From Bolinopsis microptera (Eukaryota > Ctenophora > Tentaculata > Lobata > Bolinopsidae), in NCBI RefSeq assembly GCF_026151205.1, contig NC_087075.1, positions 13,274,628 through 13,338,627 on the forward strand: a stretch of 64,000 nucleotides of DNA. The letters are read 5' to 3'. Under the pieces are notes generated by a model. It was given only the letters and a program-made list of their open reading frames with translations. It was not told where the DNA came from and searched no databases. The translations under genes were made by a program, and so were the position numbers. This document shows, piece by piece, positions 1 through 64,000 of the stretch (position 1 is its first letter; each line of letters opens with the position of its first letter).

Positions 1-65
1 CCAGAGAACTATGCACGTGAGTATACGACTAAGCAATGTAGCATGTTTATATACCAAATTAAAAC

Positions 66-2842
66 CAGTAGCATCATACTTCACAATAGAAATATTAAAA
101 TAACAAATAGTGTAAAATGTGCAGTAGCATCATACTTCACAATAGAAATATTAAAATAATAAATAGTGTAAAATGTGCAGTAGCATCCTACTTCACAATA
201 GAAATATTAAAATAATAAATAGTGTAAAATGTGCAGTAGCATCATACTTCACAATAGAAATATTAAAATAATAAATAGTGTAAAATGTGCAGTAGCATCA
301 TACTTCACAATAGAAATATTAAAATAATAAATAGTGTAAAATGTGCAGTAGCATCCTACTTCACAATAGAAATATTAAAATAACAAATAGTGTAAAATGT
401 GCAGTAGCATCCTACTTCACAATAGAAATATTAAAATAATAAATAGTGTAAAATGTGCAGTAGCATCATACTTCACAATAGAAATATTAAAATATTAAAT
501 AGTGTAAAATGTGCAGTAGCATCCTACTTCACAATAGAAATATTAAAATAATAAATAGTGTAAAATGTGCAGTAGCATCATACTTCACAATAGAAATATT
601 AAAATAATAAATAGTGTAAAATGTGCAGTAGCATCATACTTCACAATAGAAATATTAAAATAATAAATAGTGTAAAATGTGCAGTAGCATCATACTTCAC
701 AATAGAAATATTGAAATAATAAATAGTGTAAAATGTGCAGTAGCATCATACTTCACAATAGAAATATTAAAATAATAAATAGTGTAAAATGTGCAGTGGC
801 ATCATACTCAACAATAGAAATATTAAAATAATAAATAGTGTAAAATGTGCAGTAGCATCCTACTTCACAATAGAAATATTAAAATAATAAATAGTGTAAA
901 ATGTGCAGTAGCATCCTACTTCACAATAGAAATATTGAAATAATAAATAGTGTAAAATGTGCAGTAGCATCCTACTTCACAATAGAAATATTAAAATAAC
1001 AAATAGTGTAAAATGTGCAGTAGCATCATACTCAACAATAGAAATATTAAAATAATAAATAGTGTAAAATGTGCAGTAGCATCCTACTTCACAATAGAAA
1101 TATTAAAATATTAAATAGTGTAAAATGTGCAGTAGCATCCTACTCAACAATAGAAATATTAAAATATTAAATAGTGTAAAATGTGCAGTAGCATCCTACT
1201 TCACAATAGAAATATTAAAATAATAAATAGTGTAAAATGTGCAGTAGCATCCTACTCAACAATAGAAATATTAAAATAATAAATAGTGTAAAATGTGCAG
1301 TAGCATCCTACTTCACAATAGAAATATTAAAATAATAAATAGTGTAAAATGTGCAGTAGCATCCTACTCAACAATAGAAATATTAAAATAATAAATAGTG
1401 TAAAATGTGCAGTAGCATCCTACTCAACAATAGAAATATTAAAATAATAAATAGTGTAAAATGTGCAGTAGCATCATACTTCACAATAGAAATATTAAAA
1501 TAATAAATAGTGTAAAATGTGCAGTAGCATCCTACTCAACAATAGAAATATTAAAATATTAAATAGTGTAAAATGTGCAGTAGCATCCTACTTCACAATA
1601 GAAATATTAAAATAATAAATAGTGTAAAATGTGCAGTAGCATCATACTTCACAATAGAAATATTAAAATAATAAATAGTGTAAAATGTGCAGTAGCATCC
1701 TACTCAACAATAGAAATATTAAAATATTAAATAGTGTAAAATGTGTAGTAGCATCATACTTCACAATAGAAATATTAAAATAATAAATAGTGTAAAATGT
1801 GCAGTAGCATCATACTTCACAATAGAAATATTAAAATAATAAATATTGTAAAATGTGCAGTAGCATCCTACTCAACAATAGAAATATTAAAATAATAAAT
1901 AGTGTAAAATGTGCAGTAGCATTCTACTTCACAATAGAAATATTAAAATAATAAATAGTGTAAAATGTGCAGTAGCATCATACTTCACAATAGAAATATT
2001 AAAATAATAAATATTGTAAAATGTGCAGTAGCATCATACTTCACAATAGAAATATTAAAATATTAAATATTGTAAAATGTGCAGTAGCATCATACTTCAC
2101 AATAGAAATATTAAAATAATAAATAGTGTAAAATGTGCAGTAGCATCCTACTCAACAATAGAAATATTAAAATAATAAATAGTGTAAAATGTGCAGTAGC
2201 ATCCTACTTCACAATAGAAATATTAAAATAATAAATAGTGTAAAATGTGCAGTAGCATCCTACTCAACAATAGAAATATTAAAATAATAAATAGTGTAAA
2301 ATGTGCAGTAGCATCCTACTCAACAATAGAAATATTAAGATAATAAATAGTGTAAAATGTGCAGTAGCATCCTACTCAACAATAGAAATATTAAAATAAT
2401 AAATAGTGTAAAATGTGCAGTAGCATCCTACTCAACAATAGAAATATTAAAATAATAAATAGTGTAAAATGTGCAGTAGCATCATACTTCACAATAGAAA
2501 TATTAAAATAATAAATAGTGTAAAATGTGCAGTAGCATCATACTCAACAATAGAAATATTAAAATAATAAATAGTGTAAAATGTGCAGTAGCATCATACT
2601 CAACAATAGAAATATTAAAATAATAAATAGTGTAAAATGTGCAGTAGCATCATACTTCACAATAGAAATATTAAAATAATAAATAGTGTAAAATGTGCAG
2701 TAGCATCATACTTCACAATAGAAATATTAAAATAATAAATAGTGTAAAATGTGCAGTAGCATCATACTTCACAATAGAAATATTAAAATAATAAATAGTG
2801 TAAAATGTGCAGTAGCATCATACTTCACAATAGAAATATTAA
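66..2842. repeat. 56-bp satellite, first block
   Basis: About 49 head-to-tail copies of a 56-bp AT-rich unit whose core reads GCAGTAGCATCATACTTCAC followed by AATAGAAATATTAAAATAAT and AAATAGTGTAAAATGT. Monomers vary at a few fixed sites: CATC[A/C]TAC, TTCAC versus TCAAC, and ATAATAA, ATAACAA or ATTAAAT. Copies are otherwise nearly identical, so the array is homogenised and recent. No gene is visible in it. The first 65 bases of the window are non-repetitive and hold nothing recognisable. Confidence 0.97.
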
Positions 2843-5508
2843 CCCATTAGGGACGATAGGGTCGTTTACGACCCACCTTTTCTAGAGGCTATAGAGGACA
2901 AACCATAATACTAAACGCAACGAATCTTTCGCACATATGCTCAAAATTTATTGGGCTACATTATTGACTTTCCAGTCGAGACCCAATTAATTACTAACAA
3001 CTAAATAATTAGGCTAATTAGTCGTCATAATTGGAAAATATTTCACTTTACTTCTTGCCTTGATTGGGACATTAAAACTTTATGTAGGCTTATTTTGTTG
3101 AGGACAAAATAGTTGCGGGCAACGATTTCCTTGAGACATATGAAAAGCCCGTGATAATCAGATGTTCACAAACAGAGCTAGACGCTGTTTACTAACTGCG
3201 GTCGCATACGACCCACTCGTCCGGGTCACAAAAGACCCATCACGGTTTTTCGGCTTTAACTTCTGAAACAAAGACGTTAGGATAAAATAAAAACTGTAGC
3301 ATAAGTTAATAACATATGGTCAATACTGTGTAACTCTAACCTTTTAAAAATAAAGAATTTGGGTCATTAACGACCCACTCGGCTCACTTGCTTATTACTA
3401 CATATGTCCATGTTACTTCTTGAATTCAGCCTAAAGCATGACATCATAAGTTCAAAATCGCCTCTCAGCAAGTGATAATCATCATAAACTGCGAAAAATC
3501 GGTTAAATGGGTCATTAGCGACCCACTAGGACCACAAAATTGATTAATTAAATATAATGTTGTCAAACTTTTACAAATATTAGTATAAAAACATGTTATA
3601 TCTTGGTCATTACTCCTGTACGATGATTTAACTTTTAAAATCGATCAACTGGGTCAATAACGACCCACTCGGAAGTTGAACCACCTCATCAATTATTATC
3701 AGTATCATGCTGTTCCACCATCAAGAAAGACACTCGTAGGTCTTAATTCCACGCAAACCACGGGTGGCTGACTACTAGCCCTTCTGAGATCCAGGGCCAA
3801 CTGAAGGGCCGTCATCACTCATCAAAGAGCTGCGAGAATAACACTACTGCATATGCCTGAAGTTGCGTCCTGACTATAATACTATGGTGCGTGGAAATCT
3901 GTACCGAAAGGACCGTGGCCGTGCCGCAAAAGAAAAGGAATCGGCCCTCGTTCCTAACTTGCTAGGTAATAGCCATGCTGCTGTTGTTGCTTATTAGATT
4001 CTGTTACCTTTTTCGTCAATTTCGAATCTTGGTAAACGACCTGCTACAACCCACCGCTTGAGACCCAGGGTCCCACGGTGATCAGATCATGTCACTCAAG
4101 AAAAATCCCCTGAACGAAGTATACGAGATATCATGTAACCTTGGGTAAATACTGAAAGACGAGTGGTCAAATTGCATATTCTAATCCAACATGCCAATAT
4201 GTTTTTTTCATTCCTAGAAAGTACGAGAATAACTAAACAACTGCTGCATTCAGATGGCTACATCTACAGCTCTGTGAAGAAGGACAAGGAAAAAGCCCCC
4301 CCCCCCCCCATTTGGCTGGCGGTGCTGCAACCTGCAATCTCTCAGACAACTACCTCGTTTTGGGTAACAAACCCCGCAACAACGAGGCAGCTTTCAAAAC
4401 GAAAACAAGTATTACGTAATCGGCCGAGAGGGAGGGGAGTTTCCAAATGATTAAGCTTGTGTAATTTTGACATAATAGCTATGTGGTGGGGGGGGGGGGC
4501 GTAAAAATTGTCCAATAAGTGATTACGTAATATATGAACGGCCCCTAAGAAGTAAAGAAAGGGAGCTGCGAAGAGAGTAGATACAGCCATCTGAAATCTG
4601 AATCCAGCAGTTGTATAGTTCTTCTTGGACGTTCTAGGAATCGGGAAAAGATAGGCATGTTGTTTGCTGTCTCACGACTTTACGGTCGTGTACTAACAGC
4701 TGATAAACTCACCTACCTATCAATCCAATTCTGCCCATTATTCGTCAGTCATTGGGTGACGTGATCTGCAGATTACCGTGAGACTCCAGATCTCAGAAGG
4801 GCTAGTAGTCAGCCACCCGTGGTTTGCGTGGAATTAAGACCTACGAGTGTCTTTCTTGATGGTAGAACAACATGATACTGATAATTAATGTCGTGGTTCA
4901 ACTTCCGAGTGGGTCGTTATTGACCCAGTTGATCGATTTTAAAATTTAAATCAACGTACAGGAGTAATGACCAAGATATAACATGTTTTTATACTAATAT
5001 TTGTAAAAGTTTTACAACATTATATTTAATTAATCAATTTTGTGGTCCTAGTGGGTCGCTAATGACCCATTTAACCGATTTTTCGCAGTTTATGATGATT
5101 ATCACTTGCTGAGAGGCGATTTTGAACTTATGATGTCATGCTTTAGGCTGAATTCAAGAAGTTACATGGACATATGTAGTAATAAGCAAGTGAGCCGAGT
5201 GGGTCGTTAATGACCCAAATTCTTTATTTTTAAAAAGTTAGAGTCACACAGTATTGACCATATGTTTTTAACTTATGCTTTTTATTTTATTTTATCCTAA
5301 CGTCTTTGTTTCAGAAGTTAAAGCCGAAAAACCGTGATGGGTCGTTTGCGACCCGGACGAGTGGGTCGTATGCGACCATAGCTGTATCTTTTAAAGTAAA
5401 CGAGATACAGATTAGCTTTTTTGGATATCTCATTTTTGCTGTAAAGTGACCTAGTGTGTTAAACGGCATCAAAATCGGCAAACTTTAAAACTCGTCGTCC
5501 CTAATGGG
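2843..5508. mobile_element. piggyBac-like non-autonomous element in satellite
   Basis: The satellite is interrupted at its own TTAA, which is duplicated at 2839-2842 and 5509-5512. The 14-bp ends are perfect inverted repeats (CCCATTAGGGACGA at the left end). TTAA target duplication with CCC-starting ends is the hallmark of the piggyBac superfamily. Inside, 3170-3800 is repeated in inverted orientation at 4780-5390, giving a large hairpin. The palindromic motif GGGTCGTTTACGACCC and variants recur about ten times (2859, 3200, 3361, 3509, 3651, 4911, 5053, 5201, 5339, 5363). The middle (3800-4780) has G/C homopolymer runs and no transposase-like reading frame, so it would need a transposase in trans. 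Confidence 0.85.
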
Positions 5509-5512
5509 TTAA

Positions 5513-8359
5513 AATAATAAATAGTGTAAAATGTGCAGTAGCATCATACTTCACAATAGAAATATTAAAATAATAAATAGTGTAAAATGTGCAGTAGCAT
5601 CCTACTCAACAATAGAAATATTAAAATAATAAATAGTGTAAAATGTGCAGTAGCATCATACTTCACAATAGAAATATTAAAATAATAAATAGTGTAAAAT
5701 GTGCAGTAGCATCATACTTCACAATAGAAATATTAAAATAATAAATAGTGTAAAATGTGCAGTAGCATCATACTCAACAATAGAAATATTAAAATAATAA
5801 ATAGTGTAAAATGTGCAGTAGCATCCTACTTCACAATAGAAATATTAAAATAATAAATAGTGTAAAATGTGCAGTAGCATCCTACTCAACAATAGAAATA
5901 TTAAAATAATAAATAGTGTATAATGTGCAGTAGCATCCTACTTCACAATAGAAATATTAAAATAATAAATAGTGTAAAATGTGCAGTAGCATCCTACTCA
6001 ACAATAGAAATATTAAAATAATAAATAGTGTAAAATGTGCAGTAGCATCCTACTCAACAATAGAAATATTAAAATAATAAATAGTGTAAAATGTGCAGTA
6101 GCATCCTACTTCACAATAGAAATATTAAAATAACAAATAGTGTAAAATGTGCAGTAGCATCCTACTCAACAATAGAAATATTAAAATAATAAATAGTGTA
6201 AAATGTGCAGTAGCATCATACTCAACAATAGAAATATTAAAATAATAAATAGTGTAAAATGTGCAGTAGCATCATACTTCACAATAGAAATATTAAAATA
6301 ATAAATAGTGTAAAATGTGCAGTAGCATCCTACTCAACAATAGAAATATTAAAATAATAAATAGTGTAAAATGTGCAGTAGCATCCTACTCAACAATAGA
6401 AATATTAAAATATTAAATAGTGTAAAATGTGCAGTAGCATCATACTCAACAATAGAAATATTAAAATAATAAATAGTGTAAAATGTGCAGTAGCATCATA
6501 CTTCACAATAGAAATATTAAAATAATAAATAGTGTAAAATGTGCAGTAGCATCATACTTCACAATAGAAATATTAAAATAATAAATAGTGTAAAATGTGC
6601 AGTAGCATCATACTCAACAATAGAAATATTAAAATAATAAATAGTGTAAAATGTGCAGTAGCATCATACTTCACAATAGAGATATTAAAATAATAAATAG
6701 TGTAAAATGTGCAGTAGCATCATACTTCACAATAGAAATATTAAAATAATAAATAGTGTAAAATGTGCAGTAGCATCCTACTCAACAATAGAAATATTAA
6801 AATAATAAATAGTGTAAAATGTGCAGTAGCATCCTACTCAACAATAGAAATATTAAAATAATAAATAGTGTAAAATGTGCAGTAGCATCATACTTCACAA
6901 TAGAAATATTAAAATAATAAATAGTGTAAAATGTGCAGTAGCATCCTACTCAACAATAGAAATATTAAAATAATAAATAGTGTAAAATGTGCAGTAGCAT
7001 CATACTTCACAATAGAAATATTAAAATAATAAATAGTGTAAAATGTGCAGTAGCATCATACTTCACAATAGAAATATTAAAATAATAAATAGTGTAAAAT
7101 GTGCAGTAGCATCCTACTCAACAATAGAAATATTAAAATAATAAATAGTGTAAAATGTGCAGTAGCATCATACTTCACAATAGAAATATTAAAATAATAA
7201 ATAGTGTAAAATGTGCAGTAGCATCATACTTCACAATAGAAATATTAAAATAATAAATAGTGTAAAATGTGCAGTAGCATCATACTTCACAATAGAAATA
7301 TTAAAATAACAAATAGTGTAAAATGTGCAGTAGCATCATACTCAACAATAGAAATATTAAAATAATAAATAGTGTAAAATGTGCAGTAGCATCATACTCA
7401 ACAATAGAAATATTAAAATAATAAATAGTGTAAAATGTGCAGTAGCATCATACTTCACAATAGAAATATTAAAATATTAAATAGTGTAAAATGTGCAGTA
7501 GCATCATACTTCACAATAGAAATATTAAAATAATAAATAGTGTAAAATGTGCAGTAGCATCATACTTCACAATAGAAATATTAAAATAACAAATAGTGTA
7601 AAATGTGCAGTAGCATCATACTCAACAATAGAAATATTAAAATAATAAATAGTGTAAAATGTGCAGTAGCATCATACTTCACAATAGAAATATTAAAATA
7701 TTAAATAGTGTAAAATGTGCAGTAGCATCATACTTCACAATAGAAATATTAAAATAATAAATAGTGTAAAATGTGCAGTAGCATCATACTTCACAATAGA
7801 AATATTAAAATATTAAATAGTGTAAAATGTGCAGTAGCATCATACTTCACAATAGAAATATTAAAATAATAAATAGTGTAAAATGTGCAGTAGCATCATA
7901 CTTCACAATAGAAATATTAAAATAACAAATAGTGTAAAATGTGCAGTAGCATCATACTCAACAATAGAAATATTGAAATAATAAATAGTGTAAAATGTGC
8001 AGTAGCATCATACTTCACAATAGAAATATTAAAATAATAAATAGTGTAAAATGTGCAGTAGCATCATACTTCACAATAGAAATATTAAAATAATAAATAG
8101 TGTAAAATGTGCAGTAGCATCATACTTCACAATAGAAATATTAAAATAACAAATAGTGTAAAATGTGCAGTAGCATCATACTTCACAATAGAAATATTAA
8201 AATAATGAAAAGTGTAAAATGTGCAGTAGCATCATACTTCACAATAGAAATATTAAAATAATAAATAGTGTAAAATGTGCAGTAGCATCATACTTCACAA
8301 TAGAAATATTAAAATAACAAATAGTGTAAAATGTGCAGTAGCATCATACTTCACAATAG
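5513..8359. repeat. 56-bp satellite, second block
   Basis: Continuation of the same 56-bp array in the same orientation after the piggyBac-like insertion, about 51 copies. From about 7240 onward, monomers ending ATAATAA, ATTAAAT and ATAACAA recur in similar orders, suggesting amplification of multi-monomer blocks. It is cut at its right end by a LINE tail. Confidence 0.97.
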
Positions 8360-8877
8360 TAGTAGTAAATCTTTCAAAGTACGAAATATCTCTTTAAAAG
8401 AGCATCCTAGGCACCTTATAGATATCAAAACGCATAAAAAAGAAAACAAAAAACATCAACCATCTTCTAACTTCTTCCATTCCTCCCTATCTAAAGCCAA
8501 AAATCTAAGGTCTTCGAAATCAGTCAAATTCTTAAGTCTAATATCAAGATTTCTACTAGTCAAGTCTTTTCTAATAACATCTAATAAGTTTAAACATGGT
8601 CTACCCCGTCTCCCTTCCATAAAAATATCAGAATTTATAGCAAATAACATAGAGGTGTATGCTGGTGAGTCTTCCTGTCCTCTTAAGATATGTCCTAACA
8701 TTCTCCATCGAAACTTAGAGACTCTCACAGACAAGGGAGTGACATAACAACGAGCATACAGTGCCTCATTAGAAATAACCCCAGTAGGCCATCTGATGTT
8801 GAGGATTCTTCGGAGGTGTTTGCGATGAGCAATATCAAGTTCATTCAACGAAGCTAGTGGTGCAGCCCAGGAGTTAT
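8360..8877 (-). mobile_element. 5'-truncated LINE tail (RT C-terminus)
   Basis: A 518-bp minus-strand insertion in the satellite, flanked by a 7-bp duplication ACAATAG (8353-8359 and 8878-8884). The minus-strand frame from about 8871 to 8456 reads as the C-terminal region of a non-LTR reverse transcriptase: a conserved block with HRKHLRRILNIRWP, then KFRWRMLGHILR, then EGRRGRPCLNLLDVIRKDL, a pattern known from the tail of endonuclease-RT polyproteins. The 3' end at the left terminates in a TACTA-type run. The frame appears open from the truncation to a stop at 8456, so the insertion is young, but it lacks the RT core and is dead. The short duplication could partly reflect the repeat context. 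Confidence 0.8.
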
Positions 8878-11800
8878 ACAATAGAAATATTAAAATATTA
8901 AATAGTGTAAAATGTGCAGTAGCATCATACTTCACAATAGAAATATTAAAATAATAAATAGTGTAAAATGTGCAGTAGCATCATACTTCACAATAGAAAT
9001 ATTAAAATATTAAATAGTGTAAAATGTGCAGTAGCATCATACTTCACAATAGAAATATTAAAATAATAAATAGTGTAAAATGTGCAGTAGCATCATACTT
9101 CACAATAGAAATATTAAAATAACAAATAGTGTAAAATGTGCAGTAGCATCATACTTCACAATAGAAATATTAAAATAATAAATAGTGTAAAATGTGCAGT
9201 AGCATCATACTTCACAATAGAAATATTAAAATAATAAATAGTGTAAAATGTGCAGTAGCATCATACTTCACAATAGAAATATTAAAATAACAAATAGTGT
9301 AAAATGTGCAGTAGCATCATACTTCACAATAGAAATATTAAAATAATAAATAGTGTAAAATGTGCAGTAGCATCATACTTCACAATAGAAATATTAAAAT
9401 ATTAAATAGTGTAAAATGTGCAGTAGCATCATACTTCACAATAGAAATATTAAAATAATAAATAGTGTAAAATGTGCAGTAGCATCATACTTCACAATAG
9501 AAATATTAAAATAACAAATAGTGTAAAATGTGCAGTAGCATCATACTTCACAATAGAAATATTAAAATAATAAATAGTGTAAAATGTGCAGTAGCATCAT
9601 ACTTCACAATAGAAATATTAAAATAATAAATAGTGTAAAATGTGCAGTAGCATCATACTCAACAATAGAAATATTAAAATAATAAATAGTGTAAAATGTG
9701 CAGTAGCATCATACTTCACAATAGAAATATTGAAATAATAAATAGTGTAAAATGTGCAGTAGCATCATACTCAACAATAGAAATATTAAAATAATAAATA
9801 GTGTAAAATGTGCAGTAGCATCATACTTCACAATAGAAATATTAAAATAATAAATAGTGTAAAATGTGCAGTAGCATCATACTTCACAATAGAAATATTA
9901 AAATAATAAATAGTGTAAAATGTGCAGTAGCATCCTACTTCACAATAGAAATATTAAAATAATAAATAGTGTAAAATGTGCAGTAGCATCATACTTCACA
10001 ATAGAAATATTAAAATAACAAATAGTGTAAAATGTGCAGTAGCATCATACTCAACAATAGAAATATTAAAATAATAAATAGTGTAAAATGTGCAGTAGCA
10101 TCATACTCAACAATAGAAATATTAAAATAATAAATAGTGTAAAATGTGCAGTAGCATCATACTTCACAATAGAAATATTAAAATATTAAATAGTGTAAAA
10201 TGTGCAGTAGCATCATACTTCACAATAGAAATATTAAAATAATAAATAGTGTAAAATGTGCAGTAGCATCATACTTCACAATAGAAATATTAAAATATTA
10301 AATAGTGTAAAATGTGCAGTAGCATCATACTTCACAATAGAAATATTAAAATAATAAATAGTGTAAAATGTGCAGTAGCATCATACTTCACAATAGAAAT
10401 ATTAAAATAACAAATAGTGTAAAATGTGCAGTAGCATCATACTTCACAATAGAAATATTAAAATAATAAATAGTGTAAAATGTGCAGTAGCATCATACTT
10501 CACAATAGAAATATTAAAATAATAAATAGTGTAAAATGTGCAGTAGCATCATACTTCACAATAGAAATATTAAAATAACAAATAGTGTAAAATGTGCAGT
10601 AGCATCATACTCACAATAGAAATATTAAAATAATAAATAGTGTAAAATGTGCAGTAGCATCATACTTCACAATAGAAATATTAAAATAATAAATAGTGTA
10701 AAATGTGCAGTAGCATCATACTTCACAATAGAAATATTAAAATATTAAATAGTGTAAAATGTGCAGTAGCATCATACTTCACAATAGAAATATTAAAATA
10801 ATAAATAGTGTAAAATGTGCAGTAGCATCATACTTCACAATAGAAATATTAAAATATTAAATAGTGTAAAATGTGCAGTAGCATCATACTTCACAATAGA
10901 AATATTAAAATAATAAATAGTGTAAAATGTGCAGTAGCATCATACTTCACAATAGAAATATTAAAATAATAAATAGTGTAAAATGTGCAGTAGCATCATA
11001 CTTCACAATAGAAATATTAAAATAATAAATAGTGTAAAATGTGCAGTAGCATCATACTTCACAATAGAAATATTAAAATAATAAATAGTGTAAAATGTGC
11101 AGTAGCATCATACTTCACAATAGAAATATTAAAATAATAAATAGTGTAAAATGTGCAGTAGCATCATACTTCACAATAGAAATATTAAAATAATAAATAG
11201 TGTAAAATGTGCAGTAGCATCATACTTCACAATAGAAATATTAAAATAATAAATAGTGTAAAATGTGCAGTAGCATCATACTTCACAATAGAAATATTAA
11301 AATAATAAATAGTGTAAAATGTGCAGTAGCATCATACTTCACAATAGAAATATTAAAATAATAAATAGTGTAAAATGTGCAGTAGCATCATACTTCACAA
11401 TAGAAATATTAAAATAATAAATAGTGTAAAATGTGCAGTAGCATCATACTTCACAATAGAAATATTAAAATAATAAATAGTGTAAAATGTGCAGTAGCAT
11501 CATACTTCACAATAGAAATATTAAAATAATAAATAGTGTAAAATGTGCAGTAGCATCATACTTCACAATAGAAATATTAAAATAATAAATAGTGTAAAAT
11601 GTGCAGTAGCATCATACTCACAATAGAAATATTAAAATAATAAATAGTGTAAAATGTGCAGTAGCATCATACTCAACAATAGAAATATTAAAATAATAAA
11701 TAGTGTAAAATGTGCAGTAGCATCATACTCAACAATAGAAATATTAAAATAATAAATAGTGTAAAATGTGCAGTAGCATCATACTTCACAATAGAAATAT

Positions 11801-13269
11801 TAAAATAATAAATAGTGTAAAATGTGCAGTAGCATCATACTTCACAATAGAAATATTAAAATAATAAATAGTGTAAAATGTGCAGTAGCATCATACTTCA
11901 CAATAGAAATATTAAAATAATAAATAGTGTAAAATGTGCAGTAGCATCATACTTCACAATAGAAATATTAAAATAATAAATAGTGTAAAATGTGCAGTAG
12001 CATCATACTCAACAATAGAAATATTAAAATAATAAATAGTGTAAAATGTGCAGTAGCATCCTACTTCACAATAGAAATATTAAAATAATAAATAGTGTAA
12101 AATGTGCAGTAGCATCATACTCACAATAGAAATATTAAAATAATAAATAGTGTAAAATGTGCAGTAGCATCATACTTCACAATAGAAATATTAAAATAAT
12201 AAATAGTGTAAAATGTGCAGTAGCATCATACTTCACAATAGAAATATTAAAATAATAAATAGTGTAAAATGTGCAGTAGTATCATACTCAACAATAGAAA
12301 TATTAAAATAATAAATAGTGTAAAATGTGCAGTAGCATCATACTTCACAATAGAAATATTAAAATAATAAATAGTGTAAAATGTGCAGTAGCATCATACT
12401 TCACAATAGAAATATTAAAATAATAAATAGTGTAAAATGTGCAGTAGCATCATACTCAACAATAGAAATATTAAAATAATAAATAGTGTAAAATGTGCAG
12501 TAGCATCCTACTTCACAATAGAAATATTAAAATAATAAATAGTGTAAAATGTGCAGTAGCATCATACTTCACAATAGAAATATTAAAATAATAAATAGTG
12601 TAAAATGTGCAGTAGCATCCTACTTCACAATAGAAATATTAAAATAATAAATAGTGTAAAATGTGCAGTAGCATCATACTTCACAATAGAAATATTAAAA
12701 TAATAAATAGTGTAAAATGTGCAGTAGCATCCTACTCAACAATAGAAATATTAAAATAATAAATAGTGTAAAATGTGCAGTAGCATCATACTCAACAATA
12801 GAAATATTAAAATAATAAATAGTGTAAAATGTGCAGTAGCATCATACTTCACAATAGAAATATTAAAATATTAAATAGTGTAAAATGTGCAGTAGCATCC
12901 TACTTCACAATAGAAATATTAAAATAATAAATAGTGTAAAATGTGCAGTAGCATCATACTTCACAATAGAAATATTAAAATAATAAATAGTGTAAAATGT
13001 GCAGTAGCATCATACTTCACAATAGAAATATTAAAATAATAAATAGTGTAAAATGTGCAGTAGCATCATACTTCACAATAGAAATATTGAAATAATAAAT
13101 AGTGTAAAATGTGCAGTAGCATCATACTTCACAATAGAAATATTAAAATAATAAATAGTGTAAAAAGGGCAGTAGCATCATACTTCACAATAGAAATATT
13201 AAAATAATAAATATTGTAAAATGTGCAGTAGCATCATACTTCACAATAGAAATATTAAAATAATAAATA
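8878..13269. repeat. 56-bp satellite, third block
   Basis: About 78 further copies of the 56-bp unit. The stretch from about 10900 to 12100 is the most uniform part, with long runs of near-identical ATAATAA monomers. Occasional 55-bp monomers (TACTCACAATAG) occur near 10610, 11618 and 12120. Confidence 0.97.
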
Positions 13270-13380
13270 GTGTAAAATGTGTAAAATGTGTAAAATGTGT
13301 AAAATGTGTAAAATGTGTAAAATGTGTAAAATGTGTAAAATGTGTAAAATGTGTAAAATGTGTAAAATGTGTAAAATGTG
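13270..13380. repeat. 9-bp repeat at the edge of the satellite
   Basis: About 12 copies of TGTAAAATG, clearly an amplification of the GTGTAAAATGTG segment inside the 56-bp monomer. It marks the right border of the satellite; unique sequence starts at 13381. Confidence 0.95.
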
Positions 13381-14720
13381 CAGTTCTATTGTAGTACACG
13401 TGCTTTCTGAACGGCCAATTAACCCAGAATATTGTAGGAGGTAATACCAAATTATTATTAACTGCAGTTATCATACTACTATATATACAGTATTAACTGT
13501 ATCATACTACCATACAGTGTATGGTAGTTGCGAACCTCTTTCGTTCCCAGCAGCCAGAACTTAAAGTATCAACTCCTTAATTTCTGGTACCCTCAATTAT
13601 ACTAGAACCAAAGTTGCAGCACCGGCCACACTTGCAGACAGGTGCTCAGAATTGGCAGTTTAAAGTGAAAGAATTAGTCCGGGCTGGGTTCTCAAAAAGT
13701 TTGATAATCAACTGACGAAAACTAGGTATAATACCCGGAAGATATTATAAATATCATAGATAACGCCTGTTAGTTACGACTTTACGACGAAATAATCGGA
13801 GCACAAGCACTGTCAGGAATTAATTATCATTATTATATGTAGTATTATACAACTACAGTTGTATTAGTAGCAGTGCCGTTATGTTACTAATCATACTCTT
13901 GGGTATCTAGTTTGATGATCTGCAGATGTTTAATATAATATTTTCACTCCCGGGTTGTGGGATAAGAACAATAAAAAACTGGCTCGTTTAAATATTGAAC
14001 GAAGAGCTATCTTACTTCCAGAGCTCGTCATCTGGACTTAGACGGGCGATCTTATTCCTAAAATTCGGAGGATTTTAGTAGCTTTAAATTGTACACAAGA
14101 GATTAATACCGATGTAAAATTTGTGCCAGGAAAATATTATATCGAAATCAAAAACTTCATTGAGAGTCTAATGGTAGAAATATGTTGCATATCGATTCCT
14201 GCTTCCTTTCTTCATTCAATTTAGACGGAGCAATACTGCAGCAGAAGTCATCTCAGCTAATAACAACTCTTGCACAGGCCAAAATTGCAAGATACTAAAT
14301 ACTTTTGCAACTCACCAGTTCTGTTTGACGACGAGAAGAGAAGCGGTCTCCACGATATTACTCAACCTCTTGCAGCCACCGGGATCAGGCATTATTGGGG
14401 TAGTTGCGGAAACGAACAGTATATCCTGAGAGTCAGGGAGGGGGAATTTCGGTGAAGTTCCAGGTTCATTAAGTATCCACTATCCAAGTACTAAAATCTT
14501 TTATATACGGTAAACTGTCACGATAACTCATGGACGGTTAGGTCATGGACGGTTAGGTGCATGTAATCTGCACTGTAACTTTAAACTTTTAAATATCTCT
14601 TAACAGTTAACATTGCACAAAACAGTTCATACACACTTCTTTGAAGTAAACTAGAGTTAAATATAAGGTATTTAAAGTAAAGCAGAGTGAAAGATATGAT
14701 ATTTAAAGTATCTAAAATAT
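13381..14720. other. Intergenic, nothing recognised
   Basis: Single-copy AT-rich DNA without a convincing exon. The only small structure is a short direct repeat of CATGGACGGTTAGGT around 14529-14560. Confidence 0.6.
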
Positions 14721-15489
14721 TTTAAGTACCTGTAGAGGAGGACTAGAAACTCTATTTTAAGTACCTGTAGAGGAGGACTAGAAACTCTATTTAAAGTACC
14801 TGTAGAGGAGGACTAGAAACTCTATTTAAAGTACCTGTAGAGGAGGACTAGAAACTCTATTTAAAGTACCTGTAGAGGAGGACTAGAAACTCTATTTAAA
14901 GTACCTGTAGAGGAGGACTAGAAACTCTATTTAAAGTACCTGTAGAGGAGGACTAGAAACTCTATTTAAAGTACCTGTAGAGGAGGACTAGAAACTCTAT
15001 TTAAAGTACCTGTAGAGGAGGACTAGAAACTCTATTTAAAGTACCTGTAGAGGAGGACTAGAAACTCTATTTAAAGTTCCTGTAGAGGAGGACTAGAAAC
15101 TCTATTTTAAGTACCTGCAGAGGAGGACTAGAAACTCTATTTTAAGTACCTGTAGAGGAGGACTAGAAACTCTATTTAAAGTACCTGTAGAGGAGGACTA
15201 GAAACTCTATTTAAAGTACCTGTAGAGGAGGACTAGAAACTCTATTTTAAGTACCTGTAGAGGAGGACTAGAAACTCTATTTAAAGTACCTGTAGAGGAG
15301 GACTAGAAACTCTATTTTAAGTACCTGTAGAGGAGGACTAGAAACTCTATTTAAAGTACCTGTAGAGGAGGACTAGAAACTCTATTTAAAGTACCTGTAG
15401 AGGAGGACTAGAAACTCTATTTTAAGTACCTGTAGAGGAGGACTAGAAACTCTATTTAAAGTACCTGTAGAGGAGGACTAGAAACTCTA
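14721..15489. repeat. 35-bp minisatellite, ~22 copies
   Basis: Uninterrupted array of the unit TTTAAAGTACCTGTAGAGGA plus GGACTAGAAACTCTA. Almost the only variation is TTTTAAG versus TTTAAAG at the start of the unit, so the array is recent. Confidence 0.97.
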
Positions 15490-15583
15490 GTTAGAGGTCT
15501 CATTATCTGAGTCTTGCTCTTCCTTCTTGTTGCCATGTTCCACATCTCCGCACACATCCCCACACAAGGTCCACTACTCAAGT

Positions 15584-15599
15584 CACGTGTAGTCACGTG
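15584..15599. promoter_or_regulatory. Two adjacent CACGTG E-boxes
   Basis: Two CACGTG cores 10 bp apart, the second in the extended palindrome GTCACGTGAC. This is the class of site bound by bHLH-zip factors (MYC/USF/MITF type). Function is inferred only; no transcription start is visible. Confidence 0.4.
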
Positions 15600-16029
15600 A
15601 CCAAAACAACTACAATTTCAAACAATAAGAAAATTACTGGTGGATTTAATAATTCATTCAAAAGACTAAGTTAACAAACAAACGGAACTGAGAACAAACT
15701 CAAGTCAAACGAACCGTTGTAAGCCGTTTTGCTGTTTACAGAACGATCCTATTTATCTGTGCTTATACAATCAGCAGCGATAAAACGCCTTTGTGGACCG
15801 AGCCGTACATAACTATCAGACATCAAGCAAAAACTTGCTCAGACAATGGCACAGACAGCTGAGTAGTAGATAGCACAATATGCTGTGTGATAACACTATA
15901 ATATTATGTTGTAAGTAAGTACAACTACACCTTGTTGAGGAGCCTAAAATATAAAACGTTGCTGCAGTACAGAACTGTGCATATCGGTTTATCCACACTC
16001 CCTGTCCAATGACAAGTTTGATATTAGCC

Positions 16030-16087
16030 CACGTGTTAGCCCACGTGCAGGGAGATACGCCCACGTGTCTGGGAGGTGGGTCACGTG
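16030..16087. promoter_or_regulatory. Cluster of four CACGTG E-boxes
   Basis: CACGTG at 16030, 16042, 16062 and 16082, four in 58 bp of AT-rich genome. Random occurrence at this density is very unlikely. No adjacent start codon or exon was identified, so the controlled gene, if any, is unknown. Confidence 0.45.
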
Positions 16088-16290
16088 GTGGAATGACTGA
16101 GAGAACATGTTTATCGTGAGGGGTAGAAACTAAGTTTCTATCACTTAATTAACTGAGCTGGTGGCTAGTTATGTTGATGCTTACTATTACTACTTGAGAA
16201 AGATATTGTTGTATTGTACTGATTACTCGACATCATGTAACGGCTTCTTAGTTCTATGGAATGTGATGAGATTTTATTAAATCAATTATA

Positions 16291-16600
16291 AGATTCTTTG
16301 CAGATGATAAGCACATTCAGCAAGATCTTGATCATGTTATTGCATGGGCCAAACGAAATAACATAGCTTTACACGAGGATAAGTTTGAGCTCCTAGTTCA
16401 TTGAGGGAATCCTAATGAGAGTCTGTATGCAGTGACGTAATGTATGCAGTGGCGTAATTGTCCCACATTCAAACGACGATTGCCCCCCCCCCCCCCCCCC
16501 CCCCCCCCCCGGCAGGGTCAGCGGGTCCCTTCATTACGCCACTGTCTGTATGAGCTGCCTTTTGTATATCAAGCACAAAAATACAGTGTGTCTAATATAA
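16291..16600 (+). pseudogene. Non-LTR RT fragment, FADD core
   Basis: From 16291 the plus strand reads RFFADDKHIQQDLDHVIAW and then a segment with NNIALHEDKFELL, before a stop. FADD is the RT catalytic box, and the downstream NN..LHEDKFE-type block is typical of the following palm segment in non-LTR RTs of invertebrates. The reading resumes as ELPFVYQ at about 16553, after a 115-bp MITE that splits it. Only about 70 residues of RT remain, so this is a dead relic. Confidence 0.75.
16430..16544. mobile_element. hAT-like MITE, 115 bp, inside RT relic
   Basis: Ends are CAGTGACGTAAT at the left and the complement of CAGTGGCGTAATG at the right, flanked by a perfect 8-bp duplication TCTGTATG (16422-16429 and 16545-16552). 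CAGTGGCGTA-type ends plus 8-bp duplications are characteristic of hAT-superfamily MITEs. A second CAGTGGCGTAAT lies just inside the left end. The interior is mostly a run of about 28 C. Removing it restores the flanking RT relic, which confirms the boundaries. Confidence 0.85.
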
Positions 16601-16975
16601 TGGTAATAATATGCTTTATCCTACAGACCGAGTAAAGGATCTAGAATTTATTTTCAGCATTTCTTACTGCTTCCCCCTGCTTCAGCATTTCTTAAATCGT
16701 TTCCAAATAAGCCATATTTCAGCAACTACTGCTTCCTGGAGTATGAACAAGGCAGCAGCGATACTGCAAGGCGGTTGAATTATTCGATGACCCAGTAGAG
16801 GAATCTGTGAATCTCTCCTAAGTATCCTAAGTAAATTTTGATATGTGTCAAGATCTGCCTTACATCGGCATCTTACGAGAGACGATATATAATATATATA
16901 TATATATATCCGTGCCATTTTACTGACACCACGGCATCAACTTTAACGCGACTTTCCGCAAAAACCGTAAAAGAG
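16601..16975. other. Intergenic up to palindrome edge
   Basis: No exon recognised. Contains an (AT)n run at about 16888-16910. The sequence is unrelated to that beyond the other palindrome edge at 59135. Confidence 0.6.
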
Positions 16976-17640
16976 ATACAACTGAAACTTTTTTGACTGG
17001 GTCAAATGCTTTAATGGCCTCCAAATCAGCATGAAATAATAAAAAATTGGCCAAGGAATAATGATTTTAGAGCCCAAAATGTGGACCCCCAAGTGGTGTC
17101 AAAAAACGCCAATTAAATAGGTAATAATTATTTTAGTCTCTTGAGTCTTGACACCGTTTGGGTTATATTATACGGGTTCCTGCTAGTTAAACTAAAGGAT
17201 ACAAACATGCTTTAGTACTACAAATATACAATCATGCTCGACCGGAATCCCGGCTTAATCCCTGTCCAAATCAAAAATAGATTTTTGTAGATCTATTTAA
17301 AATATACAAATACAAATTTGACCTGCTAAAAATATATTTCTGCTGGACCACTAGACCTGCTATAGACCACTAGACCACTTTGCTGGACTGGAGTATGAAC
17401 GAGGCTTTAGTACCACAAATATATATCCAAACATCTAGACCCGCATCAACTGCTAGAGCACTATAGTATAATCTTAAACAGACGGATTTTTAAAAAACCA
17501 CAAAATTCAATGAACCCTCAAATAGATGCGGTTGTATATAAACAGCCAACCTATTCATTGCAAGGTAACACCTTAACAACAATAGAAGCTAAGTGCTTGC
17601 CACTAAATCCTTCTAAACTCACCGGACGTATTCATCTGAG

Positions 17641-18116
17641 TTAATTGGACTGCAGGAGTTCGAAGGGATCCTTTTCATCATCTTCTTCCTGTTCAGTGAC
17701 AACTGTCTCCAGGTCATCCCTGGGGAAGGCTCTGATAAATTGTAGCGAATTTCAAACACAAGAAAGTATTTAAATTGTGGCTTCGTTGAGTCTGACATTT
17801 TAAAACAGAATCGAGGACTATTTCAATATATTCTGTTTTGAATATTTCCATTTATTTCGAAACGTAAATGTCCCATAACAATTCAATTACCTTAACACTG
17901 ACCTTAACAACCAACTTTTTTAGATTCCAAAAATTGTATGTAAATTATTTTTCCAATTTATAATTCGCATAAACTTTACATAAAAAATACCGAGCAAGTT
18001 CACTAAAATTTTACATATTGATATCTGAATTTTCGAATCAAGAGGAAGCAGTAAGTTAAAGAATACCCACCAGCCCGAGTCGCTTTGTTTATGATAGAGG
18101 GAGTAAAGTTATCCAT
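17641..18116 (-). CDS. Small two-exon gene, acidic C-terminus (left copy)
   Basis: Proposed minus-strand exons 18116-18071 (ATG, MDNFTPSIINKATRA, donor GTGGGT) and 17729-17641 (AFPRDDLETVVTEQEEDDEK then DPFELLQSN and stop). Together they give 44 codons in one frame. I see a pyrimidine tract and CAG just before the ATG (GTCCCAG), so an upstream exon may exist and the true N-terminus may be longer. The acceptor used here is TCAGAG|CC; the stronger CAG two bases earlier would fit only with a donor at GG|GTATTC, which preserves the same C-terminal frame. The tail is highly acidic. Family not recognised. An identical arrangement lies in the right arm. Confidence 0.35.
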
Positions 18117-19169
18117 TTTCTGGGACGAGGAAAAGGTATATCTTCAAAACAAAGTGATAGGCTGCGAATAGTGAGCCCTGACTGACTAAAGGAAGAAACA
18201 ATAGTACTAGAAAGTTCAAAGTTCTGGATCTTCTAACAATACCATGGAAACGGTGTATCATACTCAATATGCAACGATATATCTTAATCGTCCTTTAACG
18301 AGTTTTGATTACCAGAAAAGGTGAATAAGAGATTACTGTTTATGTAGCTAGGAGCCGATAAGAGAATAAAGAATATTACAAAATTATACAAAATTATAAA
18401 CAATATCCCAACAGTAACTACTAACTATGTCAACTGTGACCTTTTCGGCTTTACCAAGGCGTCCTAAAATTAGATTATGGCTCAAATACGTTCATTCTTA
18501 AATCTTTAAATTTAAATTTAAGATTGAGGCCCTAAGTACGGTCAAGTGAAACGAAAACAACATGCAATTTGATCACATCTTGGTCAAATATTGAATAAGC
18601 TGTTTGGTCGAAGTTTGGTCCTGTTTAAGCGCTGTGACGTACGACTACGAGTCTGCGGGTAGGACAATTGTTTCAACTTATCGGTTAGAACTTTATATGA
18701 AAAGCTTTTATCTCCAACAATATGGCATTTTGAAACGGTTCAACTTGTGAGAGTCACGTGTGGAAGCAAACTCACGAGAAATTCAATTTATTTACAGCAC
18801 GCAGAAAACCAGGCGGGACTTATTGACTTAGCTAAGGAGAATTCGTTAATTTCCTGGTAGTTACCGTGTTTTGTACGATGTTTAGGGAAATTATTAGATT
18901 TATCATCAATATCAAGCTAATTTCACAACTACTTATAACTACGCTATTGTAATATATCATAAGATTATCATAGAAAGAAAGTACTAATAATGTTATGACA
19001 ACATTGTTGTCCGAAGAGACTTAATCCTCTTCGCGTCCAAGATCAACGTTAATCTTGCATCAAATATAAATCACGAAAGATAAATTACTTCCCCAACAGG
19101 CAACATCATATGACCTATAGCATAGGCTATAATATGACACGCTGGTGTATTTAGGGTAAAGTATTAAGA
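18117..19169. other. Intergenic in left arm
   Basis: Near-identical to the right arm (57000-57990 region). No further exon was identified; one CACGTG at 18754. Confidence 0.5.
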
Positions 19170-20610
19170 TTAAACAGGACTAAACAGAACTAACCGTTAG
19201 AAGGGTAGTGTCGCTGACTGCTGGTAACCACTAGTAACCACTAGTAACCACTAGTAACCACTAGTAACCACTAGTAACCACTAGTAACCACTAGTAACCA
19301 CTAGACTCAACAGGACTAACCATTAGAAGGGTAGTGTCGCTGACCACTAGTAACCACTAGTAACCACTAGTAACCACTAGTAACCACTAGTATAAGTAAC
19401 CACTAGTAACCAGTAACCACTAGTAACCACTAGTTACCACTAGTAACCACTAGTAACCACTAGACTCAACAGGACTAACCATTAGAAGGGTAGTGTCGCT
19501 GACCACTAGTAACCACTAGTAACCACTAGTAACCACTAGTAACCACTAGTAACCACTAGTAACCACTAGTAACCACTAGTAACCACTAGACTCAACAGGA
19601 CTAACCATTAGAAGGGTAGTGTCGCTGACTGCTGGTAACCACTAGTAACCACTAGTTACCACTAGTAACCACTAGTAACCACTAGACTCAACAGGACTAA
19701 CCATTAGAAGGGTAGTGTCGCTGACCACTAGTAACCACTAGTAACCACTAGTAACCACTAGTAACCACTAGTATAAGTAACCACTAGTAACCACTAGACT
19801 AAACAGGACTAACCGTTAGAAGGGTAGTGTCGCTGACTGCTGGTAACCACTAGTAACCACAAGTAACCACTAGTAACCACTAGTAACCAATAGTAACCAC
19901 TAGTAACCACTAGTAACCACTAGTAACCACTAGTAACCACTAGACTCAACAGAACTAACCGTTAGAAGGGTAGTGTCGCTGACTGCTGGTAACCACTAGT
20001 AACCACTAGTAACCACTAGTAACCACTAGTAACCACTAGTAACCACTAGTAACCACTAGTAACCACTAGACTCAACAGGACTAACCATTAGAAGGGTAGT
20101 GTCGCTGACTGCTGGTAACCACTAGTAACCACTAGTTACCACTAGTAACCACTAGTAACCACTAGACTCAACAGGACTAACCATTAGAAGGGTAGTGTCG
20201 CTGACCACTAGTAACCACTAGTAACCACTAGTAACCACTAGTAACCACTAGTATAAGTAACCACTAGTAACCACTAGACTAAACAGGACTAACCGTTAGA
20301 AGGGTAGTGTCGCTGACTGCTGGTAACCACTAGTAACCACAAGTAACCACTAGTAACCACTAGTAACCAATAGTAACCACTAGTAACCACTAGTAACCAC
20401 TAGTAACCACTAGTAACCACTAGTAACCAATAGTAACCACTAGTAACCACTAGTAACCACTAGTAACCACTAGTAACCACTAGTAACCACTAGTAACCAC
20501 TAGTAACCACTAGTAACCACTAGTAACCACTAGTAACCACTAGTAACCACTAGTAACCACTAGACTAAACAGGACTAACCATTAGAAGGGTAGTGTCGCT
20601 GACTGCTGGT
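19170..20610. repeat. Compound minisatellite downstream of five-exon gene (left)
   Basis: Runs of a 10-bp unit TAACCACTAG interrupted roughly every 60-250 bp by a 40-50-bp block (AGGACTAACCATTAGAAGGG plus TAGTGTCGCTGACTGCTGG). That block is the reverse complement of the last codons, stop and first 3'-UTR bases of the five-exon gene, whose real copy sits at the right edge of the array (20575-20610). Copy number differs from the right-arm array. Confidence 0.93.
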
Positions 20611-23226
20611 GGAGGAGGAGGAGGCGGAGTTTAGTCTGTTGAGAGTGCTGGTGGTCGTGGTGCAGGATATGGGACGTTGTCGCTTCCTTCCTACCTCTCT
20701 GAAGAAATAAATAAAGTCACATTTTATATAGCAGTTTATCGAATAATACTTGTGTCAGCTATATAAGTAGCAAATCAGAACATGATATTGTTAGCAGTAC
20801 AGGGAAATTCAGATATATAAATTATAAAGAGGTTAAGTTCCAGGTGTTGGGTTTTTTTGCGACCTTCTGCAGTACACAAGAAAATGCTGGTGGTAATTTT
20901 AGATTTGGAAAATGGGATTTTAAACTTACTGGGCAATGAGGTAAAACTTTCTTTCGGGCTTCATTTTTTCATTCTGTAGGTGAACCTGAAACGTTTATCA
21001 TTAATGTGCACTTAATCTAAATCTTCACCAATATTTTGCAAAATAAAGTTACAAATTATTGATAGGTTGTACCCATATCCAAAAACCCGCATTCTCGCAT
21101 TCTAAGAATGTAGGAAATTTTTAAAAGTAGGAAATTTTTAACAAAAAGTAGGAAATTCGAGAGCCAACTCTGAGAATTTTCGATAATATTTCAGTAGGAA
21201 TTTAAGTGAAAGAGCAGACTAAAAGTTGCTGGACCGTTATTTAAATGTCCTCAGTCAGGGATCCACTGATCCAGTCTATCAAATTTCGTTTCACAGACCA
21301 AAGTTTGTTGCTATTAGCTATAAAATCTGTAGCTTGAAAGCAGAAAGTGATGGTAGTAGATGAGAAAACATTTTTGCCAAAATTATAAACTCTTGATACT
21401 TCATGCTGTCTCCTATTTCGTGCTTTAGTTAAGTCAAGTGTTTAGGGATTCTAGAATCCAGACTAATTATCCCAATAAAAATTGAAATCAGAAAATAGTA
21501 TGCTAAAATCGTTCTCCATTGTCAGATTCGTTCCAGGAGGCCAAATCTAGTTTAAATTTCCAAAATTTTCGGAGATTACTTTTGCCCCCAAAAGTAATCT
21601 AGGATTATCTATTAAAAAGCATTCCGGGCCCTAAAAACGTAAAATTGAGAATCTGGAATCCGCCATGAAAAATCTTTGAACCGCCGAATACAAAGACTTT
21701 TTATGCGAGCGAAGCGAGCGGGCCACAGAAAACGAAAAAATTGAGAATGTAGGAAATTAAAAAATTTTTGGATATGGGAGGTTGTAAATCTATCAAATAA
21801 CATAATTTCAACATAATTTACTCTTACCATATATAGTTTGTCTCTAAGTTTTCTGCACATGAGATCTGATTTGGACTTCGGGGTTTCAGCTGGCTGCTTC
21901 CTTGTCGGCGAACCTGCTGTGAGGAGTAGCTTTATTTTAAGTTTATTTTAGAGCAAAATGAGAACAACCAAGTTCTTTTTACTCAAATTCTGCTATGTCA
22001 ATGTGCACAGGTCTTAAGTCTTTGTATAAGTAATTACTAAAAAACTCCCAGTGATAGGGAAAAATTTCGTACACCGATTAATATAAATAGTCCCAAGTTG
22101 GCCCCGTAAACTGTAACGATAGATGATTACCTTTACTTTTTAAGTTGCAGCCATTTTTAAATTGGTCGATTATCAAGTTGACTTGAACTTCTCGGTGGTT
22201 CTGGCCGTCTATGCTCAGTTGTCTGAAAAAAGTAGTTGTTATTAAACTATCTATAAAAAGTTTATTGGAAAATCTTGTCAAAAACGTTTATAAAATTCGA
22301 TCAGTTCACGCAGCTATCTACATCGTATTATGGTACAATCAGTACTGATCTCATACTAGCCTACTTCCACTATATTATCCCAATCACTTTGATTCTGACG
22401 TTGACTCTGTCGAGACAATGTAATTAATCGAAAAGAGAAACTTCGTCGAGAAATCTTACGTCATCGGAAGAATATTTTGAAGGTAGCCTCAAATCTGCAG
22501 AAACAATGGTCAAGACTAGTTTTCAACGCGAAAAAATTCGAGGAAGGGATAGATTGATCTTCCGACCGACTAGCTATTTAAATGCACTTAGTTGATTTAA
22601 AAACTTTGAATTGATTACATCAGAACCGGATATCAATAAACTGAATGTCATCATCAACATGCTGTCGCCGACTGTTCAAAGTCGCTATTAGATATTTAGA
22701 ATCACAAATGCCACATGATTTTCTGAGTCATTCACACTGCAGAACAAAATGATTCAAAAACCGCGAAATTTAATTAACTTTTCTCAGTATTGTCTGCCAT
22801 GACAGGCGAGCCCCGGCGGAGCCTCCGGAATTTTTGATAAAATCGAAGCATTTTGCCACATTATCCGGCATCCTGATCACAGGAATAGTCTCAAGAGATA
22901 TGTGTTAGCTATATGGGATATATTGTCAGGGAGGTTTCGCCTGCCCTGCCTCATTGCTGGCTAGGTGACGGATTTCAATATCGACAATCTGTTGATGATA
23001 TCTCAGAAGATACAAGCAATAACGGCAATACTTCAACTACAGACACATTGAGCAGCACTAACTTAGTCACTGAGGTGCAAATTATAGGATAATCGTATCA
23101 CATGCACATTCAAATGACAAATTACATATTCAAATTACATATTCAAATTACATATTCAAATTACCTCCAGAGTGGGTTTGTCTGCGGTCGGAGCCTTGAA
23201 GTTTTCACGCATTCTTCTGCTACCAT
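20575..23226 (-). CDS. Five-exon gene of unknown family (left copy, 140 aa)
   Basis: Minus-strand exons: 23226-23165, 22222-22131, 21916-21828, 20985-20930, 20698-20575. All introns are GT..AG and the phases (2,1,0,2) close to one 140-residue frame. Segments in order: MVAEECVKTSRLRPQTNPLW; REVQVNLIIDQFKNGCNLK; a basic middle GSPTRKQPAETPKSKSD; MCRKLRDKLYMVHLQNEKMK; PERKFYFIAQEVGRKRQR; then a Ser/Thr-rich tail ending QRHYPSNG. The KRQR-type basic run could be a nuclear signal (inference). No family recognised. The coding case rests on the right-arm copy differing by a 9-nt indel in exon 3 and a 6-nt indel in exon 5, both in frame, plus a synonymous change in exon 1. A hAT-like MITE lies in intron 3. 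A CACGTG pair sits about 130 bp upstream of the ATG. An upstream non-coding exon is possible. Confidence 0.65.
21072..21778. mobile_element. hAT-like MITE in intron 3 (left arm only)
   Basis: A 707-bp insertion with perfect 14-bp terminal inverted repeats CCCATATCCAAAAA and a perfect 8-bp target duplication AGGTTGTA (21064-21071, 21779-21786). The right arm has the uninterrupted site at 54502-54509. The 8-bp duplication suggests the hAT superfamily, although the ends do not start with the usual CAG. The interior has imperfect inverted segments (AAGTAGGAAATTTTTAA motifs near 21110-21160, GTAGGAAATT near the other end) and no transposase frame. Confidence 0.85.
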
Positions 23227-23354
23227 TTCTTGTGAACTAAGATGCTAAAACACTTTGAGTATATCAGAAAATGGTGAATAGAATTATCTTCAATTGATCG
23301 CCAGTAGGAAAACGTAAACATCAATATCATGAATTTTAGAATGTGAGTCATCAT

Positions 23355-23387
23355 CACGTGATCACACCCGGAGGGTGTGGTCACGTG
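23355..23387. promoter_or_regulatory. CACGTG pair upstream of five-exon gene (left)
   Basis: CACGTG at 23355 and 23382 inside TCACGTGATCAC palindromes, about 130-160 bp upstream of the proposed ATG at 23226. The right arm has three such sites in 26-bp tandem repeats. Conservation of the block next to the gene suggests promoter elements for bHLH-zip factors; this is inferred. Confidence 0.45.
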
Positions 23388-23399
23388 ATCACGCCCCAG

Positions 23400-26120
23400 A
23401 GTGTGGTCGCAGCTTGTCGAAAACGTTTGATCGAATGCAAATTACGACGAAGTCTATCGCCTGTAGTAACAACTACAGTCTACCTTGAAAACTATTCTTA
23501 ACAACTTTACCCAGTAACGGCTCAACACAAGAAAACGACTTGTTATAAAATTGAAATCGCAATCTGAATTGGTTTAAGACCTCCATAATTATCCCCAATC
23601 CATTTTACAAGTTTTGACTAATCAATAACTTTCGACCATTCTTTTTCTATTAATGGGCACACAGTCTTTCAACTGTTTAAACTGTTACTACCCACGCAAT
23701 ACGAAGGAAAATTCACAAACAAAAAGTTTGTAAAGCTTATAACTACTGAATGCTTGTGTCTTTCTAAAAACTAAACAATTCTGTAAAGTCTACATAAGGA
23801 ATAAACAAATAGCGGCTGTCACCAAGCTTCAAGGTCAACAAACAAGTTCATTAATTTAAAACAAAAAAGTTCATTTTCTCATTAATTTAAAACTTGAGGA
23901 TTAAAAGAAGAGTGATATTTAACGGTGAATAACCAATCAGCTTTTTTAGGATAAAGTACGACTGTCAGTGTCACTGTGCATTGGCCACTTCAAATGTGCT
24001 TACTATAATGCAACAATACAGTCAAATTATCTTGCCGTGTCGAGGAACGAACAAATTAACGGAACAGATTTAAACAAAAAAGGCCGAGTGTAGATTGTGA
24101 AGTGAACACCGCACGTGCGCGCGGCGTAAGGAGGCTACTAACGCGTGAGCAGAGAATCGAGCGAGTAGCAGCCCTCAGGGGTCAATATTATAGCTATCGT
24201 AAAATTGGTACGTCCGAAAAAAGTCTTTGTTCAATCATGGCAATTTCTTTCTTACTTTTAATATTGTAAGTACTCAACCGCGGTTCCAATATCACTGGAT
24301 GTGTTCGCTTGCTCACATCACATATACATAGATACAATCAAAAGAACATTCACATCGTTATTAATGGACTAAATATCAAATTTGCGATAGAAAAGATAAG
24401 CAACAAGAAGCTCCCTCGTACTATCTGAGAAAGTGCCATGAATTTCATCAGCACAGTGTGTGATAATATGAGACATGACGTAACTGAGCGATCTAGTCGT
24501 AAGCAGTAATTGATCAAATGTATGGATATCAGTCCCTGAAAACACAAGTGAACTTCAGAGTGAAGCGGTTTATTTCAAAGTGAAGCGTCTCTTAGCTGCT
24601 ATAAACTTATAAACCTGCCGACAACTTCACTGATCAAACATTATAACACTGCTATTAAGTATTAACATTTGTTTGCTTCATTAATAAATCACCGACCCTG
24701 AAACCACAAAAGATTCATTCAAACAGACTCAAACCTGACACGATGTTTAGAAAACCACACCGACAGCAGTTTTAAAAGAAGATTTGTAATTCAAATGAGA
24801 CCACTGCAGATGACAAGTGGTTTGCATTCAAAACAATTGGAAGTACTTTAAAAACAACTGCTGGAGCTGGACAATAGTTGATTTAGAGAAAATGTCTCTT
24901 TGCTTGTTTACAATTCTTAAAGTACACAATGGCGCTGAGCTTGACTAATCAGAGCACGTAGTTGACCTGTTCGACCAACCAGTTCCCGAGTACGATAAGA
25001 TATCGTTTCATCAACCACATACTCTTTTTGTGGACAATACTTTTTAACAGTAGCTGATTCACTGTGACAATGTTTAGAGATAAAGTTCACATTACAAAAT
25101 CGTGGAGACTCGAAACAAATCTATCGGTTGAGAGAGATTACAAGAATAACAATGATCAGCTGTTTATAGTGCTAGTTGGACAGAATCAGCATTCAGTTAT
25201 CTGCGGGGACCTCAGGCTTTTTCTGCTTATAAACATTGAAGCTGCGGCGGAGTGACAGGCTGAGCAGTGAGCTGTCCAGTAAGCATTTAGTTTATAGTTC
25301 TAGTATAATTTATAGTTTGTTCAATTTCAGAAGAAATTAATAGAAATCTGTTGCAGTTGCACAGGGTACTGCACTGATAAGAATTTAGAATAAGCTATTT
25401 AAGGTATCGTCCACAGTTGATAGAGTGGTTGAGGTTTTAAAAGCTCTTTAATTTAAACACGAGAGCTATGTTTGAATTGGGGGAAGGGGTCTATAAACAA
25501 TAAAAGTGAGTGACGAAAATTTGGCTGTCGTAATGACATAATATGAATAATGTTTTAATAATATGAGGACGAACACTTATTATAGCCTTGATAGTCTCGG
25601 CCACAACAAGCAAACATTCTTGGAGCCCTCCCAGTCCTATTTTATAGTACTGCTGATAATGAGATATAGATTATTGGGGACGAAATAAGAGTCTCCATGA
25701 CTCACTGTAAAACAAAATACACCATGTATTGTCGACGTTTTGGCAACATGCCTTTGCTGTACACGAAACGTTGAGATTATACTCTTTACCATTGATGAAA
25801 CACACAATTGATAAAACTAATCTGTTCAAATAAAATATAACTAGCAATAACATGAAGTGCCTTTAAATCTATTTATAGATTGTGTCCAATTAAAATATAG
25901 CAAGCAAGCAACAACGTGCTGATGTTTCCACTTTCCATCCATTTGTCACATTGGTCACTTTTGATCAAAGTATGGATGGAGCTAACGTCAATGAAACCAC
26001 CGTCAATGAAACCAACAACATCAGCTGTTTTTAGTTTTAAATTGAAAATTCGACAGTTCTTATGTCTACTTTTGAATGTAAGATGAATAATTGATTATTG
26101 ATGACATTTTAACGTGTAAT
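23400..26120. other. Intergenic in left arm
   Basis: No exon could be supported. The right-arm equivalent (46395-49260) is alignable but increasingly different. Short open frames here are not kept in the right arm. Confidence 0.5.
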
Positions 26121-26125
26121 GGTAA

Positions 26126-28340
26126 GAAATTAGAAATTAGAAATTAGAAATTAGAAAGATCATTACAAAATTACATGTGTCAGATCCCAATCAGTTAAAT
26201 GAAAGTTATTCAACCAAACAATAAAAAGAACATAATATCTTAAATAAATAATTAAAAGGTTTGAAAGTGTGCACGAAATAAGGATACTAAGTCATAGCTT
26301 ACTTTTAGGAAATCTTTCACGAAATAGATTATAAACAAAATTTCTGGTCTCCAAAATGTAATTCTCATGAAATAATTTACTGAATTGACTATTTGTGAGT
26401 ATGTTGTGAAGGTCTGTGCTGTTTCTTTGTCTGATCTCCTTGTAGACAGGACATTCTTTAAGCAAATGGACTTCGTCTTCTTTAATGATGTCACTAAACG
26501 GGAGCTCATTCAGGAGGTCTATGGTGATTCTGTCTGAACTGCAGCAGAAGTGGCAAGCTCTGTAGAAGATGCTTGAGTTTTTCCAGCCATATCGCCCCGT
26601 CTCGATATTAAGTTTGTGGGAGCTTGTCCTCAGCCATGTGGTACATCGGGTTTTCTTGTGATTGGGTAGAGACAGGTATGGTTCTAATCCAAAGCTGCTT
26701 TTGACTTCGTTGTAGAATGTAAGCTTTTTGTTTTCAAGTCGAGCTTTTTCCCACTTTTCTTGGAACCAATTTCTCATTCTACTCCGAACGAGTTGGCTGT
26801 TCGGCATGGGAACATTCTTCGAGACAATTGTTCGTTTAATTGCTCCTGGGTCAAATGCGTCGGTCAGCGCTCTCGATGTTCGGAACCAGGTCAGCTCTAG
26901 GTTTCTTTGCTCTACAAAAGCATGGCGAACAATCTGTGGTGAGTTTTTTCTGTCAAGGAGGACGAGCCTGTTGTGGAAGTCAAGAAAGAGCTTACTCAGT
27001 TGTATTCCAAGGGGATATCTTCCTGTGTCTCCCCATATCGGGATATTTGAAGTTCTCTTGTTGACCCCAGTCGTCCATTTTAGCAGCGAGAGATGCAGGC
27101 GCTCGATGCTGTCGTTCGCTAGTTGACTGAGTGTGTCTTTGTCAGACTGTGTTTTCTTCTGGCAGATGTTGCTGAGAATGTTGGTATAGGGGAGCCACAC
27201 CTGACTACCGTATGATACGACAGGAAGTATAAGGGCATCGAAGAGTTTGAGCACAGCCTCTTTAGAAATTGAGGAAAGATCAACCGTCTTTTTCAGGGAG
27301 AAGTATGCTCGAAGTCCTTTGATCCTGAGCTGCTCTTGGTTAAGCTTCATACTGCCACATATTGTGAAATGAGTACCTAGGTAGCAGTAGCTTTTGACCG
27401 AGGGGATTACAATACTTCTGCCGTAGGTAAATGTTTTACTCTCGAGTAACTGCCTTCCTGAGGGATTGAAGATGATGACCACAGTTTTCTTAATGTTAAC
27501 AATCAATCCCCAGTTAGTGCAAAATATGTGGAGTTGGTCAATCATTAGCTGAAGACTGACCTTGTTAAGGGCTAGCAGGACCAGATCGTCCGCCCAAAGC
27601 AGGTGAGTAATCTGTTGGTTGTTGAGTTGGGGACTTTCCACTCCGGTCAGGGTGTTAATCTGGAGGGAAAGTTCATAGATATAGCATTTGAAGAGTTCTG
27701 GGCTCAAGGGGTGGCCCTGTTCCGTTCCTGCATTAACGTCAAAACAAGCCGAGAGCTTTTTAACCATTTTAAGCCTTGCTTTTGAGTTTCTGTACATGTA
27801 TTGGAGGCAATCAAAAAACCGCCCCTGCATACCAAGCTTATTTAATTTGTACAATAGTGCTTCTCTTGATACCGTGTCGAACGCTTTCTGAAAGTCTACA
27901 AAACAGCTGTAGATTCTTTTCCGTTGGACTTTTACATATTTTTCAATACAGGTGTTAAGTGTGAAAATATGATCAGAGGTTTGTGCCCCCTTGCAAAATC
28001 CTCTCTGGTTCTGTGATTCGGGGCAATGTACAGCTCTGAATTCGAGAAGTCGACTGAGCAAAATATTTGAAAATAACTTGCCCAGATTGCTGCCCACGGC
28101 GATTGCTCGATAGTTATCCGGGTCATGTGGACAACCTTTTTTGTGGAGAGGGGTAACGATAGTGGTGTTCCAAGGGTATACACCAAACTTAAGACATTCA
28201 TTAAAGAGTTTTTGAATGAGTTTCACAACTTCGTCCGTCGATGTTTTGAGGAACTCATTAAGAATTAAGTCGATACCCGCTGCCTTTCCATTTTGTAAGC
28301 ATTTGATGCCTTTCTTCATTTCTTCCTGGTCGATATCTCT
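26126..28340 (-). mobile_element. 5'-truncated non-LTR retrotransposon (left arm only)
   Basis: A 2215-bp minus-strand LINE with a GGTAA duplication on both sides (26121-26125, 28341-28345). The 3' end is a short microsatellite tail of four TTTCTAA-type units, as in CR1/L2/jockey-like elements rather than poly(A). The right arm retains the empty site near 46600. The 5' truncation falls at the start of the RT domain. It is full of coding sequence and otherwise intact, so the insertion is young. Confidence 0.92.
26292..28340 (-). CDS. LINE reverse transcriptase, N-truncated
   Basis: Reverse transcriptase of the LINE above, open from the 5' truncation (an ATG at 28319 is incidental) to a stop at 26292, about 680 codons. 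RT blocks in order: GKAAGIDLILNEFLK, TTIVTPLHKKG with DPDNYRAIAV, NQRGFCKGAQTSDHIF, CFVDFQKAFDTVSREALL (first catalytic Asp), GTEQGHPLSPELFKC, and HLLWADDLVLLA, in which WADD replaces the usual YADD or FADD. Then comes the thumb/connector and a C-terminal Cys/His region with CHFCC, EDEVHLLKECPVY. The endonuclease domain is missing, so this copy cannot move by itself. The family resembles jockey/CR1-type elements; the exact clade was not determined. Confidence 0.93.
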   Translation of the reverse strand, partial: RDIDQEEMKKGIKCLQNGKAAGIDLILNEFLKTSTDEVVKLIQKLFNECLKFGVYPWNTTIVTPLHKKGCPHDPDNYRAIAVGSNLGKLFSNILLSRLLEFRAVHCPESQNQRGFCKGAQTSDHIFTLNTCIEKYVKVQRKRIYSCFVDFQKAFDTVSREALLYKLNKLGMQGRFFDCLQYMYRNSKARLKMVKKLSACFDVNAGTEQGHPLSPELFKCYIYELSLQINTLTGVESPQLNNQQITHLLWADDLVLLALNKVSLQLMIDQLHIFCTNWGLIVNIKKTVVIIFNPSGRQLLESKTFTYGRSIVIPSVKSYCYLGTHFTICGSMKLNQEQLRIKGLRAYFSLKKTVDLSSISKEAVLKLFDALILPVVSYGSQVWLPYTNILSNICQKKTQSDKDTLSQLANDSIERLHLSLLKWTTGVNKRTSNIPIWGDTGRYPLGIQLSKLFLDFHNRLVLLDRKNSPQIVRHAFVEQRNLELTWFRTSRALTDAFDPGAIKRTIVSKNVPMPNSQLVRSRMRNWFQEKWEKARLENKKLTFYNEVKSSFGLEPYLSLPNHKKTRCTTWLRTSSHKLNIETGRYGWKNSSIFYRACHFCCSSDRITIDLLNELPFSDIIKEDEVHLLKECPVYKEIRQRNSTDLHNILTNSQFSKLFHENYILETRNFVYNLFRERFPKSKL

Positions 28341-28345
28341 GGTAA

Positions 28346-28777
28346 TGTTTGTTGGGTGAATATTCCAGCGATAGCATTATTCCGGCGCTATAACAACGCA
28401 ATTTAAAATCTTTTATAACATTTATAAATTCTCCCTTATCAAGCAACATGGTAATTTATCTCATGCACATATAATTATGGTTAATGTTCATAAGCTAAAG
28501 TAGTTATTATTTCCAGTCATGATGAATATTCCGATGGACATGACCCGGCTGTTTACTAAAAAGCGTATCGTGATGCGTTTTATAACTGTGAAATTTCGGT
28601 CGGGGAAATTTAGTCTTCAAAACCTGAAAATGGAAAATGAGATGGGAAAATTTGGTTTTCCATTTTGTCGGTGATTTTGACTTCCAATACCTCAATTTGG
28701 TCTAATACCATCATCTCTCACACTATGTGTTTTTTAAAGGAGAGACATGATCGCCGACAAAAATATAAATCAATTTT
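28346..28777. other. Short intergenic stretch, left arm
   Basis: Alignable with 44880-45094 and 46385-46560 of the right arm. Contains the site where the right arm has its own LINE insertion. No exon recognised. Confidence 0.5.
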
Positions 28778-28866
28778 TAACTGGGTTGGGTCAGAAGTCT
28801 AATCATGCAGCTCACTGGAATAAGGCAGTAAGGTAGTACGTTTTCGTGAAAAGTAAGGGTGAGATG

Positions 28867-28940
28867 TGCCGAGAGCGGGAATTGAACCCACGACCTCCCG
28901 ATGAACGCTCGGATGCTATAACCACTAAGCTATCTCGCCA
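28867..28940 (-). other. tRNA-like sequence, copy 1
   Basis: 74 nt that fold as a cloverleaf on the minus strand: A box TAGCTTAGTGG, B box GGGTTCAATTCC, T arm GTGGG/CCCGC, acceptor GGCGAGA/TCTCGGC with one G-G mismatch. The anticodon loop GCGTTCA has C instead of the near-universal U33, so this is probably a SINE head with a Pol III promoter rather than a working tRNA. Confidence 0.7.
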
Positions 28941-29284
28941 CAAATCAGTCCGAACAATTCACTACTTGTACTACAGATTACATGCCTTATCAGTTGCTGT
29001 ATTACACACAAGTGTGTAACACACAATTTATACAGACTCTCGACTAAGGATCGTTGCAGATATAACCATTAGGTTAAGTGGGGGAGGAAACTCGGTCGCA
29101 CCCGTATTTCAGGGCCTAGCACCCGTATTTCAGGGCCCAGCATTTAAGCATTTAAGCAGCCAAGATTCATAGAGCAACATTCTGGTACATATATTTAACT
29201 GGGTTGGGTCAGAAGTCTAATCATGCAGCTCACTGGAATAAGGCAGTAAGGTAGTACGTTTTCGTGAAAAGTAAGGGTGAGATG

Positions 29285-29358
29285 TGCCGAGAGCGGGAAT
29301 TGAACCCACGACCTCCCGATGAACGCTCGGATGCTATAACCACTAAGCTATCTCGCCA
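29285..29358 (-). other. tRNA-like sequence, copy 2
   Basis: Identical to copy 1, exactly 418 bp downstream, with the same acceptor mismatch and the same C at position 33. The identity shows a recent duplication. Confidence 0.7.
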
Positions 29359-29819
29359 CAAATCAGTCCGAACAATTCACTACTTGTACTACAGATTACA
29401 TGCCTTATCAGTTGCTGTATTACACACAAGTGTGTAACACACAAGTGTGTAGCACACAAGTGTGTAATACACATAAATCAATTTTAGTACCATTCATCAA
29501 GTTTTCTCAATTGACTGAGTCTGAGCTCTGCAAGGGGAGGCTAAATACGATCTCGCTGGTGCACCCATGCTTCAATGTATTGAAGCCTTTTGGATCATTT
29601 AGTGGAAACAATAAAACATTACAACTTGAAGATCAAAGAAAACAAAGGAATATAAATCGTTCCGGCTGTGGTTAAATACAAATTCGTCATTTCATCACTT
29701 TCAGTTTCTCTCTGCAAGTTTCTACTCGGTAAACTGAAACACCTTGCAACCGGGATAGGCTCCTGCCTCGTTTCATTATTTTCAGTTTGGTTACAAATCT
29801 CTGCTTAAAACTCAGGAGA

Positions 29820-30989
29820 ATGTCTCATCTAAAAATAATAACCACCCTCTTGAAGATAACTATCGCGCTGATAATATTTCCTGGTTCAAATAGCACTTAT
29901 AGCTGTTACTTCCACTTCGCTGTTGTAAATTCGGAACCCATCCAAAAGTTCTCCCTACCTCCAGGGAACCAATGTTCGGACTACTGTAAAGTTCTGGAGG
30001 ATTGCCAAACCCTCACCATCTCCCTGGACAAACTCTCGGACTGTTCATTGTACAAGGAAAGAATGGGTGAACTTGATTACCATACTGACTTAGAGTCGTT
30101 AGCTGTAATCCTAGATAAAAGATGTCTTTTTAGAAGTGTTACTCGGGACTCAGAGGAGACCATGAAGATGAGCCAGGAGACGGGACTGGTTATCCAGAGT
30201 GCGGATACAGGACAGTGCGTGGAGGTGGACATCACAGGATATGAGGGTCTCAACATGAAAGGGCCCATGGCATACCCACTGGTTTGGAGCTCAGCATGTG
30301 ACCAAACCTGGGAGTTGAGGTCTGTTACGACCGACGGACAGCCAAATTACTTTGGTTGCAAGAAAACGACAGTTCAGCTTAAGAACACCGATATGTGCAT
30401 CGCACTGCTCTCCTGGGTTGAGTTGTTGACGTCTAAAGCATTCCTCCAAACTTGTAAAAGTGCGGAGGAAAAAGAGGAGCAAATACTGTTGCTCTGTCCC
30501 GCACTGGAGACTATAGAAAGGGACGGGATGTGGTCCCTGATGCAGTATCTTCCCCGATATAACTCCATCACTCTAGGATCTCATGTTTTCAGCTCCATCA
30601 ATGACACCAGAACCCTAGACTGGATCCGACTCTATACTCTAAATGAACAGAAAGTTCTTAGTAAAGTTACTTGTAAGGATGTAAAAGCTGAAAATGGGAG
30701 AGCCCTGCTGGATGTGTCAGTCCCAGTATTCCTCCCTGGAGAGAGCATCACGGTGGAATGTGATGAGGGTTTTGGAGTGAGGGGTGACAACGAAACTTAT
30801 GACAACAGTTATATCACCACCTGCTCCGAGCACATGGCTCTGGATCTGTGCTCTCCTCTACCTAAGAAAAGGGAACAAATATGCTCTCACCTGGAGGATC
30901 TTGACAAGAGTAGGAGTAGTGACAGTGACAGGGATCGTGGAACATTCTTGTTGGTTTTTGTAGAGCTTATCCTATTTTTAGATCATTGA
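29820..30989 (+). CDS. Secreted PAN/sushi-like protein, probable GPI anchor
   Basis: Intronless 389-codon frame. I start at the ATG at 29820 because it opens a clear signal peptide (MSHLKIITTLLKITIALIIF, residues 1-20, then PGSNS). Residues ~45-75 contain CSDYCKVLEDCQTLTISL and CSLYKE, resembling a PAN/apple fold. A middle Cys-containing segment (residues ~120-240) has CVEVDITG and CDQTWELRS spacing that recalls a ricin-type or related beta-trefoil, not certain. Residues ~290-350 (VTCKDVKAENGRAL to CSPLP) look like a sushi/CCP module. A Ser/Asp-rich stretch and a hydrophobic C-terminus (GTFLLVFVELILFL) suggest GPI anchoring. A broken inverted copy lies at 43366-44546. Likely an extracellular surface protein; ligand unknown. 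Confidence 0.75.
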   Translation: MSHLKIITTLLKITIALIIFPGSNSTYSCYFHFAVVNSEPIQKFSLPPGNQCSDYCKVLEDCQTLTISLDKLSDCSLYKERMGELDYHTDLESLAVILDKRCLFRSVTRDSEETMKMSQETGLVIQSADTGQCVEVDITGYEGLNMKGPMAYPLVWSSACDQTWELRSVTTDGQPNYFGCKKTTVQLKNTDMCIALLSWVELLTSKAFLQTCKSAEEKEEQILLLCPALETIERDGMWSLMQYLPRYNSITLGSHVFSSINDTRTLDWIRLYTLNEQKVLSKVTCKDVKAENGRALLDVSVPVFLPGESITVECDEGFGVRGDNETYDNSYITTCSEHMALDLCSPLPKKREQICSHLEDLDKSRSSDSDRDRGTFLLVFVELILFLDH

Positions 30990-31620
30990 TTGTTTATAAG
31001 TTTTGGACATGTGGAGATGTCTACTTTAAGTATGATAATCTTAGATCGGACACGCTTTTTACATTTAACTTAAACACACATATTATTTGGAATGCAGTTT
31101 TTATAACTTTCAAAATTATCCGGTGCTTTCTTTTTTGTAAAGTACCCTGACATCAAACAAATGTAAATGATAATAATTTGAATGACCTTCTGCAAATGCA
31201 AAATGATACCGAGAATGAAATTGGTCGCTCGCTTTTCCCATTCATTTACAATTGTGATCGATTAAGAAGAACTACCCGAAGGCAGCTGTACTTGGCAATA
31301 ACGATTCAATAAACATCAGATAATTTAACACTAACTATACCGCCCTTATCCCGAATTACTAGGTATCGACCCGAAAGCAACCCAAAAAGATTTTTACAGC
31401 ATTTGATTGATATAATTTATCGACAATTATTACAATTCGTAAGCTGTGTATAAATGGGAAAAGCGAGCGACCGATTTCTTTCTCGGTATCATTTTGCATT
31501 TGCAGACGGTCATTCAAATTAATATCTTTTGATTTTATTTGGGAAAGAGAGACACTGGCAGCGGTACACTCTACCCAATTATGGGTTTTGGTCAAATTGA
31601 ACAATAAATTAAAACTAAAA
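30990..31620. other. Intergenic between secreted protein and GPCR genes
   Basis: The two genes converge (plus then minus). Within this stretch TGCAAATGCAAAATGATACCG to CGCTTTTCCCATT (about 31190-31245) recurs inverted at about 31455-31510, a ~60-bp hairpin also seen in the right arm. No gene. Confidence 0.5.
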
Positions 31621-32640
31621 TCACCGTAAACCCAACTCAAATTCCTCCGTATTCACATTAAATCTATTGGTACTCGGAGAGGAGGTCAACACCCGATACA
31701 ATCTTAACCTCTCACTTTCACTTCTCTGTAACCCTCTTAGTTTGCTCCAGCCATTTCTCACAAGACTATTAGTAAACTCTTTGAATGTAGGGTTGTTAAG
31801 GTAGTACACGATAGGATTAAACCAACAAGTGGTGTAAAGAAGGGAGAACGCACCACGTACCACCCAATCCTTAACAGGAATATAAAACGCTACAGACAGC
31901 ACCAGGGTGTAAGGAATAAACGCAATAAGGAACTGAAAAGTCACCCCCAGAACAACCACAATGTTCCGTTTATTAACAGAAGTTTGGGTCTTCTTAAAGG
32001 CTATGATAACAAGTGCAGTGTTAGTGATAATGAGGATGGTACCAGGGATGATGATGTAGATGATAAACCTGATTACCACAACCAGGAACACTTCGTTTGT
32101 CAGCCGACACACAGACGCCAAACTGTTGAAGTGGAGTGTAGCAGTGAAGTTGTTGAAGAGGAGACCAAGGAATGGGTTAATGGTAGCTAGAGTTATAACG
32201 GTTACTAGCCACAATCCCTTCACTTTGTTTGACATATGTTCCAGAGATCTCAGAGGGTAGCTTACCCTGTATAGTTTGTTAATATTCAACCCGACTATAA
32301 GAAGAATGTTAGCAATGAAAGGAATTCTGCTGATAAACGCGATCACGATACAAGCAAAGTCTCCGAATATCCACTGGTTTCCCGTGAAGTTAACAGCAGT
32401 AACCGGCACCACCATCACCACTGTGGAGAGTATATCCGTGATTCCCAACTTATTGATAAACCACAGTGACATCTCATCAATCCTGATAGCGTTGTACTTG
32501 TGTGTTACATAAAGCACATAACCATTACCAGATATCCCAGCTATTCCACAGAATATAAGCCAGGTGTTGATGATGATCTGGTCTGCTAGGTTTCGGGAGC
32601 TGTCGGGGATGTTGAGCGTGTGGTTCAGGATCAGTTGCAT
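31621..32640 (-). CDS. Rhodopsin-type (class A) GPCR, intronless
   Basis: 339 residues with seven hydrophobic segments. The N-terminus has the sequon NHT. TM1 carries GN (ISGNGYVLYV), TM2 has the conserved D in KLGITDILS, ECL1 has W and the disulphide Cys (NQWIFGDFAC), TM6 has P (LIAFIPYTL), and TM7 ends NPIVYY, a canonical NPxxY. The DRY motif at the end of TM3 is replaced by NKL (GLNINKLYRVSYPLRS), unusual for a G-protein-coupling receptor but seen in divergent invertebrate families. The short tail has Ser-rich clusters. Single-exon structure is common in lineage-expanded chemoreceptor-like GPCRs; ligand unknown. A broken inverted copy lies at 41702-42728. Confidence 0.93.
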   Translation of the reverse strand: MQLILNHTLNIPDSSRNLADQIIINTWLIFCGIAGISGNGYVLYVTHKYNAIRIDEMSLWFINKLGITDILSTVVMVVPVTAVNFTGNQWIFGDFACIVIAFISRIPFIANILLIVGLNINKLYRVSYPLRSLEHMSNKVKGLWLVTVITLATINPFLGLLFNNFTATLHFNSLASVCRLTNEVFLVVVIRFIIYIIIPGTILIITNTALVIIAFKKTQTSVNKRNIVVVLGVTFQFLIAFIPYTLVLSVAFYIPVKDWVVRGAFSLLYTTCWFNPIVYYLNNPTFKEFTNSLVRNGWSKLRGLQRSESERLRLYRVLTSSPSTNRFNVNTEEFELGLR

Positions 32641-33490
32641 CTTTTGCTGGGAGAGACAGTGAAGCTGTCAAATAGTTATAAATGCAAGAACATTGAACAA
32701 TGAAATTGATGTGAAAGCGATAAGTTGTGTGTTTGGGTGGTCTATCTGCAGGTGCAGGAATAACCTAAAGGAAGTTTGAAAATGATATTAGGGAGTCTGA
32801 AATAAGAGATCTCCTTTCCAATGCAAAACAGCTCAGGGCCATTAAATCTTATTCGACTTACAATTGCAATTTTAACTTTCAAATCTAAAACAATATGGAA
32901 CAATTGTTAGTATAGTTTACTCGATACGGTGAATAAGAACTGGTACAAGTTGACTTATGAACAGGAAATTGAGACTGTAAATTTTGGATATTCCATTAAA
33001 AAGGTAACTATTTAGCCCAACATTATGTCTTATGTTGGGCCAACAGAACACATAATGTGTAATTTCTGGATGGGAATAGTTCCTATCATAACCCAAAAAC
33101 TTATGCAAAACGAGCAAAGGGTGAAATCCCACTAAAACATTTGACATCACATTCAAGTAATTCACAGTTACACGCTCTTCATCTCCTTCAAAAGAAAAAT
33201 CAATTAGTTCGCTTCAAGCAAAAAGGCGTACAAGTTATTAATACGTATTTAGATGTCAATTGTCATTGTTAATAATTAAAATGACCGTATTATAGTTCTG
33301 ATATAAGAATTGTGTAACAAGTAATTTGCACAATACAGTATAATACGCCAGTCTACAATACGCCATGCATCACTTGGCAAGCCTATATTCTGTTAATTTG
33401 ACATTTGATAATGAATTTTGCTTTTGTGGCAAAAATGTAAATTTTTGAAATTGGTGATGCATACCTTTTAGTTTTGATTAATCATTTCAA
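32641..33490. other. Upstream region of GPCR gene
   Basis: AT-rich, alignable with 40870-41700 in the right arm, no exon recognised. Part of 33000-33060 is a small inverted pair (CCCAACATTA/TTATGTTGGGCC). Confidence 0.5.
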
Positions 33491-33499
33491 GGGCTAGAG

Positions 33500-33665
33500 A
33501 CCACTGAATTATGAGTTAAAGGCTAGAATCTACGTAAAAAATGGACTACTAGACTTGGTGAACTATGAGTTAACGGCTAGAATCTACGTAAAAAATGGAC
33601 AACTAGACTTGGTGAACTATGAGTTAACGGCTAGAATCTACGTAAAAATGGACTACTAGACCTGG
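33500..33665. repeat. ~55-bp minisatellite, three copies
   Basis: Three tandem copies of a unit containing TATGAGTTAACGGCTAGAAT, CTACGTAAAAAATGGAC and ACTAGACTTGGTGAAC. The right-arm counterpart at about 40680-40850 has the same units with indels. Confidence 0.85.
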
Positions 33666-34590
33666 TGACAGACAAAACAGATTTAAATCTCTTTAAATTC
33701 TCTTGCCTACTGAGTCTTCTAGAAATATAATCTTTATCTCCAACTTTGGTACCGTCTGCTGTTTCAGTCCAGCCCAAAGAAATATGCGTTTTCGTAATTT
33801 AATTAGAAAAGACGATAGCTACAAGACAGCTTGTAAAGCCGCACACGACACGTACGTACAGTGCTCAGATCAACTTTTAAACATTAACTAAACATGATTG
33901 TTAGAAAACTCGAAGTAAAGGAAATAGTATTTCAGGTACGTATCCTTTTGGATAGATGCGATAAAGCTCTTTATTACTACCAAGTAGCTTAAGTATGACT
34001 TTACCTTTATTGTAATGAATTCATCTTTACTGATGTGTTGAAACAAAGAATTTTTCCCAACTCCATGAGGGAAATAGTAAACAACAAAAATGTTTACGTT
34101 ATAGCAATATAAATATTATTATCTTCCTTTTAAGCCATGTTATTGGACATGACCGGACATTTTAGGCCACATCACACTTTAATTTATTGTATTGCTAATA
34201 TTTCTACTACAAGTTTTTTTAGATGACCACAATTATAATAGACTTCAAAACTAGAACCAGTATGTACAAGATATACGCATTAAATAATTGAAAATTTTAC
34301 AATTAATGTGTTATTACAAAAAAAAGTACAATAATAAAGAAATGTACTTTTTCATAAGTTGTCATAAAATACGATATAAACATAAAATAAAATGAATGTG
34401 CCAGTATAATATTGGACGTAAATTGTTAATGCGAACCCAAAACATACGTTCTAAATGGTGAGTAACGTTTATACTCATATATATATTTGAATACTAAGCT
34501 TACATTATCGGAATAATATTATATACACAGATGCGTTAAAATTCTCAAGAGTTAACCTCTCTTTGTCTATTAATTGTAGACTACTTTTAT

Positions 34591-36755
34591 TTAACAGTTG
34601 GTGTGAACGAAGTCCCCGTTTGCTAGAATCTTGATGTTGGCGTGTTGATCAGCTGTGAAGGCTTGGTCTGGAAAAAATTAAGTTATTACTTTGAATAAAG
34701 AAGTTACTTTGTTGAGGTCATTACTAGACTTTAAATAAAGATTAATTCTGAATTCGATGCAGTTTCACGGCGGGATTTGGTCAAGTAAAACTGTTGCATA
34801 TTTGCAATAATTTACAAAAATTGAACATTTTTCTATACCAATTTGTTGACATTTAACAACTTGCTACATGAATACGCCTTATACTAACTAACTATGCTAA
34901 CTAACTACACTAGTTAGTAATAACTAACTAACAATTCAAATTAAAAACTTACTGCACTTAGTGCATCTCTTGCAGCCGTAATGGTAAGTGTTAGCAAGGT
35001 AGATGAGTCGTTGTCCACTGATAGTCCCGTTGCAGATACCGCAAGTGTGTACCTGAGGGGCTCCCTTGCAGTTGAAACACTCGGGCTTGCCTGGCAGAAA
35101 GTAAACAGTAATATGTTAAGTAGAAAAAGGATTTTAGTATAATTACTATAATTGTAGAGTATAATAATTATAAAGTATCGTACAGGGACAAAAGGATTTT
35201 AGTATAATTGTAGAGTATAATTATAAAGTATCGTACAGTGCCACGGCTAAGACTTGCAAAGCTTATGTTAGCGATTGGGATCAGTAAAAATGGTATATTG
35301 GTCCCCCAAAGGTTGGAGCTACATATTTATATAAATTTAAAGTAGAGGCGGGTACAATAATGTAAATTATAATAATTAGTACAAATCCGTATTAGTCGCT
35401 AACTGTAGTTACACTTGCAAGGCTTTCATTTTACGAGGAGTTGCATGGGCGTGTTGAAAGGTAAAACTCTATCTCTAACACAAAAAATAATTCAAAAGTT
35501 AAAGTATATTCTGCATAAGTTAGATCGGTCTCTGGTGAGGCTGTCTTCTTGGAGGAAAGAAAGTTTTTTTAAACACGTGTTGATAAAGTGTTGTTTACAA
35601 ATTCGTAATTTATAACACCATCTGTGAATGGATTCGTAACAAGGGTTTCTCTTCAGAAATGTGCTGTAATCCGAGGAACTAACAGAAAAGGTTGTCAGAC
35701 TATTATAAATATTAACTCCTAGAATGGTTTCTGGGAGTTGGGACTATATGGACAACACATTACTGAAGAGAAGCCTTTGTTACGAATTTATTCACAGCTT
35801 ATCTTATTCCCTCCCTAACTAGTTAACTAGTAACTACATGTGATAAGGAGTGTGACTCACCTCCGTTATCGTAGAAACTCTCAGTTGGTGCTACGACCCT
35901 GTTACAAGAGGTGCAACGGAAACAATCGTGATGCCAAAACTTGTTTAACCCGGTTACCCATCGGCTTGGAATGTTCTGGTTACATCCTCCGCAAATCCTG
36001 GGGAAGTTCATATGAAAAATGAGATAGTGGTGTTGATTATATTAATTAGAGAATTATAATCAAAGAATTAGAGGTCGGAAAGTGCAATGATTGTGTCAGA
36101 TCATAAAAGATAAATCAATAAATCAAACGGTCAGTGACTCTCACTGAGAGTCACTCCGTTTGATTTATTCATTTATTTTTTATTTATTGAGAGGACCGTC
36201 AGACATATGATTGAACTTGAAAAGATAAATCAATAAATCAAACGGTCAGTGACTCTCACTGAGAGTCACTCCGTTTGATTTATTCATTTATTTTTTATTT
36301 ATTGAGAGGACCGTCAGACATATAATTGAACTTGAAAAGATAAATCAATAAATCAAACGGTCAGTGACTCTCACTGAGAGTCACTCCGTTTGATTTATTG
36401 ATTTATTTTTTATTTATTGAGAGTCTCTCAGTCTTAAGATCACCCAGTTAATTTAAAGATTTACAAACAAATCGTGTTTTCACTCCCAAAAATATAGGAT
36501 AAAATTGTAAAAACTCCTTATCTCTCGGTCTAGGTTCATCAGTCTTTTCCTCTCTGCATATTATGCCATATTAATATGGCGATTTCTGGTTCTATATAAT
36601 ATGGCGATCACGGTAAAAAGTTCTGATTGAAACCTCTTTAGGTTGAGCTTCTAATATTAGCTGGGGGAAGTTATTTTTTATTAATTAATTAGTGTAAAAC
36701 GAGAATTTCACATTAAGTTGACATTAAATGTTACTTACTTTGGTCCGTCAGACAT
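34591..36755 (-). CDS. Small double LIM-domain protein, 122 aa
   Basis: Minus-strand exons 36755-36739 (MSDGPK), 35997-35861, 35090-34953, 34667-34591. All GT..AG, and phases close to exactly 122 codons. LIM1 (residues ~8-60): CGGC, WHHDC, CTSC and CFNC give the C-x2-C / H-x2-C / C-x2-C / C-x2-C zinc pattern. LIM2 (~67-122): CGIC, HYGC, CTKC, ending HTNC, so the last pair is His/Cys and the protein stops at its final ligand. It resembles LIM-only/cysteine-rich adaptor proteins, which bind other proteins or actin-associated partners rather than DNA. An AATAAA overlaps the stop region. An equal alternative first exon lies at 37154-37138. The palindrome's inner edge falls in intron 3. Confidence 0.85.
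35622..35821. mobile_element. MITE related to the 49.4-kb TIR element
   Basis: ~200 bp in LIM intron 2. Right end CCCTAACTA, then inward CTGTGAATAAATTCGTAACA and AATGTGTTGTCCATA, all matching the terminal inverted repeat of the element at 49421-53009. The left half is the inverted counterpart (CTGTGAATGGATTCGTAACA) but lacks the outermost bases. So a short non-autonomous relative, with one end eroded. Confidence 0.75.
36109..36453. repeat. 115-bp tandem repeat with hairpin, three copies
   Basis: Units start at 36109, 36224 and 36339; a fourth, dispersed copy is at 36770. Each holds a near-perfect ~66-bp palindrome: GATAAATCAATAAATCAAAC before a centre AGTGACTCTCACTGAGAGTC and the mirrored CCGTTTGATTTATT after it. 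Each unit also ends with GACCGTCAGACATAT, a truncated piece of the LIM start exon. Confidence 0.9.
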
Positions 36756-37139
36756 ATTGAACTTGAAAAGATAAATCAATAAATCAAACGGTCAGTGACT
36801 CTCACTGAGAGTCACTCCGTTTCATTTATTGATTTATTTTTTATTTATTGAGAGTCTCTCAGTCTTAAGATCACCCAGTTAATTTGAAGATTAACAAACA
36901 AATCGTGTTTTCACTCACAAAAATCTAGGATAAAATTGGAAAAACTCCTTATCTCTCGGATTATCATGCCATATTAACAAGGCGATTTCTGGTTCTATAA
37001 ATGGCGATCACGGTAAAAAGTTCTGATTGAAACCTTTTTCGATTGAGCTTCTTATACTAGCTGGGGAAAGTTATTTTTATTAATTAATTAGTGTAGAACG
37101 AGAATTTCACATTAAGTTGACATTAAATGTTACTTACTT
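36309..37139. repeat. Tandem duplication carrying the LIM first exon
   Basis: Two direct copies of a ~400-430-bp unit (about 36309-36738 and 36739-37139) that share ATCACCCAGTTAATTT, CGGTAAAAAGTTCTGATTGA and the block before TTACTTACTTTGGTCC. Each ends at a complete LIM start exon with donor (36739-36755 and 37138-37154). The units differ by scattered substitutions and a ~35-bp indel. Confidence 0.85.
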
Positions 37140-37154
37140 TGGTCCATCAGACAT
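37138..37154 (-). other. Alternative first coding exon of LIM gene
   Basis: ATGTCTGATGGACCAAA followed by donor GTAAGTAAC. It encodes the same MSDGPK start as the exon at 36755 with one silent change, so splicing to exon 2 would give the identical protein. Either or both promoters could be active. Confidence 0.6.
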
Positions 37155-39483
37155 ATTGAACTTGAAGTCTGAAATTAATTATTATTGTTAAAATTAGTAT
37201 TATATTTATATACCACATCGCAAGCAGAAACGTAATCGAACATTTTAAAATCAAATTTTAAAGTTTATTCAAGTTCAACACAAATTAAATCTGATCCATG
37301 AGAAATATCAAAAAATGTAGTCTCTCAAAATTGAGATTGACAAGATAAATCAAACATCAACAACATAAGCACACACAGCCTGGAGATTTATTGTAGACTG
37401 ACCAGATACAACAAACTGTAAATAACTCAATTATAAGTCAACTGTTGAAATTTAGAAATGAGCCATGGAATGACTAATGAAGTGTCAACTGTCTCGCAGA
37501 TAAATACTATAAACTTATTTGCAATGCTGACTGCTGATGTGGATGGCTAGTTGACAGTTTTTATGGCTTTCAACGGCCGAATGTAATGAAACCGTGAATC
37601 GTTCACATAGCAGTACTGGTCGACAAAGTATTCGAAATTTCGATAGGTCTGTCATGACCGAAAACTGAAACCTATGACAATACCAAATATTTGGCGATTT
37701 AACTTTAAGGCGTTGTTGACGCCATTAAGACTTTTCATTTTGTATTCTGGCCAAAAGGTACTTGGTTCAAAATCAAAATGAAAGGATAAAAACTTAATTA
37801 CTTAATAATTATAATTCTAGTGCAGCCTAGGCAGTGTTGATAGGAGGGGAGAACTGGAGAAATAGAATTCGTACAAATTATAAATATAAATTGTTGTTTA
37901 CCTCTGCTTTAGGGGGTATAAAACTGACAAGAATTAGTGACGCAGTATTTGAACGATCTCGAATTGAAAAAGGTTTCCGATTCCATGATCATGCGGGACA
38001 CACTGATAAAATGAACAAAAAACCACATGATTATTAATCAACCTAACTGATGAGCTCAAGCTAACAATTGACAAACAATTCAATCTGCAGAAACAATAAA
38101 ATACGGTATAACAAAAAAACAAACAACACCACGAACAAACTCACTACATGAACAAAATGTTCTAATATTCTACCGGAAATTGATAATTGATCAATGTTCG
38201 AGTTTAAGGCGAAGCATAACGATCAATACGACATCATGAAACTAGGAACCTGATATGGGAATGAGGGTAGAATCGTGACAAATTTAATATATTATCCTTT
38301 CTTCAGAATACACCCGACTGATGACCAATGGGAAGCAGGAGGCCGTAAAAACTGTTACATCTTGAAAAAGGCTTCAGTTTTCTTACTTTTTATGTTTATA
38401 AATTTACATGACCATAAAAACAACAGAAACCGTCTGGATGAACAACAATGAATACAATGAAATGGTATTGTTTGATTGATCACAATTAGTGAGGTCAAGA
38501 AGCCCCTGCACTGTATTGGGCCCACCCTACATTAATATTTTAGGATATTTACAAGCCTTTGACGATCTCTTCTACCGTCATTGGCTTGACAAGACGGTAC
38601 CCAATAGGTACACAGCTGTAGTCCTAAAGTTAGTACACAGTGTGTACTAATGACAAACTGGAAGCCTCGGTAAAACAATCCGGTAGGAACAATGATTATT
38701 TCGACCAATCAAAAACATTGCATTGTTGTTATTGCATGTACGTGAATATACGTGAATATTGAGTTGGAGGCTCTAAAATTCTAACTTTCGAATAAAATGA
38801 AACTGAGATTGTAGGTGAATATTGAGTAGAATGTACGTGAACATTGAGTTGGAAGCTTTATAAAAAGCCTAACGTTCGAGTAAAAGGAAATTCTGGAACT
38901 GAGAAAACTTCCGTGCGATCAGAGTCCAGACGAGCTGACAGCTTGTTATTAACATTAGTTTTCAGTCTGAAACCCTCCAACTATATATATACGGTATGCT
39001 GAGTATTCCTGTTGAAAACGTAGCGTAAGTGTTGAAACCTTAGCTACGTTTATTAAGTCTTGAGTACGGGGTAGTGATCTCATTGTTGGGAATTTCTCAA
39101 TCGTACATATTGCAACTAGGGGAGGTAAGTCATTCGCAGACACATGAGTTCAGGATTAATTACTGCGGTAAAACTTTGGTTACACTCTATTTGTAATTAT
39201 TGTTGTCATGAGAACATCAAAGCTGAATTTTGCCGACAATTTATTCGATTGAAACGCAATAAGTTTGTTTGCCAAAAAAATGTGTTTATGTACAAAAGAA
39301 TTTCAAAAAAGTCTGCTAGTCGCTTACATAAATTTGTAAAGTCACAATATTTGTAAATTTAAGTCGTGAAAATACTGCATTTCAATTTTCAACTATATTA
39401 AAGTAACACATATATTTACACATATCTCTTGGTAATTATTTAAATTACTTAATAAACATAAACTTTTCTTCGAAAAATAATAA
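37155..39483. other. Palindrome spacer, no gene recognised
   Basis: Single-copy AT-rich DNA between the arms. It probably includes the LIM promoter at its left end. A ~90-bp direct repeat (ACGTGAATATTGAGTTGGAG / ACGTGAACATTGAGTTGGAA) lies around 38740-38880. Confidence 0.5.
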
Positions 39484-39678
39484 GGTAGTTGTTAAATGTC
39501 AACACATTGGTACTAGAAATAATTTTCAATTTTTGTAAATTATTGCAATTATGAACATTAATTACTTGACAAACCCCCGCCTTGAAACTGCATTGATTCA
39601 GAATTAATCTTTATTTAAAAGTAATTACCTTAACAATTAGAAACTTATTTATTCAAGTAATAACTTAATTTCTTCCAG

Positions 39679-39756
39679 ACCAAGCCTTCACAAGCTGATC
39701 AACCAACGAACATCTTCTAGATTCTAGCTAACGGGGACTTCGTTCACAACAACTGA
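39679..39756 (+). pseudogene. Copy of LIM last exon
   Basis: TTCTTCCAG|ACCAAGCCTTCACA matches exon 4 of the LIM gene with its acceptor, but indels disrupt the frame, and exons 1-3 are absent from this side because the palindrome ends within intron 3. Confidence 0.8.
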
Positions 39757-41701
39757 TAGATAATAGTAGTCTACGTTTAGAGACAAAGAGAGGTTGACTC
39801 TTGAGAAGTTGACCCATCTGTGTATATCATATTATTTCGATATGTAAGCTTAGTATTCATTATATATATGCTAATAACGTTACTCACCATTAGATCGTAA
39901 GTTTGGGTTGCCATTAACCAATTTTAGTCCAATATTATACTGGCACATTCTTTTTATTTTATGTTTATATCGTTTCTTTTATGAACATTGTTTGAAAAAA
40001 AGTACATTTTGTAATAATTGTTCTTTTTTTGTATTAAACATTTAACTGTAAAATTTTCAATTATTTAATGCGTATATCTTGTAACTACTGTTATAGTTGT
40101 GATGTCTATTTTAATTTTGGTCATCTAAAAAAACGTGTAGTAGAAATATTAGCAATACAATAAAATATTAAAGTTTGATGTGTCTAAAATGTCGGCATGT
40201 ACTATACATGGCTTTAAAAGGAAGATATAATTTTATATTGCTATAACGTAATCATTTTGTTTGTTTAATTCCCTATGGAGTTTTGGGAATAAATTCTTTG
40301 GTTTCAACAAATCAGTAAAGATGAATTCATTACAATAAAGGTAAAGTCATACAATAAGCTACTTGGTATTAATAAAGAGACTTTATCGCATCTATCAAAA
40401 GGATACGTATGATATACTTTGTTCTTTACTTCGCAGTTTCTAACAATCATGTTTAGTTATGTGTTAAATGTTGATCTGAGCTGTACGTACGTTGTTCGTG
40501 TGCGGCTTTACAAGCTGGTCTTTAGCTATAGTCTTTTCTCATTAAATTACGAACAAACGATATTTCTTTGGGCAGGAATGAAACGCCAGACGGTACCAAA
40601 GTTGGAGATAAAGATTATATTTTCTAGAAGACTCAGTTGGTAAGAGAACTTTAAAGAGATTTAAATACTGTTTTGTAGTCACCAGTGTCTAGTTGTCCTT
40701 TTTACGTAGATTCTAGCGTTAACTCATAAGTTCAACAAGTCTAGTTGTCCATTTTTACGTAGATTTCTAGCCGTTAAACTCCATAGTTCACCAAGCCTAG
40801 TTGTCCATTTTCTACGTAGATTCTAGCCTCCTTTACTCATAATTCTGTGGTCTTAGCATGGTAATGCATTCATCAAAACTAATAGTAGGTATGCATCACA
40901 ATTTCAAAAATTTACATTTTTTGCCACAAAAGCAAAATCATTATCAAATGTAAATTAAAGAATAGGCTTGAAAAGTGTTGATGGCGTATTGTAGACTGGC
41001 GTATTATGTCATTGTGCATATTACTTGTTAACCATTCTTATATCAGAAACTTATACGGTCATTTTAATTACTTAAACATTGACAATTGACATCTAAATAC
41101 GTCTTAATAACTTGTACGCCTTGTTGCTGAAGCGAACTAATTGATTTTTCTTTTGAAGGAGATGAAGAGCGTGTAACTGTGAATTACTTGAATGTGATGC
41201 CAAATGTGTTAGTGGATTTTCAAACTTTGCATCTGTTTTGCATAAGTTTTTGGGTTATGATAGGAACTATTACCATCAGAAATTACCGACATTATGTGTT
41301 CTGTTGACAACATAAGGACTAATGTTGGGCTATAGTTACCTTTTTAATGGAATATCCAAATTTTACCAGTCTCAATTACTGTTCTAAGTCACTTGTACCA
41401 GTTCTTAATTTCACCGTATCGAGTAAATTTCACTAACAATTGTCATGTTGTTTTAGATTTTGAAAAGTTTTAAATTGCAATTGTACAGTCGAAATAAGAT
41501 TTAATGGCCATGTAGCTGTTTTGCATTGGAAGCAGTTCTTTATTTCAGACTTCCCTAATATCATTTTCAACTACCTTAGGTTATTACTGAACTGAGATAG
41601 ACCACCCAAACACACAATTATCGCTTTTCACATCATTTAATTGTTCAATGTTCTTGCATTATAATTTTTCTGACAGCTTAAATAGCTTCTCCCAGCAAAA
41701 G
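39757..41701. other. Right-arm intergenic, diverged copy
   Basis: Alignable with 32641-34590 including the 55-bp minisatellite at about 40680-40850. No exon recognised. Confidence 0.5.
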
Positions 41702-42728
41702 ATGCAACTGATCCTGAACCACACGCTCAACATCCCCGACAGCTCCCGAAAAGCCTAGCAGACCAGATCATCATCAACACCTGGCTTATATTTGTGGAAA
41801 TAGCTGGGTTTTCTGGTAATGGTTTTGTGCTTTAGGTAAACACACAAAGTACAGCGCTATCAGGATTGAGGAGATGTCACTGTGGTGTATCAACAAGTTG
41901 GGAATCAGGATTTAATACCATGTGGTGATGGTGGATGCCCGTTACTTCTGTTAACTTCGCGTGGTAACCAGTGGATATTCGGGGACTTTGCTGTATCGTG
42001 ATCAGGTTTTCAAGCAGATTTCATTTTATTGCTACACATTCTTCTTATAGTCGGGTGAACATTAACTAATATACAGGGTAAGCTACCCCCTGAGTTCTCG
42101 GAACCTATTTGTCAACAAAGTGAAGGATTGTGGCTAGTAACAGTTATAACTATAGCTACCATCTAACCCATTTGTGGTCTCATCTTCAACAACTTACAAT
42201 GTACATACCACTTCAAACGTTTTAGGGTCTGTGTGTCGGCGGACAAACGATGTGTTACTGGTTGTGGTAATTCAGGTTTATCATCATACATATCATCTGG
42301 TTACTAATCACTAATTATAACATTACACGCACTTGTTCTATAGCCTTTAAGAAAGACCCAAACTTCTGTTAATAAACGGAAAACATTGTGTTGTTTGGGG
42401 TGACTTTTCAGTTTCCTTATTGCGTTTATTCCTTACACCCTGGGGTGTCTGTTAGCGTTTTATATTCCTGTTAAAGGATTGGGTGGCTACGTGGTGCCGT
42501 TTCCTTCTTTACACCCACTTGTTGGTTTAATCCTATCGTGTAATACCTTAACAACCCTACAATTCAAAGGAGTTATACTAATAGTCTTGTGAGAAATGGC
42601 TGGTGCCATATAAGAGGGTTACAGAGTAGTGAAATGAGAGGTAAGATTGTATCGGGTGTTGGACTCCTCATCCGTGTACCATTAGATTTAATTTGAATAC
42701 GGAGGAATTTGGCTTGGTGTTTACGTGA
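41702..42728 (+). pseudogene. Broken copy of the GPCR gene
   Basis: Begins with the same ATGCAACTGATCCTG and ends GTTTACGTGA, equivalent to the intact left-arm gene, but many one- to four-base indels destroy the frame throughout. The total length is conserved within a few bases, so errors or mutations are small and scattered rather than large deletions. Confidence 0.9.
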
Positions 42729-43365
42729 TTGTTGTTTTAATTTATTGTTCATTTGTCCAAAACAATATTTGGGTAGAGTGTAACGATGCCAGTGTTCTCT
42801 CTTTATCAAATAAAATCAAAATGATATTAATTGAATGACCGTCTGCAAATGCAAAATGTTACCGAGAAAGGAAATCGGTCGCTCGCTTTTCCCATTATAA
42901 CAGCTTACGAATTAATTGTATAATAGTCGATTAATTTTCTTGAAATCAAATTGACTGTAAAAATCATTTTGGGTTGCTTACGGGGTCGATACACTAGTAA
43001 TTCGGAAAGGGGCCGTATAGTTAGTATTAAATTATCTGATGTGTATTGAATCGTTATTGAGTACAGCTGCCTTCGGGTAGTTCTTCTTAATCGATCACAA
43101 TTGTAAATGAATGGAAAAAAGCGAGCGGACCAATTTCATTCCGGTTCATTTTGCATTTGCAGATGGTTCATTCACAAATTATTATAATTTACATTTGTTT
43201 GATGTAGGTACATTTAAATAAAAAGAAAGCACGGATAATTTGAAAAAGTTATAAAAACTGCATTCCAAATAATATGTGTGTTAAGTTTAAATGTAAAAGC
43301 GTGTCCGACTCTAGATTATATACTTAAAAGTAGACATCTCACATGTCCAAAAACTCATAACACAA
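42729..43365. other. Right-arm intergenic, diverged copy
   Basis: Counterpart of 30990-31620 with the same ~60-bp hairpin pair (about 42840-42900 and 43105-43165). No gene. Confidence 0.5.
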
Positions 43366-44546
43366 TCAATGATCTAAAATATGATAAGCCCGCCTACAAA
43401 AACCAACAAGAATGTTCCACGATCCTGTCAATGTCATACTCCTACTCTTGTCCTCCAGGTTAGAGCATATATGTTCCCTTTTTTAGGGTAGAGGAGAGCA
43501 CAGATTCAGATCCATGTGCTGGAGAGTTGGTGATATAACTGCTGTCATAAGTTTCGTTGTTCACCCCTCACTCCAAATCCCTCATCACATTCCACCGTGA
43601 TGATCTCATCCAGGTAGGAATACTGGGTTGACACATCCAGCAGGGCTCTCCCAATTTTCAGCTTTTACATCCTTACATGTAACTATACTAAGAACTTCTG
43701 TTCATTTAGAGTTATTGTTTCGGAATCCAAGTCTAGGGTTCTGGTGTATTGTTGGAGCTGAAACATGAGATCCTAGAGTGATGACGTGTTATATCGGGGA
43801 TGATACTGCATCAGGGACCACATTCCGTCCCTTTTCTATAGTATCAGTGCGGGGACAGAGCAACAGATTTGCCTCACTCTTTTTCCTCCGCACTTTTACA
43901 ATTTGGAGGAATGCTTTAGACGTTAACACAACTCAACCCAGGAGAGCAGTGCAATGCACAATATCGGTGTTCTATGCTGATACTTTCGTTCTTCTTGCAC
44001 CCAAGTAATTGGCTGTCCGTCGGTCGTAAAACAGACCTTCAAACTCCAGGTTTGGTCACATGCCTGAGCTCCAATCCAGTGGGTATGCAAGGGAACTTTC
44101 ATGTTGTGACCCCTCATATCCTGTGATGGATCACCTCCACGCACTGTCTGTATCCGCACTCTGGAAAAACAGTCCGTCTCCGGTCTTATCTTCATGGTCT
44201 CCTCTGAGTCCCGGTAACACTTCTAAAAGACATCTTTTATCTAGGATTACTAGCTAACGACTCTAAGTCAGTATGGTAATCATTTCACCAATTCTTTAAA
44301 TGTACAATTGCACACTCAGAGTGTTTGTCCAGAGAGATGAATGAGGGATGGCCATCCTCCAGAACTTTACGGTAGTCAGAAACATTGGTTCCCTGCCGAG
44401 GTAGGGAGACTTGTGGATGGGTTCGAATTTACCAACAGCTGAAGTGGATGTAAGTAACTGCTTTATAAGTGCTATTTGAACAGAAATATTATTCATCGCG
44501 ATCAGTTATCTTCAAAGAGGGTCGTTATTATTTTTTAGATGAACAT
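43366..44546 (-). pseudogene. Broken copy of the secreted PAN/sushi-like gene
   Basis: Inverted counterpart of 29820-30989. The start (ATGTTCATCTAAAAAATAAT on the minus strand) already has an in-frame stop, and small indels recur along the length. Short stretches remain readable on the minus strand, for example CIALLSWVEL near 43925. Confidence 0.9.
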
Positions 44547-45094
44547 TCTCCTGAGTTATAGAAAGATTGTAACCAAACTGAAAATAATGAAAACGTGACA
44601 GGAGCCTATCCGGTTGCAAGGGTTGTACCGAGTAGAAAATTGCAGTGAGAAACTGAAAGTGATGAAATGACGAATTGTATTTCTCTTTTAACACGCCGGA
44701 ACGATTTATTATTCCTTTGTTTTCTTTTAATCTTCAAGTTGTAATGTTTTATTGTTTCCACTAAATGATCCAAAAGGCTTTCAATACAATTGACAGCATG
44801 GGTGCACCAGGAGATCGTATTTAGCCTCCCCTTGCAGAGCTCAGACTCAGTCAATTGAGAAAACTTGATGAATGGTACTAAAATTTATTTATATTTTTGT
44901 CGGCGATCATGGTTTCCTTTAAAAAACACATAGTGTCGAGTGATGATGCGTATTAGACCAAATTGTGGTATTGGAAGTCCAAAATCACACGACAAAATGA
45001 AAACAAATTTTCCCATCTCATTTTTCCTTTTTCAGGTTTTGAAGACTAAATTTACCCGACCGGAAATTTCAGTAATAAAACGCATCCAGATACG
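44547..45094. other. Right-arm intergenic with empty SINE site
   Basis: Alignable with 28560-29820 minus the tRNA-headed insertion. The uninterrupted site is at about 44870-44885. No exon. Confidence 0.5.
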
Positions 45095-46384
45095 TGAGGA
45101 GCTTGCCGACCAGTTTGGGGCACAGAGCATGTCCTATCTGTAGTAATGATAGAAGGAGTTTGAATGGAACAAAGTGAGTATCGACTTGTCAGCTGCCTTT
45201 CAATAACATCGCTAGGGTACAAAATCACACTACTAGAAGCTGCAGGATGCTCCAGAGACGACGAGCTTGTACAATACCTCTTGGCTAACACCACTACTAG
45301 TAGGCAGAGTGTGTTTACTGACTCCAGATGTTCTCTTTAACATAGAGCCTCCCAACGGAGACGCACAGGTGGTAAATTGTTTTAAACTCAATATAGCTGG
45401 AGCTTTAGTGCACATAAGAGCAGTCCTCCCTCAAAGACCCAACCTCCGATAGCCGATACCACATGCCTCTTGAGTCCGGCTATTCAGACGATGTAGAGGT
45501 GATTGGTGAAGATATGGAGGAGTTTACAGGATATCTTTCAGATCTCCAAGAATATTATCAGTGGAATGGAGTCTCTTTGTCAAGGACACATGACAAAAGT
45601 TTACCAGAGTGTTATTAGAAGAAGTTGGTGACTGTGACGAGTGGGGTAATGAACTAAGAGGGCGAAAAGAGGAGTGGGAGAAAACGAGACGCTTCTTGGT
45701 AATAAGCTTGGTATCAGAGCACGGATGTTACTTATAGAATAATTAAAGCTAACTCTGCCTTTGGCTTTGACAAGCTGTGGTGCAGGATCAGAGAGGAGTC
45801 AGATAACTGAGAAGAGTAAGATCAAACTCTACGACTCATAGTAGTATCCAGTGCTCCTGTACAAACTGTGCTGATGGGCCGTACCTCAGCATGTTTAGAG
45901 TCAGTTAGATGTTGTTTCAGAGGAAGCACTCAAGCGCTTCTACACATCATGGCTAGCTCAATATCTAACAAGGCCTCTACCGCTCATACCAGACCAGGCA
46001 CCTACCGAGAGGTGGGGAAAAGGCTCGGTGGACCATCGCTAGGTCCATGTTCCTACGCCAGTGGACAACGGGAACACGCCTGCCTACCAGTCTCTGATAT
46101 TTGCTACACTGGATGTCAACCAATAAACGGACGAGTGGTAGACACAGGGACAATTTGTATGATTATTATTGTGAAAAAGTACCTATTTGAAGAGACAAAT
46201 TTATTTGAAAAAAAGAAGATGATTTTACAACTTAGTGAACTTAGAAGAGAGTTAGAGTTAGGATGGAGGAGTTTATTACTTGAGACATATTGAAACGAAA
46301 TGAGTCTTTCGTAAGCGTTAAATAGGCCAGCACTTTGCTGAGCCTTCTTTAGGTGCTCTTTTGTTTATAGATGTTATTATATTT
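45095..46384 (+). mobile_element. 5'-truncated LINE, right arm only, frame broken
   Basis: A ~1.29-kb plus-strand insertion with a near-duplicate CAGATACG / CACGATTACG on either side (45087-45094, 46385-46394). The left arm reads through with CACGATACG. RT-like pieces in shifting frames include an ADDVEVIGEDMEEF-type catalytic block near 45490, a KEEWEKTRRFL segment near 45670, and a C-terminal stretch with RWGK and LRQWTTGTP near 46010-46080. It is a different family from the left-arm LINE. A 3' tail ends in ATGTTATTATATTT. Confidence 0.75.
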
Positions 46385-46394
46385 CACGATTACG

Positions 46395-49300
46395 CTTTTT
46401 AGCTAAACAACGGGTTCATATCCATCGGAATATTCATCATGATGGAAATATAACTACTTTTGCATATGAACATTACCATAATTATAAGTGCATGAGTTAA
46501 ATTACCATGTTGCTTGATAGGGGGAGAATTTATTAATGTTATAAAAAGATTTTAAATTGCGTTGTTATAGCGCCGGAATTCATTGCTATCGATAGGAATA
46601 TTAACCTAACAAAAATTACCATACCACGTTAAATGACGTCAATTATCAATTAGTCATCTTACATTCAAAAGTAGACATAAGATCTGTCGAATTTTCAATT
46701 TAAAACTAAAAAATAGATGTTGTGTTGGTTTCATTGACGGTGGTATTGGTTTCATTGACGTTAGCTCATCCATTACTTTGTTCAAAAGTGACCATGTGAC
46801 AAAATGGAGGAATGTGGAAACATCAGAACGTTGTTGCTTGCCTTGCTATTATTTTAAAATTGGACACAATCTATAATAGATTTAAAGGCAATTTCCATGT
46901 ATTAGCTTGTTATATTTTATTTGAAAGATTAGTTTTATCAATTGTGGTTTCTATCAAATGGTAAAGAGAACATTCTCAACTTTCGTGTACAGCAAAGTAT
47001 GTTGCCAAATACGTCGAAAATACATGGAGTATGTGTTTTCAGTGAGTCATGGTGGACTCTTATTTCGTACCCTATTAATATATCTCATTATCAGCTGTAC
47101 TATAAAATAGGAATTGGAGGGCTCCAAGAATGTATGCTTGGTGTGGGACTATAAGGCTATATTAAGTGTTCCGTTCTCATTATTTATTAAAACATCTTAT
47201 TATTATGTCATTTCGACAGCCAAATTTTCTGTCAACAATTTCATAGACCCCTTCACCCAATTTTCAAACATAGCTCTAAAACATTAAATTCATATCAGTG
47301 TAGCACCTGTGCACTGCAACAGATTTTAATTTCCTTTCGAAATTGAAAACAAACTTTTAAATTTTAATAGAACTATAAACATTGCTTACTGGACAGCTCA
47401 CTGAATTCAGCCTGTCTTTCAGCCGCAGCTTCATTGTTTTTAAGCAGAAAAAGCCTGAGGTCCCCGCAGATAACTGAATGCTGATTCTGTCAACTACAAC
47501 TACATCTATAAAAAGCTGTTCAATGTTTTCTTGTAATCTCTCTCAAACGAGATTTGTTTCGAGGTATACAACGATTTACGTAAATGTGCAACTTTTTCTA
47601 TAAACATTGTCACAGTGAATCAGCTATGTTAAATGTTGTCCACAAAAAAGAGTATTGTGGTTGATGAAAACGATATCTCATCGTACTACGGAATATGGTT
47701 GTCGAGCAGGTCAACTAAGTGCTCTGTTTAGTCAAGCTCAGCGCCATTGTGTACTTTAAGAATGTAAACAGCAAAGAGACTATTTTCTCTAAATCAACTA
47801 TTGTCCAGCTCCAGCAGTTGTTTTTTACATAGTACTTCCTATTGTTTTGAATGCAAACACTTGTTCATCTGCAGTGGTCTCATTTGAACTACAAATCTTC
47901 TTTTAAACTGTTGTCGGTGTGGTTTTCTAAAACATCGTGTCAGGTTTTGAGGTCTGTTGAAGAATCTTTTGTGGTTTCAGGGTCGGTGATTTATTATGTA
48001 GCTAACAAATGTTAATACTTAATAGCAGTTGCTTTAAGTTTGATACCAGCTGAGTTGTCGGCAGGTTTATAGCAGCTAGTGTCCGCTACCACTTTGAATA
48101 AATCGCTTCACTCTGAAGTTCACTTGTGTTATACAGGGACTGATATCCTTACATTGATCATTTACTGCTTACGACTAGATCGCAAAGTTACGTCAAGTTC
48201 ATATTATCTCCACTGTGCTATGAAATTCATAGACACTTTCTAAGATAGTACGAGGGAGCTTCTATTGTTTATCTTTTCTATCGCAATTTGATATTTAGTC
48301 TATTAATAAGATGTGATTAGTCATTTTTGATTGTTTACGATGTTTATGTGATTAGGCAAAGCTAACAATCCAGTGATATTGGAACCGCGGTTGCGTACTT
48401 ACATTATTAAAGGTAAGAAAGAAATTGCCATGATTGAACCAAAAGAATTTTTTCGGACGTACAATTTTAGATAGCTATAAATATGCCCCTGAGGGCCTGC
48501 TTCGCTCTTTTCTCTGCTCACGCGTTAGTACTTTTAGTAGCCATCTTACGCCGCGCGCACGTGCGGTGTTCATTCACAAATATTACACTCGGCTTTTTTG
48601 TTGTAACTCTGTTCCGTTAATTTGTTTCGTTCCTCGACAAGGCAAGATAATTGACTAGTATTGTTGGCATTATAGTAAGCACATTTGAAGTGGCCAATGC
48701 TCAGTGACCTGACAGTCGTCCTAAAAAACTGATTAAGGGGGGGGGGGGTTTATTCAACGTTTAATATCACTCTTCTATTAATCCTCAAGTTTTAAATTAA
48801 TGTGAAAATGTACTTTTTTGTTTTAAATTAATGAACTTGTTTGTCGACCTTTTGAAGCTTGGTGACAGCGCTTTTGGTTTATTCCTTATGTAGACTTTAC
48901 AGAATTGTTTAGTTTTTAGAAAGACACATAGCATTCAGTAATTTTAAGCTTTACAAGCTTTTTGTTTGTGAATTTTCCTTCGTATTCGTGGGTAGTAAAC
49001 AGTTTTTTTAAAACCGTTGAAAGACCTGCGTGCCCATTAATAGAAAAAGAATGGTCGAAAGTTATTGATTAGTCAAAACTTGTAAAATGGATTGGGGATA
49101 ATTATGGAGGTCTTAAACCAATTCAGATTGCGATTTTAATTTTATAACAAGTAGTAAAGTAGTTTTCTTGTGTTGAGCCGTTACTGGGTAAAGTTGTTAA
49201 GAATAGTTTTCCAGGTAGACTGTAGTTGTTACTACAGGCGATAGACTTCGTCGCAATTTGCATTCGATCGAACGTTTTCGACAAGCTGCGACCACACTCT
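46395..49300. other. Right-arm intergenic, diverged copy
   Basis: Counterpart of 23420-26125 and 28341-28560, including the empty site of the left-arm LINE near 46600-46620. A run of 10 G at about 48738 is absent on the left. No exon supported. Confidence 0.5.
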
Positions 49301-49310
49301 GGGGCGTGAT

Positions 49311-49368
49311 CACGTGACCACACTCTGGGGCGTGATCACGTGACCACACTCTGGGGCGTGATCACGTG
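49311..49368. promoter_or_regulatory. Three CACGTG boxes in 26-bp repeats (right)
   Basis: CACGTG at 49311, 49337 and 49363, each in GGGGCGTGATCACGTGACCA. This is the counterpart of the two-box block upstream of the left gene copy. Here a 3.6-kb transposon separates it from exon 1 at 53089. Confidence 0.45.
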
Positions 49369-49904
49369 ATGATGACTCACATTCTAAAATTCATGATATT
49401 GATGTTTACGTTTTCCTACTTAGTTAGGGCAAGAATTGCTGTTTATGGGTCAATCTGTGAACAAATTCGTAACAAAGGTTTGTCTACAGGAATGTGTTGT
49501 CCATAGTCCCAGGAACCACCAAAAAAAACCGTCCAGCTGAAACTTTTGGGCAAAAATTTTTATAGTCATTTTTCTCCAGGAACCCATACGCCCCACCCCT
49601 AATATTGGTTATTCGGCTCCCGAAGGTCTTGAGATCTCCATAGGGGGTGCAAAATGACCGCAATGGCCACATTATGGCAGGCGAATGATAGTTTCAGAAC
49701 GATTGGAGCTTTATTTTTCGAAATAAATGGAATTTTTCGAATTTTTTCTCAATTTTATTGAAATTTCGAAAAAAAAAAACACCAAATTATTTTTAACGCT
49801 TATTTCAAATCTATTTAAAAACTTATCTACAAATAACAAATACGGTTAATCTAAAATGTGTATTCTCAGTAAGTACCATGACAATTATTAATACACAGTT
49901 AATA

Positions 49905-50078
49905 TTAATCAAAATTCGCTTGTTCTTCAGGTTCATCATGTCTAATGTTTGTGCAGTTCATACCATGGCATCGTCCACAAGCTGGCAAACAATTGAAGCC
50001 ATATTTCCTACATGAACATCTGAAAGTCAAACAGGCCTGTTCCACATCGACAGAACAGTTACAACATATAAGGTTCAT
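49905..50078 (-). pseudogene. Cys-rich C-terminal piece of transposon protein
   Basis: Minus-strand frame to a stop at 49905 with LICCNCSVDVEQACLTFRCS followed by CRKYGFNCLPACGRCHGMNC. The spacing of Cys resembles a single CXC (tesmin-like) zinc-binding motif, which I recall as the tail of a repetitive uncharacterised protein family in marine invertebrates; not verified. It lies 3' of the other piece in the same orientation, as expected for one gene. Confidence 0.65.
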
Positions 50079-50094
50079 ATGAGGAGGATAACTG

Positions 50095-51955
50095 AGGAGG
50101 AGGAGAAGGACTGAGGAGGAGAAGAGGGATCCAGGAGGAGAACCCAGGAGGAGGAGGAGGACTGAGGAGGAGGACTAAGGAGAAGGAAGACTGATGAGGA
50201 GGATGAGGAAGAGGGTGACTGGGAGAAGGACTGAGAAGGACTGAGGAGGAGAATGCGGACTGAGGAGGAGGAACCAGGAAAAGGAGGAGGAGGAGGACTA
50301 AAGAGGAGGACTGAGAAGGCGAAGGAGGACTGATGAGGAGGATGAGAATGAGGAGGAGGGTGACTGGGGGAGGACTGAGGAGGAGGGTGACTGGGGGAGG
50401 ACTGAGGAATATGAGGAAGACTGAGGAGGAGGAGGAAGAGGAGAAGGACTGAGGAGGAGAAGGACTGAGGAGGAGAAGGACTGAGGAGGAGAAGCAGGAG
50501 GAGGAGGACCCAGGAGGATGAGGACCCAGGAGGAGGACCCAGGAAAAGGCCCCAGGAGGAGAAGGAGGAGGACTGGGGAGAAGGAGGACTGTTGAGGACG
50601 AGGAGGAGTGAAAGAAGGACTGAGGAGGGGAGGAGAAGGAGGAATGAGGAGGATCAGGAAGACCCAGGAGGAGGAGGACCCAGGAGGAGGACCCAGGAGG
50701 AGGAGGAGGAGGACTGAGGAGGATGACTGAGGAGGAGGAGGACTGAGGAGGAGGAGGAGGACTGAGAAGGAGGAGGACTGAGGAGGAGGAGGACTGAGGA
50801 GGAGGAGGAGGAGGAGTGAATAGGAGGAGGAGGGGGACTGGGCAGGACTGAGGAGGAGGAGGACTGAGGAAAAGGATGAGGAGGAGGACTGAGAAGGAGG
50901 ACTGAGCTGAGGAGGAGGAATGAGGACTGAGGAGGAAGAGGAGGAGGATGAAGAGGAGGTGGACCTAAGAGGAGGAGGTCCCAGGAGGAGGACCCAGGAG
51001 GAGGACTCAGGAGGAGGAGGAGGATGACTGAGGAGGAGGACTGAGGAGTACTGAGGAGGATCGCTGAGGAGGATGGCTGAGGAGGATGGCTGAGGAGGAT
51101 GGCTGAGGAGGATGACTGAGGAGGATGACTGAGAGGGAGGAGGAGGAGGACTGAGGAGGAGGAGGAGAAAGAGGACCCAGGAGGAGGACTCAGGAGAAAA
51201 AGGAGGAGGAGGACTCAGAAGGAGGAATGAGGAGGACTCAGAAGGAGGAATGAGAAGGAGGAGAACTGTTAACGGGTGATACTCGTAAAATATCTGTCCA
51301 ACTCGGCGCGCGTCCTGGTAGGTTGTAAACCTACAAGAGAACTGAGGAGGAGGAGGAGGAGGACTGAATAGGAGGAGGAGGGGGACTGGGGGAGGACTGA
51401 GGAGGAGGAGGACTGACGAGAAGGATGAGGAGGAGGACTGAGGACTGAGGAGGAAGAGGAGGAGGATGAAGAGGAGGAGGAGGACCCAGGAGGGGGAGGA
51501 CTGAGGAGGATGATGAGGACTGCAGAGGAGGAGGACTGAGGAGGATGGCTGAGGAGGATGACTGAGAGGGAGGGGGAGGAGGAGGAGGAGGACTCAGGAG
51601 GAGGACTCAGGAGGACTGAGAAGGAGGAGGACTGAGGAGAACTGAGGAGGATGAGGAGGAGGACTGAATAGAAGGAGGAGGAGGGGGACTGGGGGGAGGA
51701 CTGAGGAGGAGGACTGAAGAGGACTGAGGAGAAGGATGAGGAGGAGGACTGAGGAGAAGGACTGAGGACTGAGGAGGAAGAGGAGGAGGATGAAGAGGAG
51801 GAGGATGAAGAGGAGGAGGATGAAGAGGAGGAGGAGGAGGACTCAGGAGGAGGACCCAGGAGGAGGACTCAGGAGGAGGATGACTGAGGAGGTGGAAGAG
51901 GAGGAGGAGGAGGAGGAGGAGGAGGAGGAGGAGGAGGAGGAAGAGGAGGAAGCAT
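50095..51955. repeat. ~1.9-kb GGA-rich simple-sequence tract
   Basis: Imperfect GGAGGA/CTGAGGAGGAGGAC microsatellite, almost pure purine on the plus strand. It is broken once, at about 51265-51340, by ~75 bp of mixed sequence with the palindrome TAGGTTGTAAACCTA. Long open frames over it are low-complexity artefacts. Confidence 0.95.
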
Positions 51956-52100
51956 CTAAATGTTATTTCAATTTTTGTTATTTTTTGTCCGTTTTTGTCC
52001 GTTTTTGTCCGCTTTATTTTTTGTCCGTTTTGAAAATATGGCTGCCAAACAGACAAAAACGGACAAAAAACATGATCCCCCCCCCCCCCTTTAGAAGCAG

Positions 52101-52590
52101 AGTTATTTTCTCTGATAGATCCTGAATAGATTTAGTCTTAAAGTTAACACCTATATTTTCGTTCACACATTTGTTGATGTAACCTTCCAAGTCTACTAGT
52201 TCCTCGTCGTAAACTTCTTCCTCTATAATGAAACAACAAAGAGCGGCGTCGATCAGAAAGTGGGCTCTCAACGCTTTATAGTAAGATCCTCCATCCGATA
52301 TATGCGTGACGTCTCCAGGATACACGAGTTTGATGAGCTCCTCTAAACCAGAGTCTGCCATTATATAGCCTATGCAGCCAAGAAAACTCGTGAGAGTGTG
52401 GAAGCCCCCAACCCTGATCACAATAGGCATCCCAGTTTCCAGTACTATTCGGGTGGCCTTAATCCACAATGGCAAATCGAATGTGATTATCATCGGCTCA
52501 CTGTAGGATAACTTAAGACATTCAACCAGAGTAGCATGTACCGTCGAATAGCTGTCTGGGGGTTGGTCAATAATCTGTTGTTTGTTAGTT
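52101..52590 (-). pseudogene. N-terminal piece of transposon protein
   Basis: About 160 residues in one minus-strand frame from just inside the right TIR. Blocks: QQIIDQPPDSYSTVHATLVE, MIITFDLPLWIKATRIVLE, RVGGFHTLTSFLGCIGYIMA, SGLEELIKLVYPGDVTHISD, YKALRAHFLIDAALCC. I recognise the TFD.PLW/K, RLGGFH and GxIGxIMAxSGL pattern from an uncharacterised repetitive protein family; from memory, unverified. The frame ends in a G run and spacer repeats (TTTTTGTCCG) before the GGA tract, so the middle of the protein is missing. Whether it is a transposase or cargo cannot be told. Confidence 0.65.
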
Positions 52591-53088
52591 AACCTTGATA
52601 TTTGTTAATTGAAGTTATTTCCCGAGTAAGATTTGAAATAAGCGTTAAAAATAATTTGGTGTATTTTTTTCGAAATTTTAATAAAATTGAGAAAAATTTC
52701 GAAAAATTCCATTTATTTCGAAAAAATAAAGCCCCAATCGTTCTGAAACTATCATTCGCCTGCCATAATGTGGCCATTGCGGTCATTTTGCACCCCCTAT
52801 GGAGATCTCAAGACCTTCGGGAGCCGAATAACCAATATTAGGGGTGGGGCGTATGGGTTCCTGGAGAAAAATGACTATAAAAATTTTTGCCCAAAAGTTT
52901 CAGCTGGACGGTTTTTTTTGGTGGTTCCTGGGACTATGGACAACACATTCCAGTAGACAAACCTTTGTTACGAATTTGTTCACAGAAAAATCAACTCTTG
53001 CCCTAACTAACTGGCGATCAATTGAAGATAATTCTATTCATCATTTTCTGATGTACTCAAAGTGTTTTAGCATCTTAGTTCACAAGAA

Positions 53089-55925
53089 ATGGTAGCAGAA
53101 GAATGCGTGAAAACTTCAAGGCTCCGCCCGCAGACAAACCCACTCTGGAGGTAATTTGAATATGTAATTTGAATATGTAATTTGTCATTTGAATGTGCAT
53201 GTGATACGATTATCCTATAATTTGCACCTCAGTGACTAAGTTAGTGCTGCTCAATGTGTCATGTAGTTGAAGTATTGCCGTTATTGCTTGTATCTTCTGA
53301 GATATCATGAACAGATTGTCGATATTGAAATCAGTCACCTAGCCAGCAATGAGGCAGGGCAGGCGAAACCTCCCGATTGCCTGCCCTGACAATATTTCCT
53401 ATAAAGCTTACACATGTCTCTGAGATTATTCCTGTGATCAGGATGCCGGATAATGTGGCAAAATGCTTCGATTTTCTCAAAAATTCCGGAGGCTCCGCCG
53501 GGGCTCGCCTGTCATGGCAGACAATACTGAGAAAAGTTAATTAAATTTCGCGGTTTATGAATCATTGTTCTGCAGTGTGGATGACTCAGAAAATCATGTG
53601 GCATTTGTGATTCTAAATATCTAATAGCGACTTTGAACAGTCGGCGACAGCATGTTGATGATGACATTCAGTTTATTGATATCCGGTTCTGATGTAATCA
53701 ATTCAAAGTTTTTAAATTAACTAAATGCATTTAAATAGTTTAGTCGGTCGGATCAATAAATCCCTTCCTTGAATTTTTTCGCGTTGAAAACTAGTCTTGA
53801 CCATTGTTTCTGCGGATTTGAGGCTACCTTCAAAATATTCTCCCGATGACGTAAGATTTCTCGACGAAGTTTCTCTTTTCGATTAATTACATTGTCTCGA
53901 CAGAGTTAACGTCAGAATCAAAGTGATCGGGGTAATATATTGGAAGTAGGCTAGTATGAGATCAGAACTGATTGTACCATAATACGACGTAGATTGCTGC
54001 GTGAACTGATCGAATTTTATAAACGTTTTTGGTAAGATTTTCCAATAAACGTTTTATTGTTAGTTTAATAACTACTACTTTTTTCAGACAACTGAGCATA
54101 GACGGCCAGAACAACCGAGAAGTTCAAGTCAACTTGATAATCGACCAATTTAAAAATGGCTGCAACTTGAAAAGTAAAGGTAATCATCTATCTTTACAGG
54201 GCCAATTTGGGATTATTAATCGGTGTACGAAATTTTTCCCTATCACTGGGAGTTTTTTAGTAATTACTTATACAAAGACTTAAGACCTGTGCACATTGAC
54301 ATAGCAGAATTTGAGTAAAAAAAACTTGGTTGTTCTCATTTTGCTCTAAAATAAACTTAAAATAAAGCTACTCCTCACAGCAGGTTCGCCGACAAGGAAA
54401 CAGCCAGCTGAAACCAAATCAGATCTCATGTGCAGAAAACTTAGAGACAAACTATATATGGTAAGAGTAAATTATGTTGAAATTATGTTATTTGATAGAT
54501 TTACAACCTATCAATAATTTGTAATTTTATTTTGCAAAATATTGGTGAAGATTTAGATTAAGTGCACATTAATGATTAACGTTTCAGGTTCACCTACAGA
54601 ATGAAAAAATGAAGCCCGAAAGAAAGTTTTACTTCATTGCCCAGTAAGTTTAAAATCCCATTTTCCAAATCTAAAATTACGGCCAGTTGGTAGATCACCG
54701 ACTGGCTATAAGCCGGCTACTAACCGGCTATAAGCCGGCTTATAGCCGGCTACAATTTTTATAGCCGGCTATAAGCCGGCTTATAGCCGGTTAGTAGCCG
54801 CTTACATTTGTTGTTGAGCGACGGCTATTAGCCGGTTATAAGCCTGCTATTAGCCGTTTTGGTATTAAAAGTGGTTATAAGCCGGCTATAAGCCGGTTAT
54901 AAGATATTAACTCAACTACATCGTACTGAACGATAGTCAGGAGCCGGCTATAAGAAATTCAGTGAAAACGGCTATTAGCCGGTTATAAGCCGGTTATTAG
55001 CCGTTTAGGTATCGAAAGTGGTTATAAGCCGGCTATAAGCCGGCTATAAGCCGGTTATAAGATATTAACTCAGTTCAGTACGATGAAGTTAAGTTAATAT
55101 CTTATAACCGGCTTATAGCCGGCTTATAACCACTTTCGATACCTAAACGGCTAATAGCCGGCTTATAACCGGCTAATAGCCGTTTTCGCTGAATTTCTTA
55201 TAGCCGGCTCCTGACTATCGTTCAGTACGATGAAGTTGAGTTAATATCTTATAACCGGCTTATAGCCGGCTTATAACCACTTTCGATACCTAAACGGCTA
55301 ATAGCCGGCTTATAACCGGCTAATAGCCGTTTTCACTGAATTTCTTATAGCCGATACCTAAACGGCTAATAGCCGGCTTATAACCGGCTAATAGCCGTCG
55401 CTCAACAACAAATGTAAGCGGCTACTAACCGGCTATAAGCCGGCTTATAGCCGGCTATAAAAATTGTAGCCGGCTATAAGCCGGTTTATAGCCAGCTTAT
55501 AACCGGCTTATAGCCGGTCGGTGATCTACCAATTTCCCAAAATTACCACCAGCATTTTCTTGTGTACTGCAGAAGGTCGCAAAAAAACCCAACACCTGGA
55601 ACTTAACCTCTTTATAATTTATATATCTGAATTCCCTGTACTGCTAACAATATCATGTTCTGATTTGCTACTTATATAATAGCTGACACAATTATTAATC
55701 GATAAACTGCTATATAAAATGTGACTTTATTTATTTCTTCAGAGAGGTAGGAAGGAAGCGACAACGATAAACTGCTATATAAAATGTGACTTTATTTATT
55801 TCTTCAGAGAGGTAGGAAGGAAGCGACAACGTCCCATATCCTGCACCACGACCACCAGCACTCTCAACAGACTAAACTCCTCCTCCTCCACCAGCAGTCA
55901 GCGACACTACCCTTCTAACGGTTAG
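53089..55925 (+). CDS. Five-exon gene of unknown family (right copy, 135 aa)
   Basis: Plus-strand exons 53089-53150, 54088-54179, 54381-54460, 54588-54643, 55808-55925; GT..AG throughout, phases 2,1,0,2, total 136 codons with stop. The protein equals the left copy except for lack of three residues in exon 3 (PKS), two fewer residues in the Ser run, and single replacements such as N for H in exon 2. Exon 5 is preceded by a 65-bp tandem duplication that doubles its acceptor; only the downstream acceptor keeps the full exon. Intron 4 carries a foldback element. The stop codon lies at the first bases of the compound minisatellite. The 3.6-kb TIR element sits 80 bp upstream of the ATG. Confidence 0.65.
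54681..55538. mobile_element. Foldback element of GCCGGCTATAAGCCGG repeats
   Basis: An 858-bp insertion in intron 4 of the right gene copy, bounded by the 8-bp duplication AAAATTAC (54673-54680, 55539-55546). The left arm has the uninterrupted site near 20891-20905. Ends share TTGGTAGATCACCGAC. The whole element is one near-perfect palindrome centred near 55085, itself built from short palindromes of GGCTATAAGCCGGCTTATAG type. The 8-bp duplication suggests hAT-type mobilisation. No coding capacity. Confidence 0.88.
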
Positions 55926-56945
55926 TCCTGTTTAGTCTAGTGGTTACTAGTGGTTACTAGTGGTTACTTATACTAGTGGTTACTAGTGGTTACTAGTGGT
56001 TACTAGTGGTTACTAGTGGTTACTAGTGGTTACCAGCAGTCAGCGACACTACCCTTCTAACGGTTAGTCCTGTTTAGTCTAGTGGTTACTAGTGGTTACT
56101 AGTGGTTACTAGTGGTTACTAGTGGTTACTAGTGGTTACTAGTGGTTACTAGTGGTTACTAGTGGTTACTAGTGGTTACTAGTGGTTACTAGTGGTTACT
56201 AGTGGTTACTAGTGGTTACTTATACTAGTGGTTACTAGTGGTTACTAGTGGTTACTAGTGGTTACTAGTGGTTACTAGTGGTTACTAGTGGTTACTAGTG
56301 GTTACTAGTGGTTACTTATACTAGTGGTTACTAGTGGTTACTAGTGGTTACTAGTGGTTACTAGTGGTTACTTATACTAGTGGTTACTAGTGGTTACTAG
56401 TGGTTACTAGTGGTTACTAGTGGTTACTAGTGGTTACCAGCAGTCAGCGACACTACCCTTCTAACGGTTAGTCCTGTTTAGTCTAGTGGTTACTAGTGGT
56501 TACTAGTGGTTACTAGTGGTTACTAGTGGTTACTATTGGTTACTAGTGGTTACTAGTGGTTACTAGTGGTTACTTATACTAGTGGTTACTAGTGGTTACT
56601 AGTGGTTACTAGTGGTTACTAGTGGTTACTTATACTAGTGGTTACTAGTGGTTACTAGTGGTTACTAGTGGTTACTAGTGGTTACTAGTGGTTACCAGCA
56701 GTCAGCGACACTACCCTTCTAACGGTTAGTCCTGTTTAGTCTAGTGGTTACTAGTGGTTACTAGTGGTTACTAGTGGTTACTAGTGGTTACTAGTGGTTA
56801 CTAGTGGTTACTAGTGGTTACTAGTGGTTACTAGTGGTTACTAGTGGTTACTAGTGGTTACTAGTGGTTACTAGTGGTTACCAGCAGTCAGCGACACTAC
56901 CCTTCTAACGGTTAGTCCTGTTTAGTCCTGTTTAGTCTTTTAATA
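55888..56945. repeat. Compound minisatellite downstream of five-exon gene (right)
   Basis: Runs of the 10-bp unit AGTGGTTACT, some with an extra TATACT, punctuated by four to five copies of the block CCAGCAGTCAGCGACACTAC plus CCTTCTAACGGTTAGTCCTG. The first block is the genuine coding end of exon 5. The arrangement of blocks differs from the left-arm array. Confidence 0.93.
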
Positions 56946-57993
56946 TAAATACCTCACCCTAAATACACCAGCGTGTCATATTATAGCCTATAGGTCATAT
57001 GATGTTGCCTGTTGGGGAAGTAATTTATCTTTCGTGATTTATATTTGATGCAAGATTAACGTTGATCTTGGACGCGAAGAGGATTAAGTCTCTTCGGACA
57101 ACAATCTTGTCATAACATTATTAGTACTTTCTTTCTACGATAATCTTATGATATATTACAATATAGCGTAGTTATAAGTAGTTGTGAAATTAGCTTGATA
57201 TTGATGATAAATCTAATAATTTCCCTAAACATCGTACAAAACACGGTAACTACCAGGAAATTAACGAATTCTCCTTAGCTAAGTCAATAAGTCCCGCCTG
57301 GTTTTCTGCGTGCTGTAAATAAATTGAATTTCTCGTGAGTTTGTTTCCACACGTGACTCTCACAAGTTGAACCGTTTCAAAATGCCATATTGTTGGAGAT
57401 AAAAGCTTTTCATATAAAGTTCTAACCGATAAGTTGAAACAATTGTCCTACCCGCAGACTCGTAGTCGTACGTCACAGCGCTTAAACAGGACCAAACTTC
57501 GACCAAACAGCTTATTCAATATTTGACCAAGATGTGATCAAATTGCATGTTGTTTTCGTTTCACTTGACCGTACTTAGGGCCTCAATCTTAAATTTAAAT
57601 TTAAAGATTTAAGAATGAACGTATTTGAGCCATAATCTAATTTTAGGACGCCTTGGTAAAGCCGAAAAGGTCACAGTTGACATAGTTAGTAGTTACTGTT
57701 GGGATATTGTTTATAATTTTGTATAATTTTGTAATATTCTTTATTCTCTTATCGGCTCCTAGCTACATAAACAGTAATCTCTTATTCACCTTTTCTGGTA
57801 ATCAAAACTCGTTAAAGGACGATTAAGATATATCGTTGCATATTGAGTATGATACACCGTTTCCATGGTATTGTTAGAAGATCCAGAACTTTGAACTTTC
57901 TAGTACTATTGTTTCTTCCTTTAGTCAGTCAGGGCTCACTATTCGCAGCCTATCACTTTGTTTTGAAGATATACCTTTTCCTCGTCCCAGAAA
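56946..57993. other. Intergenic in right arm
   Basis: Near-identical to 18117-19170. No exon identified. Confidence 0.5.
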
Positions 57994-58469
57994 ATGGATA
58001 ACTTTACTCCCTCTATCATAAACAAAGCGACTCGGGCTGGTGGGTATTCTTTAACTTACTGCTTCCTCTTGATTCGAAAATTCAGATATCAATATGTAAA
58101 AGTTTAGTGAACTTGCTCGGTATTTTTTATGTAAAGTTTATGCGAATTATAAATTGGAAAAATAATTTACATACAATTTTTGGAATCTAAAAAAGTTGGT
58201 TGTTAAGGTCAGTGTTAAGGTAATTGAATTGTTATGGGACATTTACGTTTCGAAATAAATGGAAATATTCAAAACAGAATATATTGAAATAGTCCTCGAT
58301 TCTGTTTTAAAATGTCAGACTCAACGAAGCCACAATTTAAATACTTTCTTGTGTTTGAAATTCGCTACAATTTATCAGAGCCTTCCCCAGGGATGACCTG
58401 GAGACAGTTGTCACTGAACAGGAAGAAGATGATGAAAAGGATCCCTTCGAACTCCTGCAGTCCAATTAA
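57994..58469 (+). CDS. Small two-exon gene, acidic C-terminus (right copy)
   Basis: Exons 57994-58039 and 58381-58469, the mirror of the left-arm gene, with the same 44-codon reading MDNFTPSIINKATRA then AFPRDDLETVVTEQEEDDEK and DPFELLQSN. No difference from the left copy was noticed. An overlapping alternative frame opens at an ATG at 58312 (MSDSTKPQFKYFLVFEIRYN) and runs to a stop just after TACGTCCGG, so the second exon's frame is not certain. Family not recognised. Confidence 0.35.
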
Positions 58470-59134
58470 CTCAGATGAATACGTCCGGTGAGTTTAGAAG
58501 CATTTAGTGGCAAGCACTTAGCTTCTATTGTTGTTAAGGTGTTACCTTGCAATGAATAGGTTGGCTGTTTATATACAACCGCATCTATTTGAGGGTTCAT
58601 TGAATTTTGTGGTTTTTTAAAAATCCGTCTGTTTAAGATTATACTATAGTGCTCTAGCAGTTGATGCGGGTCTAGATGTTTGGATATATATTTGTGGTAC
58701 TAAAGCCTCGTTCATACTCCAGTCCAGCAAAGTGGTCTAGTGGTCTATAGCAGGTCTAGTGGTCCAGCAGAAATATATTTTTAGCAGGTCAAATTTGTAT
58801 TTGTATATTTTAAATAGATCTACAAAAATCTATTTTTGATTTGGACAGGGATTAAGCCGGGATTCCGGTCGAGCATGATTGTATATTTGTAGTACTAAAG
58901 CATGTTTGTATCCTTTAGTTTAACTAGCAGGAACCCGTATAATATAACCCAAACGGTGTCAAGACTCAAGAGACTAAAATAATTATTACCTATTTAATTG
59001 GCGTTTTTTGACACCACTTGGGGGTCCACATTTTGGGCTCTAAAATCATTATTCCTTGGCCAATTTTTTATTATTTCATGCTGATTTGGAGGCCATTAAA
59101 GCATTTGACCCAGTCAAAAAAGTTTCAGTTGTAT

Positions 59135-59640
59135 ATTGTTATGATTTGATATTTTATCTATAATTCGTGAGTTCTTCAGAGAATTGATACACTTGTTATA
59201 ACTTGGACTTGAATCCTAGGCTAAGGATAGAAATGGTTAATAATCATTATATTGCATAATATTACAATTCACAACATTCCTCCTTCATCTTTCAATACCT
59301 CGTGTTAGGATAAAAACAGCGCGCATAAAAGTACTGGACATAAATTACTTTATAAAATTTAAAACGTTCTGCGCGTTCCATAAAATCCTTCCTCTCTCTC
59401 TTCTGTCATTCAAATACGTGAACATTCAAAGCTTTTGATCCCGAAATAATCAATCAATTCTGGTTTAAAAATGCACGATACTTTAATTATACGAAACAAA
59501 ATTATTAAAAAAACAATGTCCTTCTCGGATTTCTTACTCCTTGTCAATATTCAGTTAACTGTACATATTGTGTAAAAAATTCACCGTATAAAATTCGTGT
59601 AATACTCGAAAACAATTGTGTGTAAAATCTTAACGTTTGA
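59135..59640. other. Unique sequence outside the palindrome
   Basis: AT-rich, no exon recognised. It lies between the palindrome edge and a decayed LINE. Confidence 0.5.
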
Positions 59641-61720
59641 TCTTAACGATATTTTTCATAAGATTGTTTAGGTTTTAGAGCTAATCGCTCTGACCTGCGA
59701 GTTTGGTTAGTTTCTTGTGCTTCACCTGAACTACAGTCACTTGAAAGGCTCCTATTTGACTTTCGTTCGAACTCCTCCCGATGTCGTCTTTTTGATCTTA
59801 AATTCCAGAGTTTGGTGTTCGCGAGCAGATATCTAACTATGATATTTCATCTTCTAGCAGCCTAGCATCGTCGAGTAGCCCTGAGGATAAGTTGAACCGG
59901 ATGTTTTGTGGCGAAAGCTGATGAACAATGTCAATCCCCAGTTTACTAAACCCCAAGTTTCTCCTTGACAACCGAAATAAGAACCTTTTGTGACCCAGAC
60001 AATAATAGAGCAGCTGTGTCCTGATTTATAGGCATTCTGCCATGGCCCAGTGTACTGCTATTCTGTTGTTGAATCCGCGGAGTGTTATCATGGAAAGGAT
60101 TATTCCCCTAGTTCCCTTTGAGGAAGGGCACAAGGGACGTAGACCTTAACTGTCATTTTGGTTTTTCCAGGGCTTCTGTAGGGGGGTGAAATATCCCTCA
60201 GTGAAAGATTGAACGTGCTCTTGTTTTTCAAAGGACTCATTGATAAGTGAAGCAAACTTCTGAGAAAGAAGGAGGTGCATACTTAAGGAATTCCGTGTAG
60301 GGAGGTTGTCAGACCACGGCCTTAAACGTTCTTAGTTTCTTGGCTGCTGTCTCAACTTCAAGTGCATTATATGCTATCTAATGGCTTAGCAGCTCCAACA
60401 AAAGTTCTAGTGGGGTTCTGGCCTGTTAATGTTCCAGAACAGTTCTTGACTATGTCTGCCTTATCTTCGTCATTGAGAGCAAGTTCTTCTGATTCTGGTA
60501 GGAATACTGAATAGGAGGAGTGTCCTTTGTGCTTGAAATTGCTCTGGATGCCTTCGAACATTCTTCTGTATCATCATGGAGTTGATCGTCCTCAGCTAGA
60601 AGGTCGCAGACCGGTTTCAATGTAAATTAGGCGCTTTGCTATGTCATTCTTGAGGTCTGTTGATTTCCTTACGCACTACCAAGGATTTGTTTCTGTCACG
60701 CATTTTGAGTTGTCGTTAAAATGTTATACGTAATTTGGTGTCCTGTTCTGACATAGAGAACGACTGTGTCGATGTTCTGGACTTTGGTGTGTTTCTTATC
60801 ATACCCACTGGTTTCAGATTCAGCAATTTTAAACGCCTTCGAAAAGGTTGTTAAAAACTTTCAGTAACGACTGAGCAGATGGTATCATTTCAATCTTCTG
60901 AGCAGCATTTTGTTGAAAAGAAACTTTGAACATCTTGCTACAAAAACCATGAGTTGGTGTTTATACGCTGACTTTGTGTTTGGCAGTACTGTAAAGTTTG
61001 GTAACGTTTACTGAGTCACAAGTTGCTTTTACAATTTTGTGATCAGATGAGTTTGCCACCAGCGTAAGGACCTAGCTCAACAAGCATGAGGGTACTTCTA
61101 GATTCAACATAAAACATAATCAATCTGAGAAAACCAGGTACAGACTTATTGGATCTCTAGCGGTCTTAATCCCCCATCCTGTAAAAATGATGTGTGTCTG
61201 CTCGCATGTGAAAATGCAGTGTTGGCTGCATAGAGTCCATTAGTGATCATGAAGCCTAACAGCAACCTTTCGCCAATATTTCGTTACGCCGACCAATACC
61301 ATGTCTCCCATGTAGTTTGAAGACCACTTTCAAAATCTGATTTATCCGTTGCCCTAGCCTAGCATTAAAATCACCCACAGACGAAAAGTTCATGTCTGGC
61401 AAGAATTTTCTGATAGCTTCCTGGAGGCTACACAGTAAAGCCTCATCAGCCGCGAGGCGTGGGGTTCTGTATAAATTTGACATTAGTTGGACTGTATCGT
61501 TTATAATACGGCTTTTCAGTGATGGTTTCCCATGAAACACTTTGAAGGTAGAGAAAGTCCATTATGCTACTCTGTCACTGATTTGATGGTACGAGACAAA
61601 ACATTTGATACAAATTTACTGATTGATAATAAAACCGAGTCCGCCATGCCCAAGACAACTTCCTGGTTAAACAAAAGAAGCCTGTGGGTTGCCGGGTATA
61701 ACATGTCTGAGTTTTAGAAA
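59640..61720 (-). pseudogene. Decayed LINE (endonuclease to RT start)
   Basis: Minus-strand relic with several frameshifts. At 61540-61256: an endonuclease segment with the conserved GDFNARLG box and HGRHGIGRRNE downstream of it. At 61240-60900: pieces of the rest of the domain. At 60561-60367: a linker ending RTFVGAAKPLDS. At 60300-60000: the RT start, FASLINESFEKQEHVQSFTE and TPLQKP. At 59830-59640: a charged tail LWNLRSKRRHREEFERK. The order matches an EN-linker-RT non-LTR polyprotein. The RT core appears deleted or unreadable. Much older than the other LINEs here. Confidence 0.7.
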
Positions 61721-62280
61721 GTTAATACCGGTAAAAATTGATATATTCACGTACCATACAATAACTTCAGAGTTCATATTAGATTGTCGATACAATTACA
61801 ACAAATTTTAAAACAATAAATTCACTTATACAGAATTTAAGTATGCTTTTAATAATGTATGAGGTAAGGTTAAAGGTAACATTTTAAATCTAATTCATTG
61901 ATTTGGTATGTTTCATCTTAACAGACGTATAAAACAGCCATGAGCCAAACCAAAGTTCTGCCATGATTACCAAATTATGGTGATCAAAGTTACAGCATCC
62001 TTTGTAATTGTAGTAATGCAATAAAAAAGATTTTTTTATTCAGAAAAATGGAGGTGAACTGAGTACAAATGAACGTAATTTCCTCACGTCCTTTAAATCA
62101 TCGTCTATCAATGAATACTACATACTACTTTTAAGATACTCATACTGTAGGTAGTATCAAATGTTCCAAATTATACTTGGTATTAACAACCAAGTTTAAC
62201 TGTTTAAAATTAAGATTGATAATTTTAAGTGAGTCCAGTGTGCTTCCAGTCTATTTGCAATTTATGTCCATAACTTAAAG
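61721..62280. other. Intergenic
   Basis: No exon recognised. Confidence 0.5.
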
Positions 62281-62490
62281 GTATCCGTATAATTATCTCC
62301 GTTGTTGAAGTAGATCGTGATCAGTATTGGAAGGTCGGGATGTTTTCGCTTCGTCTCGTTCTCAATTAGGGTAGGTTCTCAACGTTCTCAAGGGTAAACA
62401 TCGTCCAAAAAGATCAGCGTCAGTATACAGCTGTCATTCTTATGACCGTCAGCATAGTTTAGTGCATTTCTCTCCGGTAGCACCTGATTT
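62281..62490 (-). pseudogene. Possible decayed exon
   Basis: Minus strand after a CAG at about 62490 reads VLPERNALNYADGHKNDSC, ILTLIFLDDVYP, then stops; a later segment in a neighbouring frame reads KRKHPDLPILITIYFNN. The hydrophobic-strand pattern looks protein-like, but two stops and a likely frameshift intervene. Could be a broken exon of the pentraxin-like gene's relatives. Weak call. Confidence 0.25.
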
Positions 62491-62635
62491 GAAATTATGT
62501 TACAAAAGTGAAAAGTCGAACGACACATTTCAATGTAAGATAGCTACTGAATCTGCTTGATTTGACATTTAAAATTGAAACAATATTCAATAAGTAAGTG
62601 TGATGAGTAACTTACATAATCTTGGTAGCAAGGCT

Positions 62636-64000
62636 TTATGATAATTCTCCGCAGTGATCGATCTGATCATCGTCCAGATCTTTTATCAGCTCGATTACCT
62701 TGTCAGTAATCGTCATCCCAAACAATCGATCTGAATAAGAGGAGAAGTTAAAACTCGTTTACAAACAGTACTGTCGATCTGGTATCAATTCGTTTAAAAT
62801 ATGTTGATATTTTGATCGAGTTAATGAAATTACAAGAATTTTATGGTATCGAACATACATATGTCGTATCGTGTGCTTGTAAATTTTATTTACTAATTGT
62901 GCTCTAATTGTGCTCTAATTGTGCTACTTATAATTGTACTCGTAAACTGTAATAATAAAGTTTTATCAAACGAAATGGACAAATATGTATGTTACTGGTT
63001 AATTAGTATCAAGCATGCAAAATAAATTTCCTTAATAAGAATTTCATTTCAATTGCAACAAAATATGAAAAATATGACTAATTTATGTAAATATTAATTG
63101 CGTCTTACTGCTAATTGAATCCCATGTCGAGGTGAGTTGTTGGTAGAGAGTGCGAGTGAAGGTTTTATTATAGTACTCGGGCGAATAAAACATATCCCAC
63201 TTTGTCAAATTCCCTTTCTTTAGCGCACATTTAGACTCCGTGAGATTCCTCAGTTCCAACTTTGTTTCTTGAAGGTCGCTCCTCGTTTCATTCAACTCCC
63301 CCTCTGTTGCTCCAAGCTGCCTCCTGACCCCAACTAGTTCCTCCTGGGTAGAGTTGAAGCGTTCTTGTACCCCAACTAGTTCCTCCTGGGTAGAGTTGAA
63401 GCGTTCTTGTACCTTGTTTAGTTCCACCTCGGTTGAGTTAAAGCGTTCTTGAACTTCCAATAGATCTGCCCTCGTCTTGTTTAAGGATAGTTCCAGAGAA
63501 CTTTTTTCTGTCACAGCCAATTCCAGCTTTTTCCCTAGTTGAACGAATGCAGGACATCTAGTGTCTATATCCGACACAGTACCAGATCTGCTTAGTTTGA
63601 GAATATCTTCCCACTTTATCACCCGGTACTCCTCCAACTGCTCAGGAATCTCTGCACAAAATCCAGTTGCAGACAGGGCAGCTACTTCTGTAGCCGTCAG
63701 TTCTTTAGAGTACATATTTAAGTTAAAAAGCATGCCTCCGAAATAGTGCCAGTTGCCTGGTGCATAATTCCCCAAGATTAATGTTCCACCTGTCTGCAGC
63801 CTTCTCCCGGAGGGTGTAGTCTGGGTCCCTACTTGTTGCCCGTTCACGTACACTCGGAAGGTTCTAGAAGCTAGGCTCCAGGTTGAGCAGTAGAAATACC
63901 AAGTATTGTCAGTGGGGAACTTGCTGGCCAGATTAATGTTGGAACTGAACAGCATGTTGTAGTAGCCACTGTCTCCCAACGCTAGTTCCCAACCATTATA
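62636..64000 (-). CDS. Pentraxin/LamG-like coiled-coil protein, 3' part
   Basis: Exon 64000-63109 runs in from beyond the window (first codons YNGWELALGDSGYYNM) and ends at donor GTAAGA. A last exon 62730-62636 follows a strong pyrimidine tract and CAG; the frame closes at 328 codons. Residues ~1-110 form a concanavalin-like/pentraxin fold: WYFYCSTWS, RVYVNGQQVG, GGTLILGNYAPG, GGMLFNLNMYSKELT, then ATGFCAE and VIKWEDIL. Residues ~145-260 are a coiled coil with three 14-residue repeats of VQERFNSTQEELVG type, each carrying an NST sequon. The C-terminus is DKVIELIKDLDDDQIDHC. Likely a secreted or surface lectin-like protein that oligomerises through the stalk. No membrane segment is seen in this part. 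The N-terminus is outside the window. Confidence 0.8.

Follow-up and report, generated by a model that had tools for sequence, protein, structure and literature searches.

A bounded element with an unoccupied counterpart

The window is a 64,000-nucleotide stretch of a Bolinopsis microptera contig (NC_087075.1), and the feature at 49421-53009 within it is, from the window sequence and its self-comparison, a real and precisely bounded insertion. Its left TIR (49421-49812, plus strand) starts TAGTTAGGGCAAGA and recurs in other genome copies, its right TIR (52629-53009, minus strand) terminates in ...TCTTGCCCTAACTA, and the two arms match each other at 94.7% over 393 columns; the TIRs are about 0.39 kb long and the termini are of the TAGTTAGGG type. 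A target-site duplication (TSD) of the letters ACT, scored as 3 bp, occupies 49418-49420 and 53010-53012, so that the flanks read ...TTTTCCTACT before the element and ACTGGCG... after it. The same target is unoccupied at 23303-23305 (minus strand, ...TTTTCCTACTGGCG...), where both flanks meet over one ACT. All that the sequence-only reading had claimed of the boundaries is thereby confirmed: the TIRs of ~0.4 kb with their TAGTTAGGG ends, the duplicated ACT and the exact match to an unoccupied site. Similarity around the empty site runs for ~2 kb on the left (87%) and ~1.5 kb on the right (94%), and because it extends on a kilobase scale to both sides, what lacks the element here is a paralogue within a larger inverted repeat (~21779-25248) and no allele.

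The repeat itself is a long inverted duplication of several kb at 87-94%, in which 47421-49420 and 53010-54509 correspond to 25248-21779, one arm being occupied by the element and the other empty. Short direct and inverted repeats cluster beside the duplicated arm, at 54700-55530.

Between its TIRs the element holds two protein remnants, both on the minus strand. A 173-aa core at 52086-52604 is identified by genome matches and alignments as the remnant of a transposase core, with its second catalytic-type D (TFDLPLW), GGFH and GxIGxIMAxSGL, and a 57-aa tail at 49908-50078 is identified by genome matches as a CXC-domain remnant of the transposase C-terminus. The reference for both is L010, a locus on C7 where an uninterrupted 1,335-aa frame spans core and tail, the tail corresponding to residues ~1274-1330. 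In L010 numbering, the window copy consists of the equivalents of residues 400-598, with one stop, and 1274-1330. Of the catalytic residues it retains the second D, and with it the CXC tail; D305 (the first D), E709 and the nuclease region are missing, and no fragment spans a complete catalytic domain or a nuclease. The gene part for residues ~599-1273, which includes the third acidic residue and the nuclease region, is replaced by ~1.9 kb of GA-rich simple sequence at 50083-51959 (limits approximate, by eye).

Self-comparison also brings out a piece at 35620-35800 with 75-87% similarity to portions of the window TIR, which the sequence-only reading took for a mobile short derivative. One recognisable CCCTAACTA end lies just outside it; a second end and a duplication were looked for at this locus and none was seen, and for this reason we regard the piece as a degenerate relic only. 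At C7:12017160 there is a derivative of 200 bp in which both ends are present, flanked by duplicated ACA.

Copies, ends and target sites across the genome

We searched a 264.65-Mb assembly of 232 contigs for the 14-base TIR end TAGTTAGGGCAAGA, which occurs 138 times, 69 per strand, whereas its reversed-letter control does not occur at all. Pairing ends that face each other less than 12 kb apart, on the basis of 100 listed positions of the 138, gave at least 33 facing pairs; the elements they delimit range from 200 to 5,557 bp, with a median of 3,552 bp, and 34 ends among those listed remained unpaired. A first set for TSD scoring comprised 28 of the 33 facing pairs and the sibling locus L009, and 29 of 29 copies were duplicated, 28 of them by 3 bp, with 19 distinct 3-mers, and one by 4 bp. 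Left out of this count were the pairs at C5:9202612, C5:9351474 and C10:6679109 and the sibling loci L006, which reaches the contig end, and L004, where the arm alignment overran the ends. Further loci added two 3-bp duplications (L074, L076) and one of 4 bp (L075); L073 duplicates an already counted copy and was left out of the new tally, and L072, one terminus of which deviates from the exact motif, was unscored by the script and by eye fits TTA. The overall tally is 32 duplicated copies out of 32 scored, 30 by 3 bp and two by 4 bp; the genome search for the TIR proposed by the sequence-only reading returned both facing pairs and repeated short duplications.

The protein remnants are similarly repetitive, with 138 genome match rows for the core and 130 for the tail at E up to 0.01, where one locus can yield several rows. 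Some stop-ridden, diverged core and tail matches on C5, C8, C10, C11, C12 and C13 recur at equal spacings and with identical scores, in pairs ~10.4-10.7 kb apart (for example C10:7563140-7674900, C12:1375751-1440440 and C13:15330521-15395210), and are apparently carried along within very large blocks, each ~65-110 kb or more, that were copied recently.

Ends of the same kind recur in relatives. L010, together with its flank L022, makes up an element of 7,694 bp that is bounded by TAGTTAGGG...CCCTAACTA and has a GTT duplication and arms of 370 bp at 98%. We had considered that long TIRs arise only in derivatives, and dropped this view because the L010 element itself has 370-bp arms. By eye, TAGTTAGGG ends with a 3-bp TSD are also present at L011 (ATA), L013 (TAG), L014 (CAA) and L020 (AGA), the last being a family H locus whose transposase region is ~21% identical to that of L010 and whose protein is split over two frames; L012 shows a single TAGTTAGGG-type end within the stretch examined. 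L016 has TAGTAAGGGG on one side, TAGGGGG on the other and a CAG duplication (by eye), and L018 has TACTCTAGTAGCAGGG ends with a GCA duplication; at L017 and L019 a duplication was looked for and none resolved. A Repbase rule for non-autonomous elements, as given in PMC4455052, places elements in the same superfamily when TSD lengths are equal and the first 11 bases differ by at most one mismatch. The window end TAGTTAGGGCA differs from the L010 right end TAGTTAGGGAA by one mismatch, both with 3-bp TSDs, so that by this rule the two belong together; the L010 left end TAGTTAGGGAC differs from TAGTTAGGGCA by two.

Several features were observed next to these elements. A tandem array of units like GTGCGTGATAAAGTCTGTTCATTTGCGTGATATTGTCCCT lies just upstream of the long frame in the family E element (L016, 5884-6481), and coding DNA that we take to be RNase-H-like lies just outside the L010 element (L010 ~1050-1500, minus strand). 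Beside a family F copy, L071 contains a 628-aa frame (minus strand), presumably reverse-transcriptase-like.

The encoded protein

Beyond L010, long frames are found in L016 (1,428 aa, GTG start), L017 (1,568 codons, stop to stop), L018 (1,559) and L019 (1,524, with the CXC end missing), which gives a range of 1,335-1,568 codons over several divergent families. Coding-like stretches upstream of the L010 frame suggest that it may have further exons. An alignment of five families, at 20-24% identity, contains 20 invariant columns, and among the residues conserved in 5/5 families are, in L010 numbering, D305 (within DN), D474 (within TFDLPLW), the histidine of GGFH, and D705 and E709 (both within DLSIEQ). 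At the level of motifs, D305, D474 and E709 are a candidate D-D-E triad accompanied by a GxxH motif, so that the conserved acidic triad the sequence-only reading had suggested looking for is present as three positions invariant in every family. These motifs would correspond to an RNase-H fold, and the same motif-level reading places a long insertion within the catalytic domain of the long-frame relatives. A profile of the D-D-E part gave no sensible match in the PDB, and the L010 and L016 proteins match no NCBIfam model and, apart from the CXC motif, no Pfam model. Relatives were also sought in viral contigs, where none was confirmed. The long-frame proteins are under purifying selection: L017 and L019 differ by dN 0.030 against dS 0.228 (dN/dS 0.13, family F), estimates that skip stop and gapped codons and for which L019 was ended at 1,490 aa, beyond which its frame departs.

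Behind the D-D-E residues, at ~940-1200 in L010, follows a region in which the motifs VID, FDxY, EAD, DTD and GCD succeed one another. This order of acidic motifs is that of the XPG/FEN nucleases and matches the motifs of FEN1; the AcademX nuclease is XPG-like. Five aspartates (D7, D118, D140, D142 and D194) are invariant in 9/9 nuclease sequences, while the motif words themselves vary, with GAD for GCD in family F, DAD for DTD in L068, DAD for EAD in B and D, and, in the G types, FDxY with E instead of D. When a profile of seven nuclease sequences was compared with the PDB (E up to 10), all five matches were to exonuclease 1 (E 0.029-1.8); a profile of nine shorter sequences gave weaker E-values (best 0.67 against 0.029), with four of five matches to exonuclease 1 and one to a 5'-3' exonuclease family protein (E 0.67-0.99). 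Singly these matches are weak and non-significant, yet they are concordant. Pfam scans of the nine members returned eight scattered weak families below threshold, of which two, 5_3_exonuc_N and NYN_YacP (E ~0.09), agree with a nuclease; the remaining six, among them DUF1719 (E 0.0035, in a single member), disagree with it. From the motifs and this weak similarity, we infer a putative XPG/FEN-like nuclease fold.

The CXC-like tail claimed from the window sequence proved real. A C-terminal CXC motif is present in L010, L016, L017 and L018, and the Pfam TCR (CXC) model is matched by L016 at E = 3.1e-5; among the four long proteins or pieces scanned, L016 is the sole one above the cut-off for this model, and no Pfam model passes in the L010 protein. 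At the other end of the protein, CxxC...HxxC patterns occur close to the N-terminus in L016, L017 and L018, and the one match to this pattern in L010 is not N-terminal. A cysteine-rich N-terminal finger (Cys8) is a feature of Academ and AcademX. In the open-access literature searched, no Academ protein was described as having a CXC tail, and among the titles and abstracts listed nothing was relevant to CXC tails in transposases. Among the genome matches, 19 inverted pairs of CXC tails, 1.3-4.7 kb apart with C-termini outward, could be picked out by eye (for example C6:3258584(-)/3260860(+), C8:1881928(-)/1884483(+) and C7:17145846(-)/17148306(+)), as though derivatives that are palindromic, with a C-terminal end on each side, had multiplied. 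Such an end is seen in L011, with 616-bp arms at 99% and 23 tail codons on each side.

The protein pieces might instead be host DNA captured by a transposon that a known transposase (hAT, CMC or Harbinger) moves. Taken alone, the window copy would suit this explanation, since it has two fragments and a long simple-sequence stretch only, and a second protein in the sibling loci is formally possible, the Pfam scans covering other loci. Pieces of the same protein, however, are present in 9/9 sibling loci, seven of which have both exact ends; a relative with a complete-looking frame carries these ends too; the long-frame versions form several divergent families; and an extra 1.9-kb stretch in the sibling locus L001 has neither a long ORF nor a match among the other loci examined. 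The sequence-only reading had named pieces confined to this copy, with full-length relatives encoding a known transposase, as the mark of captured cargo; this is not borne out, and at least nine sibling loci carry the pieces. Because the protein recurs between the same ends, we reject capture, which has next to no probability, and regard the protein as the element's own enzyme; the tie between an orphan protein and a DNA transposon that the sequence-only reading proposed stands, the frame of L010 lying complete-looking within TAGTTAGGG ends. The extra stretch of L001 (4535-6473) has a CPGxAETxxH-type motif, which we take to be as in non-LTR retrotransposons.

A defective family and its probable relation to Academ

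The siblings of the window copy share their defects. Residue 400 or 441 is the starting point in all nine (L001-L009), eight of which have a break at 1085/1087; the first piece of L003 likewise ends at 1085. A search with the N-terminal 458 residues of L010 gave at least 17 matches, of which the full-length one is L010 itself, the others running from query residue 346 onward or being small early pieces. On account of these shared start and break points and the scarcity of N-terminal matches, the family of the window copy probably goes back to an ancestor that was already defective, and was probably mobilised in trans. GA tracts are found in four other copies (L072, L073, L074 and L075), of which L072 matches the window copy at 99.4% across 3,597 columns; the longest tracts, by the script's measure, are 260-390 bp in these four and 340 bp in the window copy. 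Since GA-tract copies sit at four other sites, they indicate that the GA-filled derivative itself moved, probably in trans.

Another way to view the truncated protein, from the second D to the CXC, is as a working factor under selection, for instance a repressor or helper nuclease. Long open frames of up to 650 aa have been kept, and what spread was the truncated form. The pooled pN/pS, however, is near neutral at 0.73 (45 pairs, ten A copies, stop and gapped codons again skipped), against a dN/dS of 0.13 for family F, the identical frame break in the nuclease part is common to 8/9 siblings, and the GA-tract copies moved without most of the protein. A working role is thus very improbable, with near-neutral pN/pS disfavouring a helper in particular.

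We propose that the cysteine-rich ends of the protein would recognise the ~0.4-kb TIRs, and that the D-D-E domain would cut at TAGTTAGGG and join the ends to the target with a stagger of 3 bp, or rarely 4 bp, while the nuclease may trim or resolve intermediates. The window family would have arisen from a copy without the N-terminus and first D, and would owe its spread to an intact enzyme, supplied by another source, that acted on its ends.

The AcademX lineage and the Academ superfamily reportedly go back to Kapitonov & Jurka 2010 and Kojima 2020. In the name of the family Academ-1_NV, _NV refers to Nematostella vectensis. According to PMC10045372, AcademX elements have 3- or 4-bp duplications and AcademH elements 9- or 10-bp ones, a difference related to an encoded nuclease versus a helicase; two other papers give the Academ superfamily a DDD/E transposase (PMC9587614) and Academ elements in bivalves a mean length of 5,565 bp (PMC10294476). 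We consider it very likely that the window copy belongs, as a non-autonomous and internally degraded element, to an AcademX-type cut-and-paste DNA transposon family; it fits Academ as defined by published description.

The sequence-only reading had proposed an undescribed superfamily. Such a D-D-E group would share its nuclease domain and 3/4-bp duplications with Academ by chance. The absence of model matches for L010 and L016 other than CXC speaks for it, as does the searched open-access literature, where the titles and abstracts listed describe no CXC tail for Academ and none of the papers listed mentions XPG. Against it, the domain set, putative nuclease included, and the duplication length coincide with those of AcademX (PMC10045372), and Academ-1_NV, a Repbase family of Academ that bears the _NV suffix, has already been published (PMC9004415). 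Because the element fits the AcademX lineage, we regard an undescribed superfamily as unlikely. A superfamily of its own, distinct from Academ and defined by TAGTTAGGG-type ends and a D-D-E, flap nuclease and CXC enzyme whose nuclease would take part in the cutting and set the 3/4-bp stagger, we hold to be just as unlikely.

With assignment to AcademX, a repetitive 'uncharacterised' protein family gains a function, that of the transposase of Academ-type elements, and annotators can cease counting such proteins as host genes. The several selected long-frame proteins with clear ends and duplications are, moreover, material on which to test the role of a flap nuclease in a D-D-E transposase.

Known systems differ from this element to varying degrees. 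The hAT, P, MuDR, Kolobok and Dada elements form a C/DxxH group, whereas the motif here is GxxH; their duplications are of 8-9 bp or TTAA, and we know of no flap-nuclease domain in them. Rad2/XPG nucleases (exonuclease 1, FEN1) share the order of acidic motifs, and the PDB matches are to exonuclease 1, although similarity is weak and the nuclease-like region is here fused behind a transposase domain. AcademH belongs to the same superfamily; its 9- or 10-bp duplications and helicase (PMC10045372) contrast with 3/4 bp and a nuclease-like region here, and it is ruled out by duplication length and because Pfam scans of the L010 and L016 proteins showed no helicase. From AcademX, compared by description only, the element differs in its CXC tail and TAGTTAGGG-type ends, found in no AcademX description in the texts consulted; it resembles AcademX in its 3/4-bp duplications and, as Academ elements do, has a DDD/E transposase (here a candidate triad) and long elements, and its putative nuclease would correspond to the one encoded by AcademX.
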